Below are positions 1 to 64,000 of a stretch of 64,000 bases of DNA, in pieces. The stretch is taken from the NCBI RefSeq assembly GCF_000384115.1, contig NZ_KB913029.1:2328907-2392906 (forward strand), read 5' to 3'. A model generated the notes under the pieces. The model was not told the DNA's origin and made no database searches. It saw only the letters and a program-made list of their open reading frames with translations. Numbering within the stretch: position 1 is the stretch's first letter; every line of letters begins with the position of its first letter. The position numbers were made by a program, and so were the translations under genes. This stretch comes from Sporichthya polymorpha DSM 43042 (GTDB lineage: Bacteria > Actinomycetota > Actinomycetes > Sporichthyales > Sporichthyaceae).

Positions 1-768
1 ACGCTGACAGCCGATGCCACCGACGCCGAGCTCTTCCGCGCTCTCGCCGTCGCGACTGTTGAGGACAACGCGCAGGAGAAGGAGCGGATCCAGGAGATCC
101 TGGTCCGCCGTTACGACGGGCTGGTCCGCTGGCTCGCGAGCCGCTACGCCGGCCGCGCCGTGGAGACCGCCGAACTGTGCCAGGTGGGGTACGTGGGGCT
201 GGTCCTCGCGATTCAGCGCTTCGACCCCGAACGCGGGACCGATTTCGCGAGCTTCGCCAAGCCCACCGTGCAGGGCGAGATCCGCCGGTACTTCCGGGAC
301 AAGCGGCGGTGGATCCGGCTGCCCCGCCGGCTTCAGGAGACCAAGGCCGTCCTGCGCGACGCCACCGAGTCCCTCACGCACGAGCTCGGCCGGGCCCCGA
401 CGGTCGACGAGCTCGCCGAGCGCCTCGCCGTCAGCCCGGAACTGGTGCTGGAGGCCCTGACCGCCGACGACGCCTTCGCGCCCACCTCCCTGGACGCGGC
501 CGTGGGTTCCGACGGCGACGACACCTTCACGATCGCCGACACGCTCGGTGCGGAGGACAACTCGATCGACGTGATGGTCGACTGCGAGACCGTCCGCCCC
601 CTGATCGCGGCGCTCCCGCCGCGGGAGCAGCGAATCCTGCACCTGCGCTTCTTCGCCGACAAGACCCAGGCGGAGATCGGCAAGGAACTCGGCATCTCGC
701 AGATGCACGTCTCCCGGCTCCTCAGCCGGACCCTCGCCGGCCTCCGCCAGCAGATGCAGGCGGACTGA
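1..768 (+). CDS. SigB/SigF-family RNA polymerase sigma factor, 5' end outside window
   Basis: Stress or sporulation-type sigma-70 factor. The frame is open from base 1 and the start codon lies upstream, so the 255 visible residues are a partial protein. Region 2 covers about residues 25-105 and has the signature FDPERGTDFASFAKPTVQGE followed by a basic RRYFRDKRRWIRLPRRLQE stretch, typical of the SigB/SigF group. Region 3 is near 115-150, and region 4 carries a helix-turn-helix at TQAEIGKELGISQMHVSRLL near the C-terminus. Factors of this group are normally held by RsbW-like anti-sigma kinases; candidate HATPase-type kinases occur at 21391 and 37341. Its own promoter is not visible. Confidence 0.93.
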   Translation, partial: TLTADATDAELFRALAVATVEDNAQEKERIQEILVRRYDGLVRWLASRYAGRAVETAELCQVGYVGLVLAIQRFDPERGTDFASFAKPTVQGEIRRYFRDKRRWIRLPRRLQETKAVLRDATESLTHELGRAPTVDELAERLAVSPELVLEALTADDAFAPTSLDAAVGSDGDDTFTIADTLGAEDNSIDVMVDCETVRPLIAALPPREQRILHLRFFADKTQAEIGKELGISQMHVSRLLSRTLAGLRQQMQAD

Positions 769-848
769 CGGGGCGTACGTAGCTCTCACCGGGCCGGTCG
801 CGCACACGCGCGGGCCGGCCCGGTTTTGCGCGCGTCACAACAGGGAAC

Positions 849-889
849 CAACTAGTTGCGCGACAGAAAACCTGTCGCTATGGTGACAG
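849..889 (+). promoter_or_regulatory. hsp20 promoter with embedded inverted-repeat operator
   Basis: A -35-like TTGCGC (856-861) and a -10-like TATGGT (879-884) are 17 bp apart. The spacer holds an inverted repeat GCGACAG-aaaac-CTGTCGC (860-878). A third half-site GTGACAG (883-889) overlaps the -10, and a 10-bp palindrome CAACTAGTTG (849-858) overlaps the -35. A repressor bound here would block the polymerase. The likely binder is an HspR- or RheA-type heat-shock repressor; this is inference, and the half-sites match neither the CIRCE nor the HAIR consensus I know. Confidence 0.6.
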
Positions 890-964
890 ATATCAGGAGA
901 CCGGGTTCCCGACCCGATCTCACTGCGGTGCATCGCCTGACGAGACAGAAAGGAAGCACGAGCG

Positions 965-1411
965 ATGCTGATGCGTACCGATCCCTTCCGTGAACTCGAC
1001 CGGATCGCGTCGGCCCTGACCGCCCCGGGCACGTGGAGCCGCCCGGCCGCGATGCCGATGGACGCCTACCGCGAGGGCGACGAGTTCGTCGCCTGCTTCG
1101 ACCTTCCGGGCGTCCAGCCGGACGGCATCGAGATCAACGTCGAGCGCAACGTGCTCACCGTCAAGGCCGAGCGTCGGCCGATCTGCGCGAACGCCGAGAT
1201 GCAGGTCTCCGAGCGTCCGCTCGGTGTCTTCTCGCGCCAGCTGTTCCTCGGCGACGCCCTCGACCTCGACCGCATCGCCGCGAGCTACGACGCCGGTGTG
1301 CTCACGTTGCGCATCCCCGTCGCGGAGAAGGCGAAGCCGCGCCGGATCGCCGTCGCCGCGGCGAGTGCGGTCGACTCCGCCGAGAACGGAGCCAAGCAGC
1401 TGCAGGCGTGA
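965..1411 (+). CDS. Hsp20/alpha-crystallin small heat-shock protein
   Basis: ATP-independent holdase chaperone that binds unfolding proteins in the cytoplasm. The 148-aa product has a short N-terminal arm ([18 protein letters not shown]) and an alpha-crystallin domain at about residues 38-130. That domain includes the block [20 protein letters not shown] and the strand motif ending [18 protein letters not shown], where the IPV segment serves in oligomerisation. The start is ATG after a GAAAGGA ribosome site. It lies downstream of the sigma factor, has its own operator-bearing promoter, and a convergent HspR-like regulator follows. Length and domain order are normal for the actinobacterial Hsp18/Hsp20 group. 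Confidence 0.95.
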
Positions 1412-1412
1412 C

Positions 1413-1556
1413 ATGCCCACCTGCGGTGGCGTCCTCGATCTCCCCGAGCGTACGGACGCGTGGCTCGACGACTCCGACGTCGTGCGGGCGGAGTTCGACG
1501 CCCTGATTGCCGAGAACTTCGCCGCCGAGCCGCCGGGTACCAGCGGCGGCCCGCCC
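1413..1556 (+). other. possible remnant of a small ORF downstream of hsp20 (no stop)
   Basis: An ATG one base after the hsp20 stop opens a frame beginning MPTCGGVLDLPERTDAWLDD and continuing with VRAEFDALIAENFAAEPPG. The acidic, W-containing start and the EFDALIA segment look like a real small actinobacterial protein. However, the frame has no stop for over 560 codons and runs into the enoyl-CoA hydratase frame, crossing the opposite-strand merR gene. Either the natural stop was lost or this is a chance ORF. The rest of the 361-base gap to merR holds only the terminator at 1720-1750. Confidence 0.3.
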
Positions 1557-1719
1557 CGGGCGGCGGGGCGTCCCGGACCCGAGCGCTGCGCGCGGCGTCG
1601 GGACCGGATCGCGGAGCCGGTCGGTATCGCTCCCGCGGAGCGCAGAGCGGAGCGGGAGCGCGGCCCTCCGCCCGTGTACTGCCCGATTCGAGAACGTGAA
1701 AGGAGTCCGACCACTGGTT

Positions 1720-1750
1720 CAGGGCCCCGGCCGATCCGGCCGGGGCCCTG
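1720..1750. terminator. bidirectional hairpin between hsp20 and merR
   Basis: Perfect 14-bp stem (CAGGGCCCCGGCCG and its complement) with a 3-nt loop between convergent hsp20 and merR. There is no long T-tract on the plus side, so it may act as a bidirectional GC-rich terminator or mRNA end stabiliser. Confidence 0.7.
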
Positions 1751-1772
1751 TCGCGCTCAGCGGCGGGGCTTT

Positions 1773-2105
1773 TCAGCGGCGGGACTTCGTCCGGGGCCGG
1801 GAGCCGAGTTCGTCCTCGAGCTCGGAGATCCGGGCCTCGGCGGCGCCGAGGTCGTCCTGGAGGCCGACGATCCGGGCCGCGGCGTCGAGGGAGAGACCTT
1901 CGTCGACGAGCGCGCGCATGCGCGTCGCGGTCTCGAGCTGGCGCCGGGAGTAGAGGCGGTGGTTGCCGTCGGTGCGGCTGGGCGAGAGGACCCCGGCCGC
2001 GTCGAGCCGGCGCAGGAAAGCGGGCTGGACGCCGAGCAGCTCGGCCGCGCGGCCCATCGTCACGGAGGGGTAGTCCTCGTTGTCGAGCCGGTCGATCCCG
2101 CTCAC
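1773..2105 (-). CDS. small MerR-family regulator, HspR-like
   Basis: DNA-binding regulator of 110 aa. A MerR winged helix-turn-helix spans about residues 14-85: SVTMGRAAELLGVQPAFLRR, then LDAAGVLSPSRTDGNHRLYS, where the R-YS motif marks the wing. A short coiled coil (IVGLQDDLGAAEARISELED) follows, and there is no ligand-binding domain, as in HspR. The GTG start at 2105 is preceded by GAGAGGAGG, a very strong ribosome site. It is convergent with hsp20, so control of the chaperone gene and of stress genes is a reasonable guess. The HspR assignment rests on architecture and neighbourhood. Confidence 0.8.
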   Translation of the reverse strand: MSGIDRLDNEDYPSVTMGRAAELLGVQPAFLRRLDAAGVLSPSRTDGNHRLYSRRQLETATRMRALVDEGLSLDAAARIVGLQDDLGAAEARISELEDELGSRPRTKSRR

Positions 2106-2315
2106 ATCGCCTCCTCTCCGGATTCCATGCCAACCACCCCCGACTTCGTCGGCGCGGTGCGCCCATTCCTGGCCCGGGATGGGCGCGCCGTGCGGCAGAA
2201 GTTGGAAAACGGCCTTGCCTTGACGAATCCAGAGTATCTGCCGCAGCCCCGGCAGGTGGTCTCCACCGCCGGGTCGTTGTGCGCCCCGAAGTCCGGACCT
2301 GGGAAGCTGCCGCCC

Positions 2316-3104
2316 ATGGCCGACTACGAGCGTCTCTCCTACACCGTCGCTGACGCGGTCGCGACGATCCGTCTGACGCGGGCCGAGGCCCGCAACTCCC
2401 TCGACATGACCGCCAAGCGCGAGCTCGCCGAGGTCGTCGAGCGGGTCGCGACCGACCCGGACGTCCGAGCCGTCGTGCTCACCGGCAGCGGCGGCGCCTT
2501 CTCCGCCGGCGGTGACGTCAAGGAGATGGACCTCAACTCCGACCCGGTCACCAGCCGCTCGCGCCTGCGCACGCTGCTGACGACGGTGTTCCTCCCGCTC
2601 GCGGAGATCGAGAAGCCGACGATCGCCGCCGTCAACGGGCACTGCCACGGCTCCGGGCTGGCGCTGATGATGGCGTGCGACCTTGCGGTCGTCGCCGACG
2701 ACGCCACGTTCTCGTGCGCGTTCACGAAGATCGGGCTCGTCCCCGACTGCGGGACGCTCTACTTCCTCCCGCGCCGGGTGCCGCTGAACGTGGCGAAGGA
2801 GCTGATCTTCACCGGCCGCCGGTTCGGTGCCGCCGAGGCCAAGGAGCTCGGCCTGGTCAACCGCGTCGTCCCCGCCGCGGAGCTGGAGGAGAACGCCGGC
2901 GCCCTCGCCGCCGAGCTCGCCGCGGGCCCCACCGTCGCCCTCGGCCTCGCGAAGACCCTCCTCGACCGCTCGATGCGCCTGTCCTCCCGCGACCTCGCCG
3001 AGCTCGAGGCCTTCGCCATCGGCACCGCCTTCACCACCGAGGACCACCTCGCCGCCCGCGCCGCCTTCGGGACCAGGACCGCCCCGGTCTTCCACGGCCG
3101 TTGA
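2316..3104 (+). CDS. enoyl-CoA hydratase/isomerase family protein
   Basis: Crotonase-fold enzyme of 262 aa that hydrates or isomerises acyl-CoA thioesters in beta-oxidation or related degradation. It shows the oxyanion-hole block GGAFSAGGDVKEM (about 60-72), the second oxyanion segment AAVNGHCHGSGLALMMACD, and KIGLVPDCGTLYFLPRR, where classical hydratases keep a catalytic Glu. Here PDCG occupies that position, so the chemistry may be isomerase-like or the substrate unusual. The frame is open far upstream, but the ATG at 2316 gives the normal family length. No operon partner: merR is divergent upstream and the next gene is convergent. Confidence 0.88.
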   Translation: MADYERLSYTVADAVATIRLTRAEARNSLDMTAKRELAEVVERVATDPDVRAVVLTGSGGAFSAGGDVKEMDLNSDPVTSRSRLRTLLTTVFLPLAEIEKPTIAAVNGHCHGSGLALMMACDLAVVADDATFSCAFTKIGLVPDCGTLYFLPRRVPLNVAKELIFTGRRFGAAEAKELGLVNRVVPAAELEENAGALAAELAAGPTVALGLAKTLLDRSMRLSSRDLAELEAFAIGTAFTTEDHLAARAAFGTRTAPVFHGR

Positions 3105-3118
3105 CGGGGTCCAGGTAG

Positions 3119-3956
3119 TCAGCGCCAGGGCGGCCCGGCGGCGAGGGTCTCCGTCACCACCTGCAGCACGTAGTGCGGGCGGAGGAACACGTCCTCCCAC
3201 GTGAACCGCAGCAGGACGTGGCGCCCGACGACAAGCGCGTTGCCCCGTCGCCGGTCCTCGCGATAGGCCCGCCGGTCGGAGTGGAACTCGAAGCCGTCTC
3301 CTTCCAGTGCGAGCCAGCCGTCGAGAACGATGTCCACGTGACCCACGCCGGGGACCCACGCCTGCGTGGTGACGCGGCCGAGCAGCGTCACCAGCATCCG
3401 CAGTCCCGACTCGAGCGAGGACTCCGAGCGCTCGTCCACCCACGCCACTGCCTGGCGCAGCGCCACCGCGCCGGCGCCGCGGGCTTCGGACGCGGCGGCT
3501 CGCACCGAGCGCAGGTCGACCAGGCGGGCGAGGCAGGCCGACTCGAGGATCACCACCGACTGGCCGAGCTGAAGCGTGCGGCCGCAGTCGAGCACGGTCC
3601 GCAGGGGCGAGGTCAGCGGCCGGTCCTCGTCGAGGTCGGCCGGAGCGAGCCGGCTGCGGTGAACCGTCACCCCGGGAGCCCGGTTGCGCCCGGACGAGAC
3701 TGTCACGTGCAGGCCGGGAGCGGTGCGCCACAGGGCGAACCCGTGCACCGCGGCGGCCGTGGTGTGGGAGACGACGCCGCGCAGTTTCACCGCGGCGACG
3801 AACGCCGGCGACGCGTCGGACAGGGCATACACGCCATGGCCCGGAACGGAGCTCCGGCGGAGCCAGTTCGAGTTGACGCCGCGGCACCTCGAGCTCAACG
3901 AGTCGGCTCCAGCGCGCGGCTCCGCCGCAGAACTTCAGGGCGTCGACAAGATCCAT
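3119..3956 (-). pseudogene. AbiEi-like / DUF559 (restriction-endonuclease fold) gene, frameshifted
   Basis: The family joins an N-terminal winged-helix AbiEi-type antitoxin-like domain to a C-terminal DUF559/Vsr-like nuclease fold. The natural N-terminus starts at ATG 3956 (MDLVDALKFCGGAARWSRLV then LEVPRRQLE), but the rest (GHGVYALSDASPAFVAAVKL through FTWEDVFLRPHYVLQVVTET) is in another frame. The frames meet around 3840-3870, so a one-base shift separates the domains. The C-terminal EGDGFEFHSDRRAYREDRRR region is otherwise intact. A TTG at 3898 could give a shortened product lacking the DNA-binding head. A similar intact gene is at 53151. Sequencing error is not excluded. Confidence 0.7.
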
Positions 3957-4046
3957 CCCCGCAGCATCGGCCCGCGGCGCGGTCGCTCGGCTCGGCCTGG
4001 GGACAACTTCGGGGGTGTGCGGCCTGTGGACAACCGCGCCCCATGA

Positions 4047-4125
4047 AGCCAGTGGACGAGTTGCAACACCGGAGTACCGGTGAGGCGTCCAGATCGCCTC
4101 AGTCGTTGCAACTCGTCCAGTGGCT
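4047..4125. repeat. 79-nt three-stem inverted-repeat element
   Basis: The outer arms AGCCAGTGGACGAGTTGCAAC-type (4047-4067) and 4105-4125 pair at 20 of 21 positions. Inside are two further hairpins: CACCGG-agta-CCGGTG (4067-4082) and GAGGCG-tccagat-CGCCTC (4082-4100). The whole folds as a three-way junction. It lies downstream of the EthD-like gene and upstream of the broken DUF559 gene, so it could be a terminator, a structured RNA or a mobile palindrome. Confidence 0.75.
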
Positions 4126-4132
4126 ACGTGGT

Positions 4133-4438
4133 CTAGTCGACGGTCGAGATGAAGACGTTCACGCCGCCGGTGGCGAAGTTCGCGAGGTCGGCGACGGTGG
4201 CCTGGCCCTCGGGGGAGCTCATGGTCTTCTCCATGTCCTCGGGGCTGTCCCACCAGAGCTCGGCGGTGCGGTACACGTCCGACGGGGAGCCGTCGGGGGT
4301 GCCGACGACCTTGCAGAGCTCCATGCGGCTGATGCCGGTCATCTGAGCCGCGAGGGGCAGATGGGTCTCCGCGTAGTACTTCTCGAACGCGTCCGGGTCG
4401 GTGGGGTGCCCGTACTGGACGTTGATCTTGATGGCCAT
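4133..4438 (-). CDS. EthD-domain protein
   Basis: Small alpha/beta (ferredoxin-like) protein of 101 aa with the EthD/dimeric alpha-beta barrel signature: an N-terminal strand IKINVQYG, then DPDAFEKYYAETHLPLAAQM, where the H-P motif is the family hallmark, and a C-terminal ELWWDSPEDMEKTMSSPEGQ segment. Relatives take part in ether or aromatic breakdown or are of unknown function. The start is ATG, the gene is monocistronic, and it faces away from the CocE-type hydrolase across a 174-bp gap that should hold both promoters. No substrate can be proposed from context. Confidence 0.85.
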   Translation of the reverse strand: MAIKINVQYGHPTDPDAFEKYYAETHLPLAAQMTGISRMELCKVVGTPDGSPSDVYRTAELWWDSPEDMEKTMSSPEGQATVADLANFATGGVNVFISTVD

Positions 4439-4612
4439 GGCTGAAGGTGCCTCTCGGGGTCGGGACGACGGGGATGCCGCGACGCTATCCGGGGCCGGTA
4501 TGACCCGGGAAGAGTAACGAGATCGACCTGTTCGGCCGATTTGTCGATGGGGGCACAGCGGGCCTAGGTAGCCTGCACCGGCAAGTCAGACGATTGGGAC
4601 GGCGGAGGACGC

Positions 4613-6268
4613 ATGCCTCGAATGGGTCGGATGGTGGGCGCGGCGTGCGCCCTGGCGCTGGTGGCGGGATCCGCCCTGGTGTCCTCCCCGGCCGCCGACG
4701 CCGCCGCGAACGCCCCGGCGGTCTCGGGTCCGGTCCCGGTCTGGCTCGGCTACGACCGCCTGCCGGACTACCAGACGATCAGCACCGAGATCCGCGTCCC
4801 GATGCGCGACTTCACGCCGATGCGCTGCACGCTGACGCGTCCCGCCGTCGGGGGCCTGCCGCTGTCCGACCAGCGTCCGGTGATCGTCGTCAACTTCTTC
4901 GCCTACCGGGTGCTGCAGCCGGTCATGCAGATGGCCGAGTACTACGCCGAGCGTGGCTACGTCGCCCTCTCGTGCTCGCCGCGCGGCTCGGGCGGGACGC
5001 CCGGTACCTGGCGCCCGTTCGAGGCTCAGGAGCAGCAGGACAACTACGACCTGATCGAGTGGGCCGGCACCCAGCCCTGGAGCAGCGGCAAGGTCGGCCA
5101 GACTGGCATCAGCTACGGCGGCATCTCGACGATGAAGGCCGTCGCCGCCAATCCGCCGCACCTGAAGGCCGCGGTGCCGATCGTCGCCTACCAGGACCCG
5201 TACCGGGAGTTCGCGTACCCGGGCGGCATCCGTAGCACGAAGATGCGCTGGTGGCCGTACTTCACCTGGGGCAGCTCGATCGGCGACCAGACGCCGGACG
5301 TCTCGCTCGCGACGCTCCCGCAGTACACGGCGTTCGAGGACCGGGTGAACGCGCACCCGAACTACGACTCGTACTGGAAGTCGCTCACGATCGACATCGC
5401 GGCCGCGAACCGGACCAAGATCCCGATGCTGCACGTCGGCGGGTGGAACGACCTGTTCCCCGAGGGCACCGTGCGCAACTACCTCGGCACCAAGGACCAG
5501 AGCTGGTTGCTGATGGGCCCGGGCGCGCACGTCGAGTTTGTCCCCGGCGTCCCGCAGTTCGACGAGATGCGCGGCGGCATGCTCGCCTTCTTCGACAACC
5601 TTCTGATGGGGCGTAAGGACGCGCGCCTGCCCGACTCGAAGGTCACCAGCTGGGAACTGCCGCGCGGCGCGGGCCACTGGGTCCAGCTGAACGAGTACCC
5701 GGCCGAGCGGCCCGCGGTGCTCGCCCTCGCCGGCCCGCAGGGCGCCGGGGTCGCGACGCAGTTCACCTACACCGCGAACCCGTTCGACAACGGCTGCCTG
5801 TGCACCGACCACGGGCTCTACAACTCCCACGACTACCCGCAGAACAACCAGGCGCTCTGGGACACCCAGCGCGTCCAGTTCAACGGCGCTCCGTCCGACG
5901 GCAGCGTCGTCATCGGGGGCGCCCCCGTCGCGCACATCAAGGCCGCCTTCTCGGCGCGCGACGGCGTGCTGGTCGTCCGGCTCGAGGACGTGGGTCCCGA
6001 CGGAAGCTCGACCGTCATCACGACCGGCTGGCTGCGCGCCAGCCACCGGCTCGGGCACGGCTCGTCGATCGCGGTGAGCCCGGGCCAGCCGGGGATGTAC
6101 AAGGTCGAGCTGCTGCCGACGCACTGGCGCCTGCCCGTCGGCCACTCGTTCCGGATCACGATCTCCAGCGGCGACGTCCAGAACATCGAGCCGGTCGCCG
6201 AGCCCGGCTCGACCGTCACGATCTTCGCCGGCAAGGGCGGCTCCACCTTCGAGCTCCCGCTCCTCTGA
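4613..6268 (+). CDS. secreted CocE/NonD-family serine hydrolase (X-Pro dipeptidyl-peptidase fold)
   Basis: Exported alpha/beta-hydrolase of 551 aa acting on peptides or esters outside the cell. The N-terminus (basic MPRMGRM, hydrophobic core, then SSPAADAAANA) is a classical signal peptide with cleavage near residue 32. The nucleophile sits in GISYGG (Ser167). The acid is likely Asp in HVGGWNDLF, and the base His lies in GPGAHVEF. The C-terminal 200 residues form the jelly-roll domain of this family (ending TVTIFAGKGGSTFELPL). The start ATG lacks a strong ribosome site. A perfect palindromic terminator-like element follows 10 bp after the stop. Confidence 0.9.
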   Translation: MPRMGRMVGAACALALVAGSALVSSPAADAAANAPAVSGPVPVWLGYDRLPDYQTISTEIRVPMRDFTPMRCTLTRPAVGGLPLSDQRPVIVVNFFAYRVLQPVMQMAEYYAERGYVALSCSPRGSGGTPGTWRPFEAQEQQDNYDLIEWAGTQPWSSGKVGQTGISYGGISTMKAVAANPPHLKAAVPIVAYQDPYREFAYPGGIRSTKMRWWPYFTWGSSIGDQTPDVSLATLPQYTAFEDRVNAHPNYDSYWKSLTIDIAAANRTKIPMLHVGGWNDLFPEGTVRNYLGTKDQSWLLMGPGAHVEFVPGVPQFDEMRGGMLAFFDNLLMGRKDARLPDSKVTSWELPRGAGHWVQLNEYPAERPAVLALAGPQGAGVATQFTYTANPFDNGCLCTDHGLYNSHDYPQNNQALWDTQRVQFNGAPSDGSVVIGGAPVAHIKAAFSARDGVLVVRLEDVGPDGSSTVITTGWLRASHRLGHGSSIAVSPGQPGMYKVELLPTHWRLPVGHSFRITISSGDVQNIEPVAEPGSTVTIFAGKGGSTFELPLL

Positions 6269-6277
6269 GCGGCGGCC

Positions 6278-6339
6278 CCTGTCAAAAAAGGGTGTCACCC
6301 CTTACTGCGCAGTAAGGGGTGACACCCTTTTTTGACAGG
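6278..6339. repeat. palindromic repeat copy 1 (62 bp, perfect), bidirectional terminator-like
   Basis: A perfect 62-bp palindrome centred between 6308 and 6309 (core TTACTGCGCAGTAA), with A6 and T6 tracts flanking the GC-rich part of the stem, so it reads as an intrinsic terminator in both directions. It lies between convergent CocE-type hydrolase and meaB genes. The inner stem reads GGGTGTCACCCC here but GGGTGACACCCC in the three other copies, with pairing kept. Other copies are at 18872, 37222 and 49216. Confidence 0.95.
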
Positions 6340-6355
6340 CGTGCCGGCGACGCGG

Positions 6356-7336
6356 TCAGAGGTTGAGGAACGCGGCGACGATGCGGTCCGCGGCGTGGAC
6401 GGGGGAGAGGTCCCCGGTCCGGACGGCGTTTTCGAGCTCGGCGCGGAGGGTCTGGACGGACTCCGCGGACCGGAGCCGGGAGTCGAGGTCGTCGCGGACG
6501 GTGGCCCACATCCAGGCGACCTGCTGGTCGGCACGCATCCGCTCGAAGCGGCCGGTGCTGTGCAGGTGCTTGAGGTGGGACTCCAGGCCCTCCCAGACGG
6601 TGTCCAGGCCCTGATCGGTCAGGCCGGAGCAGGTGAGGACGGGCGCGTTCCAGCCGCTGTCCCCGGGGCCCATCAGCCGCAAGGCGCCCTCGAGCTCGCG
6701 GGCGGCCTTCTTGGCCTCCATCGCGTGCTCGCCGTCGGCCTTGTTCACCGCGATGACGTCCGCGAGCTCCAGGACCCCCTTCTTGATGCCCTGCAGCTGG
6801 TCGCCGGTGCGGGCGAGCGCGAGCAGCAGGAAGCTGTCGGTCATCTCCGCGACGGTGATCTCCGACTGCCCGACGCCGACCGTCTCGACGAGGATCACGT
6901 CGTAGCCCGCGGCCGCGAGGACGACCATCGCCGACCGCGTCGCCCGCGCGACGCCGCCGAGGGTCCCCGCGGTCGGGGACGGCCGGATGAAAGCGTTCTC
7001 GTCGACCGCGAGGCGCGCCATGCGCGTCTTGTCGCCGAGGATCGAGCCGCCGCTGCGGGTGCTCGACGGGTCGACGGCGACGACCGCGACGCGGTGCCCC
7101 TGCCCGGTCAGCCAGGTGCCCATCGCGTCGATGAATGTCGACTTGCCGACCCCGGGGACGCCGGTGATCCCGATCCGCCGCGCGTCCTGGGCGTGCGGGG
7201 TCAGCCGGTCCAGCAGTTCGCCCGCGAGCCGGCGGTGGTCGGCCCGGGTCGACTCGACGAGCGTGATCGCCCGTCCGACCGCGGCGCGTTCCCCCGCGCG
7301 CACGCGGCCCGCGAGGTCCTCGACGTCGACCTTCAC
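6356..7336 (-). CDS. meaB: MeaB/ArgK-type GTPase, methylmalonyl-CoA mutase chaperone
   Basis: G3E-family P-loop GTPase of 326 aa that protects and reloads adenosylcobalamin in methylmalonyl-CoA mutase. It has Walker A GVPGVGKS (59-66), the VDPSSTRSGGSILGDKTRM block, ETVGVGQSE (switch/Walker B region) and NKAD for guanine recognition, all intact. The C-terminal arm serves in dimer formation. The start is GTG 7336. It is the third gene of the mutA-mutB-meaB operon, 19 bp after the mutB stop, the standard actinobacterial arrangement. The palindromic repeat at 6278-6339 lies immediately downstream and probably ends the operon transcript. Confidence 0.96.
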   Translation of the reverse strand: MKVDVEDLAGRVRAGERAAVGRAITLVESTRADHRRLAGELLDRLTPHAQDARRIGITGVPGVGKSTFIDAMGTWLTGQGHRVAVVAVDPSSTRSGGSILGDKTRMARLAVDENAFIRPSPTAGTLGGVARATRSAMVVLAAAGYDVILVETVGVGQSEITVAEMTDSFLLLALARTGDQLQGIKKGVLELADVIAVNKADGEHAMEAKKAARELEGALRLMGPGDSGWNAPVLTCSGLTDQGLDTVWEGLESHLKHLHSTGRFERMRADQQVAWMWATVRDDLDSRLRSAESVQTLRAELENAVRTGDLSPVHAADRIVAAFLNL

Positions 7337-7355
7337 CGCTGCGGAACGGACCGCA

Positions 7356-9608
7356 TCAGGCGGCGTCGGCGGCGTTGTTCAGCGCGCGGATCAGCTCGAG
7401 GGCCGCGTCCGGGATCACGGTGCCGGGCGCGAAGATCGCGGCGGCGCCGAGCCGGCGGAGCTCGTCGAAGTCACCCGGCGGGATGACGCCACCGACGACG
7501 ATCATGATGTCGTCGCGGCCCGCCTCCGCCAGGGCCTCGCGCAGCGCCGGCACCAGGGTGAGGTGCCCGGCCGCGAGCGAGGAGACGCCGACGATGTGGA
7601 CGTCGGCCTCGATCGCCTGGCGGGCGACCTCCTCCGGCGTCTGGAACAGGGGGCCGACGTCGACGTCGAAGCCGAGGTCGGCGAACGCGGACGCGATCAC
7701 CTTCTGGCCGCGGTCGTGCCCGTCCTGGCCCATCTTGGCGACCAGGATGCGGGGACGCCGGCCGTGGAGGGTCTCGAATTCTGACGAGGCCTCACGAACC
7801 TCGGCGACCCGGGGGTTGGCCCCGGCCTCGGCGCGGTACACACCACTGATCGTACGGATCGCGCCCGAGTAGCGGCCGAACACCTTCTCCATGGCGTCCG
7901 AGATCTCGCCGACGCTGGCCTTCGCCCGGGCCGCCTCGATCGCGAACGCGAGCAGGTTGGTGTCGTCGCTGTTGCCGCCGGCCTGGCCCGCGGCCCAGGT
8001 CAGCTTCTCCAGCGCGGCCTGACACGCGGCCTCGTCGCGCTCGGAGCGGAGCCGGCGCAGCTTCTCGATCTGCGCGGCACGGACGGCGGCGTTGTCGACC
8101 TTGAGGACCTCGATGTCGTCCGCCCCCGGCGCCAGGTACTTGTTGACGCCGACGACGGTCTGCGTGCCGGAGTCGATCCGCGCCTGGGTGCGCGCGGCCG
8201 CCTCCTCGATGCGCATCTTCGGGATGCCCTCCTCGATGGCCTTGGCCATGCCGCCCGCGGCCTCGACCTCCTGGATCCGCGCCCAGGCGCGGGTCGCGAG
8301 CTCGTGGGTGAGGCGCTCGACGTACGCGGAGCCGCCCCACGGGTCGATGACCTTCGTGGTGTTCGACTCGCGCTGCAGCAGGATCTGCGTGTTGCGCGCG
8401 ATGCGGGCGGAGAAGTCCGTCGGCAACGCGAGCGCCTCGTCGAGGGCGTTGGTGTGCAGCGACTGCGTGTGGCCCTGCGTTGCGGCCATGGCCTCGATCA
8501 TCGTGCGCGCGACGTTGTTGAACACGTCCTGCGCGGTCAGCGACCAGCCCGAGGTCTGCGAGTGGGTCCGCAGCGAGAGCGACTTGTCGCTCTTCGGCCC
8601 GAACTCCTTCACGATCTTGGCCCAGAGCAGGCGCCCGGCCCGCATCTTGGCGACCTCCATGAAGAAGTTCATGCCGATCGCCCAGAAGAAGCTCAGCCGC
8701 GGCGCGAAGGCGTCGATGTCGAGCCCGGAGTTCACGCCGGCCCGCAGGTACTCCATGCCGTCGGCGAGGGTGTACGCGAGCTCGAGGTCGGCCGTCGCCC
8801 CGGCCTCCTGGATGTGGTATCCCGAGATCGAGATCGAGTTGAACTTCGGCATGTGCCGCGAGGTGTAACCGAAGATGTCGGAGATGATCCGCATCGACGG
8901 CGCCGGCGGGTAGATGTAGGTGTTGCGGACCATGAACTCCTTGAGGATGTCGTTCTGGATCGTCCCCGTGAGCTGGCCCTGCTTCACCCCCTGCTCCTCG
9001 GCCGCGACGACGTAGAGCGCGAGCACCGGCAGCACGGCGCCGTTCATGGTCATCGAGACGCTCATCGTGTCGAGCGGGATGCCGTCGAAGAGCGTGCGCA
9101 TGTCGTAGATCGAGTCGATCGCGACGCCGGCCATGCCGACGTCACCGACGACGCGCGGGTGGTCCGAGTCGTAGCCGCGGTGCGTCGGGAGGTCGAAGGC
9201 GATCGACAGGCCCTTCTGACCCGCCGCCAGATTGCGGCGGTAGAAGGCGTTCGACTCCTCGGCGGTGGAGAAACCGGCGTACTGACGGATCGTCCACGGC
9301 TGGTTCACGTACATCGTCGGGTACGGCCCGCGCAGGAACGGAGCGACGCCCGGGTACGTGCCGAGGAAGTCGAGCCCGGCGAGGTCGTCCTTGCCGTACA
9401 GCGGCTTGACGTCGATGCCCTCGGGCGTCGACCAGGCCGCCTCGTCGGGGAACTCCGCCGTCGCGGCCATGAACAGGTCGCGGTAGCGGTCCGGGATCGG
9501 AGCCGGCAGCTCGCCGAGCGTCTCCTCCGCGAACGACTCCGGGATCGGCTTGCGGCGGATCCGCCAGTCGTGGCCCGGTACGACGACCGGCCGCTTACCT
9601 ACCGCCAT
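7356..9608 (-). CDS. mutB: methylmalonyl-CoA mutase large (catalytic) subunit
   Basis: Adenosylcobalamin enzyme of 750 aa that interconverts methylmalonyl-CoA and succinyl-CoA in propionate, odd-chain and branched-chain metabolism. The TIM-barrel part includes [20 protein letters not shown], the tunnel signature for CoA, and [20 protein letters not shown]. The C-terminal B12-binding domain carries DGHDRG at about 628-633, where the His is the lower cobalt ligand, followed by the GVSSLAAGH and [10 protein letters not shown] loops. The ATG start at 9608 overlaps the 3' end of mutA by 14 bp, indicating translational coupling. Length and motifs are complete. Confidence 0.98.
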
Positions 9609-11076
9609 CGGGGGCCTCCAGGGTGGCGTTCTCCAGGGCTTCGGACCAACGGATGCGCGGGAACGCGTCGCCCGCCGGCCGCACCGGGGCCGGGGCGCGC
9701 TCCAGCAGTTGTTCGCCCTCCAGTGGGAAGGCGTTGACGCCGAGGACGGTCTCCTCGCCGGCGGCCACGGCCGCGAGGCGCTGCTCCCGCGCCGCGGCGA
9801 CGCGCTCGGCGAGCGACCCGTCGGCCAGGACGGCGAGGATGCCGCCGGCGGCCTCGATCTCGGTGAAGACCTTCCAGGCCTCCTGCGCGAGCCGCTCGGA
9901 CAGTGCCTCGACGTAGCCGGAGCCACCCGCGGGGTCGACGACCGCCGCGACGTGCGACTCCTCGATCAGCAGGTGCGGGATGTTCCGCGCGACGCGGCGG
10001 GCCAGCGTGTCCGGCAGGCCGAGCGCGGCGTCGAAGGGAAGGACGGTGATCGAGTCCGCGCCCGCGACGGCCGCGGCGAACGTGGCCACCGTCGTGCGGA
10101 GCATGTTCGTCCACGGGTCCTTGCGCGTCATCATCGGCCAGGACGTGACGGCGTGCTGGCGCATACCCGCGGTGGGGGCGTCGAGGCGGGACAGCTCGGC
10201 GACCCGGGACCAGCAGCGGCGGCCCGCGCGGAGCTTCGCGATCGTCGCGAACTGATCGACCGTCACGCCGAGGCGGAAGTCGATCTGCGAGAACGCGATC
10301 CCGGTGGGCATCCCGCCGACCTCGGTGAACGAGCGCAGGTACTCCGCGCCGGTCGCGAGCGCGATGCCGAGTTCCTGGGCGTCGGTGGCGCCGGCCTCGT
10401 GGTAGATCAGCGCGTCGACGGTGACCGTCCGCATGTTGCGGTACGCGTACGCCGTCTTCAGGCCCTGTGCGCTCACCGCCTCCTGCTCGGGCATCGAGAA
10501 GTGCTCGGCGTCGCCGGTCCGCGCGATCAGCCCGATCGGGTCGAAGCCGAGCGTCCCGGTGAGCACCTCGAACGGGTGGCGGCGCTCCATCGCGAGGTCG
10601 AGGAACGCCTGGGCCGCGGCCTGATACTCGGTCCCGGCGTCGAGGTGGACGCCGGCGACGTCGAGCATCACCTCGTCGAGCACCTGCGGCAGGTCGGCGA
10701 CCGGCAGGCCGCCCTCGCCGAGGGTCAGCCACAGCGACGTCGCGCCCCCGGCCAGGTCCTCGAGGGCTTGCTCATTGGCGGTCTTGGGATCCGGGCTGGT
10801 CTGGCGGGCCACGATGTCCCAGCCGGTGCGCAGGCCCTCGGCGGTGCGGCCGCGCAGGTACGGCGCCTGGCCGGGCAGGCCGAGCTCGGCGTTCGGGTCG
10901 GGGACGTACAGCGGCGAGATCTCGATGCCGTCGCGCGTCGTCGAGGCCAGGGCCTGCTCGGGCGCGTCGGCGGGGAACTCGGCGCCGGAGCGGGCGACGA
11001 TCTTGGAGACCAGGGCCCGCCAGTCCTCCATCGTCGCGGAGGGGAACTCGGCGGCGAGGACGAGATCGTCGGGCAC
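9595..11076 (-). CDS. mutA: methylmalonyl-CoA mutase small subunit
   Basis: Non-catalytic partner (493 aa) of the MutAB heterodimer. It is homologous to the barrel half of MutB (for example [20 protein letters not shown] and [20 protein letters not shown]) but lacks a DxHxxG cobalamin motif, as expected for the small subunit. The C-terminal part is short after [16 protein letters not shown], so the degenerate B12 domain seen in some small subunits is much reduced. The GTG start at 11076 gives a natural N-terminus ([20 protein letters not shown]). It is the first gene of the operon; the promoter should lie in 11077-11210, where no clear boxes stand out. Confidence 0.95.
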
Positions 11077-11210
11077 GGGGCGCTCCTCGTCAGATGCGGT
11101 GTGTCGCGGCGCTCTTCCGCCGGGGGTGCAGCAGGGGCGTGCGGAAGCAGCGCAGGTCAGCGTAAGACAGGGGTCCGGTCCGCCCCGAATCCGCCCGGGA
11201 CGGCGTGACG

Positions 11211-12086
11211 TCAGCCACCTTCGACGATCTTGGCCTGCGGCAGCTTCGTCCGCCCCCGGGGCGCCCCGGCCGACGGCGGCGGCACCATCGGCCCGATGTC
11301 GCCGTCGGGGGCGGTGTCGAGGTCGACGATCACCGGCGCGTGGTCGGACGGCCCGGTGCCCTTGCGGGCCTGCCGGTCCACCCAGGCCGCCTCGACGCGC
11401 TTCGCGACCGGCTCCGAGGCCAGGATCAGGTCGATCCGCATTCCGCAGTCCTTGTGGAACATGCCGGCGCGGTAGTCCCAATAGGTGAAAACGCGGTTCT
11501 CGGGCCACCGCTCGCGGACGACGTCCCGCAGACCGCACGCAAGCAGGGCATTCAGGGCCTCCCGCTCGGGGGTCGTGACGTGCGTGTGCCCGACGTACGC
11601 CGCCGGGTCGAAGACGTCCGCGTCGGCCGGGGCGATGTTCATGTCCCCGCAGACGACCGCGTCGGCCGGGCCGGCCGCGACGACCTCGCGCAGCCGCGCC
11701 AGCCACTGCAGCTTGTAGACGTAGTGGTCCGAGTCCGGGACCCGCCCGTTCGGGACGTAGAGCGAGTGCACCCGCACCCCGCCGCAGGTCGCGGCGATCG
11801 CCCGGGCCTCCTGGTGCGGGAATCCGGGCCCGCCCTCCAGCCCGGGCGTGACGTCGGTCAGCCCGACCCTGGACAGGATCGCGACGCCGTTCCAGCTCTT
11901 CTCGCCGAGCGCGGCCCACTCGTAGCCGCGGGCCGCCAGCTCGGCGCCGAGCAGCTCGCCGAAGGCGTCCTCGGTGAGTTTGAGCTCCTGGAGGCACACG
12001 ACGTCCGGCGCCCGCTGGTCCAGCCAGGGGAGCAGCCGCGGGACGCGTTGTTTGACCGAGTTGACGTTCCAGGTCGCGATACGCAC
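11211..12086 (-). CDS. xthA: exodeoxyribonuclease III (AP endonuclease)
   Basis: Exonuclease III-type AP endonuclease of 291 aa for base-excision repair. The protein begins RIATWNVNSVKQRVPRLLPW. It has the metal-binding LQELKLTEDAF block, SWNGVAILSR, VVCGDMNIAPADAD, and the catalytic GMRIDLILAS and SDHAPVIVDLD motifs. An unusual 30-residue Pro/Gly-rich C-terminal tail (PMVPPPSAGAPRGRTKLPQA) follows the last motif. The GTG start at 12086 fits the conserved N-terminus exactly. It is divergent from the SHOCT-like gene across a 139-bp gap and is monocistronic. Confidence 0.95.
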   Translation of the reverse strand: MRIATWNVNSVKQRVPRLLPWLDQRAPDVVCLQELKLTEDAFGELLGAELAARGYEWAALGEKSWNGVAILSRVGLTDVTPGLEGGPGFPHQEARAIAATCGGVRVHSLYVPNGRVPDSDHYVYKLQWLARLREVVAAGPADAVVCGDMNIAPADADVFDPAAYVGHTHVTTPEREALNALLACGLRDVVRERWPENRVFTYWDYRAGMFHKDCGMRIDLILASEPVAKRVEAAWVDRQARKGTGPSDHAPVIVDLDTAPDGDIGPMVPPPSAGAPRGRTKLPQAKIVEGG

Positions 12087-12225
12087 TCGAAAGACCCTAA
12101 TCGGGTCCGGAAGGCGCGGTTTGTCCGCTTCGTCCTCGCGAACTCCGCCCCGGGGGCGGGTCATCTGGGTCAGGATGGACTCGCGGTCGGGGGGCCGTGC
12201 AATCGGGGAACGGGGAGATCCTTCG

Positions 12226-13068
12226 ATGACGAATGCCGAGACGCTTGCGATGGGGATTCTTTCTCAGGCACCCGTGAGCTGCCGGATCGACGGCCGGGCC
12301 GGGTACGTGCAGCTGCGCAGCGACTGCCTGGAGCTGATCCGCTCCGGCCGCCGCGGCGGGGTCGAGCCGATCGCCGCGTACGACATCAACGCGATCACCA
12401 CGACCCGCACCGGGCGCCTGTTCACCGCCGTCGTGATCGAGCACGGCGCGCCGAACCGGCGCGTCGAGCTGAAGTTCCCGGCCGCCGACGCCCTCCGCGT
12501 CGTCGCCCTGATCGAGCAGCTCGCCGAGTCCGCCGAGCCCCCGGCCTACGGGGCGCCGGTGTCCGAGGCCCCGGTCACCGCGGCCCCGGTCGCCGACGCG
12601 TGGCCGTACGCGGCCCCGGCGCCCGCGCCGGTCTCCGAGCCTGCGCCGGTCGTCGAGACCCGGGAGTTCGCCTCGATCTTCGAGGTCCCGCCGGTTGAGA
12701 TCCCCGAGATCCGGATGCCGGAGTGGACCCCGCTCCCGGAGGAGCCGGCCGAGCTGATCGCCCCCGCGCCGGCGACCCCGGAGCCGGTGCTGACCTTCGC
12801 CCCCGCGGTCGCGGACCCGGGGACCGGGCCGACGGTCGACGAGGTCGTCGCGATCGAGGACGACCTCGAGCCCGCCGCCGAGCCCGCCGCCGAGCCCGCC
12901 GCTGAGCTCGCCGTCGGGCCCGCCCGGGCCGAGTGGCCCGAGGAGATCCCGGACGAGCTGGCCCGCCGGCTCGCGCGGCTGGAGGTCCTGCGCAACTGCG
13001 GGATCATGAGCGAGGCCGACTACCTCGCCGCGGAGGCGGAGATCATCGAGCTCGCGGACACCGCCTGA
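12226..13068 (+). CDS. protein of unknown function with C-terminal SHOCT-like motif
   Basis: Product of 280 aa with three parts. An N-terminal domain of about 95 residues (GRAGYVQLRSDCLELIRSGR ... FTAVVIEHG) resembles a small beta-rich PH-like fold. A low-complexity Ala/Pro/Glu linker spans about 100-245, including three EPAA units in a row. A C-terminal helical motif (LARRLARLEVLRNCGIMSEA then DYLAAEAEIIELA) matches the SHOCT pattern of short oligomerisation domains. There is no signal peptide. The ATG follows a GGGGAG site. Function not recognised; the tail suggests self-association or membrane-stress signalling, as in other SHOCT proteins. Confidence 0.75.
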   Translation: MTNAETLAMGILSQAPVSCRIDGRAGYVQLRSDCLELIRSGRRGGVEPIAAYDINAITTTRTGRLFTAVVIEHGAPNRRVELKFPAADALRVVALIEQLAESAEPPAYGAPVSEAPVTAAPVADAWPYAAPAPAPVSEPAPVVETREFASIFEVPPVEIPEIRMPEWTPLPEEPAELIAPAPATPEPVLTFAPAVADPGTGPTVDEVVAIEDDLEPAAEPAAEPAAELAVGPARAEWPEEIPDELARRLARLEVLRNCGIMSEADYLAAEAEIIELADTA

Positions 13069-13072
13069 TCCT

Positions 13073-13089
13073 GCGGGACGTCATCCCGC
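13073..13089. terminator. short hairpin between convergent genes
   Basis: GCGGGA-cgtca-TCCCGC lies 5 bp after the SHOCT-protein stop and ahead of the convergent CDF gene end. It is a 6-bp stem without a T-tract, so a weak terminator at best. Confidence 0.35.
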
Positions 13090-13103
13090 GGGCATCGTGG
13101 GGG

Positions 13104-14126
13104 TCAGTACCGCCGGTGCCGGCCGCGCGGGGGCCGGGTGGTGGCGGAGGTCCGGGACTGCTGCTCCGGGATGCGGCGGCCCGCGCACCACGGGGCGGGG
13201 GTGGCGCGCCGGGTGCTTGTGTCGAGCTGGAGCGTCGCGTGCCCGAGGCCGTGGCGTTCGGTGAGCAGGGTCTGCGCGGACTCGAGCAGGTCCGGCGGGG
13301 CGTCGGACCGGACGCGCAGGTGCGCGGTCGCGACGTGCATGCCGGAGCTGAGCGTCCAGACGTGGAGGTCGTCGACGCCCGTGACCCCGTCGAGGGCTGC
13401 GAGGTCGGCCTCCACCTGCTGGAGGTCCACCTCGCGCGGCGCGATCTGCAGCAGGACGCGCAGCGCGTGGGCCGCGAGCCGCAGGGTGCGCGGGATGATG
13501 AAGACCGCGAGGGCGACGGCGAAGGCGGGGTCGACCCAGGCCCAGCCGGTGGTGAGGATCAGCACCGCGGCCAGCAGGACCGCGACCGAGCCGATCGCGT
13601 CGGCGACGACCTCCAGGTACGCGCCGCGCATGTTGATGTTCTCCTGCGCGCCCTCCCGCAGCAGCAGGAAGCAGCCCAGATTCGCCGCCAGCCCGATCGC
13701 TGCGACCAACATCAGCTGGTGCGTCGGCAGGTGCGGCGGGTCGTCGAGGCGGCTGAACGCGCTCCACAGGACGTAGATCCCGACGGCCAGCAGCAGCGCC
13801 GCGTTGGCCAGCGCCGCGAGCACCTCGAGCCGGTACAGGCCGAAGGTGTGGTGCGGGGAGCGGCGGCCGCGGGACGCGACGGAGATCGCGCCGAGGGCCA
13901 ACCCGAGCCCGACGGTGTCGGTGAGCATGTGGCCGGCGTCGGCGGTCAGCGTCAGCGAGCCGGTCAGCATCGCGAAGACGGCCTCGACGACGAAGTACGT
14001 GAGCGCGACGGTGAACGCGATCGTCAGCCGGCGCGCGTAGCGCGCGCCGCCGACGGGGTCGTCGGGACGGGGCCCGTGCCCGTGTCCGTGTCCGTGGCCG
14101 TGCCCATGGCCGTGTCCGTGGCCCAT
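13104..14126 (-). CDS. cation diffusion facilitator (Zn/Co/Cd exporter)
   Basis: CDF-family proton/metal antiporter of 340 aa. The extreme N-terminus is a run of eight His-Gly pairs, a cytosolic metal-collecting tail. Six membrane segments follow. The transport site is TADAGHMLTDTVGL in TM2 (the HxxxD motif), with a second YLEVVADAIGSV in TM5, and the C-terminal ferredoxin-like domain contains VDDLHVWTLSSGMHVATAHL. It is co-directional with znuB-znuA-znuC and starts 45 bp after znuC, so an exporter sits at the end of an import operon. The His-rich tail is encoded by a simple-sequence repeat (about 14080-14120) that could vary in length. Confidence 0.93.
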   Translation of the reverse strand: MGHGHGHGHGHGHGHGHGPRPDDPVGGARYARRLTIAFTVALTYFVVEAVFAMLTGSLTLTADAGHMLTDTVGLGLALGAISVASRGRRSPHHTFGLYRLEVLAALANAALLLAVGIYVLWSAFSRLDDPPHLPTHQLMLVAAIGLAANLGCFLLLREGAQENINMRGAYLEVVADAIGSVAVLLAAVLILTTGWAWVDPAFAVALAVFIIPRTLRLAAHALRVLLQIAPREVDLQQVEADLAALDGVTGVDDLHVWTLSSGMHVATAHLRVRSDAPPDLLESAQTLLTERHGLGHATLQLDTSTRRATPAPWCAGRRIPEQQSRTSATTRPPRGRHRRY

Positions 14127-14171
14127 GGCCTCCCCCGTGCAGTCGTGAGTCGGTCGGACAGGTTCCGGGTG

Positions 14172-14993
14172 TCAGTGCTCGGGCAGGGTGTGCAGCCCGA
14201 GGATGGCGATCCCGTGCGCCGTGCGAACGACCTCCACCGGCGTTCGGTAGAGCTCTGTCAACACAACGGAGGTAAGGATCTCACCCGGAGTACCCAATCG
14301 AACACCGTGCGGAGCCACAAACAAAACCCGGTCGACGTACGGCAGGATCGGGTTGATCTCGTGGGTCACCATCACGACCGCGGTGCCGTGCTGCCGCCGG
14401 CGCGCGTCCAGGAGCGCCACGACGCCCCGCTGGTGGGCGATGTCGAGCGAGAGCAGCGGCTCGTCGCAGAGCAGCAGCTGCGGGTCCGTGGCGAGCGCCT
14501 GGGCGATGCGCACGCGCTGCTGCTCGCCGCCCGAGAGCAGGCCGAGCGGGGCGTCCGCGTAGCTGGTGGCGCCGACGGCCGCGAGCAGCTCGTCGACGCG
14601 CGCCCGCGTCCGCGCCGCGCCGCCGAAGCCCCAGCGGTGACCGTCGATCCCGAGGCGCACCAGGTCCCGCGGCCGCAGCCCGGAGGCCGCGCTCAGGGCG
14701 TGCTGCTGGGGGACGTAGCCCACGAGCCGGTGCCCGCGCCGGACCGGCTCCCCCGCGATCATCACCGAGCCGGCGGTCAGGGGCGTCAGCCCGAGGACGA
14801 CGCGCAGCAGGCTGGTCTTGCCCGCGCCGTTGGGCCCGAGCACGGCGAGAAACTCACCCGGCGCCAGCTCGAGGTCGAGGTGTTCCCACAGGTGTCGGTC
14901 GCCGAAGTGCAGCGAGGCGTCCCGCAGGGAGAGGACCGACGTCACCGGGTCGACATTAAGGGACCACGGCAGCACCGGAGCCGGGATCGTCAC
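14172..14993 (-). CDS. znuC: ABC transporter ATP-binding protein, zinc uptake
   Basis: Cytoplasmic ATPase (273 aa) powering zinc import. It has Walker A GPNGAGKTS, the Q-loop VGYVPQQHALS, the signature LSGGEQQRV, Walker B LLLCDEP with LLSLD, and the H-loop VMVTHEI. The start overlaps the znuA stop by 4 bp. It is followed at 45 bp by the CDF gene. Zinc rather than manganese specificity is inferred from the partner protein's His-rich loop and the Zur-like boxes. Confidence 0.93.
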   Translation of the reverse strand: MTIPAPVLPWSLNVDPVTSVLSLRDASLHFGDRHLWEHLDLELAPGEFLAVLGPNGAGKTSLLRVVLGLTPLTAGSVMIAGEPVRRGHRLVGYVPQQHALSAASGLRPRDLVRLGIDGHRWGFGGAARTRARVDELLAAVGATSYADAPLGLLSGGEQQRVRIAQALATDPQLLLCDEPLLSLDIAHQRGVVALLDARRRQHGTAVVMVTHEINPILPYVDRVLFVAPHGVRLGTPGEILTSVVLTELYRTPVEVVRTAHGIAILGLHTLPEH

Positions 14994-16084
14994 GCGAGGG
15001 CTCCCTCAAGCGCGTCGAGGTTGGTGCGCATCCAGCTCAGGAAGTCCTGACCCGTCGGGAGGGTCTCGGACATCGCGACGACGGGGATGTCCGCGTCCTC
15101 GGCGGCCGAGCGGATCCGTTCGGTCTGCGGGCCGGTCGTCTGCTCGTTGTAGACGAGGAGCTCGACGGCGCCGTCCGAGAACAGGTTCAGCGTGTCCTGC
15201 AGGACGCGCACGGGGACGTCGGTGCCCTCCTCGATCGCCTGGCTGAACGCGGGCGGGGTCCTGTCGACGAGGCCGCAGTCGGTGAGCAGGAACAGTGGCA
15301 GCGGCTCCGTGACGGCCACGGGAGTGCCGTCGTGCACGGAGAACATGGACTCCTGACGCTGCCTCAGCTCCGCGATGCCGTTCTCGAACTCGGTCGCCCG
15401 GGCCGTGAACCCGTCCCGGTCGGCGGGGTGCAGCTGGGCGAGCTCCTCCGCGATCCGGCCCGCGAGGGTCCCCATCAGCTGCAGGTCGTACCAGACGTGC
15501 TCGTTCCCGTCCCGGCCGTGGTCGTGGCCCTCGTCGTGACCCTCGTCCTCGTGCTCGGCGCCCTCGTGCTCGGCGCCCTCGCCGGCGTGCTCGGCGTGCT
15601 CCTCGGGGGTCTCGCCCTCGTGGTCGTCGCTCTCGTCGGTGTGCTCGGCGTGTTCCTCGGGAGTCTCGTCCGCGTGCTCGTCTGCTTCGGAGGGGACGAC
15701 GGTGATCACGGCCCGGTCCCCGCCGGCGGCGGAGAGGGCGCGGGTGAGGAACTCGTCGTAGTGGCCGCCGTTGGCGATGACGAGGTCGGCGTCCCGCACC
15801 GCGAGCTGGTCGCGGGCGGTGGCCTCGTAGCTGTGGGGGTCGGCGCCGCTGTCGGAGGCGAGCAGGGACCGGACCTCGACCGCATCGCCGCCGATCGTGC
15901 GGGCGATGTCGGCGTAGACGTCGATCGACGTCACGACCTGGACGCGGTCGCCGGTGGAGTTGGCGGCGGGGGTGGCGTCGGTCGCGGCCGACGGGCTCGC
16001 CGGTCGCAGGGAGTCGGAGTCGTCCGCGCACCCGGTGAGGGCGAGCAGGGCGGTCAGCCCGGTGGCGAGGGCAACCCGGCGCAC
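14990..16084 (-). CDS. znuA: zinc-binding lipoprotein of ABC transporter (ZnuA-type)
   Basis: Cluster A-I solute-binding lipoprotein of 364 aa. The lipobox is LALTGC (Cys about residue 19), putting it on the outer face of the membrane. The metal site uses His in ADPHSYEATA, His in GGHYDEF and a His in VWYDLQL surroundings. Between them lies a long acidic His-rich loop (about 140-205) with two ETPEEHAEH repeats and several HEGAEHED-like units, typical of zinc-specific members. GTG 16084 with an AAGGTAGG ribosome site gives the right lipoprotein signal; an upstream in-frame ATG would add an implausible leader. A Zur-like box lies 29 bp upstream of the start. Confidence 0.92.
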   Translation of the reverse strand: MRRVALATGLTALLALTGCADDSDSLRPASPSAATDATPAANSTGDRVQVVTSIDVYADIARTIGGDAVEVRSLLASDSGADPHSYEATARDQLAVRDADLVIANGGHYDEFLTRALSAAGGDRAVITVVPSEADEHADETPEEHAEHTDESDDHEGETPEEHAEHAGEGAEHEGAEHEDEGHDEGHDHGRDGNEHVWYDLQLMGTLAGRIAEELAQLHPADRDGFTARATEFENGIAELRQRQESMFSVHDGTPVAVTEPLPLFLLTDCGLVDRTPPAFSQAIEEGTDVPVRVLQDTLNLFSDGAVELLVYNEQTTGPQTERIRSAAEDADIPVVAMSETLPTGQDFLSWMRTNLDALEGALA

Positions 16085-16112
16085 AGAACCTACCTTCAGG
16101 GCGAATTGGAAA

Positions 16113-16127
16113 TGAGAACCGTTATCG
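16113..16127. promoter_or_regulatory. Zur-like operator upstream of znuA
   Basis: The 15-mer TGAGAACCGTTATCG fits the actinobacterial Zur pattern TGA-N-AA-N3-TT-N-TCA, with one mismatch at the last base. It sits between the znuB stop and the znuA start. A close relative, TGGGAACCGTTGTCA, precedes znuB. Confidence 0.72.
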
Positions 16128-16136
16128 ATAAGCACC

Positions 16137-17045
16137 TTAGGTGCCGACGGCCGCCGGGGCAATCGACGCCGTCGGGCGGGGCGCCCAGCCGCGTCGGGTT
16201 CGGCGGGCCCCGAGGACCCGGCAGACCCCCCAGATCGCGAACGACAACGTTGTCACGTACGGGCTGATCGGCACCTCGCTGCCGAGGGCGAGCAGGATCC
16301 CGCCGGCCATCGAGACCGTGGCGAACGTCACCGAGAGCAGGGTGATCGTGCGGGCGGAGGCGCTCACCTGCATGGCCGCCGCAGCCGGCGTGCACAGCAG
16401 CGCCAGGACGAGCAGGGCGCCGATGATCTGGATCGCGGCGGCGATCGTCAGGCCGAGCAGCAGCATGAACACGATCGAGAGCAGGCGGACGTTGATGCCA
16501 CGCGCGACCGCGACGTCCGGGTCGACGCTGGCAAAGGTGAGGGGGCGCCAGATCGCCGCCATGACCGCGGCGACGATCACGCAGATCGTCAGCAGCGCGC
16601 CGAGCTTGGTGTCGTCGACGGCGATGATCTGACCCGTCAGCAGGCCGAACTTGTTGGCGGCGCGGCCCTCGTAGAGCGCGAGGAACAGGACGCCGAGCCC
16701 GAGCCCGAACGGCATGAGGACGCCGACGAGGGAGTTCCGGTCGCGCGCGCGGGTGCCGAGCAGCCCGATGAGCAGAGCCGCGAGCAGCGACCCGACCACC
16801 GAGCCCATCACGACGCTGGTGCCGAGCAGCAGCGCGCCGGCGGCGCCGGCGAAGGACAGCTCGCTGATCCCGTGGACCGCGAACGGCAGCTCCCGGTTCA
16901 TGACGAACGGCGACATCAGCCCGGCGATCAGTGCGACCGCGATCCCGGCGATGAGCGAGTTGCGCGCCAGCTCGAACAACGCGCCGTAGTCGTCGAAGTT
17001 GATGACCCGCGAGAGGTCGGCGTCGGTGGAGATCAGCCCGCTCAC
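16137..17045 (-). CDS. znuB: zinc ABC transporter permease (ZnuB-type)
   Basis: Integral membrane permease of 302 aa, ABC-3 family, with eight or so hydrophobic segments. Family landmarks are PFVMNRELPFAVHGISELSF near the N-terminus, LLTGQIIAVD in the middle, ARGINVRLLSIVFMLLLGLT and the coupling region QIIGALLVLALLCTPAAAAM. The GTG start at 17045 is preceded by a Zur-like box at 17066-17080. The znuA gene follows after a 52-bp gap holding a second box. Zinc starvation probably induces the set. Confidence 0.93.
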   Translation of the reverse strand: MSGLISTDADLSRVINFDDYGALFELARNSLIAGIAVALIAGLMSPFVMNRELPFAVHGISELSFAGAAGALLLGTSVVMGSVVGSLLAALLIGLLGTRARDRNSLVGVLMPFGLGLGVLFLALYEGRAANKFGLLTGQIIAVDDTKLGALLTICVIVAAVMAAIWRPLTFASVDPDVAVARGINVRLLSIVFMLLLGLTIAAAIQIIGALLVLALLCTPAAAAMQVSASARTITLLSVTFATVSMAGGILLALGSEVPISPYVTTLSFAIWGVCRVLGARRTRRGWAPRPTASIAPAAVGT

Positions 17046-17065
17046 CCCTCACGCGCAGTCGAAAA

Positions 17066-17080
17066 TGGGAACCGTTGTCA
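17066..17080. promoter_or_regulatory. Zur-like operator upstream of znuB
   Basis: TGGGAACCGTTGTCA, about 20 bp upstream of the znuB GTG. It shares the core GGAACCGTT / GAACCGTT with the box at 16113-16127 and has the 7-1-7 symmetry of Zur sites. Having both boxes in one locus supports zinc-responsive control. Confidence 0.75.
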
Positions 17081-17117
17081 TCAACGTAGCACCGACGGTA
17101 TGCAGGCAGCCGTTTGG

Positions 17118-17152
17118 TTGACCCCTGGCCAACTGTGGAACTACGTTCCACA
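17118..17152 (+). promoter_or_regulatory. MFS promoter overlapped by a 19-bp palindromic operator
   Basis: A -35-like TTGACC (17118-17123) and a -10-like TACGTT (17142-17147) are 18 bp apart. The palindrome TGTGGAACTACGTTCCACA (17134-17152; perfect 8-bp arms, 3-bp centre) covers the -10. Such sites are typical for TetR-type repressors of efflux pumps. No tetR gene lies next to it. Confidence 0.65.
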
Positions 17153-17172
17153 ACGGACGATTCCGGCGAACG

Positions 17173-18858
17173 GTGACGCGCATGCAGCAGCGGGTGGTCA
17201 ACCGCTGGCTCACGCTCGCGGTCCTGTGCCTCGCGGTCTTCTGCGTGATGGTCGCGACGATGATCGTGAACATCCTGCTGCCGACGCTGAACCGCGACCT
17301 CCAGGCGTCGACCAAGGACCTGCTCTGGATCGTCGACGCCTTCAACCTCGTCTTCGCGGCGCTCGTCCTGGCGGCGGGGTCGCTGTCGGACCGCTTCGGC
17401 CGCAAGGGCGCGCTGATGACCGGCCTGGTCATCTACATCGCCGCGTCGACGCTGTCCGCGTTCGCGCCGAACCCGGAGATGCTGATCCTGTGGCGGGCCG
17501 TCGCCGGTGTCGGCGCCGCCGTCGTGTTCCCGACGACGTTGTCGATCATCTCCAACGTCTTCCCCGACCGGGTCGAGCGCGCGAAGGCCATCGGGATCTG
17601 GGGCGCGGCCACCGGGGCGTCGGTCGCGGTGGGGCCGATCATCGGTGGCGCGATGGTCGAGGCGTCCGAGTGGGGCGCCGCGTTCTTGTTCTGCGCCGGC
17701 GTCGGGGTGCTCACGCTGGGGTTGGCGATCCCGTTCGTCCCGACCAGCCGTGACCCCGAGGTGCCCCGGCTCGACTACGTCGGTCTCGTCCTGTCGACCG
17801 CGGCGCTCGGGACGCTGGTCTACGCGATCATCCAGGCCCCCGAGCGCGGCTGGGGATCGCCGGCCAGCCTCGGTGACTTCGGCGCCGCCGCCTGCCTGCT
17901 GTTCGCGTTCGGGCTGTGGGAGGCCCACGTCCCGCAGCCGATGCTCGACGTCCGCCTGTTCCGGAACCTGCGCTTCACCGCGGCCTCCGGTGCGGTCACG
18001 CTCTCGTTCTTCGCGCTGTTCGGCTTCGTCTTCCTGATCACGCAGTTCTCGCAGTTCGTCCTCGGCTGGGGCGTGCTCGAGGCGGGTCTCCGGCAGACGC
18101 CGGTCGCGATCGCCGTCGCCGGCGGCTCGCTGCTCGGGGTGCCGCTGGCGGTCCGCGTCGGCACCAAGGTCGTGGTCTGCAGCGGCCTGGTGTTCCTCGT
18201 CGCCGGCTTCTACTGGGTCTCCACGTGCGACAGCACGACGACCTACCCGACGATCGCCGGCCAGATGATGACCATCGGCCTCGGCATGGGCCTGACCAGC
18301 GCCCCCGCGACCGAGGCGATCATGGGCGTCGTCCCGGCCGCGAAGGCCGGCATCGGGTCCGCCGTCAACGACGCGACCCGCGAGCTCGGCGGCACCCTCG
18401 GCGTCGCGGTCATCGGCAGCGTCTCGCTCTCGGTCTACCGCGAGGCCCTCGCCGACGAGATCACCAACCCCGCCCTGCTGGAGCCGGCGCGGGACTCCGT
18501 CGGCGCCGCCCTCGCCGTCGCCGCCCAGACCGGGGACGGCGGCATTGCCCTCGCCGCCCAGCAGTCCTTCACCGATGCGATGGAGTTCGGGTGCTGGGTC
18601 GCGGCGTGCGTCTGCGTCGCCGGGCTCTTCCTCGCGCTCCGGTACCTCCCGAACCACCCGGTGCTCCCCGGGACGGACGCCGCCGCCGACGGCCCGGACG
18701 CGGCCGAGGCGATCCCTGCGGTTCCGACCGGGGTCCCCGCGGGCACCGCCGGCCTCGCCGTCGCCGTCGCCGGGGACGTCGGGATCCTCCACTGCGCCGA
18801 CTGCGGGTCCCCGATCCCCGCCGCCGCCCCGGCCCCCGTCGCCGCCGTCGCCCGCTGA
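17173..18858 (+). CDS. MFS exporter, DHA2 (14-TMS) family
   Basis: Proton-driven drug exporter of 561 aa with the pattern of 14-segment DHA2 pumps. TM1 is followed by NRDLQASTKDLLWIVDAFNL, the motif A loop is GSLSDRFGRKGALMTG, and motif C is ATGASVAVGPIIGG. The C-terminal cytosolic tail is unusual: about 55 Ala/Pro-rich residues ending in ILHCADCGSPIP, a Cys-x2-Cys knuckle-like motif that exporters of this family normally lack. The GTG start at 17173 is preferred to ATG 17182 only for fit with the upstream promoter. Palindromic repeat copy 2 lies 14 bp after the stop. Confidence 0.9.
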   Translation: MTRMQQRVVNRWLTLAVLCLAVFCVMVATMIVNILLPTLNRDLQASTKDLLWIVDAFNLVFAALVLAAGSLSDRFGRKGALMTGLVIYIAASTLSAFAPNPEMLILWRAVAGVGAAVVFPTTLSIISNVFPDRVERAKAIGIWGAATGASVAVGPIIGGAMVEASEWGAAFLFCAGVGVLTLGLAIPFVPTSRDPEVPRLDYVGLVLSTAALGTLVYAIIQAPERGWGSPASLGDFGAAACLLFAFGLWEAHVPQPMLDVRLFRNLRFTAASGAVTLSFFALFGFVFLITQFSQFVLGWGVLEAGLRQTPVAIAVAGGSLLGVPLAVRVGTKVVVCSGLVFLVAGFYWVSTCDSTTTYPTIAGQMMTIGLGMGLTSAPATEAIMGVVPAAKAGIGSAVNDATRELGGTLGVAVIGSVSLSVYREALADEITNPALLEPARDSVGAALAVAAQTGDGGIALAAQQSFTDAMEFGCWVAACVCVAGLFLALRYLPNHPVLPGTDAAADGPDAAEAIPAVPTGVPAGTAGLAVAVAGDVGILHCADCGSPIPAAAPAPVAAVAR

Positions 18859-18871
18859 CCCCTTATCCGTC

Positions 18872-18927
18872 GTCAAGAAAGGGTGACACCCCTTACTGCG
18901 CAGTAAGGGGTGTCACCCTTTCTTGAC
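18872..18927. repeat. palindromic repeat copy 2 (56 bp, perfect), bidirectional terminator-like
   Basis: A perfect 56-bp palindrome centred on TTACTGCGCAGTAA, between the convergent MFS and acyl-CoA ligase genes. The stem reads GGGTGACACCCC with A-rich and T-rich ends. Relative to copy 1 at 6278, one stem pair is exchanged (T-A for A-T), so pairing is preserved. Confidence 0.95.
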
Positions 18928-18948
18928 AAGGGGTGCGGGGCGGCGGCG

Positions 18949-20517
<1,569 letters not shown>

Positions 20518-20680
20518 GATGCGTCCTTCGTCGGCCGGGACGGGTGTGGGCTCTGCCGTCATCGTGCTGCGGAATCCGGCACCAGGGCAACGGAGCACGG
20601 CCGCGAATCGTCCCCGATTCCTGTGCCCTCGGCACAATCCCGGCCGCACGCCCCGGACACAACCCCCCGAACACGACGAA

Positions 20681-20709
20681 GGACGCCGCCCATGGCGTGG
20701 GCGGCGTCC
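20681..20709 (-). terminator. hairpin terminator of the GlsB/YeaQ-like gene
   Basis: Perfect 11-bp stem GGACGCCGCCC/GGGCGGCGTCC with a 7-nt loop, 34 bp downstream of the stop at 20743 on the minus strand. Confidence 0.75.
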
Positions 20710-20742
20710 TCGTGGAACGGTTTGCGGTGGTGCCGTACTCGA

Positions 20743-21009
20743 TCAGCGATGTGCGAGATCCTTGCGCTTGGGAGCAATGGCCTCGGCGACACCGATGAGG
20801 GCGATGGCGGCCACCACGGCAACGATGAAGCCGAGCATGTCGAGCTCCCAGATGTCACCGGTGCCGATCGCGGCGGCGACCGAACCTCCGATGATCGAAC
20901 CCACCAGGCCGAGACCCAAGGTCGCGAGCAGTCCGAGGTTCTGCTTCCCGGGCTTGAGCAGGCGCGCAAGCGCACCGATCACGAGTCCGGCGACGATGAA
21001 ACCGATCAC
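20743..21009 (-). CDS. GlsB/YeaQ/YmgE-family small membrane protein
   Basis: Stress-associated integral membrane protein of 88 aa with three hydrophobic segments. The family signature is FIVAGLVIGALARLLKPGKQ near the N-terminus and GLVGSIIGGSVAAAIG in the middle. The molecular role of the family is unknown; members often respond to acid or envelope stress. GTG 21009 follows a very strong GGAGG site, so longer versions starting upstream are unlikely. Monocistronic, with a hairpin terminator downstream. Confidence 0.9.
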   Translation of the reverse strand: MIGFIVAGLVIGALARLLKPGKQNLGLLATLGLGLVGSIIGGSVAAAIGTGDIWELDMLGFIVAVVAAIALIGVAEAIAPKRKDLAHR

Positions 21010-21331
21010 GAGAGAACCTCCGTACCACGGGCCCGGGCGGGCCACTGACGAGAGTGTTCCCGTGGCCTTCGCGATCACGCACGGGTGACGCGGAGATTCC
21101 GGTCACGGCAACGGTTTCCCGGGAGTGCCCCATCTGGTCCTGAGGGCGGCCGAACGTGGCGTGCGCCCGGCACTCGGGGTGTCTGACGTCCGCCGCTCTG
21201 CTCTCTCCTCGGCCGCCCCCAGGTACCGCAGTGGTACCCGCCCGGACCGCGCGAAAACGGACATCGGCGGCACGGGCGCTCGGTGAGGTCAAACCTGCGA
21301 TCCGGCGTTCTCTGCGCCTCATCCCGGCCAG

Positions 21332-21358
21332 GTTTCGCCCAGGCTCGGGCCCGGGTAG
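21332..21358 (+). promoter_or_regulatory. candidate SigB/SigF-type promoter
   Basis: GTTTCG (21332-21337) and GGGTAG (21353-21358) match the GTTT-N16/17-GGGTA pattern of actinobacterial stress sigma factors, 33 bp upstream of the RsbW-like gene. The rest of the 381-base gap 21010-21390 shows only two GGTACC sites 11 bp apart (about 21224-21240) and no gene. Confidence 0.5.
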
Positions 21359-21390
21359 CTCCGCCGCAATCCCGGAGTAGGAGGTCCCCA

Positions 21391-21774
21391 GTGCCGTGCA
21401 CGATGAGTCCTCGCCAGATCGTGCTGCCGGCGGACGCCACCGCGCCGCGGGTCGCGCGGGAGTTTCTCGCCGAGTCCTGCTGCGGGAGTCACGAGGCGGC
21501 GGTGATCGAAGAGGCGCAGCTGCTCGTCTCCGAGTTGGTCACGAACGCGGTCCGGCACGGCGCGCCGCCGATCGAGCTGCAGGTGCGCTGCGCCGGCGAG
21601 GACCGGCTGCAGATCCGGGTGCGTGACTCGGAACGCCGCGTTCCCGAGCCCCGCGACGCCGACCCCGACGCCGAGGGCGGACGTGGGCTGATGCTCGTCG
21701 ACCTGGTCAGCGACGCCTGGGGCCACGAGGACGACGGCGACGGCAAGGCGGTCTGGTTCACGCTCCGCGTCTGA
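21391..21774 (+). CDS. RsbW-like ATP-binding protein (HATPase_c_2; putative anti-sigma kinase)
   Basis: GHKL-fold ATPase of 127 aa, the type that acts as an anti-sigma factor and serine kinase in partner-switching cascades. The N-box is VSELVTNAVRHG, and the G2-like loop is DAEGGRGLMLVDLVSDAWG. The GTG start follows TAGGAGG at ideal spacing. A SigB/SigF-like promoter lies upstream, which would place the gene under a stress sigma factor such as the one at 1-768. No anti-anti-sigma gene is adjacent. Whether it binds that sigma factor is inference. Confidence 0.85.
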   Translation: MPCTMSPRQIVLPADATAPRVAREFLAESCCGSHEAAVIEEAQLLVSELVTNAVRHGAPPIELQVRCAGEDRLQIRVRDSERRVPEPRDADPDAEGGRGLMLVDLVSDAWGHEDDGDGKAVWFTLRV

Positions 21775-21863
21775 CGGGTGATCTCGCCGACCCGAACCCG
21801 GTGAATGGGCCCCGGTCTGAGGGGCAGCACAGGGTCAACACTTCACGACCCGGAGGACCCGTC

Positions 21864-22376
21864 ATGACTCGCTCGGTGCTCGCCCTTCCCTTCACCGCTC
21901 TCCGGACGGGACGGAAGCTGGCCACTCGCCTGACCTGGCCGGTGCTCGCCGGTGCCGCAGCGGTCGTCTACCGCAAGGTGCACCGCGCCGAGCCGAGCGG
22001 GACCGCCGATCTCGATGCCTTCCCCGGCGACGCGCCCGCCGCCGAGCGCGCGCGTCCGGTCGCCGTGCCGACCCGACCGACGGCGACGCGTGGGCCCGAA
22101 GGCACCGAGCGTGAACCCGAGGTCGTCATCGAACCGGTGCCGCTGGCCGAGCCGGCGGTGGACCTCGACGTCGCCGTCACCCTCCCCTCCGAGCTCCCGA
22201 TCCGCGCCTACGACGCGCTCTCGGCCAAGGACGCGGTCACCGCGATCCGCGAGCTGACCGCGCCGGAGGAGGTCCGGACGGTGCTGGACTTCGAGACCGA
22301 GAACGGCAAGCGCACCACCGTGCTGAGCGCGGCGCGGACGCACCTCACCGCGCTCGAGCGCTCGGTTCGCTCGTGA
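21864..22376 (+). CDS. conserved protein resembling lipid-droplet-associated proteins
   Basis: Product of 170 aa. The N-terminus has an amphipathic or hydrophobic segment (WPVLAGAAAVVYRKV), then a Pro/Glu-rich linker. A C-terminal domain of about 60 residues has the pattern YDALSAKDAVTAIRELTAPE then EEVRTVLDFETENGKRTTVL. That last block recurs in actinobacterial lipid-droplet-associated and related small proteins and is probably a helical protein-binding module. ATG 21864 follows GGAGGA. The stop overlaps the start of the broken SDR gene by 4 bp (GTGA), so the two formed an operon. Exact function unknown. Confidence 0.65.
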   Translation: MTRSVLALPFTALRTGRKLATRLTWPVLAGAAAVVYRKVHRAEPSGTADLDAFPGDAPAAERARPVAVPTRPTATRGPEGTEREPEVVIEPVPLAEPAVDLDVAVTLPSELPIRAYDALSAKDAVTAIRELTAPEEVRTVLDFETENGKRTTVLSAARTHLTALERSVRS

Positions 22377-23028
22377 CGAGCCCTCGCCCGCTGGCGCTCG
22401 TCACCGGGGCGTCGAGCGGGATCGGGCTCGAGTTCGCGGTGCAGTGCGCCGCCCACGGCTACGACCTCGTCATCAACTCCGAGGACGGGGCGCGGCTGGA
22501 GGCGGCCGGCGCGCGCCTGCGTGCCGAGGGCGCGCAGGTGCGGACGGTCCTGGCCGACCTGCGCGATCCGCAAGCCGTGATCCGACTTCACACCGAGACG
22601 ATGCGTGACGGCCGTCCGCTGGAGATCGCGGCGTTGAACGCCGGTGTCGGACCTCGATCGCGTCGACGATGCCGGGGACCTATCAGGCGACCTACAACGC
22701 CTCGAAGTCGTTCCTGCAGTCGTTCGCGGAGGCGCTGTCGGAGGAGCTCGCGGACACCGAGGTCGTCGTCACCTCGCTGATGCCGGGCCCGACCGACACC
22801 GACTTCTTCCGGCGCGCGGACATGCTCGACACCCGCGTCGGCACCGGCAAGAAGGACGACCCGGCTCAGGTCGCGGAGCAGGCGTTCGCGGCGCTGATGT
22901 CCGGCGAGCGGCGCCTCGTCGGCGGGTCGCTGAAGACGCGATTCTCCGAGGCGGCCAACAAAGTGTTGCCTGATCAGATCAAGGCGAAGGTCCACAGCAA
23001 GATGGCCGAGCCCGGCTCGGGCTCCTAG
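22373..23028 (+). pseudogene. short-chain dehydrogenase/reductase with internal deletion and frameshift
   Basis: The N-terminal part is a proper Rossmann start (LALVTGASSGIGLEFAVQCA ... ALNAGVG, with TGASSGIG and NAG motifs). The C-terminal part resumes in another frame as TSIASTMPGTYQATYNASKS, with the catalytic YNASK. The two abut at about 22659: about 45 residues normally present between NAGVG and the catalytic serine strand are absent, and the deletion is not a multiple of three. The downstream half could restart at ATG 22669 but would lack the cofactor site. Overlap with the upstream gene and a 6-bp gap to the next suggest the operon is still transcribed. A single-base sequencing error cannot explain the missing 45 residues. 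Confidence 0.85.
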
Positions 23029-23034
23029 GGGGAC

Positions 23035-24186
23035 GTGGTGAAGGCGATGGTCTACCGCGGGCCGTACAAGGTCCGCGTCGAGGAGAAGCCGGAACCGACG
23101 ATCGAGCACCCGAACGACGCGATCGTGCGTGTGACGCGAGCCGCGATCTGCGGCTCGGACCTGCACCTGTATCACGGGATGATGCCGGACACCCGGGTCG
23201 GGCACACGTTCGGTCACGAGTTCATCGGGGTGGTCGACCAGGTCGGATCCTCGGTCGAGAACCTGCGCGTGGGTGACCGGGTCATGGTGCCGTTCAACGT
23301 CTTCTGCGGGTCGTGCTTCTTCTGCGCCCGCGGGCTGTACTCGAACTGTCACAACGTGAACCCGAACGCGACGGCGGTCGGCGGGATCTACGGCTACTCC
23401 CACACCTGCGGTGGCTACGACGGCGGGCAGGCGGAGCTGGTGCGCGTGCCCTTCGCGGACGTCGGGCCGATGGTCATTCCCGACTGGCTCGACGACGACG
23501 ACGCGGTGATGCTGACCGACGCGCTGCCCACGGGCTACTTCGGTGCGCAACTCGGCGACATCGCCGAGGGAGACGTCGTCGTGGTGTTCGGGGCCGGCCC
23601 GGTCGGGCTGTTCGCCGCGCGGTCGGCGTGGCTGATGGGCGCGGGTCGCGTGATCGTCATCGACCACCTCGACTACCGGCTGGAGAAGGCGCGCGCCTTC
23701 GCGCACGCCGAGACGTTCAACTTCGTCTCCCACGACGACATCGTCGTGACGATGAAACGCGAGACCGGCGGTCTCGGGGCGGACGTCTGCATCGACGCCG
23801 TCGGCGCGGAGGCCGACGGCAACCTGCTGATGCACGTCACGTCCGCGAAGCTCAAGCTGCAGGGTGGTTCGCCGATCGCGCTGAACTGGGCGATCGACTC
23901 GGTCCGGAAGGGCGGGACGGTCTCGGTCGTCGGCGCCTACGGGCCGATGTTCAGCGCCGTGAAGTTCGGTGACGCCCTGAACAAAGGCCTGACGCTGCGG
24001 ATGAACCAGTGCCCGGTGAAGCGGCAGTGGCCACGGCTGCTCGAGCACATCCGGAACGGGTACTTCAAACCGAGCGACATCGTCACGCACCGGATCCCGC
24101 TCGACGAGGTCGCGGAGGGCTACCACATCTTCTCCGCGAAGCTCGACAACTGCATCAAGCCGATCGTCGTCCCGTCCGCCGCGTGA
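23035..24186 (+). CDS. zinc-dependent alcohol/formaldehyde dehydrogenase family
   Basis: Medium-chain dehydrogenase of 383 aa. The catalytic zinc site is CGSDLHLYHG plus GHEFIGVV. The structural zinc lobe has CGSCFFCARGLYSNC, four Cys in the normal spacing. The NAD(P) Rossmann motif is VFGAGPVGLFAARSAWLMGA. It resembles the glutathione-independent formaldehyde dehydrogenase branch that couples aldehyde oxidation to NAD. A strong AGGGGG site precedes GTG 23035 (GTG 23038 is an alternative). It lies 6 bp after the SDR pseudogene and is followed by two unknown membrane proteins in the same operon. Confidence 0.92.
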   Translation: MVKAMVYRGPYKVRVEEKPEPTIEHPNDAIVRVTRAAICGSDLHLYHGMMPDTRVGHTFGHEFIGVVDQVGSSVENLRVGDRVMVPFNVFCGSCFFCARGLYSNCHNVNPNATAVGGIYGYSHTCGGYDGGQAELVRVPFADVGPMVIPDWLDDDDAVMLTDALPTGYFGAQLGDIAEGDVVVVFGAGPVGLFAARSAWLMGAGRVIVIDHLDYRLEKARAFAHAETFNFVSHDDIVVTMKRETGGLGADVCIDAVGAEADGNLLMHVTSAKLKLQGGSPIALNWAIDSVRKGGTVSVVGAYGPMFSAVKFGDALNKGLTLRMNQCPVKRQWPRLLEHIRNGYFKPSDIVTHRIPLDEVAEGYHIFSAKLDNCIKPIVVPSAA

Positions 24187-24196
24187 GAGGAAAGTC

Positions 24197-24766
24197 GTGA
24201 CCTACACCGCGGAGAAGCCGCAGACCGCTGCGAGCGCCGACGAACTGCGGGCGCGCATCCCCGGCTGGGGCGCGGATCTGAACCCCGCCGACCGCCCGTC
24301 CGGCAGCCGCCGGGAGGTGCCCGAGATCGAGACCGGCGCCCACTGGCACTTCCCCGACCGGCAGCCGGAGGTGTGGCCGCGCGAGCGGTCGATCGAGCAC
24401 CTGATGCTGCCGCCGGTCTTCGGGACGTCCTGCCCGCCGCGCGGCCTGTCCGGCGCGATGCGCAAGCTCGCCTACCGACGCTGGAGCGAAGGCCGTGCCG
24501 CGCACTGGTTGGTGCTGCTCGCCGCCGACCGCGTCGACGCCGTCGAGAGCCACCTGCGCTCGTTCGCGACCACCCGACCGGACAACCCGGTGACGCAGAC
24601 CGGCGTCCGCGCCGAGTTCACCCACGACGGCCTGGGCTCCCGCCGCGGCCGTGGCCGCGCGGACGTGAACCACCACTGGATGGACCCGCTGATCGTCGCG
24701 GGACCGTGGGTGCTCGCCGCTCTCGTCGGCCGTCGCGCGCTGCGGAAGATCGCGGGCCGCCTGTGA
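24197..24766 (+). CDS. conserved protein of unknown function with C-terminal membrane segment
   Basis: Product of 189 aa, not recognised. The N-terminal half is polar with ADLNPADRPSGSRREVPEIE and a WHFPDRQPEVWPRERSIEHL segment. The middle has CPPRGLSGAMRKLAYRRWSE, and the C-terminus ends in one hydrophobic stretch (DPLIVAGPWVLAALVGRRAL). Similar proteins are, to my knowledge, found beside zinc alcohol dehydrogenases in soil bacteria, which matches this location. The GTG start has a GAGAGGAAAG site. Translationally coupled (GTGA) to the next gene. Confidence 0.75.
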   Translation: MTYTAEKPQTAASADELRARIPGWGADLNPADRPSGSRREVPEIETGAHWHFPDRQPEVWPRERSIEHLMLPPVFGTSCPPRGLSGAMRKLAYRRWSEGRAAHWLVLLAADRVDAVESHLRSFATTRPDNPVTQTGVRAEFTHDGLGSRRGRGRADVNHHWMDPLIVAGPWVLAALVGRRALRKIAGRL

Positions 24767-25284
24767 GCGTCGGCGAAGTCCTGGATCGGACGGTCCGTCA
24801 GGAATACGGCTCGGAGGCCGACGAGGGTGCGCACCTCGCGACGATGACCGCGTACAGCGGGCTGGTCGCCGTCGCCGCCCTGGTCGCGCGCCGGCGCGGC
24901 GCGACGGTGCCGAGCATCTCGGCCTGGGACACGGCGCGACTGGCACTGGCCACCTACAAGGGCGCGCGCCTGCTGACGAAGGACAAGGTGACCGCTCCGC
25001 TGCGCGCGCCGTTCACGCGGCGCTCCGGGCCGGGCGAGGCCAACGAGGTCAACGACGCTCCGCGCGGCGAGGGGGCGCGGCACACCGTCGGGGAGCTGGT
25101 GTCCTGCCCGTTCTGCCTGGGGCAGTGGATCGCGACGGGGCTGGCCGTGGGGCTCGTCCTCGCCCCGGGCCCGACGCGACTGGTCGCGAGCACGCTCGCC
25201 GCCGCTGCGGGCGCGGACTTCCTCCACCACGCCTACTGCGCGGCTCAGCAACTCCCCGGCGCGCTCGAAGTGCGCGCCGACTGA
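24763..25284 (+). CDS. DUF1360 family membrane protein
   Basis: Product of 173 aa with the DUF1360 pattern: SAWDTARLALATYKGARLLT, then KDKVTAPLRAPF, and the Cys motif ELVSCPFCLGQW near the C-terminal third, followed by a hydrophobic helix. Homologues are small membrane proteins of unknown function seen in Bacillus and Actinobacteria, often stress regulated. The start overlaps the upstream stop (GTGA). Its last 40 bp overlap the 3' end of the opposite-strand metallo-hydrolase gene. Confidence 0.85.
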   Translation: MSVGEVLDRTVRQEYGSEADEGAHLATMTAYSGLVAVAALVARRRGATVPSISAWDTARLALATYKGARLLTKDKVTAPLRAPFTRRSGPGEANEVNDAPRGEGARHTVGELVSCPFCLGQWIATGLAVGLVLAPGPTRLVASTLAAAAGADFLHHAYCAAQQLPGALEVRAD

Positions 25285-26081
25285 CCCGGGTCCAGCGGGA
25301 CGGCGTCACCCCGGCGGACGACCCGGATCTCGGAGTGGGGTCGCCGCATCTGCATCTGCGCGAGGAACTCCGACAACGGCGAGTGGAAGACGCCGTAGTC
25401 GTCGTAGTGGATCGGGACGGTGACGGTGGGCTCCAGGAGCTCGACGAGATCTGTCCCCTGCCGGGCGTCCATCGTGACGAGGATGCCGAGCACCCGGGTC
25501 CCGCCGAGGTGAATCACCATGGTGTCCAGGCGTCCGCAGCGCTCGACGACCTCGCGCAACTGCGGGCGGAAGAGCACGTCGCCGGTGACGTAGACGCGGA
25601 GTCGGTCGCTGCCGGCCCCCAGTTCGAGGACGTGGCCCTGGACCGGTGGCAGGATCGCGCCCATCGGGCCCGGGCCGTGCGTGCCGGGGACCGCGGTGAC
25701 GGTCAGCTGCTCGCCGTCCCGGGCCAGCGTGCGCTTCGCCCAGGGCTCCAGCCCGTCGGCGGCACCGAAGCCCCACCGGTGCAACCGCTTCGCCGCCTGA
25801 CGGGTGGTCAGCACTGGTAACTGGTGGTCCAGTTCGCGCTTCGCGACGCGGTCGAAGTGGTCGCCGTGCAGGTGCGAGAGCAGGACGGCGTCGCACGCCG
25901 GGAGGTCCGCGGGCAGCAGGGCGGGCTCGGTCCGTCGCTTGCTCCAGAGTCCGTATCCGAGGTACGCCCGCTGGCCCCGGTGCAGGAAGTTCGGGTCGGT
26001 GAGCAGCGTGAACGGCCCGAGGCGGAGCAGGGTCGTCGCGGTCCCGCCGAACGTCAGCTCGGCCGTACGGTCGCTCTCCAT
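25245..26081 (-). CDS. metallo-beta-lactamase fold hydrolase (UlaG/RomA-like)
   Basis: MBL-fold protein of 278 aa. The metal motif HLHGDHFD is intact, with further ligands in GTHGPGPMG, the TGDVLFRP aspartate and the C-terminal VPIHYDDYGVF histidine. This set is typical of the UlaG-like branch that hydrolyses lactones or phosphodiester and N-acyl lipids; substrate unknown. ATG 26081 follows GGAGGGA. It is read after nei on the same strand, 23 bp apart in the order nei then MBL, so the two may form one transcript starting at the 26880-26916 palindrome. Confidence 0.9.
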   Translation of the reverse strand: MESDRTAELTFGGTATTLLRLGPFTLLTDPNFLHRGQRAYLGYGLWSKRRTEPALLPADLPACDAVLLSHLHGDHFDRVAKRELDHQLPVLTTRQAAKRLHRWGFGAADGLEPWAKRTLARDGEQLTVTAVPGTHGPGPMGAILPPVQGHVLELGAGSDRLRVYVTGDVLFRPQLREVVERCGRLDTMVIHLGGTRVLGILVTMDARQGTDLVELLEPTVTVPIHYDDYGVFHSPLSEFLAQMQMRRPHSEIRVVRRGDAVPLDPGQSARTSSAPGSC

Positions 26082-26104
26082 CGGTCCCTCCAGATCGGGT
26101 CGCG

Positions 26105-26878
26105 TCACCGGGTGTGCAAGGCGTGAACCTGCTCGTGCTGCTCGACCGGGCACCAGTGGGCAATCCGGCCCGTGATCGCGGCGGTGGCGACCGCCGCGCC
26201 GCAACTGCGGCAGCTCGCGCGTTTGTAGACCCAGCGCTCGTCGGGGGCGGACGGGTCGCTGACGACCTGGCCGGCGTCACGGCCGAGGGCCATCAGACGG
26301 CGCGTCAGTCCCCAGAGCGCGGTGGCCTGGTCGACGCTGAGGTCCGCGCAGGGAGTGCGCGGGTGCAGGCGCGCGAGGAACAGCAGCTCGGCGCGCCACG
26401 CGTTCCCGACTCCGGCCCAGACGGACTGGTCGAGCAGGGCCGCGCCGACGGGGCCGCGGAAGGACCGCAGGGCGGTGACCGCCGCGGTGGGATCGTCGGG
26501 GCCGAGCGGGTCGGGCCCGAGCTTGGCGAGGATCCGCGCCACCTCGGCGGGGTCGAGCAGATCGCAGGCGGACGGGGCGATCAGGTCCCACGCCGCCGTC
26601 GGGCCGGCGAGGCGCAGGCGGGTGCCGGTCCGCGGCGGCGTCGCGGGGTCGGGGTGGTGCAGGAAGAGCCCGCGCATCCCGAGGTGGACGTGGACGGCGG
26701 GCGCGTCCTCGACGTCGTAGAACAGATGCTTGCCGGCGGCGCGGACGTCGAGCAGGCGCCGGCCGTCGACGACGCCGGCGTCGAACCGGCCCTGCGGCGA
26801 GGTCGCACGGACCTCCGCCCCGCCCAGGTCGGCGCGGATCCGGTCGGCGAAATGGTGGATCAGGTGTCCCTCGGGCAC
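26105..26878 (-). CDS. nei: Fpg/Nei-type DNA glycosylase/AP lyase (endonuclease VIII-like)
   Basis: Bifunctional base-excision repair enzyme of 257 aa. The catalytic N-terminus PEGHLIHHFADRI appears after the removed start residue, so GTG 26878 must be the start. The helix-two-turn-helix has LLDQSVWAGVGNAWRAELLF. The C-terminal zinc finger has Cys-x2-Cys (CRSC), then 16 residues and CPVEQH: the usual fourth Cys of CPxC is Glu here, with a His two residues later as a possible substitute. Divergent from the pyrimidine-dimer glycosylase fusion, and both starts abut one 37-bp inverted repeat. Confidence 0.93.
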   Translation of the reverse strand: MPEGHLIHHFADRIRADLGGAEVRATSPQGRFDAGVVDGRRLLDVRAAGKHLFYDVEDAPAVHVHLGMRGLFLHHPDPATPPRTGTRLRLAGPTAAWDLIAPSACDLLDPAEVARILAKLGPDPLGPDDPTAAVTALRSFRGPVGAALLDQSVWAGVGNAWRAELLFLARLHPRTPCADLSVDQATALWGLTRRLMALGRDAGQVVSDPSAPDERWVYKRASCRSCGAAVATAAITGRIAHWCPVEQHEQVHALHTR

Positions 26879-26879
26879 G

Positions 26880-26916
26880 CTGAGGTTCTGCCCGCCCGAG
26901 CCGGGCAGAACCTCAG
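26880..26916. promoter_or_regulatory. 37-bp inverted repeat filling the divergent gap nei / glycosylase fusion
   Basis: CTGAGGTTCTGCCCG (26880-26894) and its exact complement (26902-26916) flank a 7-nt centre. The arms end one base before each GTG start (26878 and 26918), so both genes have the same upstream sequence, GGGCAGAACCTCAG-N-GTG. Either each transcript is leaderless or the palindrome supplies the ribosome site; a shared operator is likely. Confidence 0.7.
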
Positions 26917-26917
26917 G

Positions 26918-28435
26918 GTGCAGACGTTCCTGCCCTATCCGGACCTGCGGGCGAGCAGTGTGGTGCTCGACGACCGCCGGCTCGGCAAGCAACGCGTCGA
27001 GACGTTCCAGATCCTGCGGGCGTTGACGTTCGAGACGTACGCCTGGCGCAACCACCCCGCCGTGCGGATGTGGCGCGGGTTCGTCCCGGGCCTGGTCCGC
27101 TACGGGCGCGAGAACTGCCGGGAGTGGCAGCGCCGGGGTTACGCCGACACGCTCGCCGACAAGTTCCTGGAGTGGAGCGACGGTGTCGAGCCCGACGACC
27201 CCCCGCTGCCCCCGTGGTTCGGCTGGGAGCCGCTGCACCGCTCGCACCGGTTCGCGCTGCTGCGCAAGGAACCCGAGTGGTACGCCGAGCGCTTCCCCGC
27301 CGAGGCCGCCGCGGACCCCGGCGACGACGCCGGCTACCTCTGGCCGCCCGACGTCTTCCCAGCCTGGCCGGTGCGCGGCGACGGGCTCGCGGTGCCAACG
27401 GCGTTCCGGACGCTGGGCATCGACGACCCCCGGCCGGGCCAGCTCGCCGCGGCCGAGGCGGCCGCCGCCGGGCGTGACGTCCTGCTCGTGATGCGCTCCG
27501 GCACCGGTGGGTCGACGACCGGACTCGCCGCCGGACTCGCCACGAAGGGTCTGACCTGGTGGGTGCACCCGCCGTTCCTCCCGCGGTCACCGGCGGTGCC
27601 GGCGGTCGTCGGGCCGCCGCCGCGCGACGTCCCGCCCGGGGAGCCGGCGCCCCTGACGGCCCGTCCGCCCGGCCCGGCGGACCTCGTCGCGATGCGCGCG
27701 GAGGCCCAACCGCCGGAGTTCCTGTTCACCCCGGCGGACCGCATTGCCGGCGGTCCGTCGGAACACCCGATCGGGCTGGTCGTCGTCGACGGTGCGCACC
27801 GGCTGACCGCCGAGCAGGCGGCGCAGACCGCCGCCGTCCGCCGTCGCCTCGGGGACCCGCCGCTGCTGGTGATCGTCCCGCGGGCCGACCCGGCCGAGCG
27901 GGAGGCGATCGTCGCCGCGTACGGCCTGACCGACCCGCTCCACGCCGGTGGGGGTTGGGATCCCGGCAGTGCGCTGAGCATCCGCCGGGTCGGCAGCGCC
28001 CGCGCCCGGGGCGGTGCGGTCTCCGCCCTGGTCGCCGAGCGGAAGCCCGCACTGGTCGTCTGCCCGACCCGCGAGGCCGCACGGCGCCGCGCCGAGCGGC
28101 TCAGCGCCGACGGGCTTCCCGCCCAGGTGTGGTCCCCGCCGCCGATGCGCCCCTCGCGGGCCGAGGCGGCCCTCGGTGCGTTCCGGAGCCGGCGCCTCGC
28201 CGCGCTGGTGGTCTCCGTCGACGCGTTGCCGCCGCTGCCCCGCGCCCGCCTGGCGCTGCTGATCTCGGAGAACCCGCCGTCGCTGGAGAGTTGGCGCGCG
28301 GAGATCGAGACCGCGCGGGCCGAAGTCTCCGTCGCGGTGCTCGACCCCGACGCCGACCCGGACCTGCTTCGTCTCGCCGACGCGGGCCCGGAATTGCGGG
28401 CCGCCCTGCTCGATCACTTCGGCGAACCCGGGTAG
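26918..28435 (+). CDS. pyrimidine-dimer DNA glycosylase domain fused to a catalytically dead RecQ-like module
   Basis: Product of 505 aa. Residues 1 to about 150 match the pyrimidine-dimer glycosylase/endonuclease V family found in actinobacteria (QTFLPYPDLRASSVVLDDRR, LGKQRVETFQILRAL, NHPAVRMWRGF). From about 165 the protein follows the order of a RecQ helicase: RPGQLAAAEAAAAGRDVLLV, a Walker-A-like RSGTGGSTTG with Gly in place of Lys, VVVDGAHR where DEAH is expected, VVCPTREAARRRAERLSADG in the second lobe, and no arginine finger (SLESWRAEIETA). So the helicase part cannot hydrolyse ATP in the known way and may only bind DNA or a partner. Neighbours are nei and recQ. Confidence 0.8.
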   Translation: MQTFLPYPDLRASSVVLDDRRLGKQRVETFQILRALTFETYAWRNHPAVRMWRGFVPGLVRYGRENCREWQRRGYADTLADKFLEWSDGVEPDDPPLPPWFGWEPLHRSHRFALLRKEPEWYAERFPAEAAADPGDDAGYLWPPDVFPAWPVRGDGLAVPTAFRTLGIDDPRPGQLAAAEAAAAGRDVLLVMRSGTGGSTTGLAAGLATKGLTWWVHPPFLPRSPAVPAVVGPPPRDVPPGEPAPLTARPPGPADLVAMRAEAQPPEFLFTPADRIAGGPSEHPIGLVVVDGAHRLTAEQAAQTAAVRRRLGDPPLLVIVPRADPAEREAIVAAYGLTDPLHAGGGWDPGSALSIRRVGSARARGGAVSALVAERKPALVVCPTREAARRRAERLSADGLPAQVWSPPPMRPSRAEAALGAFRSRRLAALVVSVDALPPLPRARLALLISENPPSLESWRAEIETARAEVSVAVLDPDADPDLLRLADAGPELRAALLDHFGEPG

Positions 28436-28484
28436 TCCCCAGACGTCGGCCGGGATCGTCCCGGCCCGATGGATGGAGGTCACG

Positions 28485-29000
28485 ATGCGACACGGCACCT
28501 CGTCGCCCACGGTCGACCGGCCGGGGAGCGAGCAGGACCGCAAGGCGCACCTTCTCAAGCTCGCGACCACCGTCGTTGCGGCGACGTTCCTGCTCGTGGG
28601 GGTGGCGGGGTTCATCCCCGGGCTCACGACGAACGTCGACAACCTCGAGATCGTGGGTCACGACCACGCGAACATGGGCGAGCAGGCCGAACTGCTCGGC
28701 ATCTTCCATGTCTCCGTGCTGCACAACATCGTCCACCTCGCCTTCGGTGCGGTGGGCCTGGCCATGGCTCGATCGGTGCGCGGCGCCTCGACCTACCTGG
28801 TCGGCGGCGCAATCATCTACGCGCTCGTGCTGGTCTACGGCGTCGTCGTCGACCAGGAGAGCGACGCCAACTTCCTCCCGGTCAACACTGCGGACAACTG
28901 GCTGCACGGCGGCCTCGTCGTCGGGATGCTCGCCCTCGCGCTGGCGCTCACCCCGAGCCGGCGGAGCTCCATCGTCCGCCGCGAGGACGCCAACGACTGA
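28485..29000 (+). CDS. DUF4383 membrane protein
   Basis: Four-helix membrane protein of 171 aa of the DUF4383 family, frequent in Actinobacteria and cyanobacteria. Segments: TTVVAATFLLVGVAGFIPGL, then LLGIFHVSVLHNIVHLAFGA with the conserved HN-H motif, GGAIIYALVLVYGVVVD, and NWLHGGLVVGMLALALAL with a conserved H. ATG 28485 is preferred to 28473 because GGAGGT sits 6 bp before it. The stop is followed by a hemerythrin-like gene 24 bp downstream. Function unknown; the His residues in membrane helices could bind metal or haem. Confidence 0.88.
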   Translation: MRHGTSSPTVDRPGSEQDRKAHLLKLATTVVAATFLLVGVAGFIPGLTTNVDNLEIVGHDHANMGEQAELLGIFHVSVLHNIVHLAFGAVGLAMARSVRGASTYLVGGAIIYALVLVYGVVVDQESDANFLPVNTADNWLHGGLVVGMLALALALTPSRRSSIVRREDAND

Positions 29001-29024
29001 CGCCTCCGTCCGGAGGGAGGGGGC

Positions 29025-29525
29025 ATGGCGATGCACTGGTCGGAGGCCGGCCACTCGGTGGCCGGTAAGACGTTCGACGAGCTCGGCGGTCCGGACAGCA
29101 TCCTGGTCCGGCAGCGGCTCGATCACGCGGTGCTGGACCGCGACCGAGCCGACGAGCTGACCGCGGACGTCGAGTCCAAGCACCAGGAGATCAACGATCT
29201 GCTGGTGCAGATCGACGGCGCCTCGGACGACGCGCGGACCCGTGCCGCGGTCGACCGCGTCTGCGCGCTGATCCGCGCCGACGCCCGTGAGGAGGAGGAC
29301 GTCCTGCTCCCGCGGCTGCTGGCCGAGCTCGATCCCGACGCGCTGCGGCGGTTGGGCTCCGCGTGGCAGGCGGCTCGGGTCGCGGCCCCGATCCGCCCCC
29401 ACCCGCGGGTGTCGCGACGGCCACCGGGCAACGCGGTCGCGGGGCCGTTCCTCGCGGTGTGGGACCGCCTCCGCGGCGCCGTCGCGCCGCGCGTGCGCCG
29501 CCGCTTCGGACGCTTCAGTCACTGA
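29025..29525 (+). CDS. hemerythrin-like helical protein (degenerate iron site)
   Basis: Helical protein of 166 aa. The segment LVRQRLDHAVLDRDRADELT, then SKHQEINDLL and ADAREEEDVLLPRLLAELDP, is spaced like a hemerythrin HHE domain, but the HxxxE iron ligand before EEEDVLLP is Arg instead of His, so iron binding is doubtful. The C-terminal third is basic and Pro-rich (RPHPRVSRRPPGN) and ends RRRFGRFSH. ATG 29025 follows GGAGGGAGGGGG. Co-transcribed with the DUF4383 gene. Confidence 0.6.
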   Translation: MAMHWSEAGHSVAGKTFDELGGPDSILVRQRLDHAVLDRDRADELTADVESKHQEINDLLVQIDGASDDARTRAAVDRVCALIRADAREEEDVLLPRLLAELDPDALRRLGSAWQAARVAAPIRPHPRVSRRPPGNAVAGPFLAVWDRLRGAVAPRVRRRFGRFSH

Positions 29526-29532
29526 CGCGACG

Positions 29533-30111
29533 TCAGAGAATCGTCTCCGGCACGAGATCCCGCTCGGTACCGCGGTGCCACTCGACGAGGAGCGCCGTCG
29601 CGTCGTCCTGGAGGGCGCCGGCCTGGTACTCCAGGACCGCGTGCCGGAGTCGGCGCAGGGTCTCCGGTGTGGGGAGACCGGCGGCGGACTGCCGTTCGAG
29701 GAACTCGGCGAGCCGTTCCGTCGTGAAGAATTCGCCCTCGGCCGTCCGGGCCTCGGTGAGGCCGTCCGTGTAGAGCAGGAGCCTGTCACCGGGTTGCAGC
29801 TGCTCGGTGCCGACCGTCGGGGGATCGGTGCTCAGCTGCAGGCCGAGCGGGGTGCTCATCGTGGTCTCGAGCGCCTTCGCGCGACCGTGGCGCAGGAGCA
29901 GCGGGGGCGGGTGGCCGGCACTGATCCACGTCAGCACGCCGGTCGCCACGTCGAGGCGGGCGAGGACGGCGGTCGCGTACCGCGCCCCGGCGTACTCGGC
30001 GGCGACCGCGGCGTCGACCGTGGCGTAGGTCCCCGCCAGGTCGAGCGAGCGGCGCCGCGCGTTCCGGTACGCCGAGACGGCGACGGAGGACGTCACCGCC
30101 GCGCCCGCGTC
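29533..30111 (-). pseudogene. SpoIIE/PP2C-type phosphatase, C-terminal remnant
   Basis: The last 190 or so residues of a SpoIIE serine phosphatase: DAGAAVTSSVAVSAYRNARR, ISAGHPPPLLLRHG, DRLLLYTDGLTEAR and the C-terminal DDATALLVEW motif. The N-terminal half, with the first catalytic Asp block (GG-DW/YD) and any sensor domain, is absent. Homology stops at 30111 and is replaced immediately by P450 sequence in the opposite orientation. It has no plausible start of its own, so it is a remnant, probably silent. Confidence 0.85.
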
Positions 30112-30659
30112 GGGCGAACTGGGCCTTTGCCGCGCCGCGCGCCCGGACCGAGCGCGACGCGCTGCACCGGCACCTCGTTCACTTCGCCCGGGCGCGTGAG
30201 TGCGGTGGCCTGTTCGCGCACGCGGCGGCGCACGGGACTCCGATTGAGGGACCGTCAGGTCTGGCGGCGCAGGCCCCGCATTGGCTGTTTGCGTTCGACG
30301 CGGCGGGCATCGCGACGTTCCGAGCCTTGGCACTGGTCGCCGCGCGGCCGGGCGTTGCCGCGCGTGCGCGCGCCGACGACCCGTTCCTGCGCGCGGTCGT
30401 CGAGGACTCGATCCGGCTGTTCCCGACGACGCTCTCGATCCTTCGCGAGACCACCGAGCCGACCGCCTGGGCCGACCGTGCCCTCCCGGTCGGCACGCTC
30501 GTGGTGCTGCCGAGTTCCTACCTCCATCGCGGTCCGCACCGCCCCGACGCGCACGCGCTCAACCCCGACCAGTGGCTCGCGGGCGACCGACCCGCCGGGG
30601 TCGTGCCGTTCAGCGCCGGCCTCCGCCTCTCCTTGCGTCCGAAGAAGTGGCTGCGATAG
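30112..30659 (+). pseudogene. cytochrome P450 remnant
   Basis: About 173 codons of the middle and C-terminal part of a P450: WLFAFDAAGIATFRALALVA, then VEDSIRLFPTTLSILRETTE, where the ExxR helix reads DSIR, so the invariant Glu is lost, and SYLHRGPHRPDAHALNPDQW. The sequence ends at VVPFSAGLRL, just before the haem-binding Cys loop, and runs into the hairpin at 30631, whose translation (SLRPKKWLR) supplies the stop. The N-terminal half is missing too. The gene therefore lost both ends, and nothing functional is expected. Confidence 0.85.
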
Positions 30660-30682
30660 CGACCACTTCTTCGGACGCAAGG
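30631..30682. repeat. hairpin family copy A (20-bp perfect stem, 12-nt loop)
   Basis: The arm CCTTGCGTCCGAAGAAGTGG and its exact complement enclose the loop CTGCGATAGCGA. It begins at the truncation point of the P450 and ends 1 bp before the recQ stop codon on the other strand, so it could be recQ's terminator or the scar of the rearrangement. Copy B at 34696 has the same loop length and covarying arm bases. Confidence 0.9.
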
Positions 30683-30683
30683 T

Positions 30684-32315
30684 TCAGCGGCGGGCCAGGA
30701 GGTCGGAGTCGGTGACGACGGCGAGAGAAAGGGTCTTGTAGCCGACGGTGTCGAACAGGACGACCAGGCGCTCGCCGTCCTCGATCCGGAGTACGGAGCC
30801 CCGGCCCCACTCGGGGTGCTCGACGGCGCAGCCGGGCGGATACGGGGCGTCGGGGTCGGCCTCCGCCGCGGCCTCGGCGACGGCCTCGGTGTCGCGGCAG
30901 TTGTCGCACCCGCCGCAGGGGCCGGAGAACGTCTCGCCGAAGTAGGTGAGCAGGAACTCGCGGCGGCAGCCGGGGGTCTCGGCGTAGGCGCGCATCATCT
31001 CGACGCGGGAGCGGACGAGCTCGCCGTGCGCGTGCTCCGCGGCGGCGGCCTGCGCGACGCCGGCGTCGACGTCCGACGTCACGACCCGCACCGAGTCCCC
31101 GTCGACGACCACCACGCCCGCCTCGCTCAACCGGTTCAGCACCGCCGTGAGACGGGTGTCCGACAGCTCGGTCCGGGCGGCGAGGTCCGCGACCGGCAAC
31201 GCACCGTCCGCGGCCACGATCCCCGCGACCTGCTCGAACACCTCGGCGGGGATCTCGCCCGCGGCGAAGAAGCGGCGCAGCCCGAGGTCCTCGGCGCGCC
31301 AGAACAGCACGATCTCCGCGGGATCGCCGTCGCGGCCGGCGCGGCCGATCTCCTGGTAGTACGAGTCGATCGAGTCGGCAACGTCGTAGTGCCAGACGAA
31401 CCGGACGTCCGGCTTGTCGATCCCCATCCCGAACGCGGTCGTCGCGACCATGATCCGGCACTCGCCCGCGGTGAACGCCTCGTGCGCGGCCTCGCGGCGG
31501 CCCTTCGCGAGACCGGCGTGGTAACCCTCGACGCCGCCGAGGCCGGCGTCGCGCAGTGCGTCGACCAGTTCCTCGACGCGCTTGCGGGTCGCGGCGTAGA
31601 CGATCCCGGACCCCGACACCTCGGTCGCCGCCTCCAGCAGTGCCCGCCGCTTCGCTTCCTCCTCGGTGAACCGACGTACCGTCAGATCCAGTTCGGGCCG
31701 GTCGAACCCGCCGACGATCACGGCGGCGTCCTCTAGTCCGAGGGTCTCGACGATCTCCCGCCGCACCGGCGGCGCGGCCGTCGCGGTCAGGGCGAGCACC
31801 GGAGGATGGCCGAGCTCCGCGAGTGCCGCATCGATGCGCCGGTAGTCGGGCCGGAAGTCATGGCCCCACGTGCTGACGCAGTGCGCCTCGTCGACGACGA
31901 ACAACGAAGGCTTCGCGGCCTTCAGTCGTTCCATCGTCTCCGTGCTGGCGAACTGCTCCGGGGCGACGAAGAGGAACTCGAGGTCGCCGTCGGCGAGGTC
32001 CGCCATCGCCTCGCGGCGCTCGGCCGCACTGGCGGCGGAGTTGTGGCCGACCGCCCCCAGACCGGTGTCGGCGAGGGACGCGACCTGGTCCTGCTGCAGG
32101 GCGATCAGCGGCGAGACCACGACCGTCGGGCCGGGGATGAGCGCTCCGGCGACCTGATAGATCGCGGACTTGCCGGCCCCGGTCGGGAGCAGGGCGAGGG
32201 TGTCGCGGCCGGACAGGACGGCGCGCACCGCGCGCAGCTGCGGGTCCCGGAGCTCGAAGCCGAGCAACCGGGCGGCGGTCTTCTGGATCGTCGCCGCCGA
32301 GGGAGTGGATGCCAC
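30684..32315 (-). CDS. recQ: ATP-dependent DNA helicase RecQ
   Basis: 3'-5' DNA helicase of 543 aa in recombination repair. Motifs are complete: LLPTGAGKSAIYQ (I), VVSPLIALQQDQV (Ia), VVDEAHCVSTWGHDFRPDY (II with the RecQ aromatic loop), LALTATAAP (III), ATTAFGMGIDKPDVRFVWHY (V) and SYYQEIGRAGRDG (VI). A zinc-binding RecQ-Ct with CR...CGGCDNC follows, then a winged helix. No HRDC domain: the C-terminus is a short beta-rich segment (EWGRGSVLRIEDGERLVVLF). The GTG start at 32315 lies 2 bp after the patatin gene stop, so the two form an operon. Confidence 0.97.
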   Translation of the reverse strand: MASTPSAATIQKTAARLLGFELRDPQLRAVRAVLSGRDTLALLPTGAGKSAIYQVAGALIPGPTVVVSPLIALQQDQVASLADTGLGAVGHNSAASAAERREAMADLADGDLEFLFVAPEQFASTETMERLKAAKPSLFVVDEAHCVSTWGHDFRPDYRRIDAALAELGHPPVLALTATAAPPVRREIVETLGLEDAAVIVGGFDRPELDLTVRRFTEEEAKRRALLEAATEVSGSGIVYAATRKRVEELVDALRDAGLGGVEGYHAGLAKGRREAAHEAFTAGECRIMVATTAFGMGIDKPDVRFVWHYDVADSIDSYYQEIGRAGRDGDPAEIVLFWRAEDLGLRRFFAAGEIPAEVFEQVAGIVAADGALPVADLAARTELSDTRLTAVLNRLSEAGVVVVDGDSVRVVTSDVDAGVAQAAAAEHAHGELVRSRVEMMRAYAETPGCRREFLLTYFGETFSGPCGGCDNCRDTEAVAEAAAEADPDAPYPPGCAVEHPEWGRGSVLRIEDGERLVVLFDTVGYKTLSLAVVTDSDLLARR

Positions 32316-32316
32316 C

Positions 32317-33255
32317 TCAGGCGACGAGTTCGGTCGGGTGGTCGTGGGCGAACCGCAGCGCCTCGCACCGGGCGGCGCCGTTCATCATGTTCCGCCCGAG
32401 CACGGCGAGCGCCTCGGCGTCGGGCGCGAAGGCGCGCACCTCCGCCCCGCCCGCTTGCAACATCGAAGCCTCCCGCTCGACCATGCGGGCGGCCGCGCAA
32501 CGGTAGGCCCAGTCGGCGAGTGCCAGCGGGGAACGCGGACGCGTCAGCGCGACGCCGGCCAGCGGGGCGAGGACGAACACCTCGTCCGCGTCGTCGGCGA
32601 GGTCGGCGCTGCAGGGTGAGCAGAGCCCGCCGTCGACGTACCGGTCGCGGCCGACGCGCACCGGCGTGAACCAGCCCGGGAACGCCATCGACGCGATGAC
32701 CGCGCGGGCGTGCTCGGCCTCCGGCTCACCGGGACGGCCGAAAACGGTTCGCTCCCCGGTGCGGTGATTCATGGCGACGACCTGGGTGTCCTCGCGGGCC
32801 GGACCGCCCTGCAGCTTGGCGACGAATTCCTCGGCGTGGTCGAGCGATCCGCGGCCACGGGGCAGCAGGCCCGCGAGCGTCGCCAGGGGCGGCGTCCGCC
32901 ACGGCGTCAGCAGACCACGCGCGGCGAGCCGGACGGACCCGGGCGTCGGCCACGGCAGTGGCGGCCGAGCCGGCTGGGTGGCGAGAGTCGCCGCGAGCTT
33001 GGTCGGAACGTCCTCGGCCATCTCGTCGGGCAGCACGCCCTCGATCTCGGCCAGGTGCGCCTCGCACAACTCGGGCACCGAGTACCCGGCCCGCAGCAGC
33101 GTCGCGATCAGTGATCCCCCCGAGGTCCCGACGATGAGGTCCGCCTCACGGGCGTCCCATCCGGTCTCCTCCTCGATGCCGGCGAGCGTCCCCAGCGTCC
33201 AGGCGATGCCCAGGACGCCGCTGCTCCCCAGCACCAGCGCACGTCGTCGTGTCAT
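32317..33255 (-). CDS. patatin-like phospholipase
   Basis: Ser-Asp dyad lipid acyl hydrolase of 312 aa. The oxyanion GSSGVLGIAW loop near the N-terminus, the nucleophile elbow GTSGGS and the Asp in VDGGLCSPCSADL are all present. No signal peptide or transmembrane anchor, so it is probably cytoplasmic. The first gene of an apparent operon with recQ (recQ follows 1 bp later). Divergent from the ferritin-like gene across a 56-bp gap. Substrate cannot be deduced. Confidence 0.93.
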   Translation of the reverse strand: MTRRRALVLGSSGVLGIAWTLGTLAGIEEETGWDAREADLIVGTSGGSLIATLLRAGYSVPELCEAHLAEIEGVLPDEMAEDVPTKLAATLATQPARPPLPWPTPGSVRLAARGLLTPWRTPPLATLAGLLPRGRGSLDHAEEFVAKLQGGPAREDTQVVAMNHRTGERTVFGRPGEPEAEHARAVIASMAFPGWFTPVRVGRDRYVDGGLCSPCSADLADDADEVFVLAPLAGVALTRPRSPLALADWAYRCAAARMVEREASMLQAGGAEVRAFAPDAEALAVLGRNMMNGAARCEALRFAHDHPTELVA

Positions 33256-33311
33256 GCCCGACCGCTACCCGGCGGTGGGCGATCCAGCACCTCCCGCCCG
33301 AAAGGACCGTC

Positions 33312-34553
33312 ATGGGTTTCAACCCCCTCGACCACAAGGGCATCCCCGTCGCTGACCAGTTGCGCAACTGGCGCGAGCTGGATGTGGAACCGGTCGACCC
33401 GGATCTCGCCGACCCGTACACCAAGTGCCGCATCATCGTGATGAACGGCATCGAGGTCGAGTCGATCCTGTTCAGCCACCAGTTCCACCGGAACTGCCCG
33501 GACATGGCACTCAAGCACGCGCTCGCGCAGACGCGGTACATCGAGCAGCAGCAGCAGAAGGTCGTGAACTGGCTGCTCCCCGGGTCCAGCTCCGCGTTGG
33601 AGACGACGATCTCCTACGAGCAGGTCGCGATCGACCTGACGGCGTGGCTGGCGCGCCAGGAGCCCGATCCGTATCTGCGACAGGCCTACGAGTTCGGTGT
33701 CCTCGAGGACTTCGACCACCTGTACCGGTACGCCAACCTCTACGAGATGATCCAGCACCGCAAGGCGGAGCGGATCGTCGACTCGCTCACCGAGGTCATG
33801 CCCGGACGCCCGACGCGCTACCACCACCGGCACCCGATCGACAACGTCCGCGAGCCCTACAACGCGAAGACGACGGACCCGCGCTCGAAGCTGCACTCGC
33901 TGACGCTGGTCGCGGCCGAGCAGCAGACGATGAACTTCTACATGAACGTCGGCCCGCAGTACATGGAGCCGATCGCGCGCCAGCTCTACCAGGAGATCGC
34001 GATGGTGGAGGAGGAGCACGTCACGCACTACGGCTCGCTCCTCGACCCGACCGAGACCTGGTTCGAGCGTCTCGTCCTGCACGAGTACAACGAGTGCTGG
34101 CTCTACTGGTCGTTCATGGAGCAGGAGTCCGACCGCCGCGTGAAGGCGATCTGGGAACTGCACCTGAACCAGGAGCTCGGGCAGCTGCACGAGGCCATTG
34201 AGCTCATGCGCAAGCACGAGGGTCGCGACCCGGTCGAGATGCTCCCGGCCGAGCTCGCCCCGCCGATGACGTTCGAGCCGAACAAGGCCTACCTGCGCGA
34301 GCTGCTCGACACGCAGATCGACCTGACGACGCTCGGGACCGGCTTCGTCAAGGACGCGCACGAGCGCTTCCAGGCGATGCAGGACGCTCTGCTCGGTGGC
34401 GAGCTGCCGGCGAGCGACGCCGTCATCGCCCAGCACGAGGAGATGTTCGGCGGCAGCGACTACCGCATGCAGACCGACGGCGAGCACCCGCGGCCCGAGC
34501 TGCGTCAATCGGCGCTCGATCAGCTCGCGGTCGCCCCCGGTGCGGCGAGCTGA
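33312..34553 (+). CDS. ferritin-like (diiron-type) protein of unknown function
   Basis: Product of 413 aa, largely helical. Candidate metal ligands occur in helices as LEDFDHLYRYANLYEMIQHR, AMVEEEHVTHYGS with an ExxH pair, and LHEYNECWLYWSF. The spacing (E ... ExxH ... E ... ExxH) is that of ferritin-superfamily diiron proteins, although much longer than ferritin or rubrerythrin. The C-terminal half ends in an LxxLxxG region. ATG 33312 with GAAAGGA. Followed 11 bp later by the broken hemerythrin gene, so both partners of this operon would have been diiron proteins. Biochemical role unknown. Confidence 0.75.
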   Translation: MGFNPLDHKGIPVADQLRNWRELDVEPVDPDLADPYTKCRIIVMNGIEVESILFSHQFHRNCPDMALKHALAQTRYIEQQQQKVVNWLLPGSSSALETTISYEQVAIDLTAWLARQEPDPYLRQAYEFGVLEDFDHLYRYANLYEMIQHRKAERIVDSLTEVMPGRPTRYHHRHPIDNVREPYNAKTTDPRSKLHSLTLVAAEQQTMNFYMNVGPQYMEPIARQLYQEIAMVEEEHVTHYGSLLDPTETWFERLVLHEYNECWLYWSFMEQESDRRVKAIWELHLNQELGQLHEAIELMRKHEGRDPVEMLPAELAPPMTFEPNKAYLRELLDTQIDLTTLGTGFVKDAHERFQAMQDALLGGELPASDAVIAQHEEMFGGSDYRMQTDGEHPRPELRQSALDQLAVAPGAAS

Positions 34554-34564
34554 GGGGACATCAG

Positions 34565-34780
34565 ATGACTGCACAGATGTCGGAACCCGGCGTCGACCTC
34601 GGCGCCCTGGCGTCCGAGAAGGACCCGGTCGCGTTTCTGATCGGACAGCACATGATGATCCGCGACCTGTTCACCGAGGTGATAGGGCCCAGTTGCGTCC
34701 GACGATGTGGCTGCTATTGCGACCACATCGTCGGACGTCCGGGATCCTCTCGTGGGGTGAGGAAAGGCGGGCGCGGGTAG
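34565..34780 (+). pseudogene. hemerythrin-domain gene truncated after about 41 codons
   Basis: The first 41 residues (MTAQMSEPGVDLGALASEKD, then FLIGQHMMIRDLFTEVIG) are a normal HHE hemerythrin start, with the first metal His in QHMMIRDLF. Homology ends at about 34689, where the hairpin copy B begins; the remainder (SCVRRCGCYCDHIVGRPGSS) is translated hairpin and flanking DNA. The full domain needs about 130-180 residues, so the gene is dead. Its start is 11 bp after the ferritin-like gene, with a normal ribosome site. Confidence 0.85.
34696..34737. repeat. hairpin family copy B (15-bp stem, 12-nt loop)
   Basis: The arms CGTCCGACGATGTGG and complement flank the loop CTGCTATTGCGA. Compared with copy A (30631-30682) two arm bases differ, and both are compensated on the opposite arm. 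TTGCGTCC precedes in both. It starts at the hemerythrin truncation point. Confidence 0.9.
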
Positions 34781-34789
34781 AGCCTCGAA

Positions 34790-35410
34790 ATGGAGACTCT
34801 GACCGCGGCCGCCGCCCCCGAGACGCCGGAGCCTCCGGTCGGCACGATCAGCTCGACCGAGGATCTGGGGCTCCTGACCTCGCTGCGGACGGCGGCCTTC
34901 GCCCTCAAGCGCGCCGGTATCCGGTTCGCGCTCGCCGGCAGCTTCGCGGTCCACGCCCGCGGGGGCCCGCTGCCCGAGCACGACGTCGACTTCTTCCTCC
35001 AGCCGCAGGACCGCGACGCCGCGGCGGCGGCGCTCGCGTCGACCGGACTGCGCGTGGAGCAGCCCCCACTGGACTGGCTGTTCAAGGCCTACGACGGCGA
35101 CCGGCTCGTCGACCTCATTCACGCGCCGATGCGCCGTCCCGTCGACCTCGCGCTGCTGGACCGCGCCGACGAGATGGACGTCGCCGCGCTGCGCATGCCG
35201 GTTCTCTCGGCGACGGATCTCGTCGTCTACAAGCTGCTGACGTTCAACGAGCACACATGTGACTTCGCGTCAGCGATCCCGACCGCCCGGGCCCTGCGCG
35301 AGCAGGTGGACTGGGACGTGGTCGCTGCCCACACCGCGGAGTCCCCGTTCGCGGCCGTGTTTCTCGACCTGCTCGGCCGCCTCGAGATCACCGGGGGAGC
35401 CGATGACTGA
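34790..35410 (+). CDS. nucleotidyltransferase-fold protein
   Basis: Minimal nucleotidyltransferase-like protein of 206 aa. The signature GSFAVHARGG followed by EHDVDFFLQP (the G-S ... D-x-D pattern) is present, as are DWLFKAYDGDRLVDLIHAP and SATDLVVYKLLTFNE, which resemble AbiEii-type and MNT-type toxins or antitoxins and UgpQ-like nucleotidyltransferases. No HEPN partner lies beside it. It overlaps the next gene by 8 bp. ATG 34790 follows the hairpin copy B by 52 bp. Substrate unknown; a role in modifying RNA or a metabolite is possible. Confidence 0.75.
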   Translation: METLTAAAAPETPEPPVGTISSTEDLGLLTSLRTAAFALKRAGIRFALAGSFAVHARGGPLPEHDVDFFLQPQDRDAAAAALASTGLRVEQPPLDWLFKAYDGDRLVDLIHAPMRRPVDLALLDRADEMDVAALRMPVLSATDLVVYKLLTFNEHTCDFASAIPTARALREQVDWDVVAAHTAESPFAAVFLDLLGRLEITGGADD

Positions 35411-35657
35411 CAGCCCGCCCGTCTACCTCGTCGCCCGACTGCGCGAGGCGCTCGCGTCCGACGAGCGCACGACCGAGCAGGGCGTGCGGGTCCGGGTCCG
35501 CAATGACGAGGTGTACCTCGACGGCCCGGTCGCCGACGCGGACCACCAGGCGGCGATCCGCGCGGTCGTCGCCGAGACCGCGCCCGGTCTGCGCGTGCAC
35601 GACGAGACCCACGTGCCGTCCGCGGCGGCGCCGACGACGTCGGAGGAACTGTCGTGA
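35403..35657 (+). CDS. BON-domain protein
   Basis: Product of 84 aa that is almost entirely one BON domain: VARLREALASDERTTEQGVR then VRVRNDEVYLDGPVADADHQ, with the conserved Gly after the third strand. BON modules bind lipids or membranes and are common in osmotic-stress proteins. No signal peptide, so cytoplasmic. Overlaps the preceding gene by 8 bp and the phosphoesterase start by 4 bp: a tightly coupled three-gene operon. Confidence 0.85.
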   Translation: MTDSPPVYLVARLREALASDERTTEQGVRVRVRNDEVYLDGPVADADHQAAIRAVVAETAPGLRVHDETHVPSAAAPTTSEELS

Positions 35658-36379
35658 TCCGCATCGCCGCCGTCGGCGACATCCACCTCGGCGAGAAGAG
35701 CCGCGGTGCGTTCCGCCCGGCGTTCGAGGAACTCCCGAACTGCGCGGACGTCCTGCTGCTCGCGGGCGACCTGACCCGGCACGGGACCGCCGCCGAGGCG
35801 AAGGTTCTCGCCGACGAGGTCGCCGACCTCGGGGTGCCCGTCATCGCCGTCCTCGGCAACCACGACTGGCACAGCGACGCCGCCGACCAGGTGACGGGCG
35901 CCCTGTATGACGTGGGCGTCCAGGTGCTCGAGGGCACCGGGACGGTGCTCGAGATCGACGGCTGCCGCCTCGGCGTCGCCGGGACGAAGGGGTTCTGCTG
36001 CGGCTTCCCCGGCCGCCAGGCGTCGGAGTTCGGCGAACCGGAGATGCGGGCCTTCGTCGCCCACGCGCGCAACCTGGCCGAGGCGTTCGGCGACGCGCTG
36101 CTCCAGTTGGAGTGCGACATCCGCGTCGGGCTGACCCACTACTCGCCGGTGAAGGACACCCTCGCCGGGGAGCCGCCGGAGATCCACGCCTTCCTCGGCG
36201 ACTACCACCTCGCCGAGGCCCTCGACAACGCCCAGGCCGACCTCGCCGTGCACGGCCACGCGCACGCCGGTAGCCCACGCGGTCTCACGGCGGGCGGGGT
36301 CCGCGTCCGGAACGTCGCGCACCCGGTGATCGGCACGGCCTTCTCGGTGTTCGAGCTTCCGCACCCGGACGTGCTCTAA
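35654..36379 (+). CDS. calcineurin-like metallophosphoesterase
   Basis: Two-metal phosphoesterase of 241 aa. The five motifs are complete: GDIHLGE (D-x-H), LLAGDLTRHG (GD), VLGNHDWHS (GNHD), LTHYSPVK (H) and HGHAHAG (GH-x-H). No membrane anchor. It resembles the YmdB/ICC-like branch that attacks nucleotides, cyclic nucleotides or phospho-proteins. The GTG start overlaps the BON gene by 4 bp. Substrate cannot be named from sequence. Confidence 0.92.
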   Translation: MIRIAAVGDIHLGEKSRGAFRPAFEELPNCADVLLLAGDLTRHGTAAEAKVLADEVADLGVPVIAVLGNHDWHSDAADQVTGALYDVGVQVLEGTGTVLEIDGCRLGVAGTKGFCCGFPGRQASEFGEPEMRAFVAHARNLAEAFGDALLQLECDIRVGLTHYSPVKDTLAGEPPEIHAFLGDYHLAEALDNAQADLAVHGHAHAGSPRGLTAGGVRVRNVAHPVIGTAFSVFELPHPDVL

Positions 36380-36390
36380 CGTCGGCAGGC

Positions 36391-37206
36391 ATGGCCGACG
36401 AACTGGGTGCCGTCGCCGACGAGCTGTACGGCCTGCCGGCGTCCGACTTCACCGCCGCCCGCAACGCCGCCGCGAAGACGGCGAAGGCGAAGGACCGCGA
36501 CCTCGCCGCCGCGATCACCGCGCTGCCGAAGCCCTCGACGTCCGCCTGGGTCGTCAACCAGCTGGTGCGCCAGCACCCCGACGACGTCGACGCGCTCCTC
36601 GAGCTCGGCGACGACCTCCGCTCCGCTGAGCGCGCCCGTGACCCCGACCGCATCCGCTCGCTGAGCCGCGAGCGCAACCTCCGCGTCCCGGCCCTGACGC
36701 GGCAGGCGAAGGCCCTCGCCGAGGAGCGCGGGCAGCCGGTGAGTGCGTCGGTCGCCGAGGAGATCGAGAGCACCCTCACCGCCGCCCTCGCGACCGAGGA
36801 GTTCGGGACGGCGGTCCGCAGTGGCCGCCTCACCAAGGCCCTCGTCTGGGCCGGGTTCGGCGAGATGCCCGCCCTCGCGTCCCTCGTCGCCGTCCCGTCC
36901 CCGGCGGCGAGGCCCAAGCCCGCCGCGAAGGGCAAGAGCAAGGACGACGCCGCCGCGAAAGCCGCCGCCGAGGGAGCCGAGCGCGAGGCCGCCGCGGCCG
37001 CCGAGGCCGAGCGCCGCGCCGCGGAGGAGCGGGAGCGGGAGCTCACCGAGGCGCGGGAGGCCGCCGCCGAGGCCGACCGCCGGGTCGAGGAGCTCACCGC
37101 GACCGTCGACGACCTCACCCAGCAGCTGGAGTGGGCGAAGAAGCAGCTCACCTCCGCCCGCCGCGAGGCCAAGTCCGCTGCCCGCCTCGTCCGCGACCTC
37201 TCCTGA
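36391..37206 (+). CDS. conserved coiled-coil protein of unknown function
   Basis: Product of 271 aa. The N-terminal 160 residues match a widespread actinobacterial family (ADELYGLPASDFTAARNAAA, and LPKPSTSAWVVNQLVRQHPD). An Ala/Lys/Glu-rich region and a long coiled coil (about 190-265, heptads in VEELTATVDDLTQQLEWAKK) follow. No known enzymatic motif. ATG 36391 follows the phosphoesterase stop by 11 bp. The gene ends 15 bp before palindromic repeat copy 3, which probably terminates it. Confidence 0.8.
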   Translation: MADELGAVADELYGLPASDFTAARNAAAKTAKAKDRDLAAAITALPKPSTSAWVVNQLVRQHPDDVDALLELGDDLRSAERARDPDRIRSLSRERNLRVPALTRQAKALAEERGQPVSASVAEEIESTLTAALATEEFGTAVRSGRLTKALVWAGFGEMPALASLVAVPSPAARPKPAAKGKSKDDAAAKAAAEGAEREAAAAAEAERRAAEERERELTEAREAAAEADRRVEELTATVDDLTQQLEWAKKQLTSARREAKSAARLVRDLS

Positions 37207-37221
37207 CCCCCGCCGCCCCCG

Positions 37222-37279
37222 TGTGACAAAAGGGTGACACCCCTTACTGCGCAGTAAGGGGTGTCACCCTTTCTTGACA
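37222..37279. repeat. palindromic repeat copy 3 (44-bp perfect core), bidirectional terminator-like
   Basis: Core palindrome 37229-37272 centred on TTACTGCGCAGTAA, with an imperfect left shoulder (GTGACAAAA against TCTTGACA). Lies between the convergent coiled-coil gene and the SpoIIE phosphatase gene. The left arm has drifted, unlike copies 1 and 2. Confidence 0.93.
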
Positions 37280-37308
37280 TCGGCACAGGCGGCGCACAGG
37301 GTCCGGCC

Positions 37309-37336
37309 GGGCGGGCGGGCGGGCGGGCGGGCGGGC
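37309..37336. repeat. seven tandem GGGC units
   Basis: Seven copies of the 4-mer GGGC in the gap between palindromic repeat copy 3 and the phosphatase stop. The spaced GGG runs could form a G-quadruplex, and the array is a likely site of slippage. Confidence 0.85.
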
Positions 37337-37340
37337 CGGC

Positions 37341-40064
37341 TCAGGCGGGGCCGCGGTACTCGGCGATCAGGAGGGCGAGGTCGTCGTTGAGGCGGGAGCG
37401 GCCGGCGCGGGCGCGGAGCGAGGTGAGGACGGCGTCGAGGAGCCCGAGGTGGTCGCGGCCGAGCTCGGGGCGGAGGAGAGCGACGAAGTCGAGGAACCGG
37501 CCCTGGGGGTCGCGGGTCTCGATGGCACCGTCGGTGTAGAGCAGGAGCCGGTCGCCGGGGGAGAGGCGGCCGGTGTCGACGCCCGGCTGGACGCCGAGCC
37601 CGAGGGGGACGGTGTACTGCGACCCGACCTCGGTCACCTGACTGCCTGTCAGCAAGAGCGCCGGCGGATGCCCGCAGGACGTGACGGAGAAGCTGCCGTC
37701 GTCCGCGATCTCGGCCAGCAACGCGGTGACGAAGTCCTCCTCCCCGAGGTGCGGACGCAACCGCCGGTCGAGCTGGGTCGCGACGGCCGGCAGGTCCGCC
37801 AGCTCCGCCGCGACGGCTCTGAACTCCCCGAGCACGATCGTCGCCATCCGCACCGCGGACAGGCCCTTGCCGCGGACGTCGCCGATCAGCAGCCGCACCG
37901 ACCCGCGCCGGGCGACGACCTCGTACAGGTCCCCGCCGACCTGGGCCTCGGCGGCCGCGCCGATGTACCGCGCGGCGAGGGCGACCGGCCCGATCCGGGC
38001 GGGCGGCGGGGCGAGGATCGCGCGCTGCGCGGCGTCGGCGACCCGACGGATGTCCGCGAGCTGCCCGGTCTTCTCCCGGTAGGCCGCGGCCGACCGCAGC
38101 GCCGCGGCGACCCGGCGCGCGATGTCCTGCGCGAACGGCACGTCACTGGCGACGTAGCGCCGCGAGTCGTCCGCGTACACGAGCGTCAGGACGCCGGAGA
38201 TCTCGTCCTCGAACGCGAACGGCACGACCAGCGCGCTCGAGCTGCCGAGCTGGTGCAGCAGCTCCAGGTGGCCCAGGTCCACCGCGGCGGTCGCGAGCAT
38301 GTCCGCCGTGACGTCGTCGAACAGCTCCGGCTGCATGGTGCGGATCGCGCGCCCGGTCCCGATGTCGGTGTTCGGCTGCACCGGGTACCGCCGCATCATC
38401 TCCTGCGCGATGACGTTCCGCTCGGGATCGACGTGCGCGATCGCGGCCATGCGCAGCGCCCCGTCCTCGGCGAGCTGAACCGAGCACCAGTCGGCGAACC
38501 GAGGGACCATCAGTTCCAGCGTCGCCTGCAGGGTCGCGTCGTAGTCGAGGGTCCCGGACAGGACGATCGACGCGTCCGCGATGAACGCCAGCCGCTCGTT
38601 CGCCGCGGCGAGCTTCGCGTTCGCCTCGGCGACGCGCTCCGAACTGATCGCCCGCTCGAGCGCCTGCGCGAGGGTGTCCGCCAACGTGGTGACGATCGAG
38701 CTGCGGCTCTCCTCGTCGAGGCCGACGAGTGGGAACGTCACGGTCAGGACGCCGATGCACTCCGCGCCGACGACGAGGGGTGCGATGTGCACCGTCCGGT
38801 CCTCGGCGAAGCGGGCCGCGAGGCCGGGGAAGCGCTCGCCGGCGGCGCGGCCGCGGAGCTCCATCGGCCGCCGGGACCGCGCCACCTCGGCGAGGGGGTC
38901 CTCGCCGGCGAGGTCGACCACGTGCGCGGCCGCCTCGCCCCCGGCCGCAAGGGGCTCCAGAACCGCGCCGCGGAGCAGATGGATCGCCGACCCGGTCGCG
39001 TCGAGGTGACGGGCCGCGCTGGAGGTCAGGGTCTCGGCGATGTCCGCGACGCCCCGGGCCTGGCTGAGCTCGCCGGTGATCAGCTGCAGGCGGCTGAGCC
39101 GGTCCGAGACGTCGCGGAGCGTCGACAGTCGCGTGACCTCGGCCGCGAGCGCCTGCGGGAAGCTCGGCACGACCGGCAGCGGGCCACCGGCGGCGAGGGC
39201 GCGCAGCCGGTCGATGAGCCCCTGCACGTACCACTGCCGGAACACGCGGTGCGCGGGCGGCGTCTCGAGCGTCAGCAAGGCTGCGTTGCGCGCGTACGCG
39301 TCGACCTTGTCCAGCGCCGCCAGGTACCGCTCGCCCGCCGCGGCCGCGGAGACGGGCAGCGTCAGCACCAGGTCGGTCTCGACGTCACCCCGGTCAGCGG
39401 CGGCGACGGCCTGCCGCTTGATCTCGGTCCGGGCGAGGGCGAAGTCCTCCGCCATGGTGTCGATGAGCTCGACGAGCTCGGGCGGCGGCCGGCTCTCCGT
39501 GACGTCCGACCCCGCGGTCACGAGGTGGAACTCCCGCAGGACGTTGTCGACGTGCCCCTTGGCCGCGAGCAGCAGGTCGGTCGGCACGGACCCGAGCCGC
39601 ACCGTGAACACCGGCTCGTCCGAGTCCGCCCCGGGGATCTCGAACTGGCTCAGGTCGAGGCCGGCGAGGCTGTGCAGGCTCGCTCCGCTGGGCCCGGAGC
39701 TCACCTCGGCCCACACGATCTTGCGCCCGTCCGCCGCCGGTTCGACACCCCAGCCGGCGGTCGTCGCGGCGACGAGGGCGAGGCCGCGGCCGGTCATCGA
39801 GTGCGGGTTCAGCGGTGGCGCGATCGGCAGGTCCCGGCCGCCGTCCTCGACCTCGATCCGCGCGCCACCGTCCGTGCGCTTGACCCGTACGACGATCGGC
39901 GCTGCGGCGTGCAGGACCGAGTTCGTGACGAGCTCGGTGACGACGAGCTCCGCGGTGCCGACCGTGTCGCCGGGGGCGTCGGCCAGCTCCGTGGCGACGA
40001 ACCGGCGGGCCTTGGTGGCGGCGTCCGGCTCGGCCGCGAGCACCAGCTCGGACGCAGCCGGCAC
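37341..40064 (-). CDS. multidomain sensor phosphatase: HATPase - GAF - GAF - SpoIIE/PP2C
   Basis: Cytoplasmic stress-signalling protein of 907 aa. Order: an RsbW-like HATPase domain (about 10-130, with VVTELVTNSVLHAAAPIVVR and MTGRGLALVAATTAGWG); a helical linker; two GAF sensor domains (about 330-470 and 500-660, each near LALAQALERAISSERVAEAN-type boundaries); and a C-terminal SpoIIE phosphatase with VGGDLYEVV, GDVRGKGLSAVR, CGHPPALLL, LLLYTDGAIETRD and the final DDLALLIAEY. It can in principle both phosphorylate and dephosphorylate anti-anti-sigma proteins. GTG 40064 with a GAGGAGG site is preferred over ATG 40103. Confidence 0.93.
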   Translation of the reverse strand: MPAASELVLAAEPDAATKARRFVATELADAPGDTVGTAELVVTELVTNSVLHAAAPIVVRVKRTDGGARIEVEDGGRDLPIAPPLNPHSMTGRGLALVAATTAGWGVEPAADGRKIVWAEVSSGPSGASLHSLAGLDLSQFEIPGADSDEPVFTVRLGSVPTDLLLAAKGHVDNVLREFHLVTAGSDVTESRPPPELVELIDTMAEDFALARTEIKRQAVAAADRGDVETDLVLTLPVSAAAAGERYLAALDKVDAYARNAALLTLETPPAHRVFRQWYVQGLIDRLRALAAGGPLPVVPSFPQALAAEVTRLSTLRDVSDRLSRLQLITGELSQARGVADIAETLTSSAARHLDATGSAIHLLRGAVLEPLAAGGEAAAHVVDLAGEDPLAEVARSRRPMELRGRAAGERFPGLAARFAEDRTVHIAPLVVGAECIGVLTVTFPLVGLDEESRSSIVTTLADTLAQALERAISSERVAEANAKLAAANERLAFIADASIVLSGTLDYDATLQATLELMVPRFADWCSVQLAEDGALRMAAIAHVDPERNVIAQEMMRRYPVQPNTDIGTGRAIRTMQPELFDDVTADMLATAAVDLGHLELLHQLGSSSALVVPFAFEDEISGVLTLVYADDSRRYVASDVPFAQDIARRVAAALRSAAAYREKTGQLADIRRVADAAQRAILAPPPARIGPVALAARYIGAAAEAQVGGDLYEVVARRGSVRLLIGDVRGKGLSAVRMATIVLGEFRAVAAELADLPAVATQLDRRLRPHLGEEDFVTALLAEIADDGSFSVTSCGHPPALLLTGSQVTEVGSQYTVPLGLGVQPGVDTGRLSPGDRLLLYTDGAIETRDPQGRFLDFVALLRPELGRDHLGLLDAVLTSLRARAGRSRLNDDLALLIAEYRGPA

Positions 40065-40201
40065 GGGGGGCCTCCTCGCAGAACGACGCGGGTCACGCCT
40101 CATTCTGCCTGCTCAGGACGCGCACCGCCCGACCGCTGGCCCGTGGGAGGGGCGCGGCCGGGCGGCGGGCGATCGAAGCGCCGGCGAGTGCTGGAGAAGT
40201 G

Positions 40202-40765
40202 CTAGAGCTTGCTGTCCTCCGGCAGGGCGACGCGGCGTTCCGCGTCGAGCAACTCCTCGTCGGACAGTGCGAGTTCGGTGGGGTCAGCGTCGTCCAGCAC
40301 GTCCGCGCCCACCTCGTCGACGACGCGCTCGGCGTCGGGAACCTCGTCCGGATCCGGGATCACATGCACAGCTGCCTCCTCGGCCGATGCGCCGGCACCG
40401 TCGATGCCGACGTCCGTGGCGAACAGGTCCTTGTCAGTGTCGCTCCGCGACCCGGCGTCGTCCTCGACGAGACGACCGGCCCGCTGGGCGCCGACCTCAC
40501 CGCCGACGGACTCGCGGTCGTCGTCGCCGGTCTCAGGTTCCTCCTGCGCGAGCCGCTGGTCCAGGGACTCCCCGTGGGACTCCTCCCACTCGGTGTTTCC
40601 GTAGCGCTGGCCCGCCGACCACTTCTCGGGCGGGGAGTACCCCTCGTCGAGGGGTTCCTTGAGCCCGCGCTCGTCGACCAGGCTGTCACCCATCGACTGC
40701 GGCTGGTCCTCGTCGTCGACGCTGTAGCCGTTGTAGATCTCGTTCTCCTCCGACGGCTGCGACAT
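40202..40765 (-). CDS. DUF5709 protein
   Basis: Acidic, intrinsically disordered-looking protein of 187 aa of the DUF5709 family, frequent in Actinobacteria. The family core includes YSVDDEDQPQSMGDSLVDER, then GYSPPEKWSAGQRYGNTEWE and ESLDQRLAQEEPE. It is poor in Cys and rich in Asp and Glu. ATG 40765 has a GGAGGTG site. Of unknown function; association with stress regulons is inferred from neighbours (ANTAR, SpoIIE phosphatase). Confidence 0.85.
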   Translation of the reverse strand: MSQPSEENEIYNGYSVDDEDQPQSMGDSLVDERGLKEPLDEGYSPPEKWSAGQRYGNTEWEESHGESLDQRLAQEEPETGDDDRESVGGEVGAQRAGRLVEDDAGSRSDTDKDLFATDVGIDGAGASAEEAAVHVIPDPDEVPDAERVVDEVGADVLDDADPTELALSDEELLDAERRVALPEDSKL

Positions 40766-40833
40766 CGGGGCACCTCCTCGTGGACGGGCTTACCTTCTCG
40801 AGGCTTCCCACCCCGGCCGCCGGCACACGTCGA

Positions 40834-41100
40834 TCAGCCAGGCGTGACCTCTCCGGCGCGGGTGCGCACCACCTCGGCCGCGACGTCGATGAGCTTGCGG
40901 TTCGAGCGGTTGGACTGCACGCGGAGGTGGTCGAACGCGGCGTCCTCGTCGAGGTCCAGCCGGAGCATCAACATGCCCTTCGCCTGCTCGATCACGCCGC
41001 GGTTGCGCATGGCGAGGCGCAGGCCCTCCACCTCGGCCTGAAGCTGCGTCAGGTGGGGGTCCTCGGCGGTCTCCGGAGTCTCCTGCTCGACCTCGATCAC
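40834..41100 (-). CDS. ANTAR-domain RNA-binding antiterminator
   Basis: Small protein of 88 aa consisting of a short helix, then an ANTAR domain (about 35-85): GVIEQAKGMLMLRLDLDEDA and FDHLRVQSNRSNRKLIDVAA, with the conserved A-KG-LM signature. ANTAR proteins bind tandem RNA hairpins to prevent termination. There is no receiver or GAF sensor in this copy, so it depends on another signal. Nearby hairpin families might be relevant but nothing links them directly. GTG 41100. Confidence 0.9.
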   Translation of the reverse strand: MIEVEQETPETAEDPHLTQLQAEVEGLRLAMRNRGVIEQAKGMLMLRLDLDEDAAFDHLRVQSNRSNRKLIDVAAEVVRTRAGEVTPG

Positions 41101-41113
41101 GGGTCCCTGGGGG

Positions 41114-41365
41114 CTACTGCTCCGCGTCCTGGCCGTCGGAGCGCTCCTGGCCGCCGATGCCGACGTCGTCCCCCCGGGTCGGGATGGGCGACGCGGTGCC
41201 GGCGTCCGCGAGCCCCGGCTCGGCGCTCTGCGCCGGCGCGGTCGTCTGCGTCCCCGGGCTGAGCGGGCCGTCGTCGTCGTAGACCTCGTCCTCCCCGCAG
41301 GCGGCGGCGCTGCCGAGCACGAGCACGGCGGTCAGAACGGCGGGGGCGGAACGGGGCAGGGACAT
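41114..41365 (-). CDS. small secreted lipoprotein
   Basis: Product of 83 aa. The signal peptide MSLPRSAPAVLTAVLVLGSA ends in the lipobox AAAC (Cys at about 23), then a low-complexity Asp/Pro/Thr-rich surface segment (CGEDEVYDDDGPLSPGTQTT). No fold recognised. ATG 41365 follows GAAGGAGAG. Thirteen bp separate its stop from the ANTAR gene start, so they may be co-transcribed. Confidence 0.75.
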   Translation of the reverse strand: MSLPRSAPAVLTAVLVLGSAAACGEDEVYDDDGPLSPGTQTTAPAQSAEPGLADAGTASPIPTRGDDVGIGGQERSDGQDAEQ

Positions 41366-41444
41366 GGACTCTCCTTCGGCTCGTGGCCGCACTACCCCGA
41401 GGCCCGCGCGGAATTCCCCCCCGGGCGAGGCCGTTGCACCGGGC

Positions 41445-42167
41445 ATGTCCGACGTCACGCCCGAACAGACCCGCGTCCTCGTCGTCACCGCCCACCCCGA
41501 CGACGTCGACTACGGCGTCGCCGGCTCGATCGCCCGCTGGACCGCGGAGGGCATCGAGGTGGCCTACTGCATCGTCACCGACGGTGACGCCGGTGGGAAC
41601 GATCCCTCGATCAGCCGCGCCGAGATGGCCGCGCAGCGCCGGGAGGAGCAGCTCAAGGCCGCGTCCGTGGTCGGCGTCCGGCAGGTCGAGTTCCTCGGCT
41701 ACCCCGACGGCCGCCTGACGGTGAGCCTGGAGCTGCGCCGCGACATCTCGCGCGTGATCCGACAGTTCCGCCCGACCCGCGTGATCACGCAGCACCCGGT
41801 CCGCGACCTGCGCAGCATGTACGGCAGCCACCCGGACCACACGGCGACCGGCGAGGCCGCGTTCTGCGCCGTCTACCCCGACGCCCGCAACGAGTTCGCC
41901 CACCCCGAGCTGCTCGCCGTCGACGGCCTCGCGCCCCACACCGTCTCCGAGATCTGGGTTCTCTCCCCGGGCGGGGGCGACGTCACCGTCGACATCACCG
42001 ACACCTTCGACCGCAAGATGGCCGCGCTGTGGGCGCACGTCTCCCAGACGGCCCACCTTCCCGACCTCGAGCAGCGCATGCGCGAGTGGGGCGCCGCCCA
42101 GGCGGTGGCGGGGAACCTTCCGTCGGGACGCCTCGGCGAGTCGTTCGTCGTGCTCGACACCCGTTAA
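41445..42167 (+). CDS. PIG-L/LmbE-family N-acetyl sugar deacetylase
   Basis: Zinc-dependent deacetylase of 240 aa with the family motif AHPDDVDYGVAGSIARW near the N-terminus (H-P-D-D, two metal ligands), GDAGGNDPS, and HPDHTATGEAAFCAVYPDAR with the third ligand. Members include MshB and Mca of mycothiol metabolism and antibiotic deacetylases; this one is close in length to the free LmbE-like group, and its substrate is not obvious. Divergent from the lipoprotein gene. Followed by hairpin copy C. Confidence 0.9.
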   Translation: MSDVTPEQTRVLVVTAHPDDVDYGVAGSIARWTAEGIEVAYCIVTDGDAGGNDPSISRAEMAAQRREEQLKAASVVGVRQVEFLGYPDGRLTVSLELRRDISRVIRQFRPTRVITQHPVRDLRSMYGSHPDHTATGEAAFCAVYPDARNEFAHPELLAVDGLAPHTVSEIWVLSPGGGDVTVDITDTFDRKMAALWAHVSQTAHLPDLEQRMREWGAAQAVAGNLPSGRLGESFVVLDTR

Positions 42168-42174
42168 GACGTTG

Positions 42175-42216
42175 CGTCCGGCCAACTGAGGCCAATAGCC
42201 CACAGTTGGCCGGACG
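42175..42216. repeat. hairpin family copy C (14-bp stem, 14-nt loop)
   Basis: The arms CGTCCGGCCAACTG and complement flank the loop AGGCCAATAGCCCA. The outer TTGCGTCC and GGACG bases and an ATAGC in the loop agree with copies A and B, while the inner stem differs completely. Lies between convergent PIG-L and a small ORF; here no gene is truncated. Confidence 0.8.
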
Positions 42217-42229
42217 TTACGAGCTCAGC

Positions 42230-42436
42230 TCAGTCCGCGGCGGCGCGGCGCTCGGCTCCGGTCTCGCCGGAGAAGTCCTCGTCGCCGGCGACCCGGCCGA
42301 CGAACTCCTCGGCCTTGCTGGTCCCGGTCGTGCCGCCCTCGGTGTCCCGGCGGTCCGGGTCACCCCCGGTGGCCCGGGAGTCGACGCGCGCCTCGTCGGG
42401 CTCGACGTCGGACTCGGTCTTCTGGCGTCCGCTCAT
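42230..42436 (-). CDS. small hydrophilic protein of unknown function
   Basis: Product of 68 aa, highly charged (MSGRQKTESDVEPDEARVDS, then TSKAEEFVGRVAGDEDFSGE). No Cys, no hydrophobic segment, likely disordered. The ATG follows AGGAGAG, and codon use is typical of the window, which favours a real gene. Its 43-bp spacing from the SRPBCC gene upstream suggests one transcript. Confidence 0.6.
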   Translation of the reverse strand: MSGRQKTESDVEPDEARVDSRATGGDPDRRDTEGGTTGTSKAEEFVGRVAGDEDFSGETGAERRAAAD

Positions 42437-42479
42437 GGCGCTCTCCTCTCGACGCGACGACGCGACCCGGCGAACCCGG

Positions 42480-42938
42480 TCAGGGCTTCGGCCGGTCGAC
42501 CTCGCCGCGCCAGGCGCCGGTCTCGGCGCCGCGCTCCTCGATGAACTCCTTGAACCGGCCGAGGTCGCCGTCGATCTGGCGGCCGATCATGCCGGTCGCG
42601 AGGCCGAGCTTCTCGAGCATCCCGCCCTCGATGTCCATCTGAAGGGTGAGGCGGGTCTGGGCCTCGTCGAGGCGGTGGAACGTGACGACGCCGGCCTGCT
42701 CGGTCTCGCCGTTGGTCGTGGTCCACGCGATCCGCTCGTCCGGGATCTGCTCGGTGATGCGGGTCTCGAACTCGCGCTCGGCGCCCATCACGTTGGTCTT
42801 CCAGCGGCTGCGGGTGTCGTCGATCTGCTCGACCGACTCGACGCCGTCCATGAACCGGGGGAACTCCTCGAGCTGCGTCCACTGGTTGTAGGCCGTCGAC
42901 ACGGGGACGGCGACGTCGACCGTCTTGAGCAGCGTCAT
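42480..42938 (-). CDS. SRPBCC (START-like) ligand-binding protein
   Basis: Cyclase/dehydrase-type SRPBCC protein of 152 aa with the helix-grip pattern: VDVAVPVSTAYNQWTQLEEF, PRFMDGVESVEQIDDTRSRW, ITEQIPDERIAWTTTNGETE and the C-terminal helix GRFKEFIEERG. Holds a hydrophobic ligand in its cavity; relatives occur in actinobacterial stress regulons. ATG 42938 with a GAAGGAGAG site. The gene is first of a pair with the small acidic protein. Confidence 0.88.
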   Translation of the reverse strand: MTLLKTVDVAVPVSTAYNQWTQLEEFPRFMDGVESVEQIDDTRSRWKTNVMGAEREFETRITEQIPDERIAWTTTNGETEQAGVVTFHRLDEAQTRLTLQMDIEGGMLEKLGLATGMIGRQIDGDLGRFKEFIEERGAETGAWRGEVDRPKP

Positions 42939-43034
42939 GTCGCTCTCCTTCGTTTCGGGCACAACCCGTTTCGGGCGCGCCGTGATCACTCGGAGAGAGC
43001 CCTACCCGGGCCGGGGCCGGAAACTCGGGAGCAG

Positions 43035-43487
43035 CTAGCGGAGCCGGCCCGGCAGCCCCGGCCGCTCGTGGGTGAGGAGGCGGTCCGCGAGCGTGGTCGC
43101 CGCGGCGGGGTCGCCGACGCCGGCGGCGGCGAGCGTGGCGTACGTCTCGGACCGGTCGAGGCCCTCGAGGTGACGGAGCGCGTACGCGGCGCGGGCGGCC
43201 GGGAACAGGCCGACGAGGTCGGGGGCGGAGGCGCGCGGCCGGGCGCCGCAGGAGGCGAGGACGGCGCGGCGGCGGCCGGTGGCCAGCGTGCGGCGCAGGA
43301 CGAGCTCGCGCAGGACGGCGTACGGGGCCTCGGGGTTGTAGGTCCGGTCCACCGCGACGTGGGCGATCAACGCCCGCCGACGGCGTCCGAGGCTCGGGCT
43401 GAGCACGAGAAACGCCAGCCGTTGCAGCCGGGCGCGCGCGTCGGCGACGGAGGGGTTCAGACCTGGTTCGGCGGGGTTACCGGACAC
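43035..43487 (-). CDS. conserved actinobacterial protein of unknown function
   Basis: Arg/Ala-rich helical protein of 150 aa. The second half (YAVLRELVLRRTLATGRRRA, then YALRHLEGLDRSETYATLAA) has a distant likeness to the region 4 end of sigma factors, but no helix-turn-helix can be defended. GTG 43487. The gap upstream, 43488-43673, contains only the terminator hairpin of the next gene and a promoter-like area with GTGAT-N9-AATCAC around 43549. Confidence 0.55.
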   Translation of the reverse strand: MSGNPAEPGLNPSVADARARLQRLAFLVLSPSLGRRRRALIAHVAVDRTYNPEAPYAVLRELVLRRTLATGRRRAVLASCGARPRASAPDLVGLFPAARAAYALRHLEGLDRSETYATLAAAGVGDPAAATTLADRLLTHERPGLPGRLR

Positions 43488-43629
43488 GAGAACGACGTCC
43501 CATCTTCCGGAGCGGCGGGGCGGATCAAGACGTGACAGAAGCTTGTGATCATGTGACGAATCACGAACGGAGCGTCACCGGTTTGATGCATGTCCGAAGG
43601 ACAATCCTCTGGGTCCCGGGGGGTGTGTC

Positions 43630-43660
43630 AAGAGTCTTGGGCCCGGCGGGCCGAACTCTT
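43630..43660 (-). terminator. imperfect hairpin downstream of the 81-aa protein gene
   Basis: AAGAGT (43630-43635) pairs with ACTCTT (43655-43660), with an inner 5-bp GGCCC/GGGCC stem. It lies 13 bp past the stop at 43674 on the minus strand. Confidence 0.5.
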
Positions 43661-43673
43661 AGCTGACGCCCTG

Positions 43674-43919
43674 TCACTTGCTCGGCGTGTCGCCGCCTGA
43701 GCCAGCCTTACCGGTGATTTTGCTCTTGAGCGTCTCGACGCGTTCCTTGTTCTTCGGGTCCTGGAGCTGCTTCTGCACCTGCTCCTTGGCCTTCGCGATG
43801 CGCTCCTGGTTCTTCGGGTCCGCGAGCTGCTTGCGGACCTGCTCGTTCGCGACCTTGATCGCCCGGCGACCCTGCGGGGACGCGAGGATCTGGGCGACTC
43901 TGATGATCGGCACCGCCAT
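43674..43919 (-). CDS. small Lys/Gln-rich protein with an internal tandem repeat
   Basis: Product of 81 aa. After MAVPIIRVAQILASPQGRRA come two near-identical 20-residue repeats, VRKQLADPKNQERIAKAKEQ and VQKQLQDPKNKERVETLKSK, predicted helical and charged. No known domain. ATG 43919 is preferred to 43928. Such helical repeats usually coat DNA, membranes or partner helices; the function is not known. Confidence 0.75.
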   Translation of the reverse strand: MAVPIIRVAQILASPQGRRAIKVANEQVRKQLADPKNQERIAKAKEQVQKQLQDPKNKERVETLKSKITGKAGSGGDTPSK

Positions 43920-43965
43920 GAGAAACACCTCGGACGAAGTCGGGAACTCTCTCAGGTTACCGGCA

Positions 43966-44355
43966 CTACGGACGTTGGTCCCGGCGAAGCGGATGGTCGG
44001 CCGGGACCTCGACCAGGACGATCTTCATCCCGTCCGGGTCCGCGATCCAGCACTCGATGAGCCCCCACGGCTCCTGGACCGGCGGCCGGAGGACCGGGAC
44101 GCCCGCCCGTTCGAGGCGTTCGTGCTGCTTGTGGACGTTGCGGACCTGGATCCACATGGCGATCGCGTCGTTCGGGCCGTCCGCCGAGGAGCCGGAGAGC
44201 TCGAGCAGCCCGTTGCCCAGGTGGAACACCACGCCGGGGTGGTCCGCCGGCCCGAACTCGCGGAACACCGCGAGGCCCAGGGTCTCCTCGTAGAAGTGGC
44301 GGGACCGGGCGTGGTCCGTCGGGCGCAGGAGTACGCGACTGCTCAGGACGTCCAT
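43966..44355 (-). CDS. VOC/glyoxalase-family protein
   Basis: Product of 129 aa with the beta-alpha-beta-beta-beta repeats of the vicinal-oxygen-chelate fold: RVLLRPTDHARSRHFYEETL with its His ligand, HPGVVFHLGNGLLELSG, and the C-terminal CWIADPDGMKIVLVEVPADH with a Glu ligand near the end. Could be a dioxygenase, a resistance protein or a glyoxalase relative; substrate unknown. ATG 44355. Confidence 0.88.
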   Translation of the reverse strand: MDVLSSRVLLRPTDHARSRHFYEETLGLAVFREFGPADHPGVVFHLGNGLLELSGSSADGPNDAIAMWIQVRNVHKQHERLERAGVPVLRPPVQEPWGLIECWIADPDGMKIVLVEVPADHPLRRDQRP

Positions 44356-44394
44356 GCCCGGGATTCTTTCCGACCCGGCTGGGAGGACGGAGAA

Positions 44395-44436
44395 CGGCCC
44401 CGGGACCGGGGGAGGGAACTCCCGGTCCCGGGGCCG
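44395..44436 (-). terminator. strong hairpin downstream of narK
   Basis: A 16-bp perfect stem (arm GGCCCCGGGACCGGG and complement, plus one outer C-G) with a 10-nt loop, 35 bp past the narK stop on the minus strand. Confidence 0.85.
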
Positions 44437-44470
44437 ACTCGCCCGGAGTGAGATTGTTTGTGACGGGGCG

Positions 44471-45847
44471 TCAGACCCCGAGCAGCTTGCCGTCGCGCGG
44501 CCGGAGGTAGACCCACCAGGTGACGACGAAGCAGGCCGCGTAGAAGAGCAGGAAGCTCAGGTAGGCCGCGTCGCCGGTGCCGTTGCGGAGGAACGACTCG
44601 CGGAACGCGATGTTGACGAGCACGCCACCGAAGGCTCCGATCGCACCGGCGATGCCGATGAGGGCGCCGGACATCCGTCGCGCGTGCCGGTCGGCGGCGG
44701 CCGAGTCCTCGCCCGCGGCGACCGCGAGCTGGGCCTTGGCCCGGAAGATCATCGGGATCATCTTGTACGTCGAGCCGTTGCCGATGCCCGAGGTGATGAA
44801 GAGGCCGACGAAGCCGCACAGGTGCAGCGGCAGTGACTCCTGCATCGAGGCGATCCACACCAGCGAGGCGAAGACGGCCATCCCGACGAAGTTCCAGAAC
44901 GTCACCAGCGCGCCGCCGATCCGGTCGGCGAGGACGCCGCCGAGGGGCCGGGCGATCGAGCCGATCAGCGCGCCGATGAAGGTGATCTCGGCGGCGTCAC
45001 GGGCGGTCGGGAACTGGTCCGGGAACTGCGTCAGCAGGACCTGGCCGAAGGCGAAGCCGAAGCCGATGAACGAGCCGAAGGTGCCGATGTAGAGGAAGGA
45101 CATGATCCAGGTCTGCGCGTCCTTGCAGACCTCCCGCATCGCGCCCTTCTCGTTCGCGGCGCTGGTGATGTTGTCCATGTACAGCGCCGAGAGCACGGCG
45201 GCGACGACGATGAACGGGATGTAGATGCCGACGACCATCTTCGGGTGGTTCACGCCGGCGGTGGCGAGGATGATCAGGCCGACGATCTGGATCGTCGCGA
45301 CGCCGAGGTTGCCGCCGGCGGCGTTGAGCCCGAGCGCGCGGCCCTTGAGCCGGGCCGGGTAGAAGACGTTGATGTTCGCCATCGACGAGGCGAAGTTGCC
45401 ACCACCGACACCCGCGATCGCCGAGAGGATCAGCAGCGTGGAGTAGGAGATGCCGGGCTCGAGCAGGAAGAACGTCGCCAGCGTCGGGAGCAGGAGCAGG
45501 GCCGCGGAGACGATCGTCCAGTTCCGGCCGCCGAACTTCGCGACCGCGAAGGTGTACGGCAGGCGCAGGAACGACCCGCACCCGGCGGCGACCGAGACGA
45601 TCGTGAACTTCTCCGCCGGCGTCAGGCCGTAGGCCGGGCCGAGGAACAGCACCAGCGTCGACCACATCGTCCAGACCGAGAACCCGATGTGCTCGGAGAA
45701 GATCGAGAAGATCAGGTTCCGACGGGCGATGTGCTTGCCCGTCGACTCCCAGAACTCGACGTCCTCCGGCCGCCAGTCGTCGATCCAGTGCGGCCGGGCG
45801 GTGGTGGTCTCGGGGCTGGTGCCCGGGCTCTCCGCGGCAATCGTCAT
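44471..45847 (-). CDS. narK: NarK/NasA-type nitrate/nitrite transporter
   Basis: MFS transporter of 458 aa with 12 membrane segments for uptake of nitrate or exchange with nitrite. The nitrate signatures are GVGGGNFASSMANINVFYPA and, in the second half, GGVLADRIGG with GNGSTYKMIPMIF. An unusually long cytoplasmic loop (RAKAQLAVAAGEDSAAADRH) lies between TM10 and TM11. No narGHJI or nas genes are in the window. ATG 45847; ends in a strong hairpin terminator. Confidence 0.93.
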   Translation of the reverse strand: MTIAAESPGTSPETTTARPHWIDDWRPEDVEFWESTGKHIARRNLIFSIFSEHIGFSVWTMWSTLVLFLGPAYGLTPAEKFTIVSVAAGCGSFLRLPYTFAVAKFGGRNWTIVSAALLLLPTLATFFLLEPGISYSTLLILSAIAGVGGGNFASSMANINVFYPARLKGRALGLNAAGGNLGVATIQIVGLIILATAGVNHPKMVVGIYIPFIVVAAVLSALYMDNITSAANEKGAMREVCKDAQTWIMSFLYIGTFGSFIGFGFAFGQVLLTQFPDQFPTARDAAEITFIGALIGSIARPLGGVLADRIGGALVTFWNFVGMAVFASLVWIASMQESLPLHLCGFVGLFITSGIGNGSTYKMIPMIFRAKAQLAVAAGEDSAAADRHARRMSGALIGIAGAIGAFGGVLVNIAFRESFLRNGTGDAAYLSFLLFYAACFVVTWWVYLRPRDGKLLGV

Positions 45848-46005
45848 CGGGGCTCCTGCTCGTGCGGTGGACTCCTGCAGAGTCCGGCACGGTTGTTGCC
45901 GCCCTGTGTGTGCCGTGTTAACCGAAACGCACGCGAAGCCGCACCCGCCTCACCGCGGGCCGTGAGAAGCGCTCTTGAACGCCCGTGATCAGCGCGAACG
46001 CACCG

Positions 46006-46515
46006 TCAGTGAGCTGCGTCACCGTGCTCGACGAGGCGCTTGCGCGAGGCGAGGATCTCGGCCTCCGCGCCGGCGCGGTCGACCCAGGTCGCGCCCTCGA
46101 CGGACTTGCCGGGCTCGAGGTCCTTGTAGACCTCGAAGAAGTGCTGGATCTCGAGGCGGTCGAACTCCGAGAGGTGGTGGATGTCCCGGATGTGCTCGAC
46201 GCGGGGGTCGTTCGCGACGACGCAGAGAACCTTGTCGTCCCCGCCCTTCTCGTCGGTCATGCGGAACATGCCGATCGCGCGGCAGAGGATGAGGCAGCCG
46301 GGGAAGGTGGGCTCCTCCACGAGGACGAGCGCGTCCAGCGGGTCGCCGTCCTCGCCGAGGGTCTCCTCGACGAAGCCGTAGTCGGCCGGGTACCGGGTCG
46401 AGGTGAAGAGCATCCGGTCGAGCCGGATGCGGCCGCTCACGTGGTCGACCTCGTACTTGTTGCGCTGCCCCTTGGGGATCTCGATCGTCACGTCGAACTG
46501 CAGGGGCTGGCTCAT
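46006..46515 (-). CDS. ppa: inorganic pyrophosphatase
   Basis: Family I soluble pyrophosphatase of 169 aa. Active-site blocks: [40 protein letters not shown] (the D-x-D-x-x-D metal motif) and [15 protein letters not shown]. Cytoplasmic; pulls biosynthetic reactions forward. ATG 46515. Divergent from dacB across 118 bp, which must hold both promoters; no strong boxes stand out. Confidence 0.97.
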
Positions 46516-46633
46516 CGCAGGTAATTCCTCAGGTGGCGGAATCGCAGGGGTGGGGCGGGATGTCTCGATAATCTCGCAGGGGCTTGATCATGGTGGGGTC
46601 GGGTCGACGGGCCGTCGTACGAGTGGAGGCCAG

Positions 46634-48079
46634 GTGGGGGTTCCGCTGCGGTACCGCACGCTCGCGGGGGCCGCTGCGCTCGCGTTGCTGCCGGCGTTGG
46701 TCGGCGGCACTGTCGGTGCGGCCGAGATCACACCGTCCCCGACGGCTCCGGAGGACGTCCCGCAGGTCCTCGCCCCCGTCGACCCCGCGTCCGGGACCGG
46801 GCCGACCGCGACGGGCCTGAGCTCCGCGCTCGCCGACCTCCTTCGGCCCGGCCCGATCGGCGGGGTCCGCGGGATCGCCGTCGTCGACGTCGCGACCGGC
46901 GCCCTCCTCTACGAGGCCGACGGCTCCCGCCCGATCACCCCCGCCTCCACGACCAAGGTCCTCACCGGGGCCGGGATCCTCGCCGCCATGGGCCCCGACG
47001 CCGTCCTCCGGACCCGGGTGCAGCGGGTGATCGAGCCGGGCGCCGAGACCGCGGCGCCGACGCCGTCCCCCTCGCCGGGGGCGGTGGCCCCACCCGCGCC
47101 GCCGGCGAAGCTCGTGCTCGTCGGCGGCGGGGACCCGTTGCTGTCCTCGCTGCCGAAGGGGTCGGACAAGCTGCCGGAGTACCCGCGGCGGGCGTCGCTG
47201 GTGGACCTGGCGGTGCAGACCGTCCGGGAGCTCAACGACGAGGGCATCACCGCGGCGCGCCTGCAGTACGACGGCGGGATCTTCCCCGGCCCGGCGGCCT
47301 CGCCGCACTGGGTGCGGACCTACACCGGCGACGTGGTCGGGCCGGTCATGGGCCTGTCCGCGGACCAGGGACGCAACGGCCCGCTGAACGGGGGACGCGT
47401 CAACGACCCCGCGCTGCGGACGGCGCAGCTGTTCGCCGCCGAGCTCGAGCGGCGGGGCGTCGACGTCCTGGGCTCGCCGGTGGCCGGGGTCGCGCCGGCC
47501 GAGGCACCGACCGTCGCCGAGGTGACGTCCGCGCCGATCGCGGCGCTGGTCGAGCACATGCTCGTCGAGTCGGACAACGACGTCGCCGAGGCGCTGTTGC
47601 GGCAGATCGCGATCGCCCGCGGCAAGCCGGGGACGTTCACCGACGGCGTCGCCACCCTGCTGGCGGAGCTGACCGCGCTCGGCGTCGACGTCACCGGCGT
47701 GACGCTCCACGACGGCTCCGGCCTCTCCCGCGACAACCGGATCCCGCCGCAGGTGATCGCGAAGACCCTCGCCGTCGCCGCCGCGGGCCCGCGTGTGGAG
47801 CTGCGGCCCCTGATCGCCGGCCTCGCGATCGCCGGGACCAACGGGACCCTCGGCCAGCGGTTCACCTCCGGCGCCGCCGTCCCCGCCCGCGGCGTCCTCC
47901 GCGGGAAGAGCGGCTACCTGACCGGCGTCGTCTCCCTCTCCGGCGTCGTCCTCGACGCCTCCGGCCGGCTGCTCGCGTTCGACGTCGCCGCCGACGCCGT
48001 CCGCCCTGGCGCCGGCATCGCCGTTCGCACCACCTGGGACCGCGTCGCCGGCGTCCTCGCCAAGTGCGGGTGCAGCTGA
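46634..48079 (+). CDS. dacB: D-alanyl-D-alanine carboxypeptidase/endopeptidase (PBP4/DacB family)
   Basis: Secreted serine penicillin-binding protein of 481 aa that trims peptidoglycan stem peptides. Signal peptide at residues 1-27; nucleophile in ASTTK (Ser105-Lys108), SDN at 313-315 and KSG at 425-427, the three active-site motifs in the expected order. Large inserted domain between motifs 1 and 2, as in PBP4. A Pro/Ala-rich stretch (TPSPSPGAVAPPAPPAK) marks a linker. GTG 46634 with a GGAGG site. First gene of the cluster dacB - DUF2342 - tilS - hpt - ftsH. Confidence 0.94.
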   Translation: MGVPLRYRTLAGAAALALLPALVGGTVGAAEITPSPTAPEDVPQVLAPVDPASGTGPTATGLSSALADLLRPGPIGGVRGIAVVDVATGALLYEADGSRPITPASTTKVLTGAGILAAMGPDAVLRTRVQRVIEPGAETAAPTPSPSPGAVAPPAPPAKLVLVGGGDPLLSSLPKGSDKLPEYPRRASLVDLAVQTVRELNDEGITAARLQYDGGIFPGPAASPHWVRTYTGDVVGPVMGLSADQGRNGPLNGGRVNDPALRTAQLFAAELERRGVDVLGSPVAGVAPAEAPTVAEVTSAPIAALVEHMLVESDNDVAEALLRQIAIARGKPGTFTDGVATLLAELTALGVDVTGVTLHDGSGLSRDNRIPPQVIAKTLAVAAAGPRVELRPLIAGLAIAGTNGTLGQRFTSGAAVPARGVLRGKSGYLTGVVSLSGVVLDASGRLLAFDVAADAVRPGAGIAVRTTWDRVAGVLAKCGCS

Positions 48080-48108
48080 GGTCTGCGGGCGGCCGTACCG
48101 TTGCGGGC

Positions 48109-49191
48109 ATGAGCAGCGGTGGCGCGATGATCGACTGGGGCGTGGCCCGGGCCACCGGGAAGCGCCTGATGCCGGCGCCGCCGCGGCGGACCGAGATCGA
48201 GATCGGGCAGGTGGTCGCGCAGCTGCGGACGCTGGCGCTCGACTCCCGGGCGTACGTCCGCGACTTCACCGGGATGATTCCGGCCGGGCCGGAGCCGCCG
48301 GTGCTCGTCGTCGACCGGCATCGTTGGCTGGACGTCAACGTCGGGTCGTTCTCCGAGCTCTCCGCCCCGCTGCTGGAGCGGATGGCCGAGGAGCGCCAGG
48401 GCGCGACCGGCGCGGTGATGAGCGCGTTCGGCTCGCGGGTGACCGGCGCGGAGCTCGGGGCGCTGCTGGCGTTCGTCGGCTCCAGGGTGCTCGGGCAGTA
48501 CGAGCCGTTCCTGCCGGCCGCGGGCGCGAAGGAGGGGGAGCGGGGGAGCCTGCTGCTCGTCGCGCCGAACATCGTCGCCGTCGAGCGGGAACTGCAGGTC
48601 GACCCGACCGACTTCCGTCTCTGGGTGTGCCTGCACGAGGAGACGCACCGGACGCAGTTCACCGCGGTCCCCTGGCTGGCCGAGCACATGCGCGGCGAGA
48701 TTCGCGGGTTCCTCGACGCGACCGACGTCGACCCCGCCGCGATGCTCCGTCAGATCGGCCGCGCGGTGCAGGGCCTCGGCGACGTCGCCCGGGGGCAGGG
48801 CTCGGTTCTCGACCTCGTCGCGACGCCGGACCAGAAGGTCGCGCTCGACCGCATCACCGCCGTCATGTCCCTGCTCGAGGGCCACGCCGACTTCGTGATG
48901 GACGGCGTCGGACCGGAGGTCATCCCGTCGGTCGCGGAGATCCGCTCGGCGTTCCAGCGCCGCCGCGAGTCCGCGACCGGTCTCGACGCCCTGATGCGCC
49001 GGCTCCTCGGCCTCGAGGCGAAGCTCAAGCAGTACGCCGACGGGGTCAAGTTCGTCTCCGCCGTCGTCGACGCCGTCGGGATGGCGGGGTTCAACCGGGT
49101 CTGGGACTCCCCGGCGACCCTCCCGACCCTCGCCGAGCTCCACGACCCCGCCGCCTGGGTCGCCCGGGTCCACCCCGCCCCGGCCCCCTGA
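48109..49191 (+). CDS. zinc-dependent metalloprotease, DUF2342 (F420-associated) family
   Basis: Product of 360 aa with the gluzincin-like motif LHEETHRTQF and a downstream EGHADFVMDGVG Glu, the zinc site of the DUF2342/"coenzyme F420 biosynthesis associated" family. No signal peptide. The N-terminus MSSGGAMIDWGVARATGKRL is family typical. Found between dacB and tilS in many actinobacteria, as here. Target protein unknown. Palindromic repeat copy 4 follows 24 bp after the stop. Confidence 0.9.
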   Translation: MSSGGAMIDWGVARATGKRLMPAPPRRTEIEIGQVVAQLRTLALDSRAYVRDFTGMIPAGPEPPVLVVDRHRWLDVNVGSFSELSAPLLERMAEERQGATGAVMSAFGSRVTGAELGALLAFVGSRVLGQYEPFLPAAGAKEGERGSLLLVAPNIVAVERELQVDPTDFRLWVCLHEETHRTQFTAVPWLAEHMRGEIRGFLDATDVDPAAMLRQIGRAVQGLGDVARGQGSVLDLVATPDQKVALDRITAVMSLLEGHADFVMDGVGPEVIPSVAEIRSAFQRRRESATGLDALMRRLLGLEAKLKQYADGVKFVSAVVDAVGMAGFNRVWDSPATLPTLAELHDPAAWVARVHPAPAP

Positions 49192-49215
49192 TGGGCGGCC
49201 CCCTGATGCCCCCGC

Positions 49216-49273
49216 TGTCAAAAAAGGGTGACACCCCTTACTGCGCAGTAAGGGGTGTCACCCTTTTTTCACA
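49216..49273. repeat. palindromic repeat copy 4 (58 bp, one mismatch) with degenerate arm
   Basis: A 58-bp palindrome, one C-C mismatch (49219/49270), same TTACTGCGCAGTAA centre. Unlike the other copies it lies between two genes on the same strand. A further degenerate arm (AGGGGTGTCACCCCTT, 49287-49302) follows, ending 21 bp before the tilS start, so it could lower or attenuate tilS expression. Confidence 0.93.
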
Positions 49274-49323
49274 TCGCGCCGCACCGAGGGGTGTCACCCC
49301 TTGTTCAACGGGGGCGGGCTGAG

Positions 49324-50355
49324 GTGGGCCCCCACCCGGCGGTGGCGGAGATCCGACGGGCGGTCCGGACGGCGCTGACGGACCTCGAGCCCGGGGACCT
49401 CGTCCTCGTCGCGTGCAGCGGGGGGCCGGACTCGCTCGCGCTCGCGAAGGCGACCGCGTTCGAGGCCCCGCGCGCCGGGCTGCGGGCGGGGTTGATCACC
49501 GTCGACCACGGGCTGCAGCCCGGGTCGGCGGAGCGGGCGGCCGCGGTCGCCGCGACGGGACGCGAGTGGGGGTTCGACCCGGCCGAGGCGATCGCCGTCG
49601 ACGTCGGGACCGACGGCGGGCCCGAGGCCGCCGCCCGGACCGCCCGCTACGCCGCCCTCGACGCCGCGGCCGAGAAGCTCAACGCGGCGGCCGTCCTGCT
49701 CGCCCACACCCGGGACGAGCAGGCCGAGACGGTCCTGCTCGGTCTCGCCCGCGGGTCCGGGGCCCGCTCCCTCGCCGGCATGGCGCCCCGCTCGGGCCGC
49801 TACCGGCGTCCGCTCCTCGACGTCACCCGCGCCACCGTCGCCCTCGCCTGCCAGGCCGAGCACCTCCAGCCCTGGCACGACCCCCACAACGCCGACCCGG
49901 CCTACGCCCGGTCCCGGGTCCGCCACGAGGCCCTGCCCGCCCTCGAGGCCGCGCTCGGCCCCGGCATCGTCGACGCCCTCGCCCGGACCGCGGCCCTCCT
50001 CCGCGCCGACGCCGACGCCCTCGACGCCCTCGCCGCCGCCGTCTCGGTGGAGATGTCATCTCCACCGGATTCGGCCGTTTCCCTGGAGATGTCATCTCCA
50101 CCGGAACGGGGGCTCGACTGCGCGAAGCTCGCCGAGCAGCCGGCGGCGATCCGGACCCGGGTGCTGCGGAGCGCGGCGATCGGGGCGGGGTCGCCGGCGG
50201 GGGACCTGACGGCGGGGCACGTCGAGGCGCTGGACGCCCTGGTTCTCGCCTGGCGTGGACAGCGCTGGGTAGATCTGCCGGGAGCGGTCCGCGCGCTCCG
50301 GTCGTGTGGGACGCTCGTCTTTGTCGGCCCCCCGGAGGAGAGCAGCACCCCGTGA
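49324..50355 (+). CDS. tilS: tRNA(Ile)-lysidine synthetase
   Basis: Modifies C34 of the CAU-anticodon isoleucine tRNA to lysidine; essential in most bacteria. 343 aa, N-type ATP pyrophosphatase with the PP-loop SGGPDS at 32-37, [26 protein letters not shown] and the tRNA-binding [16 protein letters not shown] 49324 gives the family-typical [15 protein letters not shown] start. Odd: the linker before the C-terminal substrate domain contains two 12-residue repeats (239-262) encoded by a palindromic 36-bp duplication. The C-terminal domain is short, as in other actinobacteria. Confidence 0.94.
50038..50109 (+). repeat. 36-bp in-frame tandem repeat with palindromic core inside tilS
   Basis: Two 36-bp units (50038-50073, 50074-50109) encode [12 protein letters not shown] and [12 protein letters not shown]. 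Each contains the palindrome TGGAGATGTCATCTCCA (perfect 8-bp arms, one centre base); in unit 1 it extends to 21 bp. A local run of TCATCT is unlike the GC-rich codons around it. Confidence 0.92.
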
Positions 50356-50371
50356 GCGAAGAGGACGTGGC

Positions 50372-50923
50372 GTGAACGAGGGCGATCTCGGGTCCGACCT
50401 GGATCGGGTCCTCATCACCGAGGCGGAGATCCAGGCGAAGCTCCACCAGCTCGCGAAGCAGATCGACGCCGACTACACCGGCCAGGACCTCCTCCTCGTC
50501 GGAGTCCTCAAGGGCGCGGTCATGGTCATGGCCGACCTCGCGCGGGCGCTGTCGTCGCCGGTCGAGATGGACTGGATGGCGGTCAGCTCCTACGGCTCCG
50601 GGACCAAGTCCTCGGGCGTGGTCCGGATCCTCAAGGACCTCGACATCGATCTGGCCGGCAAGCACGTCCTGGTCGTCGAGGACATCATCGACTCCGGCCT
50701 GACGCTCTCCTGGCTCCTGCGCAACCTCAAGATGCGCCAGCCGGCGAGCCTGGAGGTCTTCACGCTGCTCCGGAAGCCGGACGCCGTGCAGGTCGAGATC
50801 AATGTCCGATATGTCGGTTTCGACATCCCCAACGAGTTCGTCGTCGGGTACGGCCTGGACTACCGCCAGCGCTACCGGAACCTCCCGTTCGTGGGGACGC
50901 TCGCGCAGCACGTGTATCAGTAG
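50372..50923 (+). CDS. hpt: hypoxanthine phosphoribosyltransferase
   Basis: Purine salvage enzyme of 183 aa that makes IMP or GMP from base and PRPP. PRPP-binding signature [18 protein letters not shown], the flexible loop [14 protein letters not shown], and the purine-site [17 protein letters not shown] are intact. GTG 50372 lies 17 bp after the tilS stop. Placement between tilS and ftsH is the standard actinobacterial order. Confidence 0.96.
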
Positions 50924-50984
50924 CCACACCCCTTGATCGGCCGGCTCGCATCTCGGGGGGCCCGCGACAGGTATCGTCACAGTG

Positions 50985-53036
<2,052 letters not shown>

Positions 53037-53096
53037 CCCGCGCCCCCGGGCCACGGGCCCGGGCTGCCGGCCCCAGCCGCCGGGCTCAGCTGCACC

Positions 53097-53152
53097 GAGT
53101 GCGCAGTTGGGCCCCGGTGTGGGGCCTCGCACCGGTGCCGATCTGCGCACTC
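53097..53152. repeat. 53-bp-unit repeat family, copy 1 (inverted-pair form)
   Basis: GAGTGCGCAG (53097-53106) and CTGCGCACTC (53143-53152) pair, with GGGCCCCGG and CCGGTGC inside. The unit matches those at 54185-54272 and 57815-58077. It supplies the stop codon of the DUF559 gene. Confidence 0.8.
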
Positions 53153-54071
53153 AGCGCACGTGAGCGCCGCGCCGGCGGAGGAGGTCGAGGACGCGGGCGA
53201 TCTCGGCGAGCAGGCGTTCCGGATGCTGGTAGAGCAGCCAGGCGTTCACCTTGATGACGTACCAGCCGCGGCTCGCGTACTCGTTGTCACGGTTGATGTC
53301 CGACCCCCATTGCCGGGGCAGGTTCCGGTGGTGGGCGCCCTCGTACTCGAGGGCGAGGCCGACGCGGTAGCCCAGGTCGGGCTTCGCCCACTGGTGGCCG
53401 TCCTCGTCGTAGAGGGGCTCGTTGACGGTGTCCGGGACAAAGCCGTGCTCGACGACGAGGAGCCGCAGGTGGCTCTCGGGCGCCGAGTCGGCCTTGGGGT
53501 TGAGCAGGGGGAAGGCACGCCGGGCCGTGCGGATGCCCGGCCTCCCGGTGCCGGACTCCAGTGCCGTCACGAAGGACGGCCGCGCCGAGGGCACGCGCAG
53601 CAACGCGTCCCCGGCGGCGACGAGGTTGGGGAAGTCGAGATGCGCGGCGAGGTCGACGAACGTCCGGCCGGGCGAGGTCGTCCGCAGGCCGCCGTAGTCC
53701 CACACCTCGCCGACGTTCCGGACGCGGTGCGCGACGACGCCCTTGATCCGCGGCTCGACCGCCGCCACCACGCTCGCGTGCACCCGGGTGTCCGCAGCCA
53801 CCGGGGCGTCGAAGATCTTGGCTGCGGTGTGGTGGCTGAAGGCGGCGTCGTCCGGCAGTACGAGCCGCGCCGCCTCGCACCGCGCGCGGAGGTCCAGGCG
53901 CGCGTCGGCCGCGATCCGCACCCCCCGCGACACCGAACGGAATTGCTTGCCTTGCAGCTGACGCCGCGTCAGCCCCGCCGCCATCGCGTCCGAGTTCCGG
54001 AACGGGCGGGAATCGCTGAAGTCGGACGGCCCCGTGGAGCCGCGAGGTTCTCTGAAGTCGGAAGAAGTCAT
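53151..54071 (-). CDS. AbiEi-like antitoxin domain fused to DUF559 nuclease fold
   Basis: Product of 306 aa. A helix-rich N-terminal region is followed by AGLTRRQLQGKQFRSVSRGV (winged-helix AbiEi-type), a middle domain (KGVVAHRVRNVGEVWDYGGL), and a C-terminal PD-(D/E)xK-like DUF559 region with KPDLGYRVGLALEYEGAHHR and DNEYASRGWYVIKVNAWLLY. Such genes are scattered through actinobacterial chromosomes and are thought mobile; function unproven. ATG 54071 is the first good start; an upstream in-frame extension is possible. It sits between ftsH and folE and is flanked on both sides by the 53-bp-unit repeat family. Confidence 0.78.
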   Translation of the reverse strand: MTSSDFREPRGSTGPSDFSDSRPFRNSDAMAAGLTRRQLQGKQFRSVSRGVRIAADARLDLRARCEAARLVLPDDAAFSHHTAAKIFDAPVAADTRVHASVVAAVEPRIKGVVAHRVRNVGEVWDYGGLRTTSPGRTFVDLAAHLDFPNLVAAGDALLRVPSARPSFVTALESGTGRPGIRTARRAFPLLNPKADSAPESHLRLLVVEHGFVPDTVNEPLYDEDGHQWAKPDLGYRVGLALEYEGAHHRNLPRQWGSDINRDNEYASRGWYVIKVNAWLLYQHPERLLAEIARVLDLLRRRGAHVR

Positions 54072-54184
54072 GGCGCGGACTCTGCCTCCTCGCGGAGGCC
54101 GCCGATCCCGGGCTGTGGACAACTCCGTGTGTGTGCGTCCCTGTGCAAAACTCGCCCGAACGCGCTGGCCGGCCCAGGCGCTGA

Positions 54185-54272
54185 GGTGCTCTTCTGCGCA
54201 CCGGGCGCAGCTGGGCCCGGGGTTACGGCCGCGGACCGGTGCTGATCTGCGCACCGGGCGCAGCTGGGCCCC
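54185..54272. repeat. 53-bp-unit repeat family, copies 2-3 (direct)
   Basis: Two direct units 53 bp apart: identical 25-bp blocks at 54194-54218 and 54247-54271, each beginning CTGCGCACCGGGCGCAG and preceded by GGTGCT at equal distance. Lies 114-201 bp upstream of DUF559's start and 83 bp upstream of folE. The rest of the 283-base gap holds no gene. Confidence 0.82.
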
Positions 54273-54354
54273 GAGCGCGGGTCGACGCAGCCCCGGAAGA
54301 GGGTGCCGCGAGGGCCTCATCCCAGCGTCCCCGGGCAGTGCCTAGGCTGACGGG

Positions 54355-54978
54355 ATGGTCCAACCCACCTCCCTGCCTGAGGACAACGGGGGCGCGAGGC
54401 GTCCCTACGACGCGAAGCGGGCGGAGGATGCCGTCCGGGAACTGCTGATCGCGATCGGGGAGGACCCGGAGCGGGACGGGCTGCGGGACACGCCGGCCCG
54501 GGTGGCGCGGGCGTACGCGGAGATGTTCTCCGGGCTCTGGCAGCGGCCGGAGGACGTGCTGACCACGACCTTCGACCTCGGGCACGACGAGATGATCCTG
54601 GTCCGGGACATCGAGATGTACTCCTGCTGCGAGCACCACCTCGTGCCGTTCCACGGGCTCGCGCACATCGGGTACATCCCGGCCCCCGAAGGCCGGATCA
54701 CCGGGCTCTCCAAGCTGGCCCGCCTCGTCGACGTCTTCGCGAAGCGGCCCCAGGTCCAGGAGCGGCTCACCACCCAGGTCGCCGACTCCCTGATGCGGAT
54801 CCTCGAGCCGCGGGGCGCGATCGTGGTCATCGAGGCCGAGCACCTGTGCATGACGATGCGCGGGGTCCGCAAGCCGGGGTCGCGGACGATCACGTCCGCG
54901 GTCCGCGGGAGCCTGCTCAACGCCACCACGCGGGCCGAGGCGATGGCCCTGATCATGGAGTCCGGGCCCCGCCGGTGA
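54355..54978 (+). CDS. folE: GTP cyclohydrolase I
   Basis: First step of folate (and pterin) synthesis: GTP to dihydroneopterin triphosphate. 207 aa; zinc ligands in [13 protein letters not shown] (Cys, His, His) and a second Cys in [14 protein letters not shown]; conserved [23 protein letters not shown] 54355. First gene of folE-folP-ntf2-folB-folK-DUF3180, 5 bp before folP. Confidence 0.98.
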
Positions 54979-54982
54979 CCAG

Positions 54983-55828
54983 GTGAACAGGGCAGTCCCC
55001 GGCCTGCCGGTCCGGGACCGGTGCCTGGTCATGGGCGTCGTCAACGTCACCCCGGACTCGTTCTCCGACGGTGGCGAGTTCTTCGACGCCGAGACCGCCG
55101 TCCACCGCGGCCGCCACCTCATGCGCACCGGCGCGGACCTGATCGACGTCGGGGGCGAGTCGACCCGCCCGGGCGCGGTCCGGATCGACGCCGCCGAGGA
55201 GCTGCGCCGCGTCATCCCCGTCGTCGCGGCGCTGGCGAACGACGGCATCCCGGTCGCGGTCGACACCACGCGGGCCGAGGTCGCGGCCGACGCCCTCGCG
55301 GCCGGCGCGCGGCTGGTCAACGACGTCTCCGGCGGCCTGTCGGACCCCGAGATGGTCGGGCTGGTCGCGGCGGCGGGCGTACCGTACGTCCTCATGCACT
55401 GGCGCGGACCGAGCGTCGACATGCAGTCCCGCGCCGTCTACGACGACGTGGTGACCGACGTCTGCCGCGAGCTGCAGACCCGCCTCGACGAGGTCACGGC
55501 CGCGGGGGTCGACCCCGAGCACGTCATCCTCGATCCGGGGCTGGGTTTCGCGAAGACCGCCGAGCACAACTGGGCCCTGCTGGCCCGGCTGCACGAGCTG
55601 CACGCGCTCGGCCGCCCGATCCTCCTCGCGGCGTCCCGCAAGGCCTTCCTCGGCCGCCTGCTGCCCGACGCCGACGGCCACCCGCGCCCGGTCGACCGGC
55701 GCGAGGACGCCACCACCGCCGTCTCCGCGCTCGCGGCCGCCCAGGGGGCGTACTGCGTCCGCGTCCACGAGGCCGCGCCGACCGCCGACGCCGTCCGCGT
55801 GGCGGCCGCCTGGGCAGGAGCGCGATGA
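54983..55828 (+). CDS. folP: dihydropteroate synthase
   Basis: Condenses pterin pyrophosphate with p-aminobenzoate; sulfonamide target. 281 aa TIM barrel with MGVVNVTPDSFSDGGEFFD, DVGGESTRPGA and the C-terminal RVHEAAPTADAVRVAAAW. Loop VDTTRAEVAADAL intact. GTG 54983 follows a CCAGGTG site. Overlaps the NTF2-like gene by 4 bp. Confidence 0.97.
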   Translation: MNRAVPGLPVRDRCLVMGVVNVTPDSFSDGGEFFDAETAVHRGRHLMRTGADLIDVGGESTRPGAVRIDAAEELRRVIPVVAALANDGIPVAVDTTRAEVAADALAAGARLVNDVSGGLSDPEMVGLVAAAGVPYVLMHWRGPSVDMQSRAVYDDVVTDVCRELQTRLDEVTAAGVDPEHVILDPGLGFAKTAEHNWALLARLHELHALGRPILLAASRKAFLGRLLPDADGHPRPVDRREDATTAVSALAAAQGAYCVRVHEAAPTADAVRVAAAWAGAR

Positions 55829-56256
55829 GCGACGAACAGCGGCTGATCGAGCTCAACGAGGACTTCTACGCCGCCTTCGAGGCCGGCGACCTGGACCGCA
55901 TGGACCGGATCTGGGTCAACGGCGAGCTCGCGGCCTCCGTCACCTGCGTGCACCCGGGCTGGCCGGCGCTGCGGGGCCGGGACGAGGTGCTGCGGTCCTG
56001 GGCGATGATCATGGCGAACACGACGTACATCCAGTTCGTCCTGACCGACGTCGAGGTCCACCTCGGGACGGACTTCGCGGTGCTCACCTGCGTCGAGAAC
56101 ATCCTCACCGACGACGACGAGGACGACGCGACCACCTTCGCCGGCGCAAAAGGCGTGGCCACGAACATCTTCCGGCGGACCGAGAACGGCTGGCAGCTGT
56201 GGGTCCGCCACGGATCGCCGGTCATCTCGGACACGTCGGACGACGACGAGGGGTAG
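55825..56256 (+). CDS. NTF2/SnoaL-like protein in the folate operon
   Basis: Cone-shaped alpha+beta protein of 143 aa (NELNEDFYAAFEAGDLDRMD-type start, then CVHPGWPALRGRDEVLRSW and NIFRRTENGWQLWVRHGSPV). Frequently found between folP and folB in Actinobacteria. Role unknown; the fold suits small-molecule binding or isomerisation, so a pterin-related function is possible. The Asp/Glu-rich C-terminal tail (TSDDDEG) is typical. ATG overlaps folP's stop. Confidence 0.85.
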   Translation: MSDEQRLIELNEDFYAAFEAGDLDRMDRIWVNGELAASVTCVHPGWPALRGRDEVLRSWAMIMANTTYIQFVLTDVEVHLGTDFAVLTCVENILTDDDEDDATTFAGAKGVATNIFRRTENGWQLWVRHGSPVISDTSDDDEG

Positions 56257-56369
56257 CTGAGGGATTACTTAACCCTTCGCCGGGTCTCAACTGCCCGGTG
56301 CGGTGGAAAGACCAGGGCAGGTAGGTTGCACGTACCGCTCTCCCGCCGAGTAGTGAGGACACCCGCCGT

Positions 56370-56738
56370 ATGCAGCAGCTCGACCGCATCGCCCTCCGGG
56401 GCCTGCGCGGCTTCGGGCGGCACGGCGTCCTGGCCTCGGAACGGGCGAACGGGCAGCCGTTCCTGATCGACGTGGAACTCGGGGTCGACACCCGCCGCGC
56501 CGCCAAGAGCGACGACCTGTCCGACACCGTGGACTACGCCGGTCTCGCCGACCGCGTCGTGGCCCTCGTGGAGGGAGAGCCCGTCAACCTGATCGAGACC
56601 CTGGCCGAGCGCATCGCTGCGATGTGCCTGGAGGATTCCGGGGTCGAGCAGGTGCAGATCACCGTCCACAAACCCGAAGCGCCGGTCTCCGTCGCGTTCG
56701 AGGACGTATCCGTGACGATCATGCGGAGCCGCTCATGA
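56370..56738 (+). CDS. folB: dihydroneopterin aldolase
   Basis: 122 aa; tunnel-fold enzyme with RIALRGLRGFGRHGVLASER (catalytic Tyr position read as His here), IDVELGVDTRRAAKSDDLSD, TVDYAGLADRVV (Glu/Tyr pocket), and the C-terminal QVQITVHKPEAPV, where the Lys is conserved. ATG 56370. Overlaps folK by 4 bp. A 113-bp gap upstream could hold a second promoter. Confidence 0.95.
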   Translation: MQQLDRIALRGLRGFGRHGVLASERANGQPFLIDVELGVDTRRAAKSDDLSDTVDYAGLADRVVALVEGEPVNLIETLAERIAAMCLEDSGVEQVQITVHKPEAPVSVAFEDVSVTIMRSRS

Positions 56739-57295
56739 CTGACACCTCGCCCGGCGTCGACGACACCCTCACCGGCCAGCTGCGCCCCATCCGGCGGGCC
56801 GTGCTCTCGCTCGGCTCGAACACCGGCGACCGTGAGACGAACCTGCAGAACGCGATCGACGCGATCCTCGACGCCCCCGGCATCTGGGGGCTGAGCGTCT
56901 CCCCGGTGTACGAGTCCGAGCCGGAGAAGCCCGAGGACGGCGGGAAGTTCTTCAACGCGGTCCTGCTGGTCGACACCGAGATGTCCGGCGCCACGCTGCT
57001 CGAGCGCTGCCACGCCGTCGAGGAGGCGTTCGGCCGCCCGCGCGTGGGCGAGGATCGCTCGGGGCCGCGCCGCCTGGACGTCGACGTCGTCGCGCTCGCC
57101 GACCGCGTGCTCGACGACCCCGCGATCACGCTGCCGCACCCGCGTGCGCACAAGCGGGCGTTCGTGCTGCTGCCGTGGCGGGACGTCGAGCCCGACGCCG
57201 AGCTCGTCACCCACGGCAAGATCGCCGACCTGCTGACCGACCTGGACACCTCGACGCTGCGCCGCACGGACGTCGTCCTGGAACTCCCCGCCTGA
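56735..57295 (+). CDS. folK: 6-hydroxymethyl-7,8-dihydropterin pyrophosphokinase
   Basis: Transfers pyrophosphate from ATP to the pterin. 186 aa: an N-terminal disordered extension of about 22 residues, then AVLSLGSNTGDRETNLQNAI, VYESEPEKPEDGGKFFNAVL, the metal motif RSGPRRLDVDVVAL (D-x-D) and LPHPRAHKRAFVLLPW. ATG 56735 overlaps the folB stop. Confidence 0.97.
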   Translation: MTDTSPGVDDTLTGQLRPIRRAVLSLGSNTGDRETNLQNAIDAILDAPGIWGLSVSPVYESEPEKPEDGGKFFNAVLLVDTEMSGATLLERCHAVEEAFGRPRVGEDRSGPRRLDVDVVALADRVLDDPAITLPHPRAHKRAFVLLPWRDVEPDAELVTHGKIADLLTDLDTSTLRRTDVVLELPA

Positions 57296-57302
57296 CGCGG
57301 GC

Positions 57303-57818
57303 GTGCTGCGACCGACGCGACCGCCGGTCCTCGCCGCGGTCGCGGTGCTGGCCGGCTCGGTCGGGTACTCGGCCGGGCTGCTGATCGACGGCTCCGGCCG
57401 GACGCTGCCGCGCGTCCCGCCGACGGCCGCGGGCGTGCTCGCGCTGCTCGCCGCGGTGCTGGTCGGTCTCGCCGTGAGCACCCGGGGCCGGCTGCGGGCG
57501 ATCGCCGAGCGCCGCCCCGACGCCCGGGCGCTGAACGCGCTGCAGACGGCGCGGTACGTCGTCCTGGCCCGGGCGAGCTCCCCGGTCGGGGCCGCGATGG
57601 CCGGGGGTTACGGCGGCTACACGCTCTTCCTCGCCGGGGACTGGGGCGAGCCCGGCCGCTCCGACCTGGGGACGAACGCGCTGGCGGCCGCCGTCGCCTC
57701 GGTGGCCGTCGTCGCGGGGGCGCTGTTCCTCGAGCACGTCTGCCGGGTTCCCGGCGGCAACGGTGACGGCCCCGACCGCCCCGGCCTCCCCGGCCCCCGC
57801 GCCGATCACGCGGGCTGA
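57303..57818 (+). CDS. DUF3180 membrane protein
   Basis: Four-helix membrane protein of 171 aa of the DUF3180 family, which follows folK in most Actinobacteria. Segments near residues 8-28, 40-60, 98-112 (MAGGYGGYTLFLAG) and 126-146. Family hallmark: RLRAIAERRPDARALNALQT and ARYVVLARASSPVGAAMAGG. Unknown function. GTG 57303, 7 bp after the folK stop. Confidence 0.9.
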   Translation: MLRPTRPPVLAAVAVLAGSVGYSAGLLIDGSGRTLPRVPPTAAGVLALLAAVLVGLAVSTRGRLRAIAERRPDARALNALQTARYVVLARASSPVGAAMAGGYGGYTLFLAGDWGEPGRSDLGTNALAAAVASVAVVAGALFLEHVCRVPGGNGDGPDRPGLPGPRADHAG

Positions 57819-58077
57819 CGGGCGCCGGCCTGGTGGACGCCTGACCCTCGGGCCTACCTGCGCTGAGTGCGCAGATCGGCCCCGGTCGGTGCCCGGCGAC
57901 CCGTGCTCACCTCCACCGAGTGTGCAGATCGGCCCCGCAGGCCGGCCTCGCGGGGCTGACGGGCGCCGGCCGGGTGGACGCCTGACCCTGGGGCCTACCT
58001 GCGCTGAGTGCGCAGATCGGCCCCGGTTCGTGCCCGGCGACCCGTGCTCACCTCCACCGAGTGCGCAGATCGGCCCC
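57815..58077. repeat. 141-bp tandem duplication of two 53-bp units
   Basis: Two successive copies (start CTGACGGGCGCCGGCC at 57815 and 57956) about 95% identical, each with two GAGTGCGCAGATCGGCCCC modules 53 bp apart (57865, 57918, 58006, 58059). It fills most of the 386-base gap 57819-58204, which has no gene. Confidence 0.9.
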
Positions 58078-58204
58078 TCCCGGCGCCGACCGCGCGGGCG
58101 GACGGCGGGCGATTCGCCCGTTTCGTCACACAAGTCGCGACACGCCTCTCACGTCTCGGCGTGCCTCATCGGAATCGCGAGTCACACCAGTTACTTTTTC
58201 GCCC

Positions 58205-58882
58205 ATGACACGTGGACGCCATCGCCAGCAGCTCCCCACCGTCAAGACCGTGTCCGGCGTGAGCGTCGGAACGGTCGCGACTGCGGGGGTCGTACTCGCC
58301 GTCGTTTCCGGAGACACCCAGGTGCTGCGGCTGGCCGTGGTCGCGTCCTGGTTGATCGCGCTCGGTCTGGTCGCGGACTCGGTCCGCCGCAGCCGGCGCT
58401 ACTCCCGTGAACTGGCGCTGCAGGAATCGATGCGCCGCCGGGACGAGTCGCTGTTCACCCAGCAGCTGTCCGTCCTGAGCGAGAGCATCAAGTCGCTGCA
58501 GACGCAGATCGAGACGATGAGCGCCGAGTCCGCCGAGCTGCGGGCCGAGGTCGCCCAGCTGCGGGTCGAGAAGGCCGAGGCCGACGAGATCGTCCGCCAG
58601 GCCCGCGCCGAGCGCGCGAAGGCCCAGCTGGCCGAGCGCGAGGCCGCGGACCAGCGTCTGCTCACCGCCGCCGCCTTCGAGGCCGCCGCCGCCGTGCTCC
58701 AGAGCTTCGGCAACGGCGAGACCGAGGACTCCGGCGACTGGATCGACGCCTGGGTCGCCAGCCTCCGCACCTCCGGCGAGCTGGACCTCACCATGCACGA
58801 CGACACGATCGAGATCGACCTCGACTCCGACGAGATCGCCGTCGACGAGGTCGACAACCTCCCGATCGTCAAGATCGCCTGA
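58205..58882 (+). CDS. membrane-anchored coiled-coil protein of unknown function
   Basis: Product of 225 aa. Two hydrophobic segments near residues 16-60 (VSGVSVGTVATAGVVLAVVS; LRLAVVASWLIALGLVADSV), then RRSRRYSRELALQE, a long coiled coil (80-150; MSAESAELRAEVAQLRVEKA) and an acidic C-terminal tail (DDTIEIDLDSDEIAVDEVDN). A related protein occurs next to folK/DUF3180 in other actinobacteria, possibly the DUF6779 family. ATG 58205. Hairpin terminator follows. Confidence 0.8.
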   Translation: MTRGRHRQQLPTVKTVSGVSVGTVATAGVVLAVVSGDTQVLRLAVVASWLIALGLVADSVRRSRRYSRELALQESMRRRDESLFTQQLSVLSESIKSLQTQIETMSAESAELRAEVAQLRVEKAEADEIVRQARAERAKAQLAEREAADQRLLTAAAFEAAAAVLQSFGNGETEDSGDWIDAWVASLRTSGELDLTMHDDTIEIDLDSDEIAVDEVDNLPIVKIA

Positions 58883-58901
58883 CCGAGGGCTTCACCTCGA
58901 C

Positions 58902-58930
58902 GAAGGGCCCGGCATCCAGCCGGGCCCTTC
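58902..58930 (+). terminator. intrinsic terminator after the coiled-coil gene
   Basis: 12-bp perfect stem (GAAGGGCCCGGC and complement), 5-nt loop, then CCTTTTCC. Lies 20 bp past the stop at 58882. Confidence 0.9.
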
Positions 58931-58956
58931 CCTTTTCCGGACTCGGCCGGGATGTA

Positions 58957-58988
58957 ACATTCAAGATACTATCCTGAATGTCAGTATC
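58957..58988 (+). promoter_or_regulatory. AT-rich interlocked inverted repeats upstream of the AAA ATPase
   Basis: ACATTCA (58957) pairs with TGAATGT (58975-58981), and GATACT (58965) pairs with AGTATC (58983-58988), interleaved in 32 bp. About 40% G+C against 70% around. A -10-like TACTAT is included. Looks like a promoter with an operator, 11 bp before the start. Confidence 0.55.
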
Positions 58989-58999
58989 GTCGACGACAG

Positions 59000-60427
59000 G
59001 TGGCGCCCGTGGCGTTCATCGGGAGAACGGCTCAGCTCCGGCGGCTGACGGAGCTGCTCGCTCGGGCGACGTCCGCGGCCGACGCCAGGCCGGGGGCAGC
59101 AGTGCTGATCCGTGGCCGGCGACGGGTGGGCAAGTCGCGGCTGGTGGAGGAGTTCGTCGCGGGCGCGGGGGTGCCCTCCGTCTACTTCACGGCCTCCGGG
59201 AGGCCGCCGCGCGAGGAACTCCGATTGTTCGCCGCCGAGGTGGCCGCGTCCGATCTGCCGGGCGCTGAGGTCTTCGACGGTGTCGAGCTGGCGTCGTGGG
59301 ACGCCGCGCTGCGACTGCTGGCGTCCGTCCTGCCGGACAGTGGGTCTGTCGTGGTCGTGGACGAACTGCCGTATCTGACGGCCAGTGATCCGGGGTTCGA
59401 GGGCACGCTGCAGAAGATGTTCGACCGGGAGCTCTCCCGACGGCGGGTGCTGCTCATCGGGATCGGTTCGGACCTCGCGATGATGGAGGCGCTCAACTCC
59501 TACGGACGGCCCTTCCACCAGCGGGCGACCGAGATGGTGGTCCCCCCTCTGTCCCCGGCCGAAGTCGGGGCGATGCTGTCACTCGCTTCCGCGGAAGCGT
59601 TCGACGCCTTCCTGGTGACCGGCGGACTGCCGCTGATCTGCGCCGAGTGGCCGCCCGGCCTCGATCGAACGGGGTATCTCGCCGGCGCGCTGGCCGAGCC
59701 GACCTCCGCACTGCTCGTGTCCGCCGAACGCGCGCTGGCGGCGGAGTTTCCCGTCGAGGCCCAGGCGCGAACGGTGCTCTCCGCGGTGGGACGTGGGGAG
59801 CGGACCTTCTCCAACATCGGCCGCGCGGCGGGCGATCTGCAGCAGGCGTCGCTGAACCGATCCCTGCGGCTGCTGGCCGAGAAGCGCATGATCTCCGTCG
59901 ACCAACCGCTCTCCACGAAGGCCAGTCCGAAGGACAAGCGCTACCGCGTGAGCGATCCGTACCTGCGGTTCTGGCTCGCCTTCCTGGGGCCGGGCATGCC
60001 GGAGATCGAGCGCGGGCGCGGCGACCGTGTCCATCGCCGGATCGAGGCGGGATGGGCCGCCTGGCGCGGCCGGGCGATCGAGCCCGTGCTGCGCGAGTCC
60101 GTGCTGCGACTGCCACTCGCAGAGCTGCTGGCCGCCGCTGACGTCGGCGCCGTCGGCGGCTACTGGACGCGGACCAACGATCCCGAGGTCGACCTCGTGT
60201 TCGCCGACCGGGAGCCCGTGGCGCGGGTCGTGCACGCGGTCGGGGCGATCAAGTGGCGGGAGAAGGCTCCTTTCGACGCGCGGGACCTGTCACAGCTTGT
60301 GCGGCACCGCGCCCAGGTCCCCGGTGCGAGCGACGAGACCCCGCTGGTGGTCGTGAGCCGCGCCGGCTGCGCGGTCGAGAACGTGATCGCGGTCGAGCCC
60401 GCGGCGCTGCTGGCCGCCTGGGAGTGA
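59000..60427 (+). CDS. AAA ATPase of the DUF234 / ATP-dependent archaeal-type family
   Basis: Single-protein P-loop NTPase of 475 aa: FIGRTAQLRRLTELLARATS, Walker A IRGRRRVGKSRLVEEF, Walker B VVVVDELPYL, sensor region LIGIGSDLAMME, a winged-helix part (NIGRAAGDLQQASLNRSLRL) and a C-terminal PD-(D/E)xK-like nuclease segment (DPEVDLVFADREPVARVVHA, GAIKWREKAPF) as in the DUF234 family. Function in the family is unknown; proposed roles are in defence or mobile elements. GTG 59000 (59009 is possible). Sits between the folate cluster and a phosphatase, with its own AT-rich promoter. Confidence 0.85.
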   Translation: MAPVAFIGRTAQLRRLTELLARATSAADARPGAAVLIRGRRRVGKSRLVEEFVAGAGVPSVYFTASGRPPREELRLFAAEVAASDLPGAEVFDGVELASWDAALRLLASVLPDSGSVVVVDELPYLTASDPGFEGTLQKMFDRELSRRRVLLIGIGSDLAMMEALNSYGRPFHQRATEMVVPPLSPAEVGAMLSLASAEAFDAFLVTGGLPLICAEWPPGLDRTGYLAGALAEPTSALLVSAERALAAEFPVEAQARTVLSAVGRGERTFSNIGRAAGDLQQASLNRSLRLLAEKRMISVDQPLSTKASPKDKRYRVSDPYLRFWLAFLGPGMPEIERGRGDRVHRRIEAGWAAWRGRAIEPVLRESVLRLPLAELLAAADVGAVGGYWTRTNDPEVDLVFADREPVARVVHAVGAIKWREKAPFDARDLSQLVRHRAQVPGASDETPLVVVSRAGCAVENVIAVEPAALLAAWE

Positions 60428-60492
60428 CCCGGCCGCGCTCACCCGGCCCGGCCTCAACGGGGTGGCCGGGCCGCCCCACTAGGGTTTCGGCC

Positions 60493-61113
60493 GTGGGAGG
60501 GACGGACGGTGAGGCGGCGGGGGTGCTCGACCCCGGGTTCCGGATCCTGTTCGTCTGCACGGGGAACATCTGCCGGTCGGCGTTCGCGGAGCTGCTGACG
60601 GCTCACTTCCTGGCCGAGCGGCTGGGGGACGGGGTGACCCGCTTCGCGCTCGGGAGCGCGGGGACGCAGGCGATCGTCGGGCGCCAGATCCACCCCGACA
60701 CCCGCCGCGAGCTGGAGCCGTGGAAGCTCGACGGCCCCTACGCGGACCGGTTCGTCTCCCGGCAGCTGGAGGCCTGGCTGGTCGACTGGGCCGACGTCGT
60801 CCTCACCGCCACCCCGGAGCACCGGGTCGCGGTCCTGACCCTCGCCCCGCAGGCCCTGCCGAAGGCGTTCGCGCTGCGCGAGTTCGCGCGCCTCGCCGCC
60901 TCGATCGACCCCGGCGACCTCCCGCTCGACCCCGTCGAGCGCGCCCACGCCCTCGTCGACCGCGCCCGCCGCAAGCGGGGGACGATCCGGCCCAAGAGCG
61001 CGGACGACGACGCGATCGTCGACCCCATCGGCCGGCCGCAGAAGATCCACCACCAGGCCGCCACGCAGATCGCCGAGGCGGTCCAGACGATCGCGGAGAT
61101 CGTCGCGATCTGA
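60493..61113 (+). CDS. low-molecular-weight protein tyrosine phosphatase
   Basis: Product of 206 aa. P-loop FVCTGNICRSAF (C-x5-R with nucleophile Cys), acid Asp in DDDAIVDPIG near the C-terminus. About 50 residues longer than small LMW-PTPs, with an insertion in the middle (VDWADVVLTATPEHRVAVLT). GTG 60493. Upstream of the sugar-phosphate transferase, so a role in controlling exopolysaccharide synthesis through tyrosine dephosphorylation fits the typical pairing. Confidence 0.9.
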   Translation: MGGTDGEAAGVLDPGFRILFVCTGNICRSAFAELLTAHFLAERLGDGVTRFALGSAGTQAIVGRQIHPDTRRELEPWKLDGPYADRFVSRQLEAWLVDWADVVLTATPEHRVAVLTLAPQALPKAFALREFARLAASIDPGDLPLDPVERAHALVDRARRKRGTIRPKSADDDAIVDPIGRPQKIHHQAATQIAEAVQTIAEIVAI

Positions 61114-61134
61114 GCCCGTCGGGGGCTCTTTTCT
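61112..61134 (+). terminator. terminator after the phosphatase gene
   Basis: GAGCCC...GGGCTC 6-bp stem followed by TTTTCT, overlapping the stop codon at 61111-61113. Confidence 0.7.
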
Positions 61135-61228
61135 GGGGACTCTCTGTGCGTCTTGCGTGAGACGTGGAGCACCTCTCACAAATCACCTGCGGTAGCCGAC
61201 ATTAACCCGCGTGGAGGTTCACGCCACT

Positions 61229-61296
61229 ACCCCTGTCCGGGGCGCGTTCGCGCGGCCGATTGACCCGGCAAACCTGGGTCTACCTGGGCGAATCGG
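61229..61296 (+). promoter_or_regulatory. structured leader upstream of the EPS gene
   Basis: Consecutive hairpins: CCCC-tgtc-cGGGG, GCGCG-tt-CGCGC, and a larger one with arms CCGATT (61256) and AATCGG (61291) holding GACCC/GGGTC inside. Part of a 331-base gap (61114-61444) with no gene and lower G+C; the gap also contains several AT-rich patches such as TTAATAGCCG. Could be a riboswitch-like leader or operator; no known class recognised. Confidence 0.4.
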
Positions 61297-61444
61297 ACAC
61301 ACGAAACACCGTGAATAGCTGAAGATTCCACTCCGCTGCGCCAAACGGATGAATTCGAAGTTCCACCGAATTCAGTACAGACAGTGAGGGGAATACGGGC
61401 GCTTAATAGCCGAGCTCAGAGATTTTTCGACGGCTCGCCTCACG

Positions 61445-63046
61445 GTGGAACCAATCGGACAGCGCCTGAGTCAGAGGTTGGGCACCACCCGCGGGGGCGG
61501 GCTTGTCGCGGGGGAGGCGGCACCACTTGTTAGTTCAGTACTTCACCACCTCGGACGGGCTCCGATGAGCGTCCTGGCGGGGCACGGCCTGCCGGAGATG
61601 CGCCGGCCCGTCGACGACCTCGCCCTCGACCTCGCCGCCCCAGCCCCGACCCGGACCCGCACCCGCCGCCGCGAGTGGCAGACCACCTACATCGCGGTCT
61701 CGGTCCTCATCGACATCACCGCCGCCCTTGGGGCGGCGGGGCTCGCGGTGGCCCTTCGCTTCGGCGAGGCGGCCCCCACCCTCTACATCGCCGGCTCGCT
61801 CGCCCTCGCCCCGCTGTGGGTGCTCCTGGTGACCATGAGCCGTGCCTACGAGCACCGGTTCATCGGCGTCGGTACCGAGGCGTGCCGCCGGGTCCTGCAC
61901 GCGGGCGTGCTCATGATGGCCACGGTCGCGTTCGTGTCCTACGCCTTCAAAGCGGAGATCAGCCGCGGCTGGGTGGTCATGGCGATCCCGGGCACGGTGG
62001 CGCTCAGCCTCCTGGGCCGCGGGGTGCAGCGGGTGTGGCTGGCCCGCCAGCGGGCCTCGGGAAGCTGTGTGCAGCGCACCTTGCTCGTCGGGTCGCCCGG
62101 CGCCGTGCGGTGGACCCTGACCCGGCTCCGCGCGGACAAGACCCACGGCATGGACGTCGTCGGTGCGTGCCTGACCGAGGGCGACCCGACCGAGCTGTTC
62201 GACACCGGCCTGCAGGCCTACGGGAATCTGGACGACATCGTCGACGCCGTCGCGAAGAGCGAAGCCGAGGTCGTGACTGTCCTGTCCAGCGCGCTCCTGA
62301 ACGGCGATGACATGCGCCGGCTGAGCTGGCGCCTGGAGCACCTCGGCACGGACCTGGTTGTCTGCTCGGGTCTGAGCGACATCAGCGGCGCGCGGGTGAC
62401 GATCCGCTCGGCGGGCAACTCCCCGATGCTGCAGGTGGCTCGACCTCGGCTGAGCGGCCCCGCCCGGGTCGTGAAGGGAATTTTCGACCGGACGGCCGCC
62501 CTGGTCGGTCTGGTCCTGATTTCGCCGATCCTCATCCCGGTGGCCCTCATCATCTGGGCCGGCGACCGCAAGAACCCATTGTTCAAGCAGCAGCGCCTCG
62601 GCTTGAACGGCAAGGCGTTCCACGTCTACAAGTTCCGGACGATGGTCCCGAACGCTGACCAGCTCCGCTTCACCGAGGACGGCGACCTCGCCCTCGCGAA
62701 GGGCGGCCACGACCCGCGCATCACGCCGATCGGCCGGTTCCTGCGCAAGTACTCGGTCGACGAGCTCCCGCAGTTGCTGAATGTCCTCAACGGCACGATG
62801 TCGCTCGTTGGCCCCCGGCCGCAGCCGGCGCATGAGTTCGACGCGTTCAGCAGCGACTACCGCCGCAAGTTGCTGGTGAAGCCGGGTATGACGGGGCTGT
62901 GGCAAGTTAGTGGCCGCTCGGACGTAACTCCAGGCGAGCGCGAAGCCCTCGACATTCGCTACGTCGAGAACTGGTCGCTCACCCACGATGTCGCAATTCT
63001 CTGCAAGACTGCGCGCGCCGTGATCGCCGGATCGGGCGCGTACTAG
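61445..63046 (+). CDS. exopolysaccharide polyprenyl-phosphate glycosyl-1-phosphate transferase
   Basis: Initiating enzyme for exopolysaccharide assembly, 533 aa, WbaP/CpsE type. Four membrane helices in the first half (about 75-200), a Rossmann-like CoA-binding_3 domain (about 215-340, LLVGSPGAVRWTLTRL), a fifth helix, and the catalytic bacterial sugar-transferase domain: KGIFDRTAALVGLVLISPIL, FKQQRLGLNGKAFHVYKFRT, SVDELPQLLNVLNGTMSLVG PRP, and GLWQVSGRSD. Start GTG 61445 is tentative; ATG 61565 would drop 40 residues. First gene of an EPS locus. Confidence 0.92.
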   Translation: MEPIGQRLSQRLGTTRGGGLVAGEAAPLVSSVLHHLGRAPMSVLAGHGLPEMRRPVDDLALDLAAPAPTRTRTRRREWQTTYIAVSVLIDITAALGAAGLAVALRFGEAAPTLYIAGSLALAPLWVLLVTMSRAYEHRFIGVGTEACRRVLHAGVLMMATVAFVSYAFKAEISRGWVVMAIPGTVALSLLGRGVQRVWLARQRASGSCVQRTLLVGSPGAVRWTLTRLRADKTHGMDVVGACLTEGDPTELFDTGLQAYGNLDDIVDAVAKSEAEVVTVLSSALLNGDDMRRLSWRLEHLGTDLVVCSGLSDISGARVTIRSAGNSPMLQVARPRLSGPARVVKGIFDRTAALVGLVLISPILIPVALIIWAGDRKNPLFKQQRLGLNGKAFHVYKFRTMVPNADQLRFTEDGDLALAKGGHDPRITPIGRFLRKYSVDELPQLLNVLNGTMSLVGPRPQPAHEFDAFSSDYRRKLLVKPGMTGLWQVSGRSDVTPGEREALDIRYVENWSLTHDVAILCKTARAVIAGSGAY

Positions 63047-63117
63047 CCCCGGTCGACTCGGCCCGTATGCGGGCACGAACCATTGGTTGAATTTTCCTCG
63101 GTACGTTAGGGCTTTGG

Positions 63118-64000
63118 ATGAGGGTCGCGATCGCCCAGGATTTCCTCACCGCGAGAGCGGGCGCGGAAAGAGTCGTATTGCGTCTTCTGCAAGCGCTTCC
63201 CGACGCCTACGTGATTACGAGCCTTTATGATCCCTCCAGGACATTCCCGGAGTTCGCGGCCTACGATGTGAGGCCGCTCCCTCTGAACCGGGTGACGGTG
63301 CTGCGCCGAGACCAACGGTTCGCGTTTCCATTCTTGGCGAGCAGCTTCGCCCGGACCAACGTCCAAGACGCGGATGTCGTCCTGTGCAGCAGTGCTGGAT
63401 GGGCTCACGGCGTGCGTACGCTGGCGCCGAAGCTGGTCTATTGCCACAACCCACCACGCTGGTTGTACCAGCCAGACGACTACTTCACCGACCAGGGGAT
63501 ACATGTCCGAATGGTCTATGTGGCCATGCGTCGGTATCTCCTGAAGGCTGATCAGGAAGCGGCCCGGTCGTCGGACCGCTACCTCGCAAACTCGACGAGC
63601 GTGAAAAACCGGATCCACTCTGCATACGGCATCGAAGCCACGGTTGTTCATCCCCCCTATGGTGTCGAACCTCAGGGTGCGCAACTCCCGGTGGCTGGCC
63701 TGGCTCCTGGCTTCTTCCTGACCGTTGCGCGCCGGCGTGGCTACAAGAATGTCTCTCAAGTCTGCCAGGCCGCTGCGACCACTAGGGCGCCCCTGGTCGT
63801 AGTCGGAGGACTGCCAAATGCCGCCCACCACTGGCCACCGAATGTTGTCGGCCTTACGGACATAACCGACGCCCAACTGCGCTGGCTCTATGCGAACTGT
63901 TCCGCGGTGGTCGCGTCGTCCTTCGAAGACTTTGGCCTTTCACCTGTCGAAGGCTTCGCCTTCGGAAAGCCTACTTTGGCGCTACGGGCCGGCGGATATC
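63118..64000 (+). CDS. glycosyltransferase family 4/1-like, 3' end outside window
   Basis: About 294 visible residues, beginning MRVAIAQDFLTARAGAERVV, the classical group-1 glycosyltransferase N-terminus. Acceptor-side motifs continue with VYCHNPPRWLYQPDDYF, and the donor-binding lobe starts with TVARRRGYKNVSQVCQAAAT, ending at EDFGLSPVEGFAFGKPTLAL (E-x7-E) before the window ends. Base composition is clearly lower in G+C (about 57%) than neighbours, and codons such as TTT, GTA, AAT appear, a sign of recent transfer or EPS-locus exchange. Adds a sugar to the lipid-linked EPS precursor. Confidence 0.93.
   Translation, partial: MRVAIAQDFLTARAGAERVVLRLLQALPDAYVITSLYDPSRTFPEFAAYDVRPLPLNRVTVLRRDQRFAFPFLASSFARTNVQDADVVLCSSAGWAHGVRTLAPKLVYCHNPPRWLYQPDDYFTDQGIHVRMVYVAMRRYLLKADQEAARSSDRYLANSTSVKNRIHSAYGIEATVVHPPYGVEPQGAQLPVAGLAPGFFLTVARRRGYKNVSQVCQAAATTRAPLVVVGGLPNAAHHWPPNVVGLTDITDAQLRWLYANCSAVVASSFEDFGLSPVEGFAFGKPTLALRAGGY

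Follow-up and report, generated by a model that had tools for sequence, protein, structure and literature searches.

The locus and its fusion gene

The DNA analysed here, called the window, is a stretch of 64,000 nucleotides from Sporichthya polymorpha DSM 43042. At positions 26918-28435 of its plus strand lies an open reading frame of 505 amino acids with a GTG start. A first, sequence-only reading had proposed that this frame joins a pyrimidine-dimer glycosylase to a catalytically dead RecQ-like module. Domain scores and fold prediction agreed with this layout and placed a glycosylase-family domain at residues 1-143 and a RecQ-derived core at residues 156-505. The features of the fusion gene and of two genes nearby are as follows.

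26105..26878, minus strand: Nei2/Fpg-type glycosylase gene, divergent neighbour (PF06831 50.9 bits, PF01149 34 bits)
26918..27346, plus strand: MSMEG_6728 / Pyr_excise glycosylase-family domain, residues 1-143 (NF038085 166 bits, PF03013 75 bits, bridged alignment)
27347..27388, plus strand: junction, residues 144-157 (alignments with the FPxWPxR motif)
27389..27937, plus strand: RecQ-derived lobe 1 (1A-like), residues 158-340 (AlphaFold model, RecQ-only structural matches, dN/dS 0.19)
27500..27514, plus strand: dead Walker A GTGGS, residues 195-199, with Gly at the Lys position (motif alignment)
27650..27745, plus strand: conserved element, residues 245-276, xAR-P-x3-D-x2-AM-x2-E ... F (alignment, column frequencies)
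27788..27799, plus strand: dead Walker B DGAH, residues 291-294 (motif alignment)
27938..28435, plus strand: RecQ-derived lobe 2 (1B-like), residues 341-505 and stop (alignment, RecQ_Zn_bind tail in orthologs, structural matches)
30684..32315, minus strand: intact RecQ-family helicase, for comparison only (TIGR00614 355 bits, cut-off 220)

The FPxWPxR motif at the junction was kept in nearly all fused forms, whereas the stand-alone members of the family lack it and end in ..Y.WP. Among the junction columns, P148 was found in 100% of the rows and W150 and P151 in 90%.

The gene at 26105-26878 had been read as a divergent Nei-type glycosylase. This was confirmed by the Pfam matches and by synteny, since the gene is divergent from the fusion both in the window genome and in the sister species G001; the Nei2 model itself gave 103 bits, under its cut-off of 400. 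The start codons of the two genes are separated by 39 bases in the window. This gap is filled by a perfect 15-bp inverted repeat, CTGAGGTTCTGCCCG, with a 7-base spacer (positions 26880-26916, RNA fold z -6.3). The repeat is kept in G001 (L155, about 3911-3946), where one of its arms carries a single inserted base. It may be an operator common to the Nei2-type and fusion genes.

The RecQ gene at 30684-32315 had been pointed out as a real RecQ in the same cluster. It is genuine and was a useful internal yardstick; across the three genomes of the genus, no other RecQ scores above the family cut-off. It is, however, neither a conserved neighbour nor a visible parent of the module: the locus of G001 is otherwise collinear but lacks this gene, which is possibly an insertion. 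We conclude that it stands outside the fusion system. When neighbours were compared for a conserved genetic partner, no convincing recurring gene was seen, and the clustering was noisy from shadow ORFs. In a Streptomyces-like sequence (L030), a stand-alone MSMEG_6728 gene is convergent with a close intact RecQ gene, and both parents of the fusion thus lie side by side on opposite strands.

The glycosylase-family domain

Residues 1-143 scored 166 bits with the MSMEG_6728_fam model (NF038085, cut-off 100) and 75 bits with PF03013 Pyr_excise (cut-off 23). T4 DenV reached 53 bits on the same PF03013 model. E28 was invariant in 20 diverse members, and an alignment via a bridging sequence put it in the column of the T4 endonuclease V catalytic Glu (Glu23 in gene numbering). 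Residue 2 was an invariant Gln. Met1 is normally retained when residue 2 is Gln; it would therefore probably be kept, and catalysis would have to rely on its amine. In T4 endonuclease V, the acting amine is that of the Thr at the processed N-terminus (PMC3285167). The claim of an intact pyrimidine-dimer glycosylase accordingly stood for the family membership and the catalytic Glu, but it holds at the family level only, with Gln2 in place of a small residue.

Instead of a dimer glycosylase, the domain might be a different enzyme of this fold family that acts on nucleic acids, with the module serving a different task. Several results are in line with this. A direct profile alignment of the domain to T4 DenV gave no match, and solved structures near the domain by sequence were lacking at E values up to 10 except for a chance capsid match. 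The Gln2 with its probably retained Met points the same way, and the literature searched gave no tested activity of any MSMEG_6728 family protein. Against this, PF03013 is well over its cut-off for both the window domain and T4 DenV, and the catalytic Glu is aligned and invariant. We therefore regard another enzyme as rather unlikely; it could hold together with our preferred account of the module, given below. The domain was searched for structural matches within the full chain, where the match lists were filled by helicases.

The MSMEG_6728 gene of M. smegmatis has been reported to be expressed less when sigF is mutated (PMC4694148) and to change under zinc depletion (PMC7174638). Relatives of the glycosylase domain are also encoded in 34 phage records (MW202510, MH047631, OP068343, OQ999401 and others), mostly annotated as hypothetical. 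In Arthrobacter, Gordonia and other actinobacteria (L131, L132, L139, L148, L150, L151, L159, L160, L162), MSMEG_6728 proteins carry another C-terminal tail, ALLQDPxxxF. This tail, seen in Arthrobacter, Gordonia and L132, was considered as a RecQ remnant and rejected as a different domain.

Loss of the motor motifs

The motifs of the module were compared in an alignment with the window's own intact RecQ (30684-32315) and the long-form relatives. In place of the Walker A GxGKS, the module has GTGGS (195-199), in which the Lys is missing, and in place of the Walker B DEAH it has DGAH (291-294). Motif III (TAT) and the aromatic-rich loop are missing, motif V is unrecognisable and motif VI, which holds the arginine finger, is deleted when compared with the window RecQ. 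Motif Ia is likewise lost or deleted. The loss of all catalytic RecQ motifs, which had been claimed for the window protein, extends to its relatives: GK[ST] was found in 0 of 44 non-redundant fusion sequences and a DEAH-type box also in 0 of 44. Judged by these motifs, the module is without an ATPase motor in every member.

RecQ fold and ancestry of the module

The sequence similarity of the window protein to RecQ is weak. The DEAD model gave 17.7 bits, under its cut-off, and TIGR00614 gave 13.4 bits for the fusion protein against a cut-off of 219.8, so that the curated RecQ family score was not reached. RecQ-specific matches were found in two collinear stretches, residues 157-219 and 295-415 (4tmu RecQ, E 3.4e-5), and PRK11057 matched the module with E 3.7e-5.

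The full fusion protein was predicted by AlphaFold2 with a pLDDT of 91.7 and a pTM of 0.88. The input alignment consisted of fused and stand-alone relatives only, with RecQ sequences absent. The pTM of the model suggests that the domains of the fusion stand in a defined arrangement. When the predicted model was searched with Foldseek, the top matches were RecQ helicases. With VIA-align over residues 156-505, RecQ-family helicases made up 50 of the 50 matches listed, with Z values from 23.5 to 17.8. The second half is thus RecQ-like in its predicted fold and in its RecQ-only structural matches, as had been proposed. For a short relative (L090, 316 amino acids, pLDDT 89.1), the first structural match was RecQ lobe 1 at a Z of 8.9, which is near a possibly generic level, and Foldseek alone gave no match below E 0.001 for the short form.

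A further line of evidence came from the C-terminus. Orthologs run on into PCGRCDxC, the zinc-binding tail of RecQ, whereas the window protein lacks the zinc-binding subdomain and ends with GEPG exactly where this tail starts. A remnant of the tail is present in the orthologs L058/L081, L078 and L079. L078 exceeds the Pfam RecQ_Zn_bind cut-off (28 against 25 bits) and has 59% identity to the window protein across residues 1-193. At the sequence level, the zinc tails of the orthologs show the RecQ ancestry of the module independently of the fold.

In a tree, the pseudo-modules formed one clade outside every sampled actinobacterial RecQ. The RecQ of the window was considered as the parent of the module and found unsupported; the clade of the pseudo-modules stands apart, and long branches blur the exact parent.

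Recurrence, single origin and reduction

The fusion recurs in other genera. It was found in 44 non-redundant sequences, which belong to nine or more families of actinobacteria. A profile match was found in 102 of the 394 sampled genomes of the class and the fusion in 17 of them. Named records with the fusion include Frankiales, Nocardiopsis, Knoellia, Motilibacter, Marinactinospora, Actinokineospora, Goodfellowiella, Rhodococcus and others. The third species examined in the genus lacks the fusion, as do two further genomes from its order. The sister species G001 has the same continuous ORF with 91% identity. One record titled Glycomyces fuscus (L088) has a sequence nested within Nocardiopsis and is either a mislabelled genome or a recent transfer.

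We also considered that the fusion is an artefact of assembly or frameshift, or that the likeness to RecQ arose by chance. Apart from the weak sequence similarity of the window protein itself (DEAD under its cut-off), the evidence speaks against both. The ORF runs uninterrupted in G001 and in over 40 further sequences, which rules out a frameshift or assembly artefact, and purifying selection acts on either side of the junction. A chance likeness is opposed by the RecQ-only structural matches and by the RecQ zinc tail of the orthologs. We regard the probability of either as practically negligible.

Stand-alone pseudo-RecQ genes were not seen: a search with the module alone gave RecQs or fusions wherever a match was examined. 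In a tree of the glycosylase domain with 103 rows, all pseudo-RecQ forms fell on one side of a branch with a support of 99/94, and 99% of the bootstrap trees agreed. We conclude from this topology that the fusion arose once. Spread of the fusion by plasmids was considered and found unsupported; six records of the plasmid collection had matches, all limited to the glycosylase domain.

The fused forms differ in length. Frankiales-type MAGs and the genus of the window have long forms of 504-564 amino acids, some with the zinc tail. Most other fusions have 302-369 amino acids and retain just part of lobe 1, a module of about 160 amino acids, and the Saccharothrix fusions have 230-251 amino acids with about 45 recognisable module residues. 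The zinc tail can have come only together with a complete RecQ core, and truncation is therefore the most likely origin of the short forms.

Selection on the module

Between the window protein and G001, dN/dS was 0.09 for the glycosylase domain and 0.175 for the whole module (95% bootstrap 0.12-0.25); lobe 1 taken separately gave 0.19 and lobe 2 gave 0.16. Nine other pairs were compared: in eight of them the module had values between 0.19 and 0.41, and in the ninth a noisy 0.73. The constraint on the module is about 1.5 to 5 times weaker than that on the glycosylase. By these values, the module is maintained by purifying selection, more loosely than the glycosylase.

The mean frequency of the commonest residue was 0.72 in the glycosylase domain and 0.67 at the junction. 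Within the module it was 0.37 in the P-loop region, against 0.67 for residues 202-217 and 0.58 for the element 245-276. The P-loop region is among the least conserved stretches. The element 245-276, with the residues A248, R249, P251, D255, A258, M259, E262 and F270, corresponds to RecQ motif Ib and the stretch ahead of it, and practically every row has it. It is the sole part of the module left in the Saccharothrix stubs. With the P-loop poorly kept and this element kept, nucleotide binding is not what selection acts on.

The module could also be a neutral relic that an accidental fusion left at the C-terminus, where it is tolerated and gradually disappears. Its truncation is repeated across lineages, and its dN/dS is higher than that of the glycosylase. 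However, dN/dS is far below 1 for each lobe and in almost every pair, specific module residues are kept at 85-100% across families, stubs included, and a compact fold is predicted with confidence. We consider a neutral relic improbable. The weaker constraint and the repeated cutback are nevertheless compatible also with the slow loss of a dispensable tail.

A proposed role for the dead RecQ core

It had been suggested that the pseudo-helicase scans or positions DNA for the glycosylase, as a DNA-binding platform. Inactive helicase domains can keep DNA binding, as in AddB/RecC (PMC4824097), where the dead helicase of AddB reads Chi, and in the PriA of D. radiodurans (PMC4504706), and the window protein retains the overall two-lobed fold. 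However, none of the elements with which RecQ tracks DNA is left: motifs Ia, V and VI and the aromatic-rich loop. The module is not basic: that of the window protein has a net charge of 0, those of the relatives range from -15 to +7, and nearly all are neutral to acidic. Most members have part of lobe 1 only and hence no cleft between two lobes for the DNA. Scanning is thus weakly supported and the platform as a whole unlikely; DNA could possibly be positioned through another surface of the module.

Our preferred explanation, which we hold with moderate confidence, is that a dead RecQ core was reused as a non-motor accessory domain of a glycosylase-family enzyme after one fusion in the actinobacteria. 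In a single ancestral event, an MSMEG_6728-type protein of the Pyr_excise family was joined to a RecQ helicase core, and the fused helicase would then have lost ATP binding and translocation. The module may pack against the glycosylase as a rigid, ATP-independent unit, either structural or for docking, and would in this be comparable to XPF or AddB. There it may keep a partner protein near the lesion or the incision product, or contact the DNA at these sites without motor action. The AR-P-D-AM-E element of lobe 1 would be its most likely working surface. The glycosylase domain would cleave pyrimidine dimers or a related lesion via its N-terminal amine and E28. Repeated trimming has brought the module down to a single lobe or even less. 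The lost motifs and the purifying selection are both consistent with a retained accessory role of the pseudohelicase that needs no ATP hydrolysis.

More tentatively, RecQ might here have been turned into a non-motor docking domain, with intermediates running from a two-lobed core with a zinc tail down to a 45-residue element that couples incision to a partner. If true, this would be the first glycosylase-pseudohelicase architecture of the docking type. The natural reduction series reveals which part of a helicase outlasts the loss of its motor, and the many small proteins in it are suited to asking what a pseudohelicase does. The fusion also gives a starting point for asking how UV-type lesions may be dealt with in actinobacteria.

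Comparison with known systems

Dead helicase domains on repair enzymes are already known from XPF and AddB; here such a domain is joined to a glycosylase-family domain. In the literature searched, neither a glycosylase-RecQ fusion nor a pseudo-RecQ on a glycosylase-family enzyme was found. The architecture of glycosylase-family domain and pseudo-RecQ is real and recurs, and it is apparently undescribed.

The stand-alone MSMEG_6728 proteins of Streptomyces, Curtobacterium, Amycolatopsis and others resemble the fusion in the N-terminal 143 residues, in the start and in the invariant residues, but have about 142-184 amino acids and no RecQ-derived module. T4 endonuclease V (DenV) shares the PF03013 family and the position of the catalytic Glu with the fusion. 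It has a Thr at its processed N-terminus and no helicase module, whereas the fusion has Gln2. RecQ helicases have the fold of both RecA-like lobes in common with the fusion and, in the orthologs, the zinc-binding tail. In contrast to them, the fusion lacks the Walker A Lys, the DEAH, motifs III, V and VI and the aromatic-rich loop, and is joined to a glycosylase-family domain.

Among degenerate helicases, XPF/ERCC4 similarly has a helicase-like SF2 domain without ATP-binding residues on the chain of a repair enzyme (PMC6320978), but it belongs to another helicase subfamily, is a nuclease and not a glycosylase, and is eukaryotic or archaeal. In AddB/RecC, an inactivated helicase domain is reused inside a bacterial DNA-repair enzyme (PMC4824097), as in the fusion; these proteins, however, belong to Superfamily 1, are multi-subunit and have a known DNA ligand, Chi. 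The PriA of Deinococcus radiodurans is likewise a bacterial pseudohelicase with no ATPase or unwinding activity, but it is unfused, keeps the DNA binding of PriA and has a reported interaction with DnaB (PMC4504706).

Follow-up and report, generated by a model that had tools for sequence, protein, structure and literature searches.

The window analysed here is a 64-kb stretch of the source genome (G000), which is 5.5 Mb long in a single contig. Between ftsH and folE it carries a DUF559-type gene bordered on both sides by paired palindromic boxes, which we term family A. The window holds four such pairs, placed as follows:

50982..53036, plus strand: ftsH, left neighbour of the DUF559-type gene
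53082..53167: family A doublet 1, boxes centred at 53098 and 53151, where the 3' ends of ftsH and the DUF559-type gene face each other; it provides the stop codon of the latter
53151..54071, minus strand: DUF559-type gene, 306 aa, with an AbiEi-like N-terminal half and a Vsr/MTES_1575/DUF559-like nuclease C-terminal half
54186..54271: family A doublet 2, boxes centred at 54202 and 54255, upstream of both the DUF559-type gene and folE
54355..54978, plus strand: folE, right neighbour of the DUF559-type gene
57850..57935: family A doublet 3, boxes centred at 57866 and 57919
57991..58076: family A doublet 4, boxes centred at 58007 and 58060, duplicated in tandem from doublet 3; G002, a sister species, lacks this duplication

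A search of the window for the right half of the repeat, ACCGGTGCNGATCTGCGCAC, allowing up to three mismatches, gave 5 matches where shuffles predicted 0.09. A matrix for the 33-bp box found exactly 8 boxes in the window and 0 in the shuffled window. These numbers are far above shuffled expectation, and chance repeats were rejected as an explanation. Each family A unit is made of two 33-bp imperfect palindromic boxes with centres exactly 53 bp apart, separated by a variable 20-bp spacer; the 53-bp unit of the first-pass annotation is the period of this box pair. That annotation placed units at 53097-53152 and twice in 54185-54272, where they are indeed present, and its set of repeats was correct as far as it went, missing only the further pairs at 57866/57919 and 58007/58060. 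It had also claimed that the gene's stop codon is made from the repeat, and the TGA of this minus-strand gene (TCA at 53151-53153) does fall inside the second box of doublet 1.

The same arrangement was found throughout the genome. A 20-base half-site searched at up to three mismatches had 61 matches in G000, versus 3 for the reversed control, and family A was resolved into 27 pairs at 21 loci. All 27 pairs were spaced at exactly 53 bp, in a search that imposed no such spacing, as were all 10 pairs in the regions read of G002. The constancy of this distance across a variable spacer argues for selection on the distance, and so does the fact that only whole pairs spread. Predicted DNA hairpins were strong in most of the families folded, with z of about -5 to -12, and reached only -2 to -3.7 in family A. 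Covariation tests on families A and J found compensatory base changes no more often than in shuffles, so the folded hairpin is not supported as the selected form.

At up to two mismatches, half-sites numbered 45 in G000 and 15 in G002, and there were at most 3 in every other genome among the 60 searched. An exact half-site scan of genome contigs returned 5 single matches, all in unrelated organisms, and a plasmid search returned no match. Confirmed family A sites in G000 span 1.2–4.74 Mb, with none within ∼0.75 Mb of either contig end; GC skew was too weak to locate the origin. At one site (L085, G000:C1 about 2915810-2915850) a short tandem array of the unit GAGTGCGCA leads into the family A box. 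The first-pass annotation had bound these repeats to the neighbourhood of DUF559 genes, and had regarded copies scattered away from such genes as the observation that would count against it. For family A that scatter is what we found, since only two of the sites at the 21 loci have a DUF559-type neighbour, both of them beside the window gene. Family A was likewise rejected as a general DUF559 marker, because no other DUF559-type paralogue found adjoins a family A site.

In an alignment of 16 members of the protein family, residues E199, D232, G245 and R261 were invariant and E242 nearly so; the window protein carries E199, D232, R261 and E242. The AbiEi models of PADLOC matched all 16 aligned members, Pfam matches were to MTES_1575 (10 of 16), DUF559 (5 of 16), AbiEi_4 (4) and AbiEi_1 (4), and the solved endonuclease-like protein 3hrl was matched at an E value of 7e-8. 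Taken alone, the window protein fell under the Pfam cut-off (E 7.8e-4). An NCBIfam search led nowhere, and a single-sequence structure prediction of the window protein had a mean pLDDT of 40 and was discarded. Judged by sequence match and by catalytic-type residues (E, D and ExDG), these proteins qualify as putative members of the DUF559/MTES_1575 Vsr-like group; in the available text of PMC3710099, MTES_1575 is described as a Vsr-family nuclease domain.

The family is large. At least a dozen genes of AbiEi-like plus Vsr/DUF559-like type occur in G000, and a profile built from the 16 proteins had matches in 144 of 197 Actinomycetes genomes, in 67 of 77 genera. In G002 the orthologue of the window protein is without ∼32 residues of the nuclease half, including the invariant R261. 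The smaller number of half-sites in G002, a third of that in G000, alongside a damaged nuclease is compatible with a need for the nuclease, in what is a single comparison.

As the first-pass annotation had it, the order of ftsH and folE is otherwise conserved: ftsH lies within 1.5 kb upstream of folE in 18 of the 20 genomes searched, G000 included. The empty site that it proposed to seek in relatives exists in G003, where the two genes are ∼27 bp apart. Five genomes, G000 to G004, belong to the same taxonomic family. The G002 junction holds the same gene and the same flanking pairs as G000, the G001 junction three sugar-pathway-type genes and the G004 junction an acyltransferase-type gene, the last two without boxes. 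This junction (window 53037-54354; L127, L158, L159, L160) is a hotspot whose content differs by species.

Self-comparison of the flanks of other DUF559-type genes showed palindromes on both sides of nearly all of them, from a different family each time. The first-pass annotation had proposed to look for the flanks of the window gene at other DUF559 genes of this genome; these genes do not bear them, each bearing its own palindromes, but the wider picture of one palindrome family per nuclease gene supports the idea behind the proposal. In G000, 10 of the 12 tested paralogues were flanked on both sides (L035, L036, L037, L039, L040, L041, L043, L003, L004 and L202), and two, L038 and L042, had no flanking repeat even at E ≤ 1e-4. 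We named the families by gene: A for the window gene, B for L043, C for L041, D for L202, E for L036, F for L037, G for L039, H for L040, I for L003 and J for L004. The family B nuclease gene (L043, G000:C1 5499101-5500060) appears frame-disrupted in its N-terminal part; family B is among the more abundant families.

Matching left and right flanks (E ≤ 1e-5) were found at 25 of 28 usable DUF559-type loci in G000 to G004, versus 5 of 200 control genes, which were G000 genes of similar size (Fisher p ∼3e-25, with the loci partly orthologous). Left out of the 28 were L164, L170 and L175, for contig ends, wrong coordinates or a meaningless self-match. One of the five flanked controls was in fact a DUF559-type gene that had escaped recognition, and in at least two more the match came from long similar stretches (424 and 652 bp). 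Outside the host's taxonomic family, 15 of 22 usable best loci had matching flanks, leaving aside five with short flanks (L236, L241, L253, L255 and L262). Using automatic gene calls on 20 fetched stretches, 9 of 16 loci were flanked versus 3 of 187 neighbouring genes, a rate below 15 of 22 partly because automatic gene calls overrun the repeats. Recomputed together across Actinomycetes, leaving out seven short-flank loci and also L004, which had no protein match, 40 of 50 testable loci were flanked at E ≤ 1e-5 and 42 at E ≤ 1e-4; the orthologues of G000 and G002 are not independent, and therefore the effective sample is smaller. Eight of the 50 had no flanking repeat even at the looser threshold (L038, L042, L172, L238, L248, L250, L251 and L261).

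Similarity of the flanking repeats followed that of the proteins. Among all 861 pairs of 42 loci, flank repeats were similar (E ≤ 1e-4) in 10 of the 11 pairs whose proteins were at least 80% identical, in 5 of 12 at 60–80% and in 2 of 45 at 45–60%. Below 45% there were none among 793 pairs (0 of 183 at 35–45%, 0 of 610 lower). Repeat and protein diverge together, as recognition of the one by the other would predict, but joint inheritance of a gene with its flanks would give the same pattern.

Copies away from the family's own gene were found for nine of the ten G000 families. In 0.8 Mb of G000, sampled as 40 evenly spaced 20-kb stretches, there were 41 dispersed copies: 11 of family J, 10 of D, 7 of H, 5 of B, 2 each of C, E and F, 1 of G and 1 weak match to A, which the box matrix did not confirm. 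In this count L214 was treated as adjoining its gene. Intergenic positions accounted for 32 of the 41, in a sample that is 90% coding. The window itself contains the following copies of other families:

6280..6337: family D element, a near-perfect hairpin of ∼50 bp
18872..18928: family D element
30631..30682: family J element
34693..34738: family J element
37222..37279: family D element
49216..49307: family D element
50048..50100, plus strand: family B palindrome pair, in frame inside tilS (49342-50355)

The four family D hairpins of the window are near-identical and almost perfect, ∼50 bp long, with the core TTACTGCGCAGTAA.

Comparison of G000 with G002, a single species pair in which G002 still retains older copies, showed turnover of the palindromes; the nuclease genes stay put. 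Six of seven orthologous pairs of nuclease genes were syntenic on their flanks, and the seventh reaches a contig edge. The gene had been described as a cassette bounded by its own repeats. Half of that description stands, in that the repeats go with the gene, in G002 as well; the other half, a cassette or insertion sequence moving as a unit, was rejected given this synteny. By contrast, a pattern search of G002 was without 12 of the G000 family A loci. All 12 orthologous places were found, and none had a box; setting aside L181 and L186, which are near contig ends, all 10 informative G000-only sites are without boxes at the orthologous G002 place.

Of 14 D and J elements probed, 13 could be traced to an orthologous place in G002. 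All six family D elements were kept at the same places, and therefore some families look settled rather than mobile; the D elements probed elsewhere were better conserved between species than their own flanks. Of family J, three elements were kept in G002 and four were absent. One of the four (L224) was cleanly absent, and at the others something else stood in place of J: a B pair at L233, a sequence resembling G or H at L232 and an ordinary terminator-like hairpin at L216. The family B pair in tilS occurs in G000 only and adds 14 residues that are missing from the G002 protein; in this it is similar to in-frame palindromic elements known from Rickettsia. We saw no clean target-site duplication. 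In one case (L081/L190), a family A insert in G000 has the same ∼37-bp stretch to its left and to its right, where G002 carries a single copy of it; this may be a trace of how the element was inserted.

We consider it fairly probable that these are REPIN-like palindromes for which the part of a RAYT is taken, family by family, by a dedicated Vsr-like nuclease. Family A would be a population of miniature non-coding elements, each a pair of boxes at the fixed distance, on which the product of the gene between ftsH and folE would act in trans. The AbiEi-like N-terminal half of that protein, of winged-helix type, would bind the boxes, and the Vsr-like PD-(D/E)XK half would introduce a nick or a break in them or next to them. 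The repair machinery of the host, by end joining or recombination, would then copy or paste the element at new positions, for the most part immediately downstream of stop codons. At least nine further families in G000 (B to J) would be served likewise by their own paralogues. The nuclease gene, which stays in place, would be inherited vertically among copies of its own element, like a RAYT gene among REPINs. The box anatomy, the bordering of nuclease genes by their own families, the joint divergence of repeat and protein, the dispersal and the insertion differences between species are observed; the binding, cutting, copying and repair steps are inferred. Against such a scheme, a PD-(D/E)XK nuclease by itself has no joining chemistry.

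In the available text of PMC3116915, REPIN-RAYT systems comprise REP doublets and REP-associated tyrosine transposases. They share with the present families, on that account, palindromic doublets that are non-coding and extragenic and whose ends are better conserved than their spacer, tens of copies, turnover between species, a gene kept in place amid its own repeat family, and protein and repeat families that diverge together. Unlike in those systems, the repeat sequences are unrelated, ten or more families occur in one genome, and the enzyme, an AbiEi-like plus Vsr-like PD-(D/E)XK nuclease, belongs to a class with no relation to theirs. The search for a Y1/HUH transposase was negative: the Y1 profile (PF01797) had no match in the whole G000 genome, and the same profile matched in 5 of 14 control genomes. 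RAYT-driven REPINs were rejected because of this and because the flanked genes are of DUF559/MTES_1575 type. TIRtrons, as far as PMC3733652 is available, also have a gene within long inverted repeats that form moderately abundant families elsewhere in the genome, but their TIRYTs are HUH tyrosine transposases where we find a Vsr-like nuclease. The CGTC-tagged REPs of the same partial source are likewise palindromic repeats without a RAYT; they are described there as having no dedicated transposase, whereas here each family has a dedicated gene, of another class.

The nuclease half places our proteins in the same C-terminal superfamily as VsrA of Caulobacter, a DUF559 protein reported to trigger the SOS response in cells without a methyltransferase; unlike here, no flanking palindromes or repeat families are mentioned for VsrA in the portion of PMC12907096 available. 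The N-terminal region resembles the AbiEi antitoxins of AbiE type IV toxin-antitoxin systems (PMC3985639, in the part available), which form two-gene operons, unlike the single repeat-bounded gene with an added nuclease domain seen here. No AbiEii toxin gene follows the window gene: ftsH and folE adjoin it, with repeats directly on both sides. Nor is a CRISPR array suggested, the boxes occurring only as pairs, with a 20-bp spacer, at dispersed sites.

Alternatively, the host could maintain the palindromes as 3' elements that act as two-way transcription terminators or as hairpins at the 3' ends of mRNAs. Recombination or some unrelated agent would then spread them, and the DUF559-type genes would merely lie between them. 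The 32 intergenic copies of the 0.8-Mb sample were between convergent genes in 13 cases, tandem genes in 18 and divergent genes in only 1, where convergent and divergent regions supply 11% and 22% of the intergenic bases, and 9 of the 21 family A loci are likewise between convergent genes. The strong predicted hairpins of most families folded are also in keeping with it, as are the spots after stop codons that hold J in G000 and B or a terminator-like hairpin in G002. Yet it does not account for each nuclease gene being bordered left and right by a family of its own, for repeats agreeing only where proteins do, or for the copy in frame in tilS; matching flanks are also rare at control genes. 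We judge this explanation unlikely. Since copies favour 3' ends and one element can stand in for another at one spot, there is nevertheless room for a terminator role, as cause or consequence, within the nuclease-served scheme.

The palindromes might instead be cleavage sites of the nuclease, spread by gene conversion from existing copies, while the gene persists by a homing-like or addiction effect and not by serving them. Hints of such a system of homing or conflict come from a weak match to the structure of a mobile-intron protein (3r3p, E 0.22), from the one member in 16 that matches a PADLOC homing endonuclease model, and from the differing content of the ftsH-folE junction among relatives. 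Against this, the flanking repeats are whole palindromes and not the two halves of a single interrupted site; orthologous genes keep their position across species, and dispersed full elements without a gene are the common state. We consider homing quite unlikely.

The protein could also be an AbiEi-type repressor joined to a nuclease, with the palindromes as its operators and the dispersed copies as a regulon or as marks of self DNA. The AbiEi matches in all 16 aligned members agree with that, and the constant 53-bp spacing around a variable spacer would fit two proteins bound side by side, by a helical-turn argument. Against it, the copies avoid divergent promoter regions and favour 3' ends, they turn over as a set between sister species, and one lies inside tilS; we regard this reading as very unlikely. 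Least probable, and already disfavoured, is a coincidence in which DUF559-type accessory genes land in repeat-rich hotspots with no functional link to their matched flanks: different genes do occupy the ftsH-folE junction in different relatives, but flanked control genes are few (5 of 200 and 3 of 187) and repeat pairs with protein family by family over the 861 locus pairs.

Returning to palindromes served by dedicated nucleases, the presence in G000 of at least ten palindrome families, nearly all widely scattered and each flanking its own nuclease-like gene, suggests an unrecorded way of making and spreading bacterial palindromic repeats. In the open-licence PMC literature we found no publication that connects DUF559, Vsr-like or AbiEi genes to families of palindromic repeats, which is not proof of absence. 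This assignment would give a large and unexplained gene family a function open to testing, and would point to what probably lies behind the palindromic repeats scattered in genomes that have no RAYT transposase. If the nuclease is enough by itself to spread the palindromes, then REPIN-like elements evolved at least twice, around enzymes unrelated to each other, and the system is a new class. Through the pairing of repeats with proteins, nature also supplies a collection of nucleases with matching target sites for study.

More tentatively, it is quite possible, if not yet probable, that Actinomycetes hold a widespread and unrecognised class in which AbiEi-Vsr-like nucleases each make, spread and maintain their own palindromic miniature elements without a transposase, in up to a dozen pairs per genome, the elements alternating as 3' ends of host genes. 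Dispersal was also seen in a distant taxonomic family of Actinomycetes (f19), where one palindrome was followed by a 14-base half-element for which the reversed control gave 0. The half-element was not found in G109, whose best nuclease locus bears another palindrome. It occurred 105 times in G118, 88 in G127, 88 in G061, 26 in G043, 21 in G172 and 4 in G154. Among the pairs listed for G118, 37 of 40 are exactly 45 bp apart.
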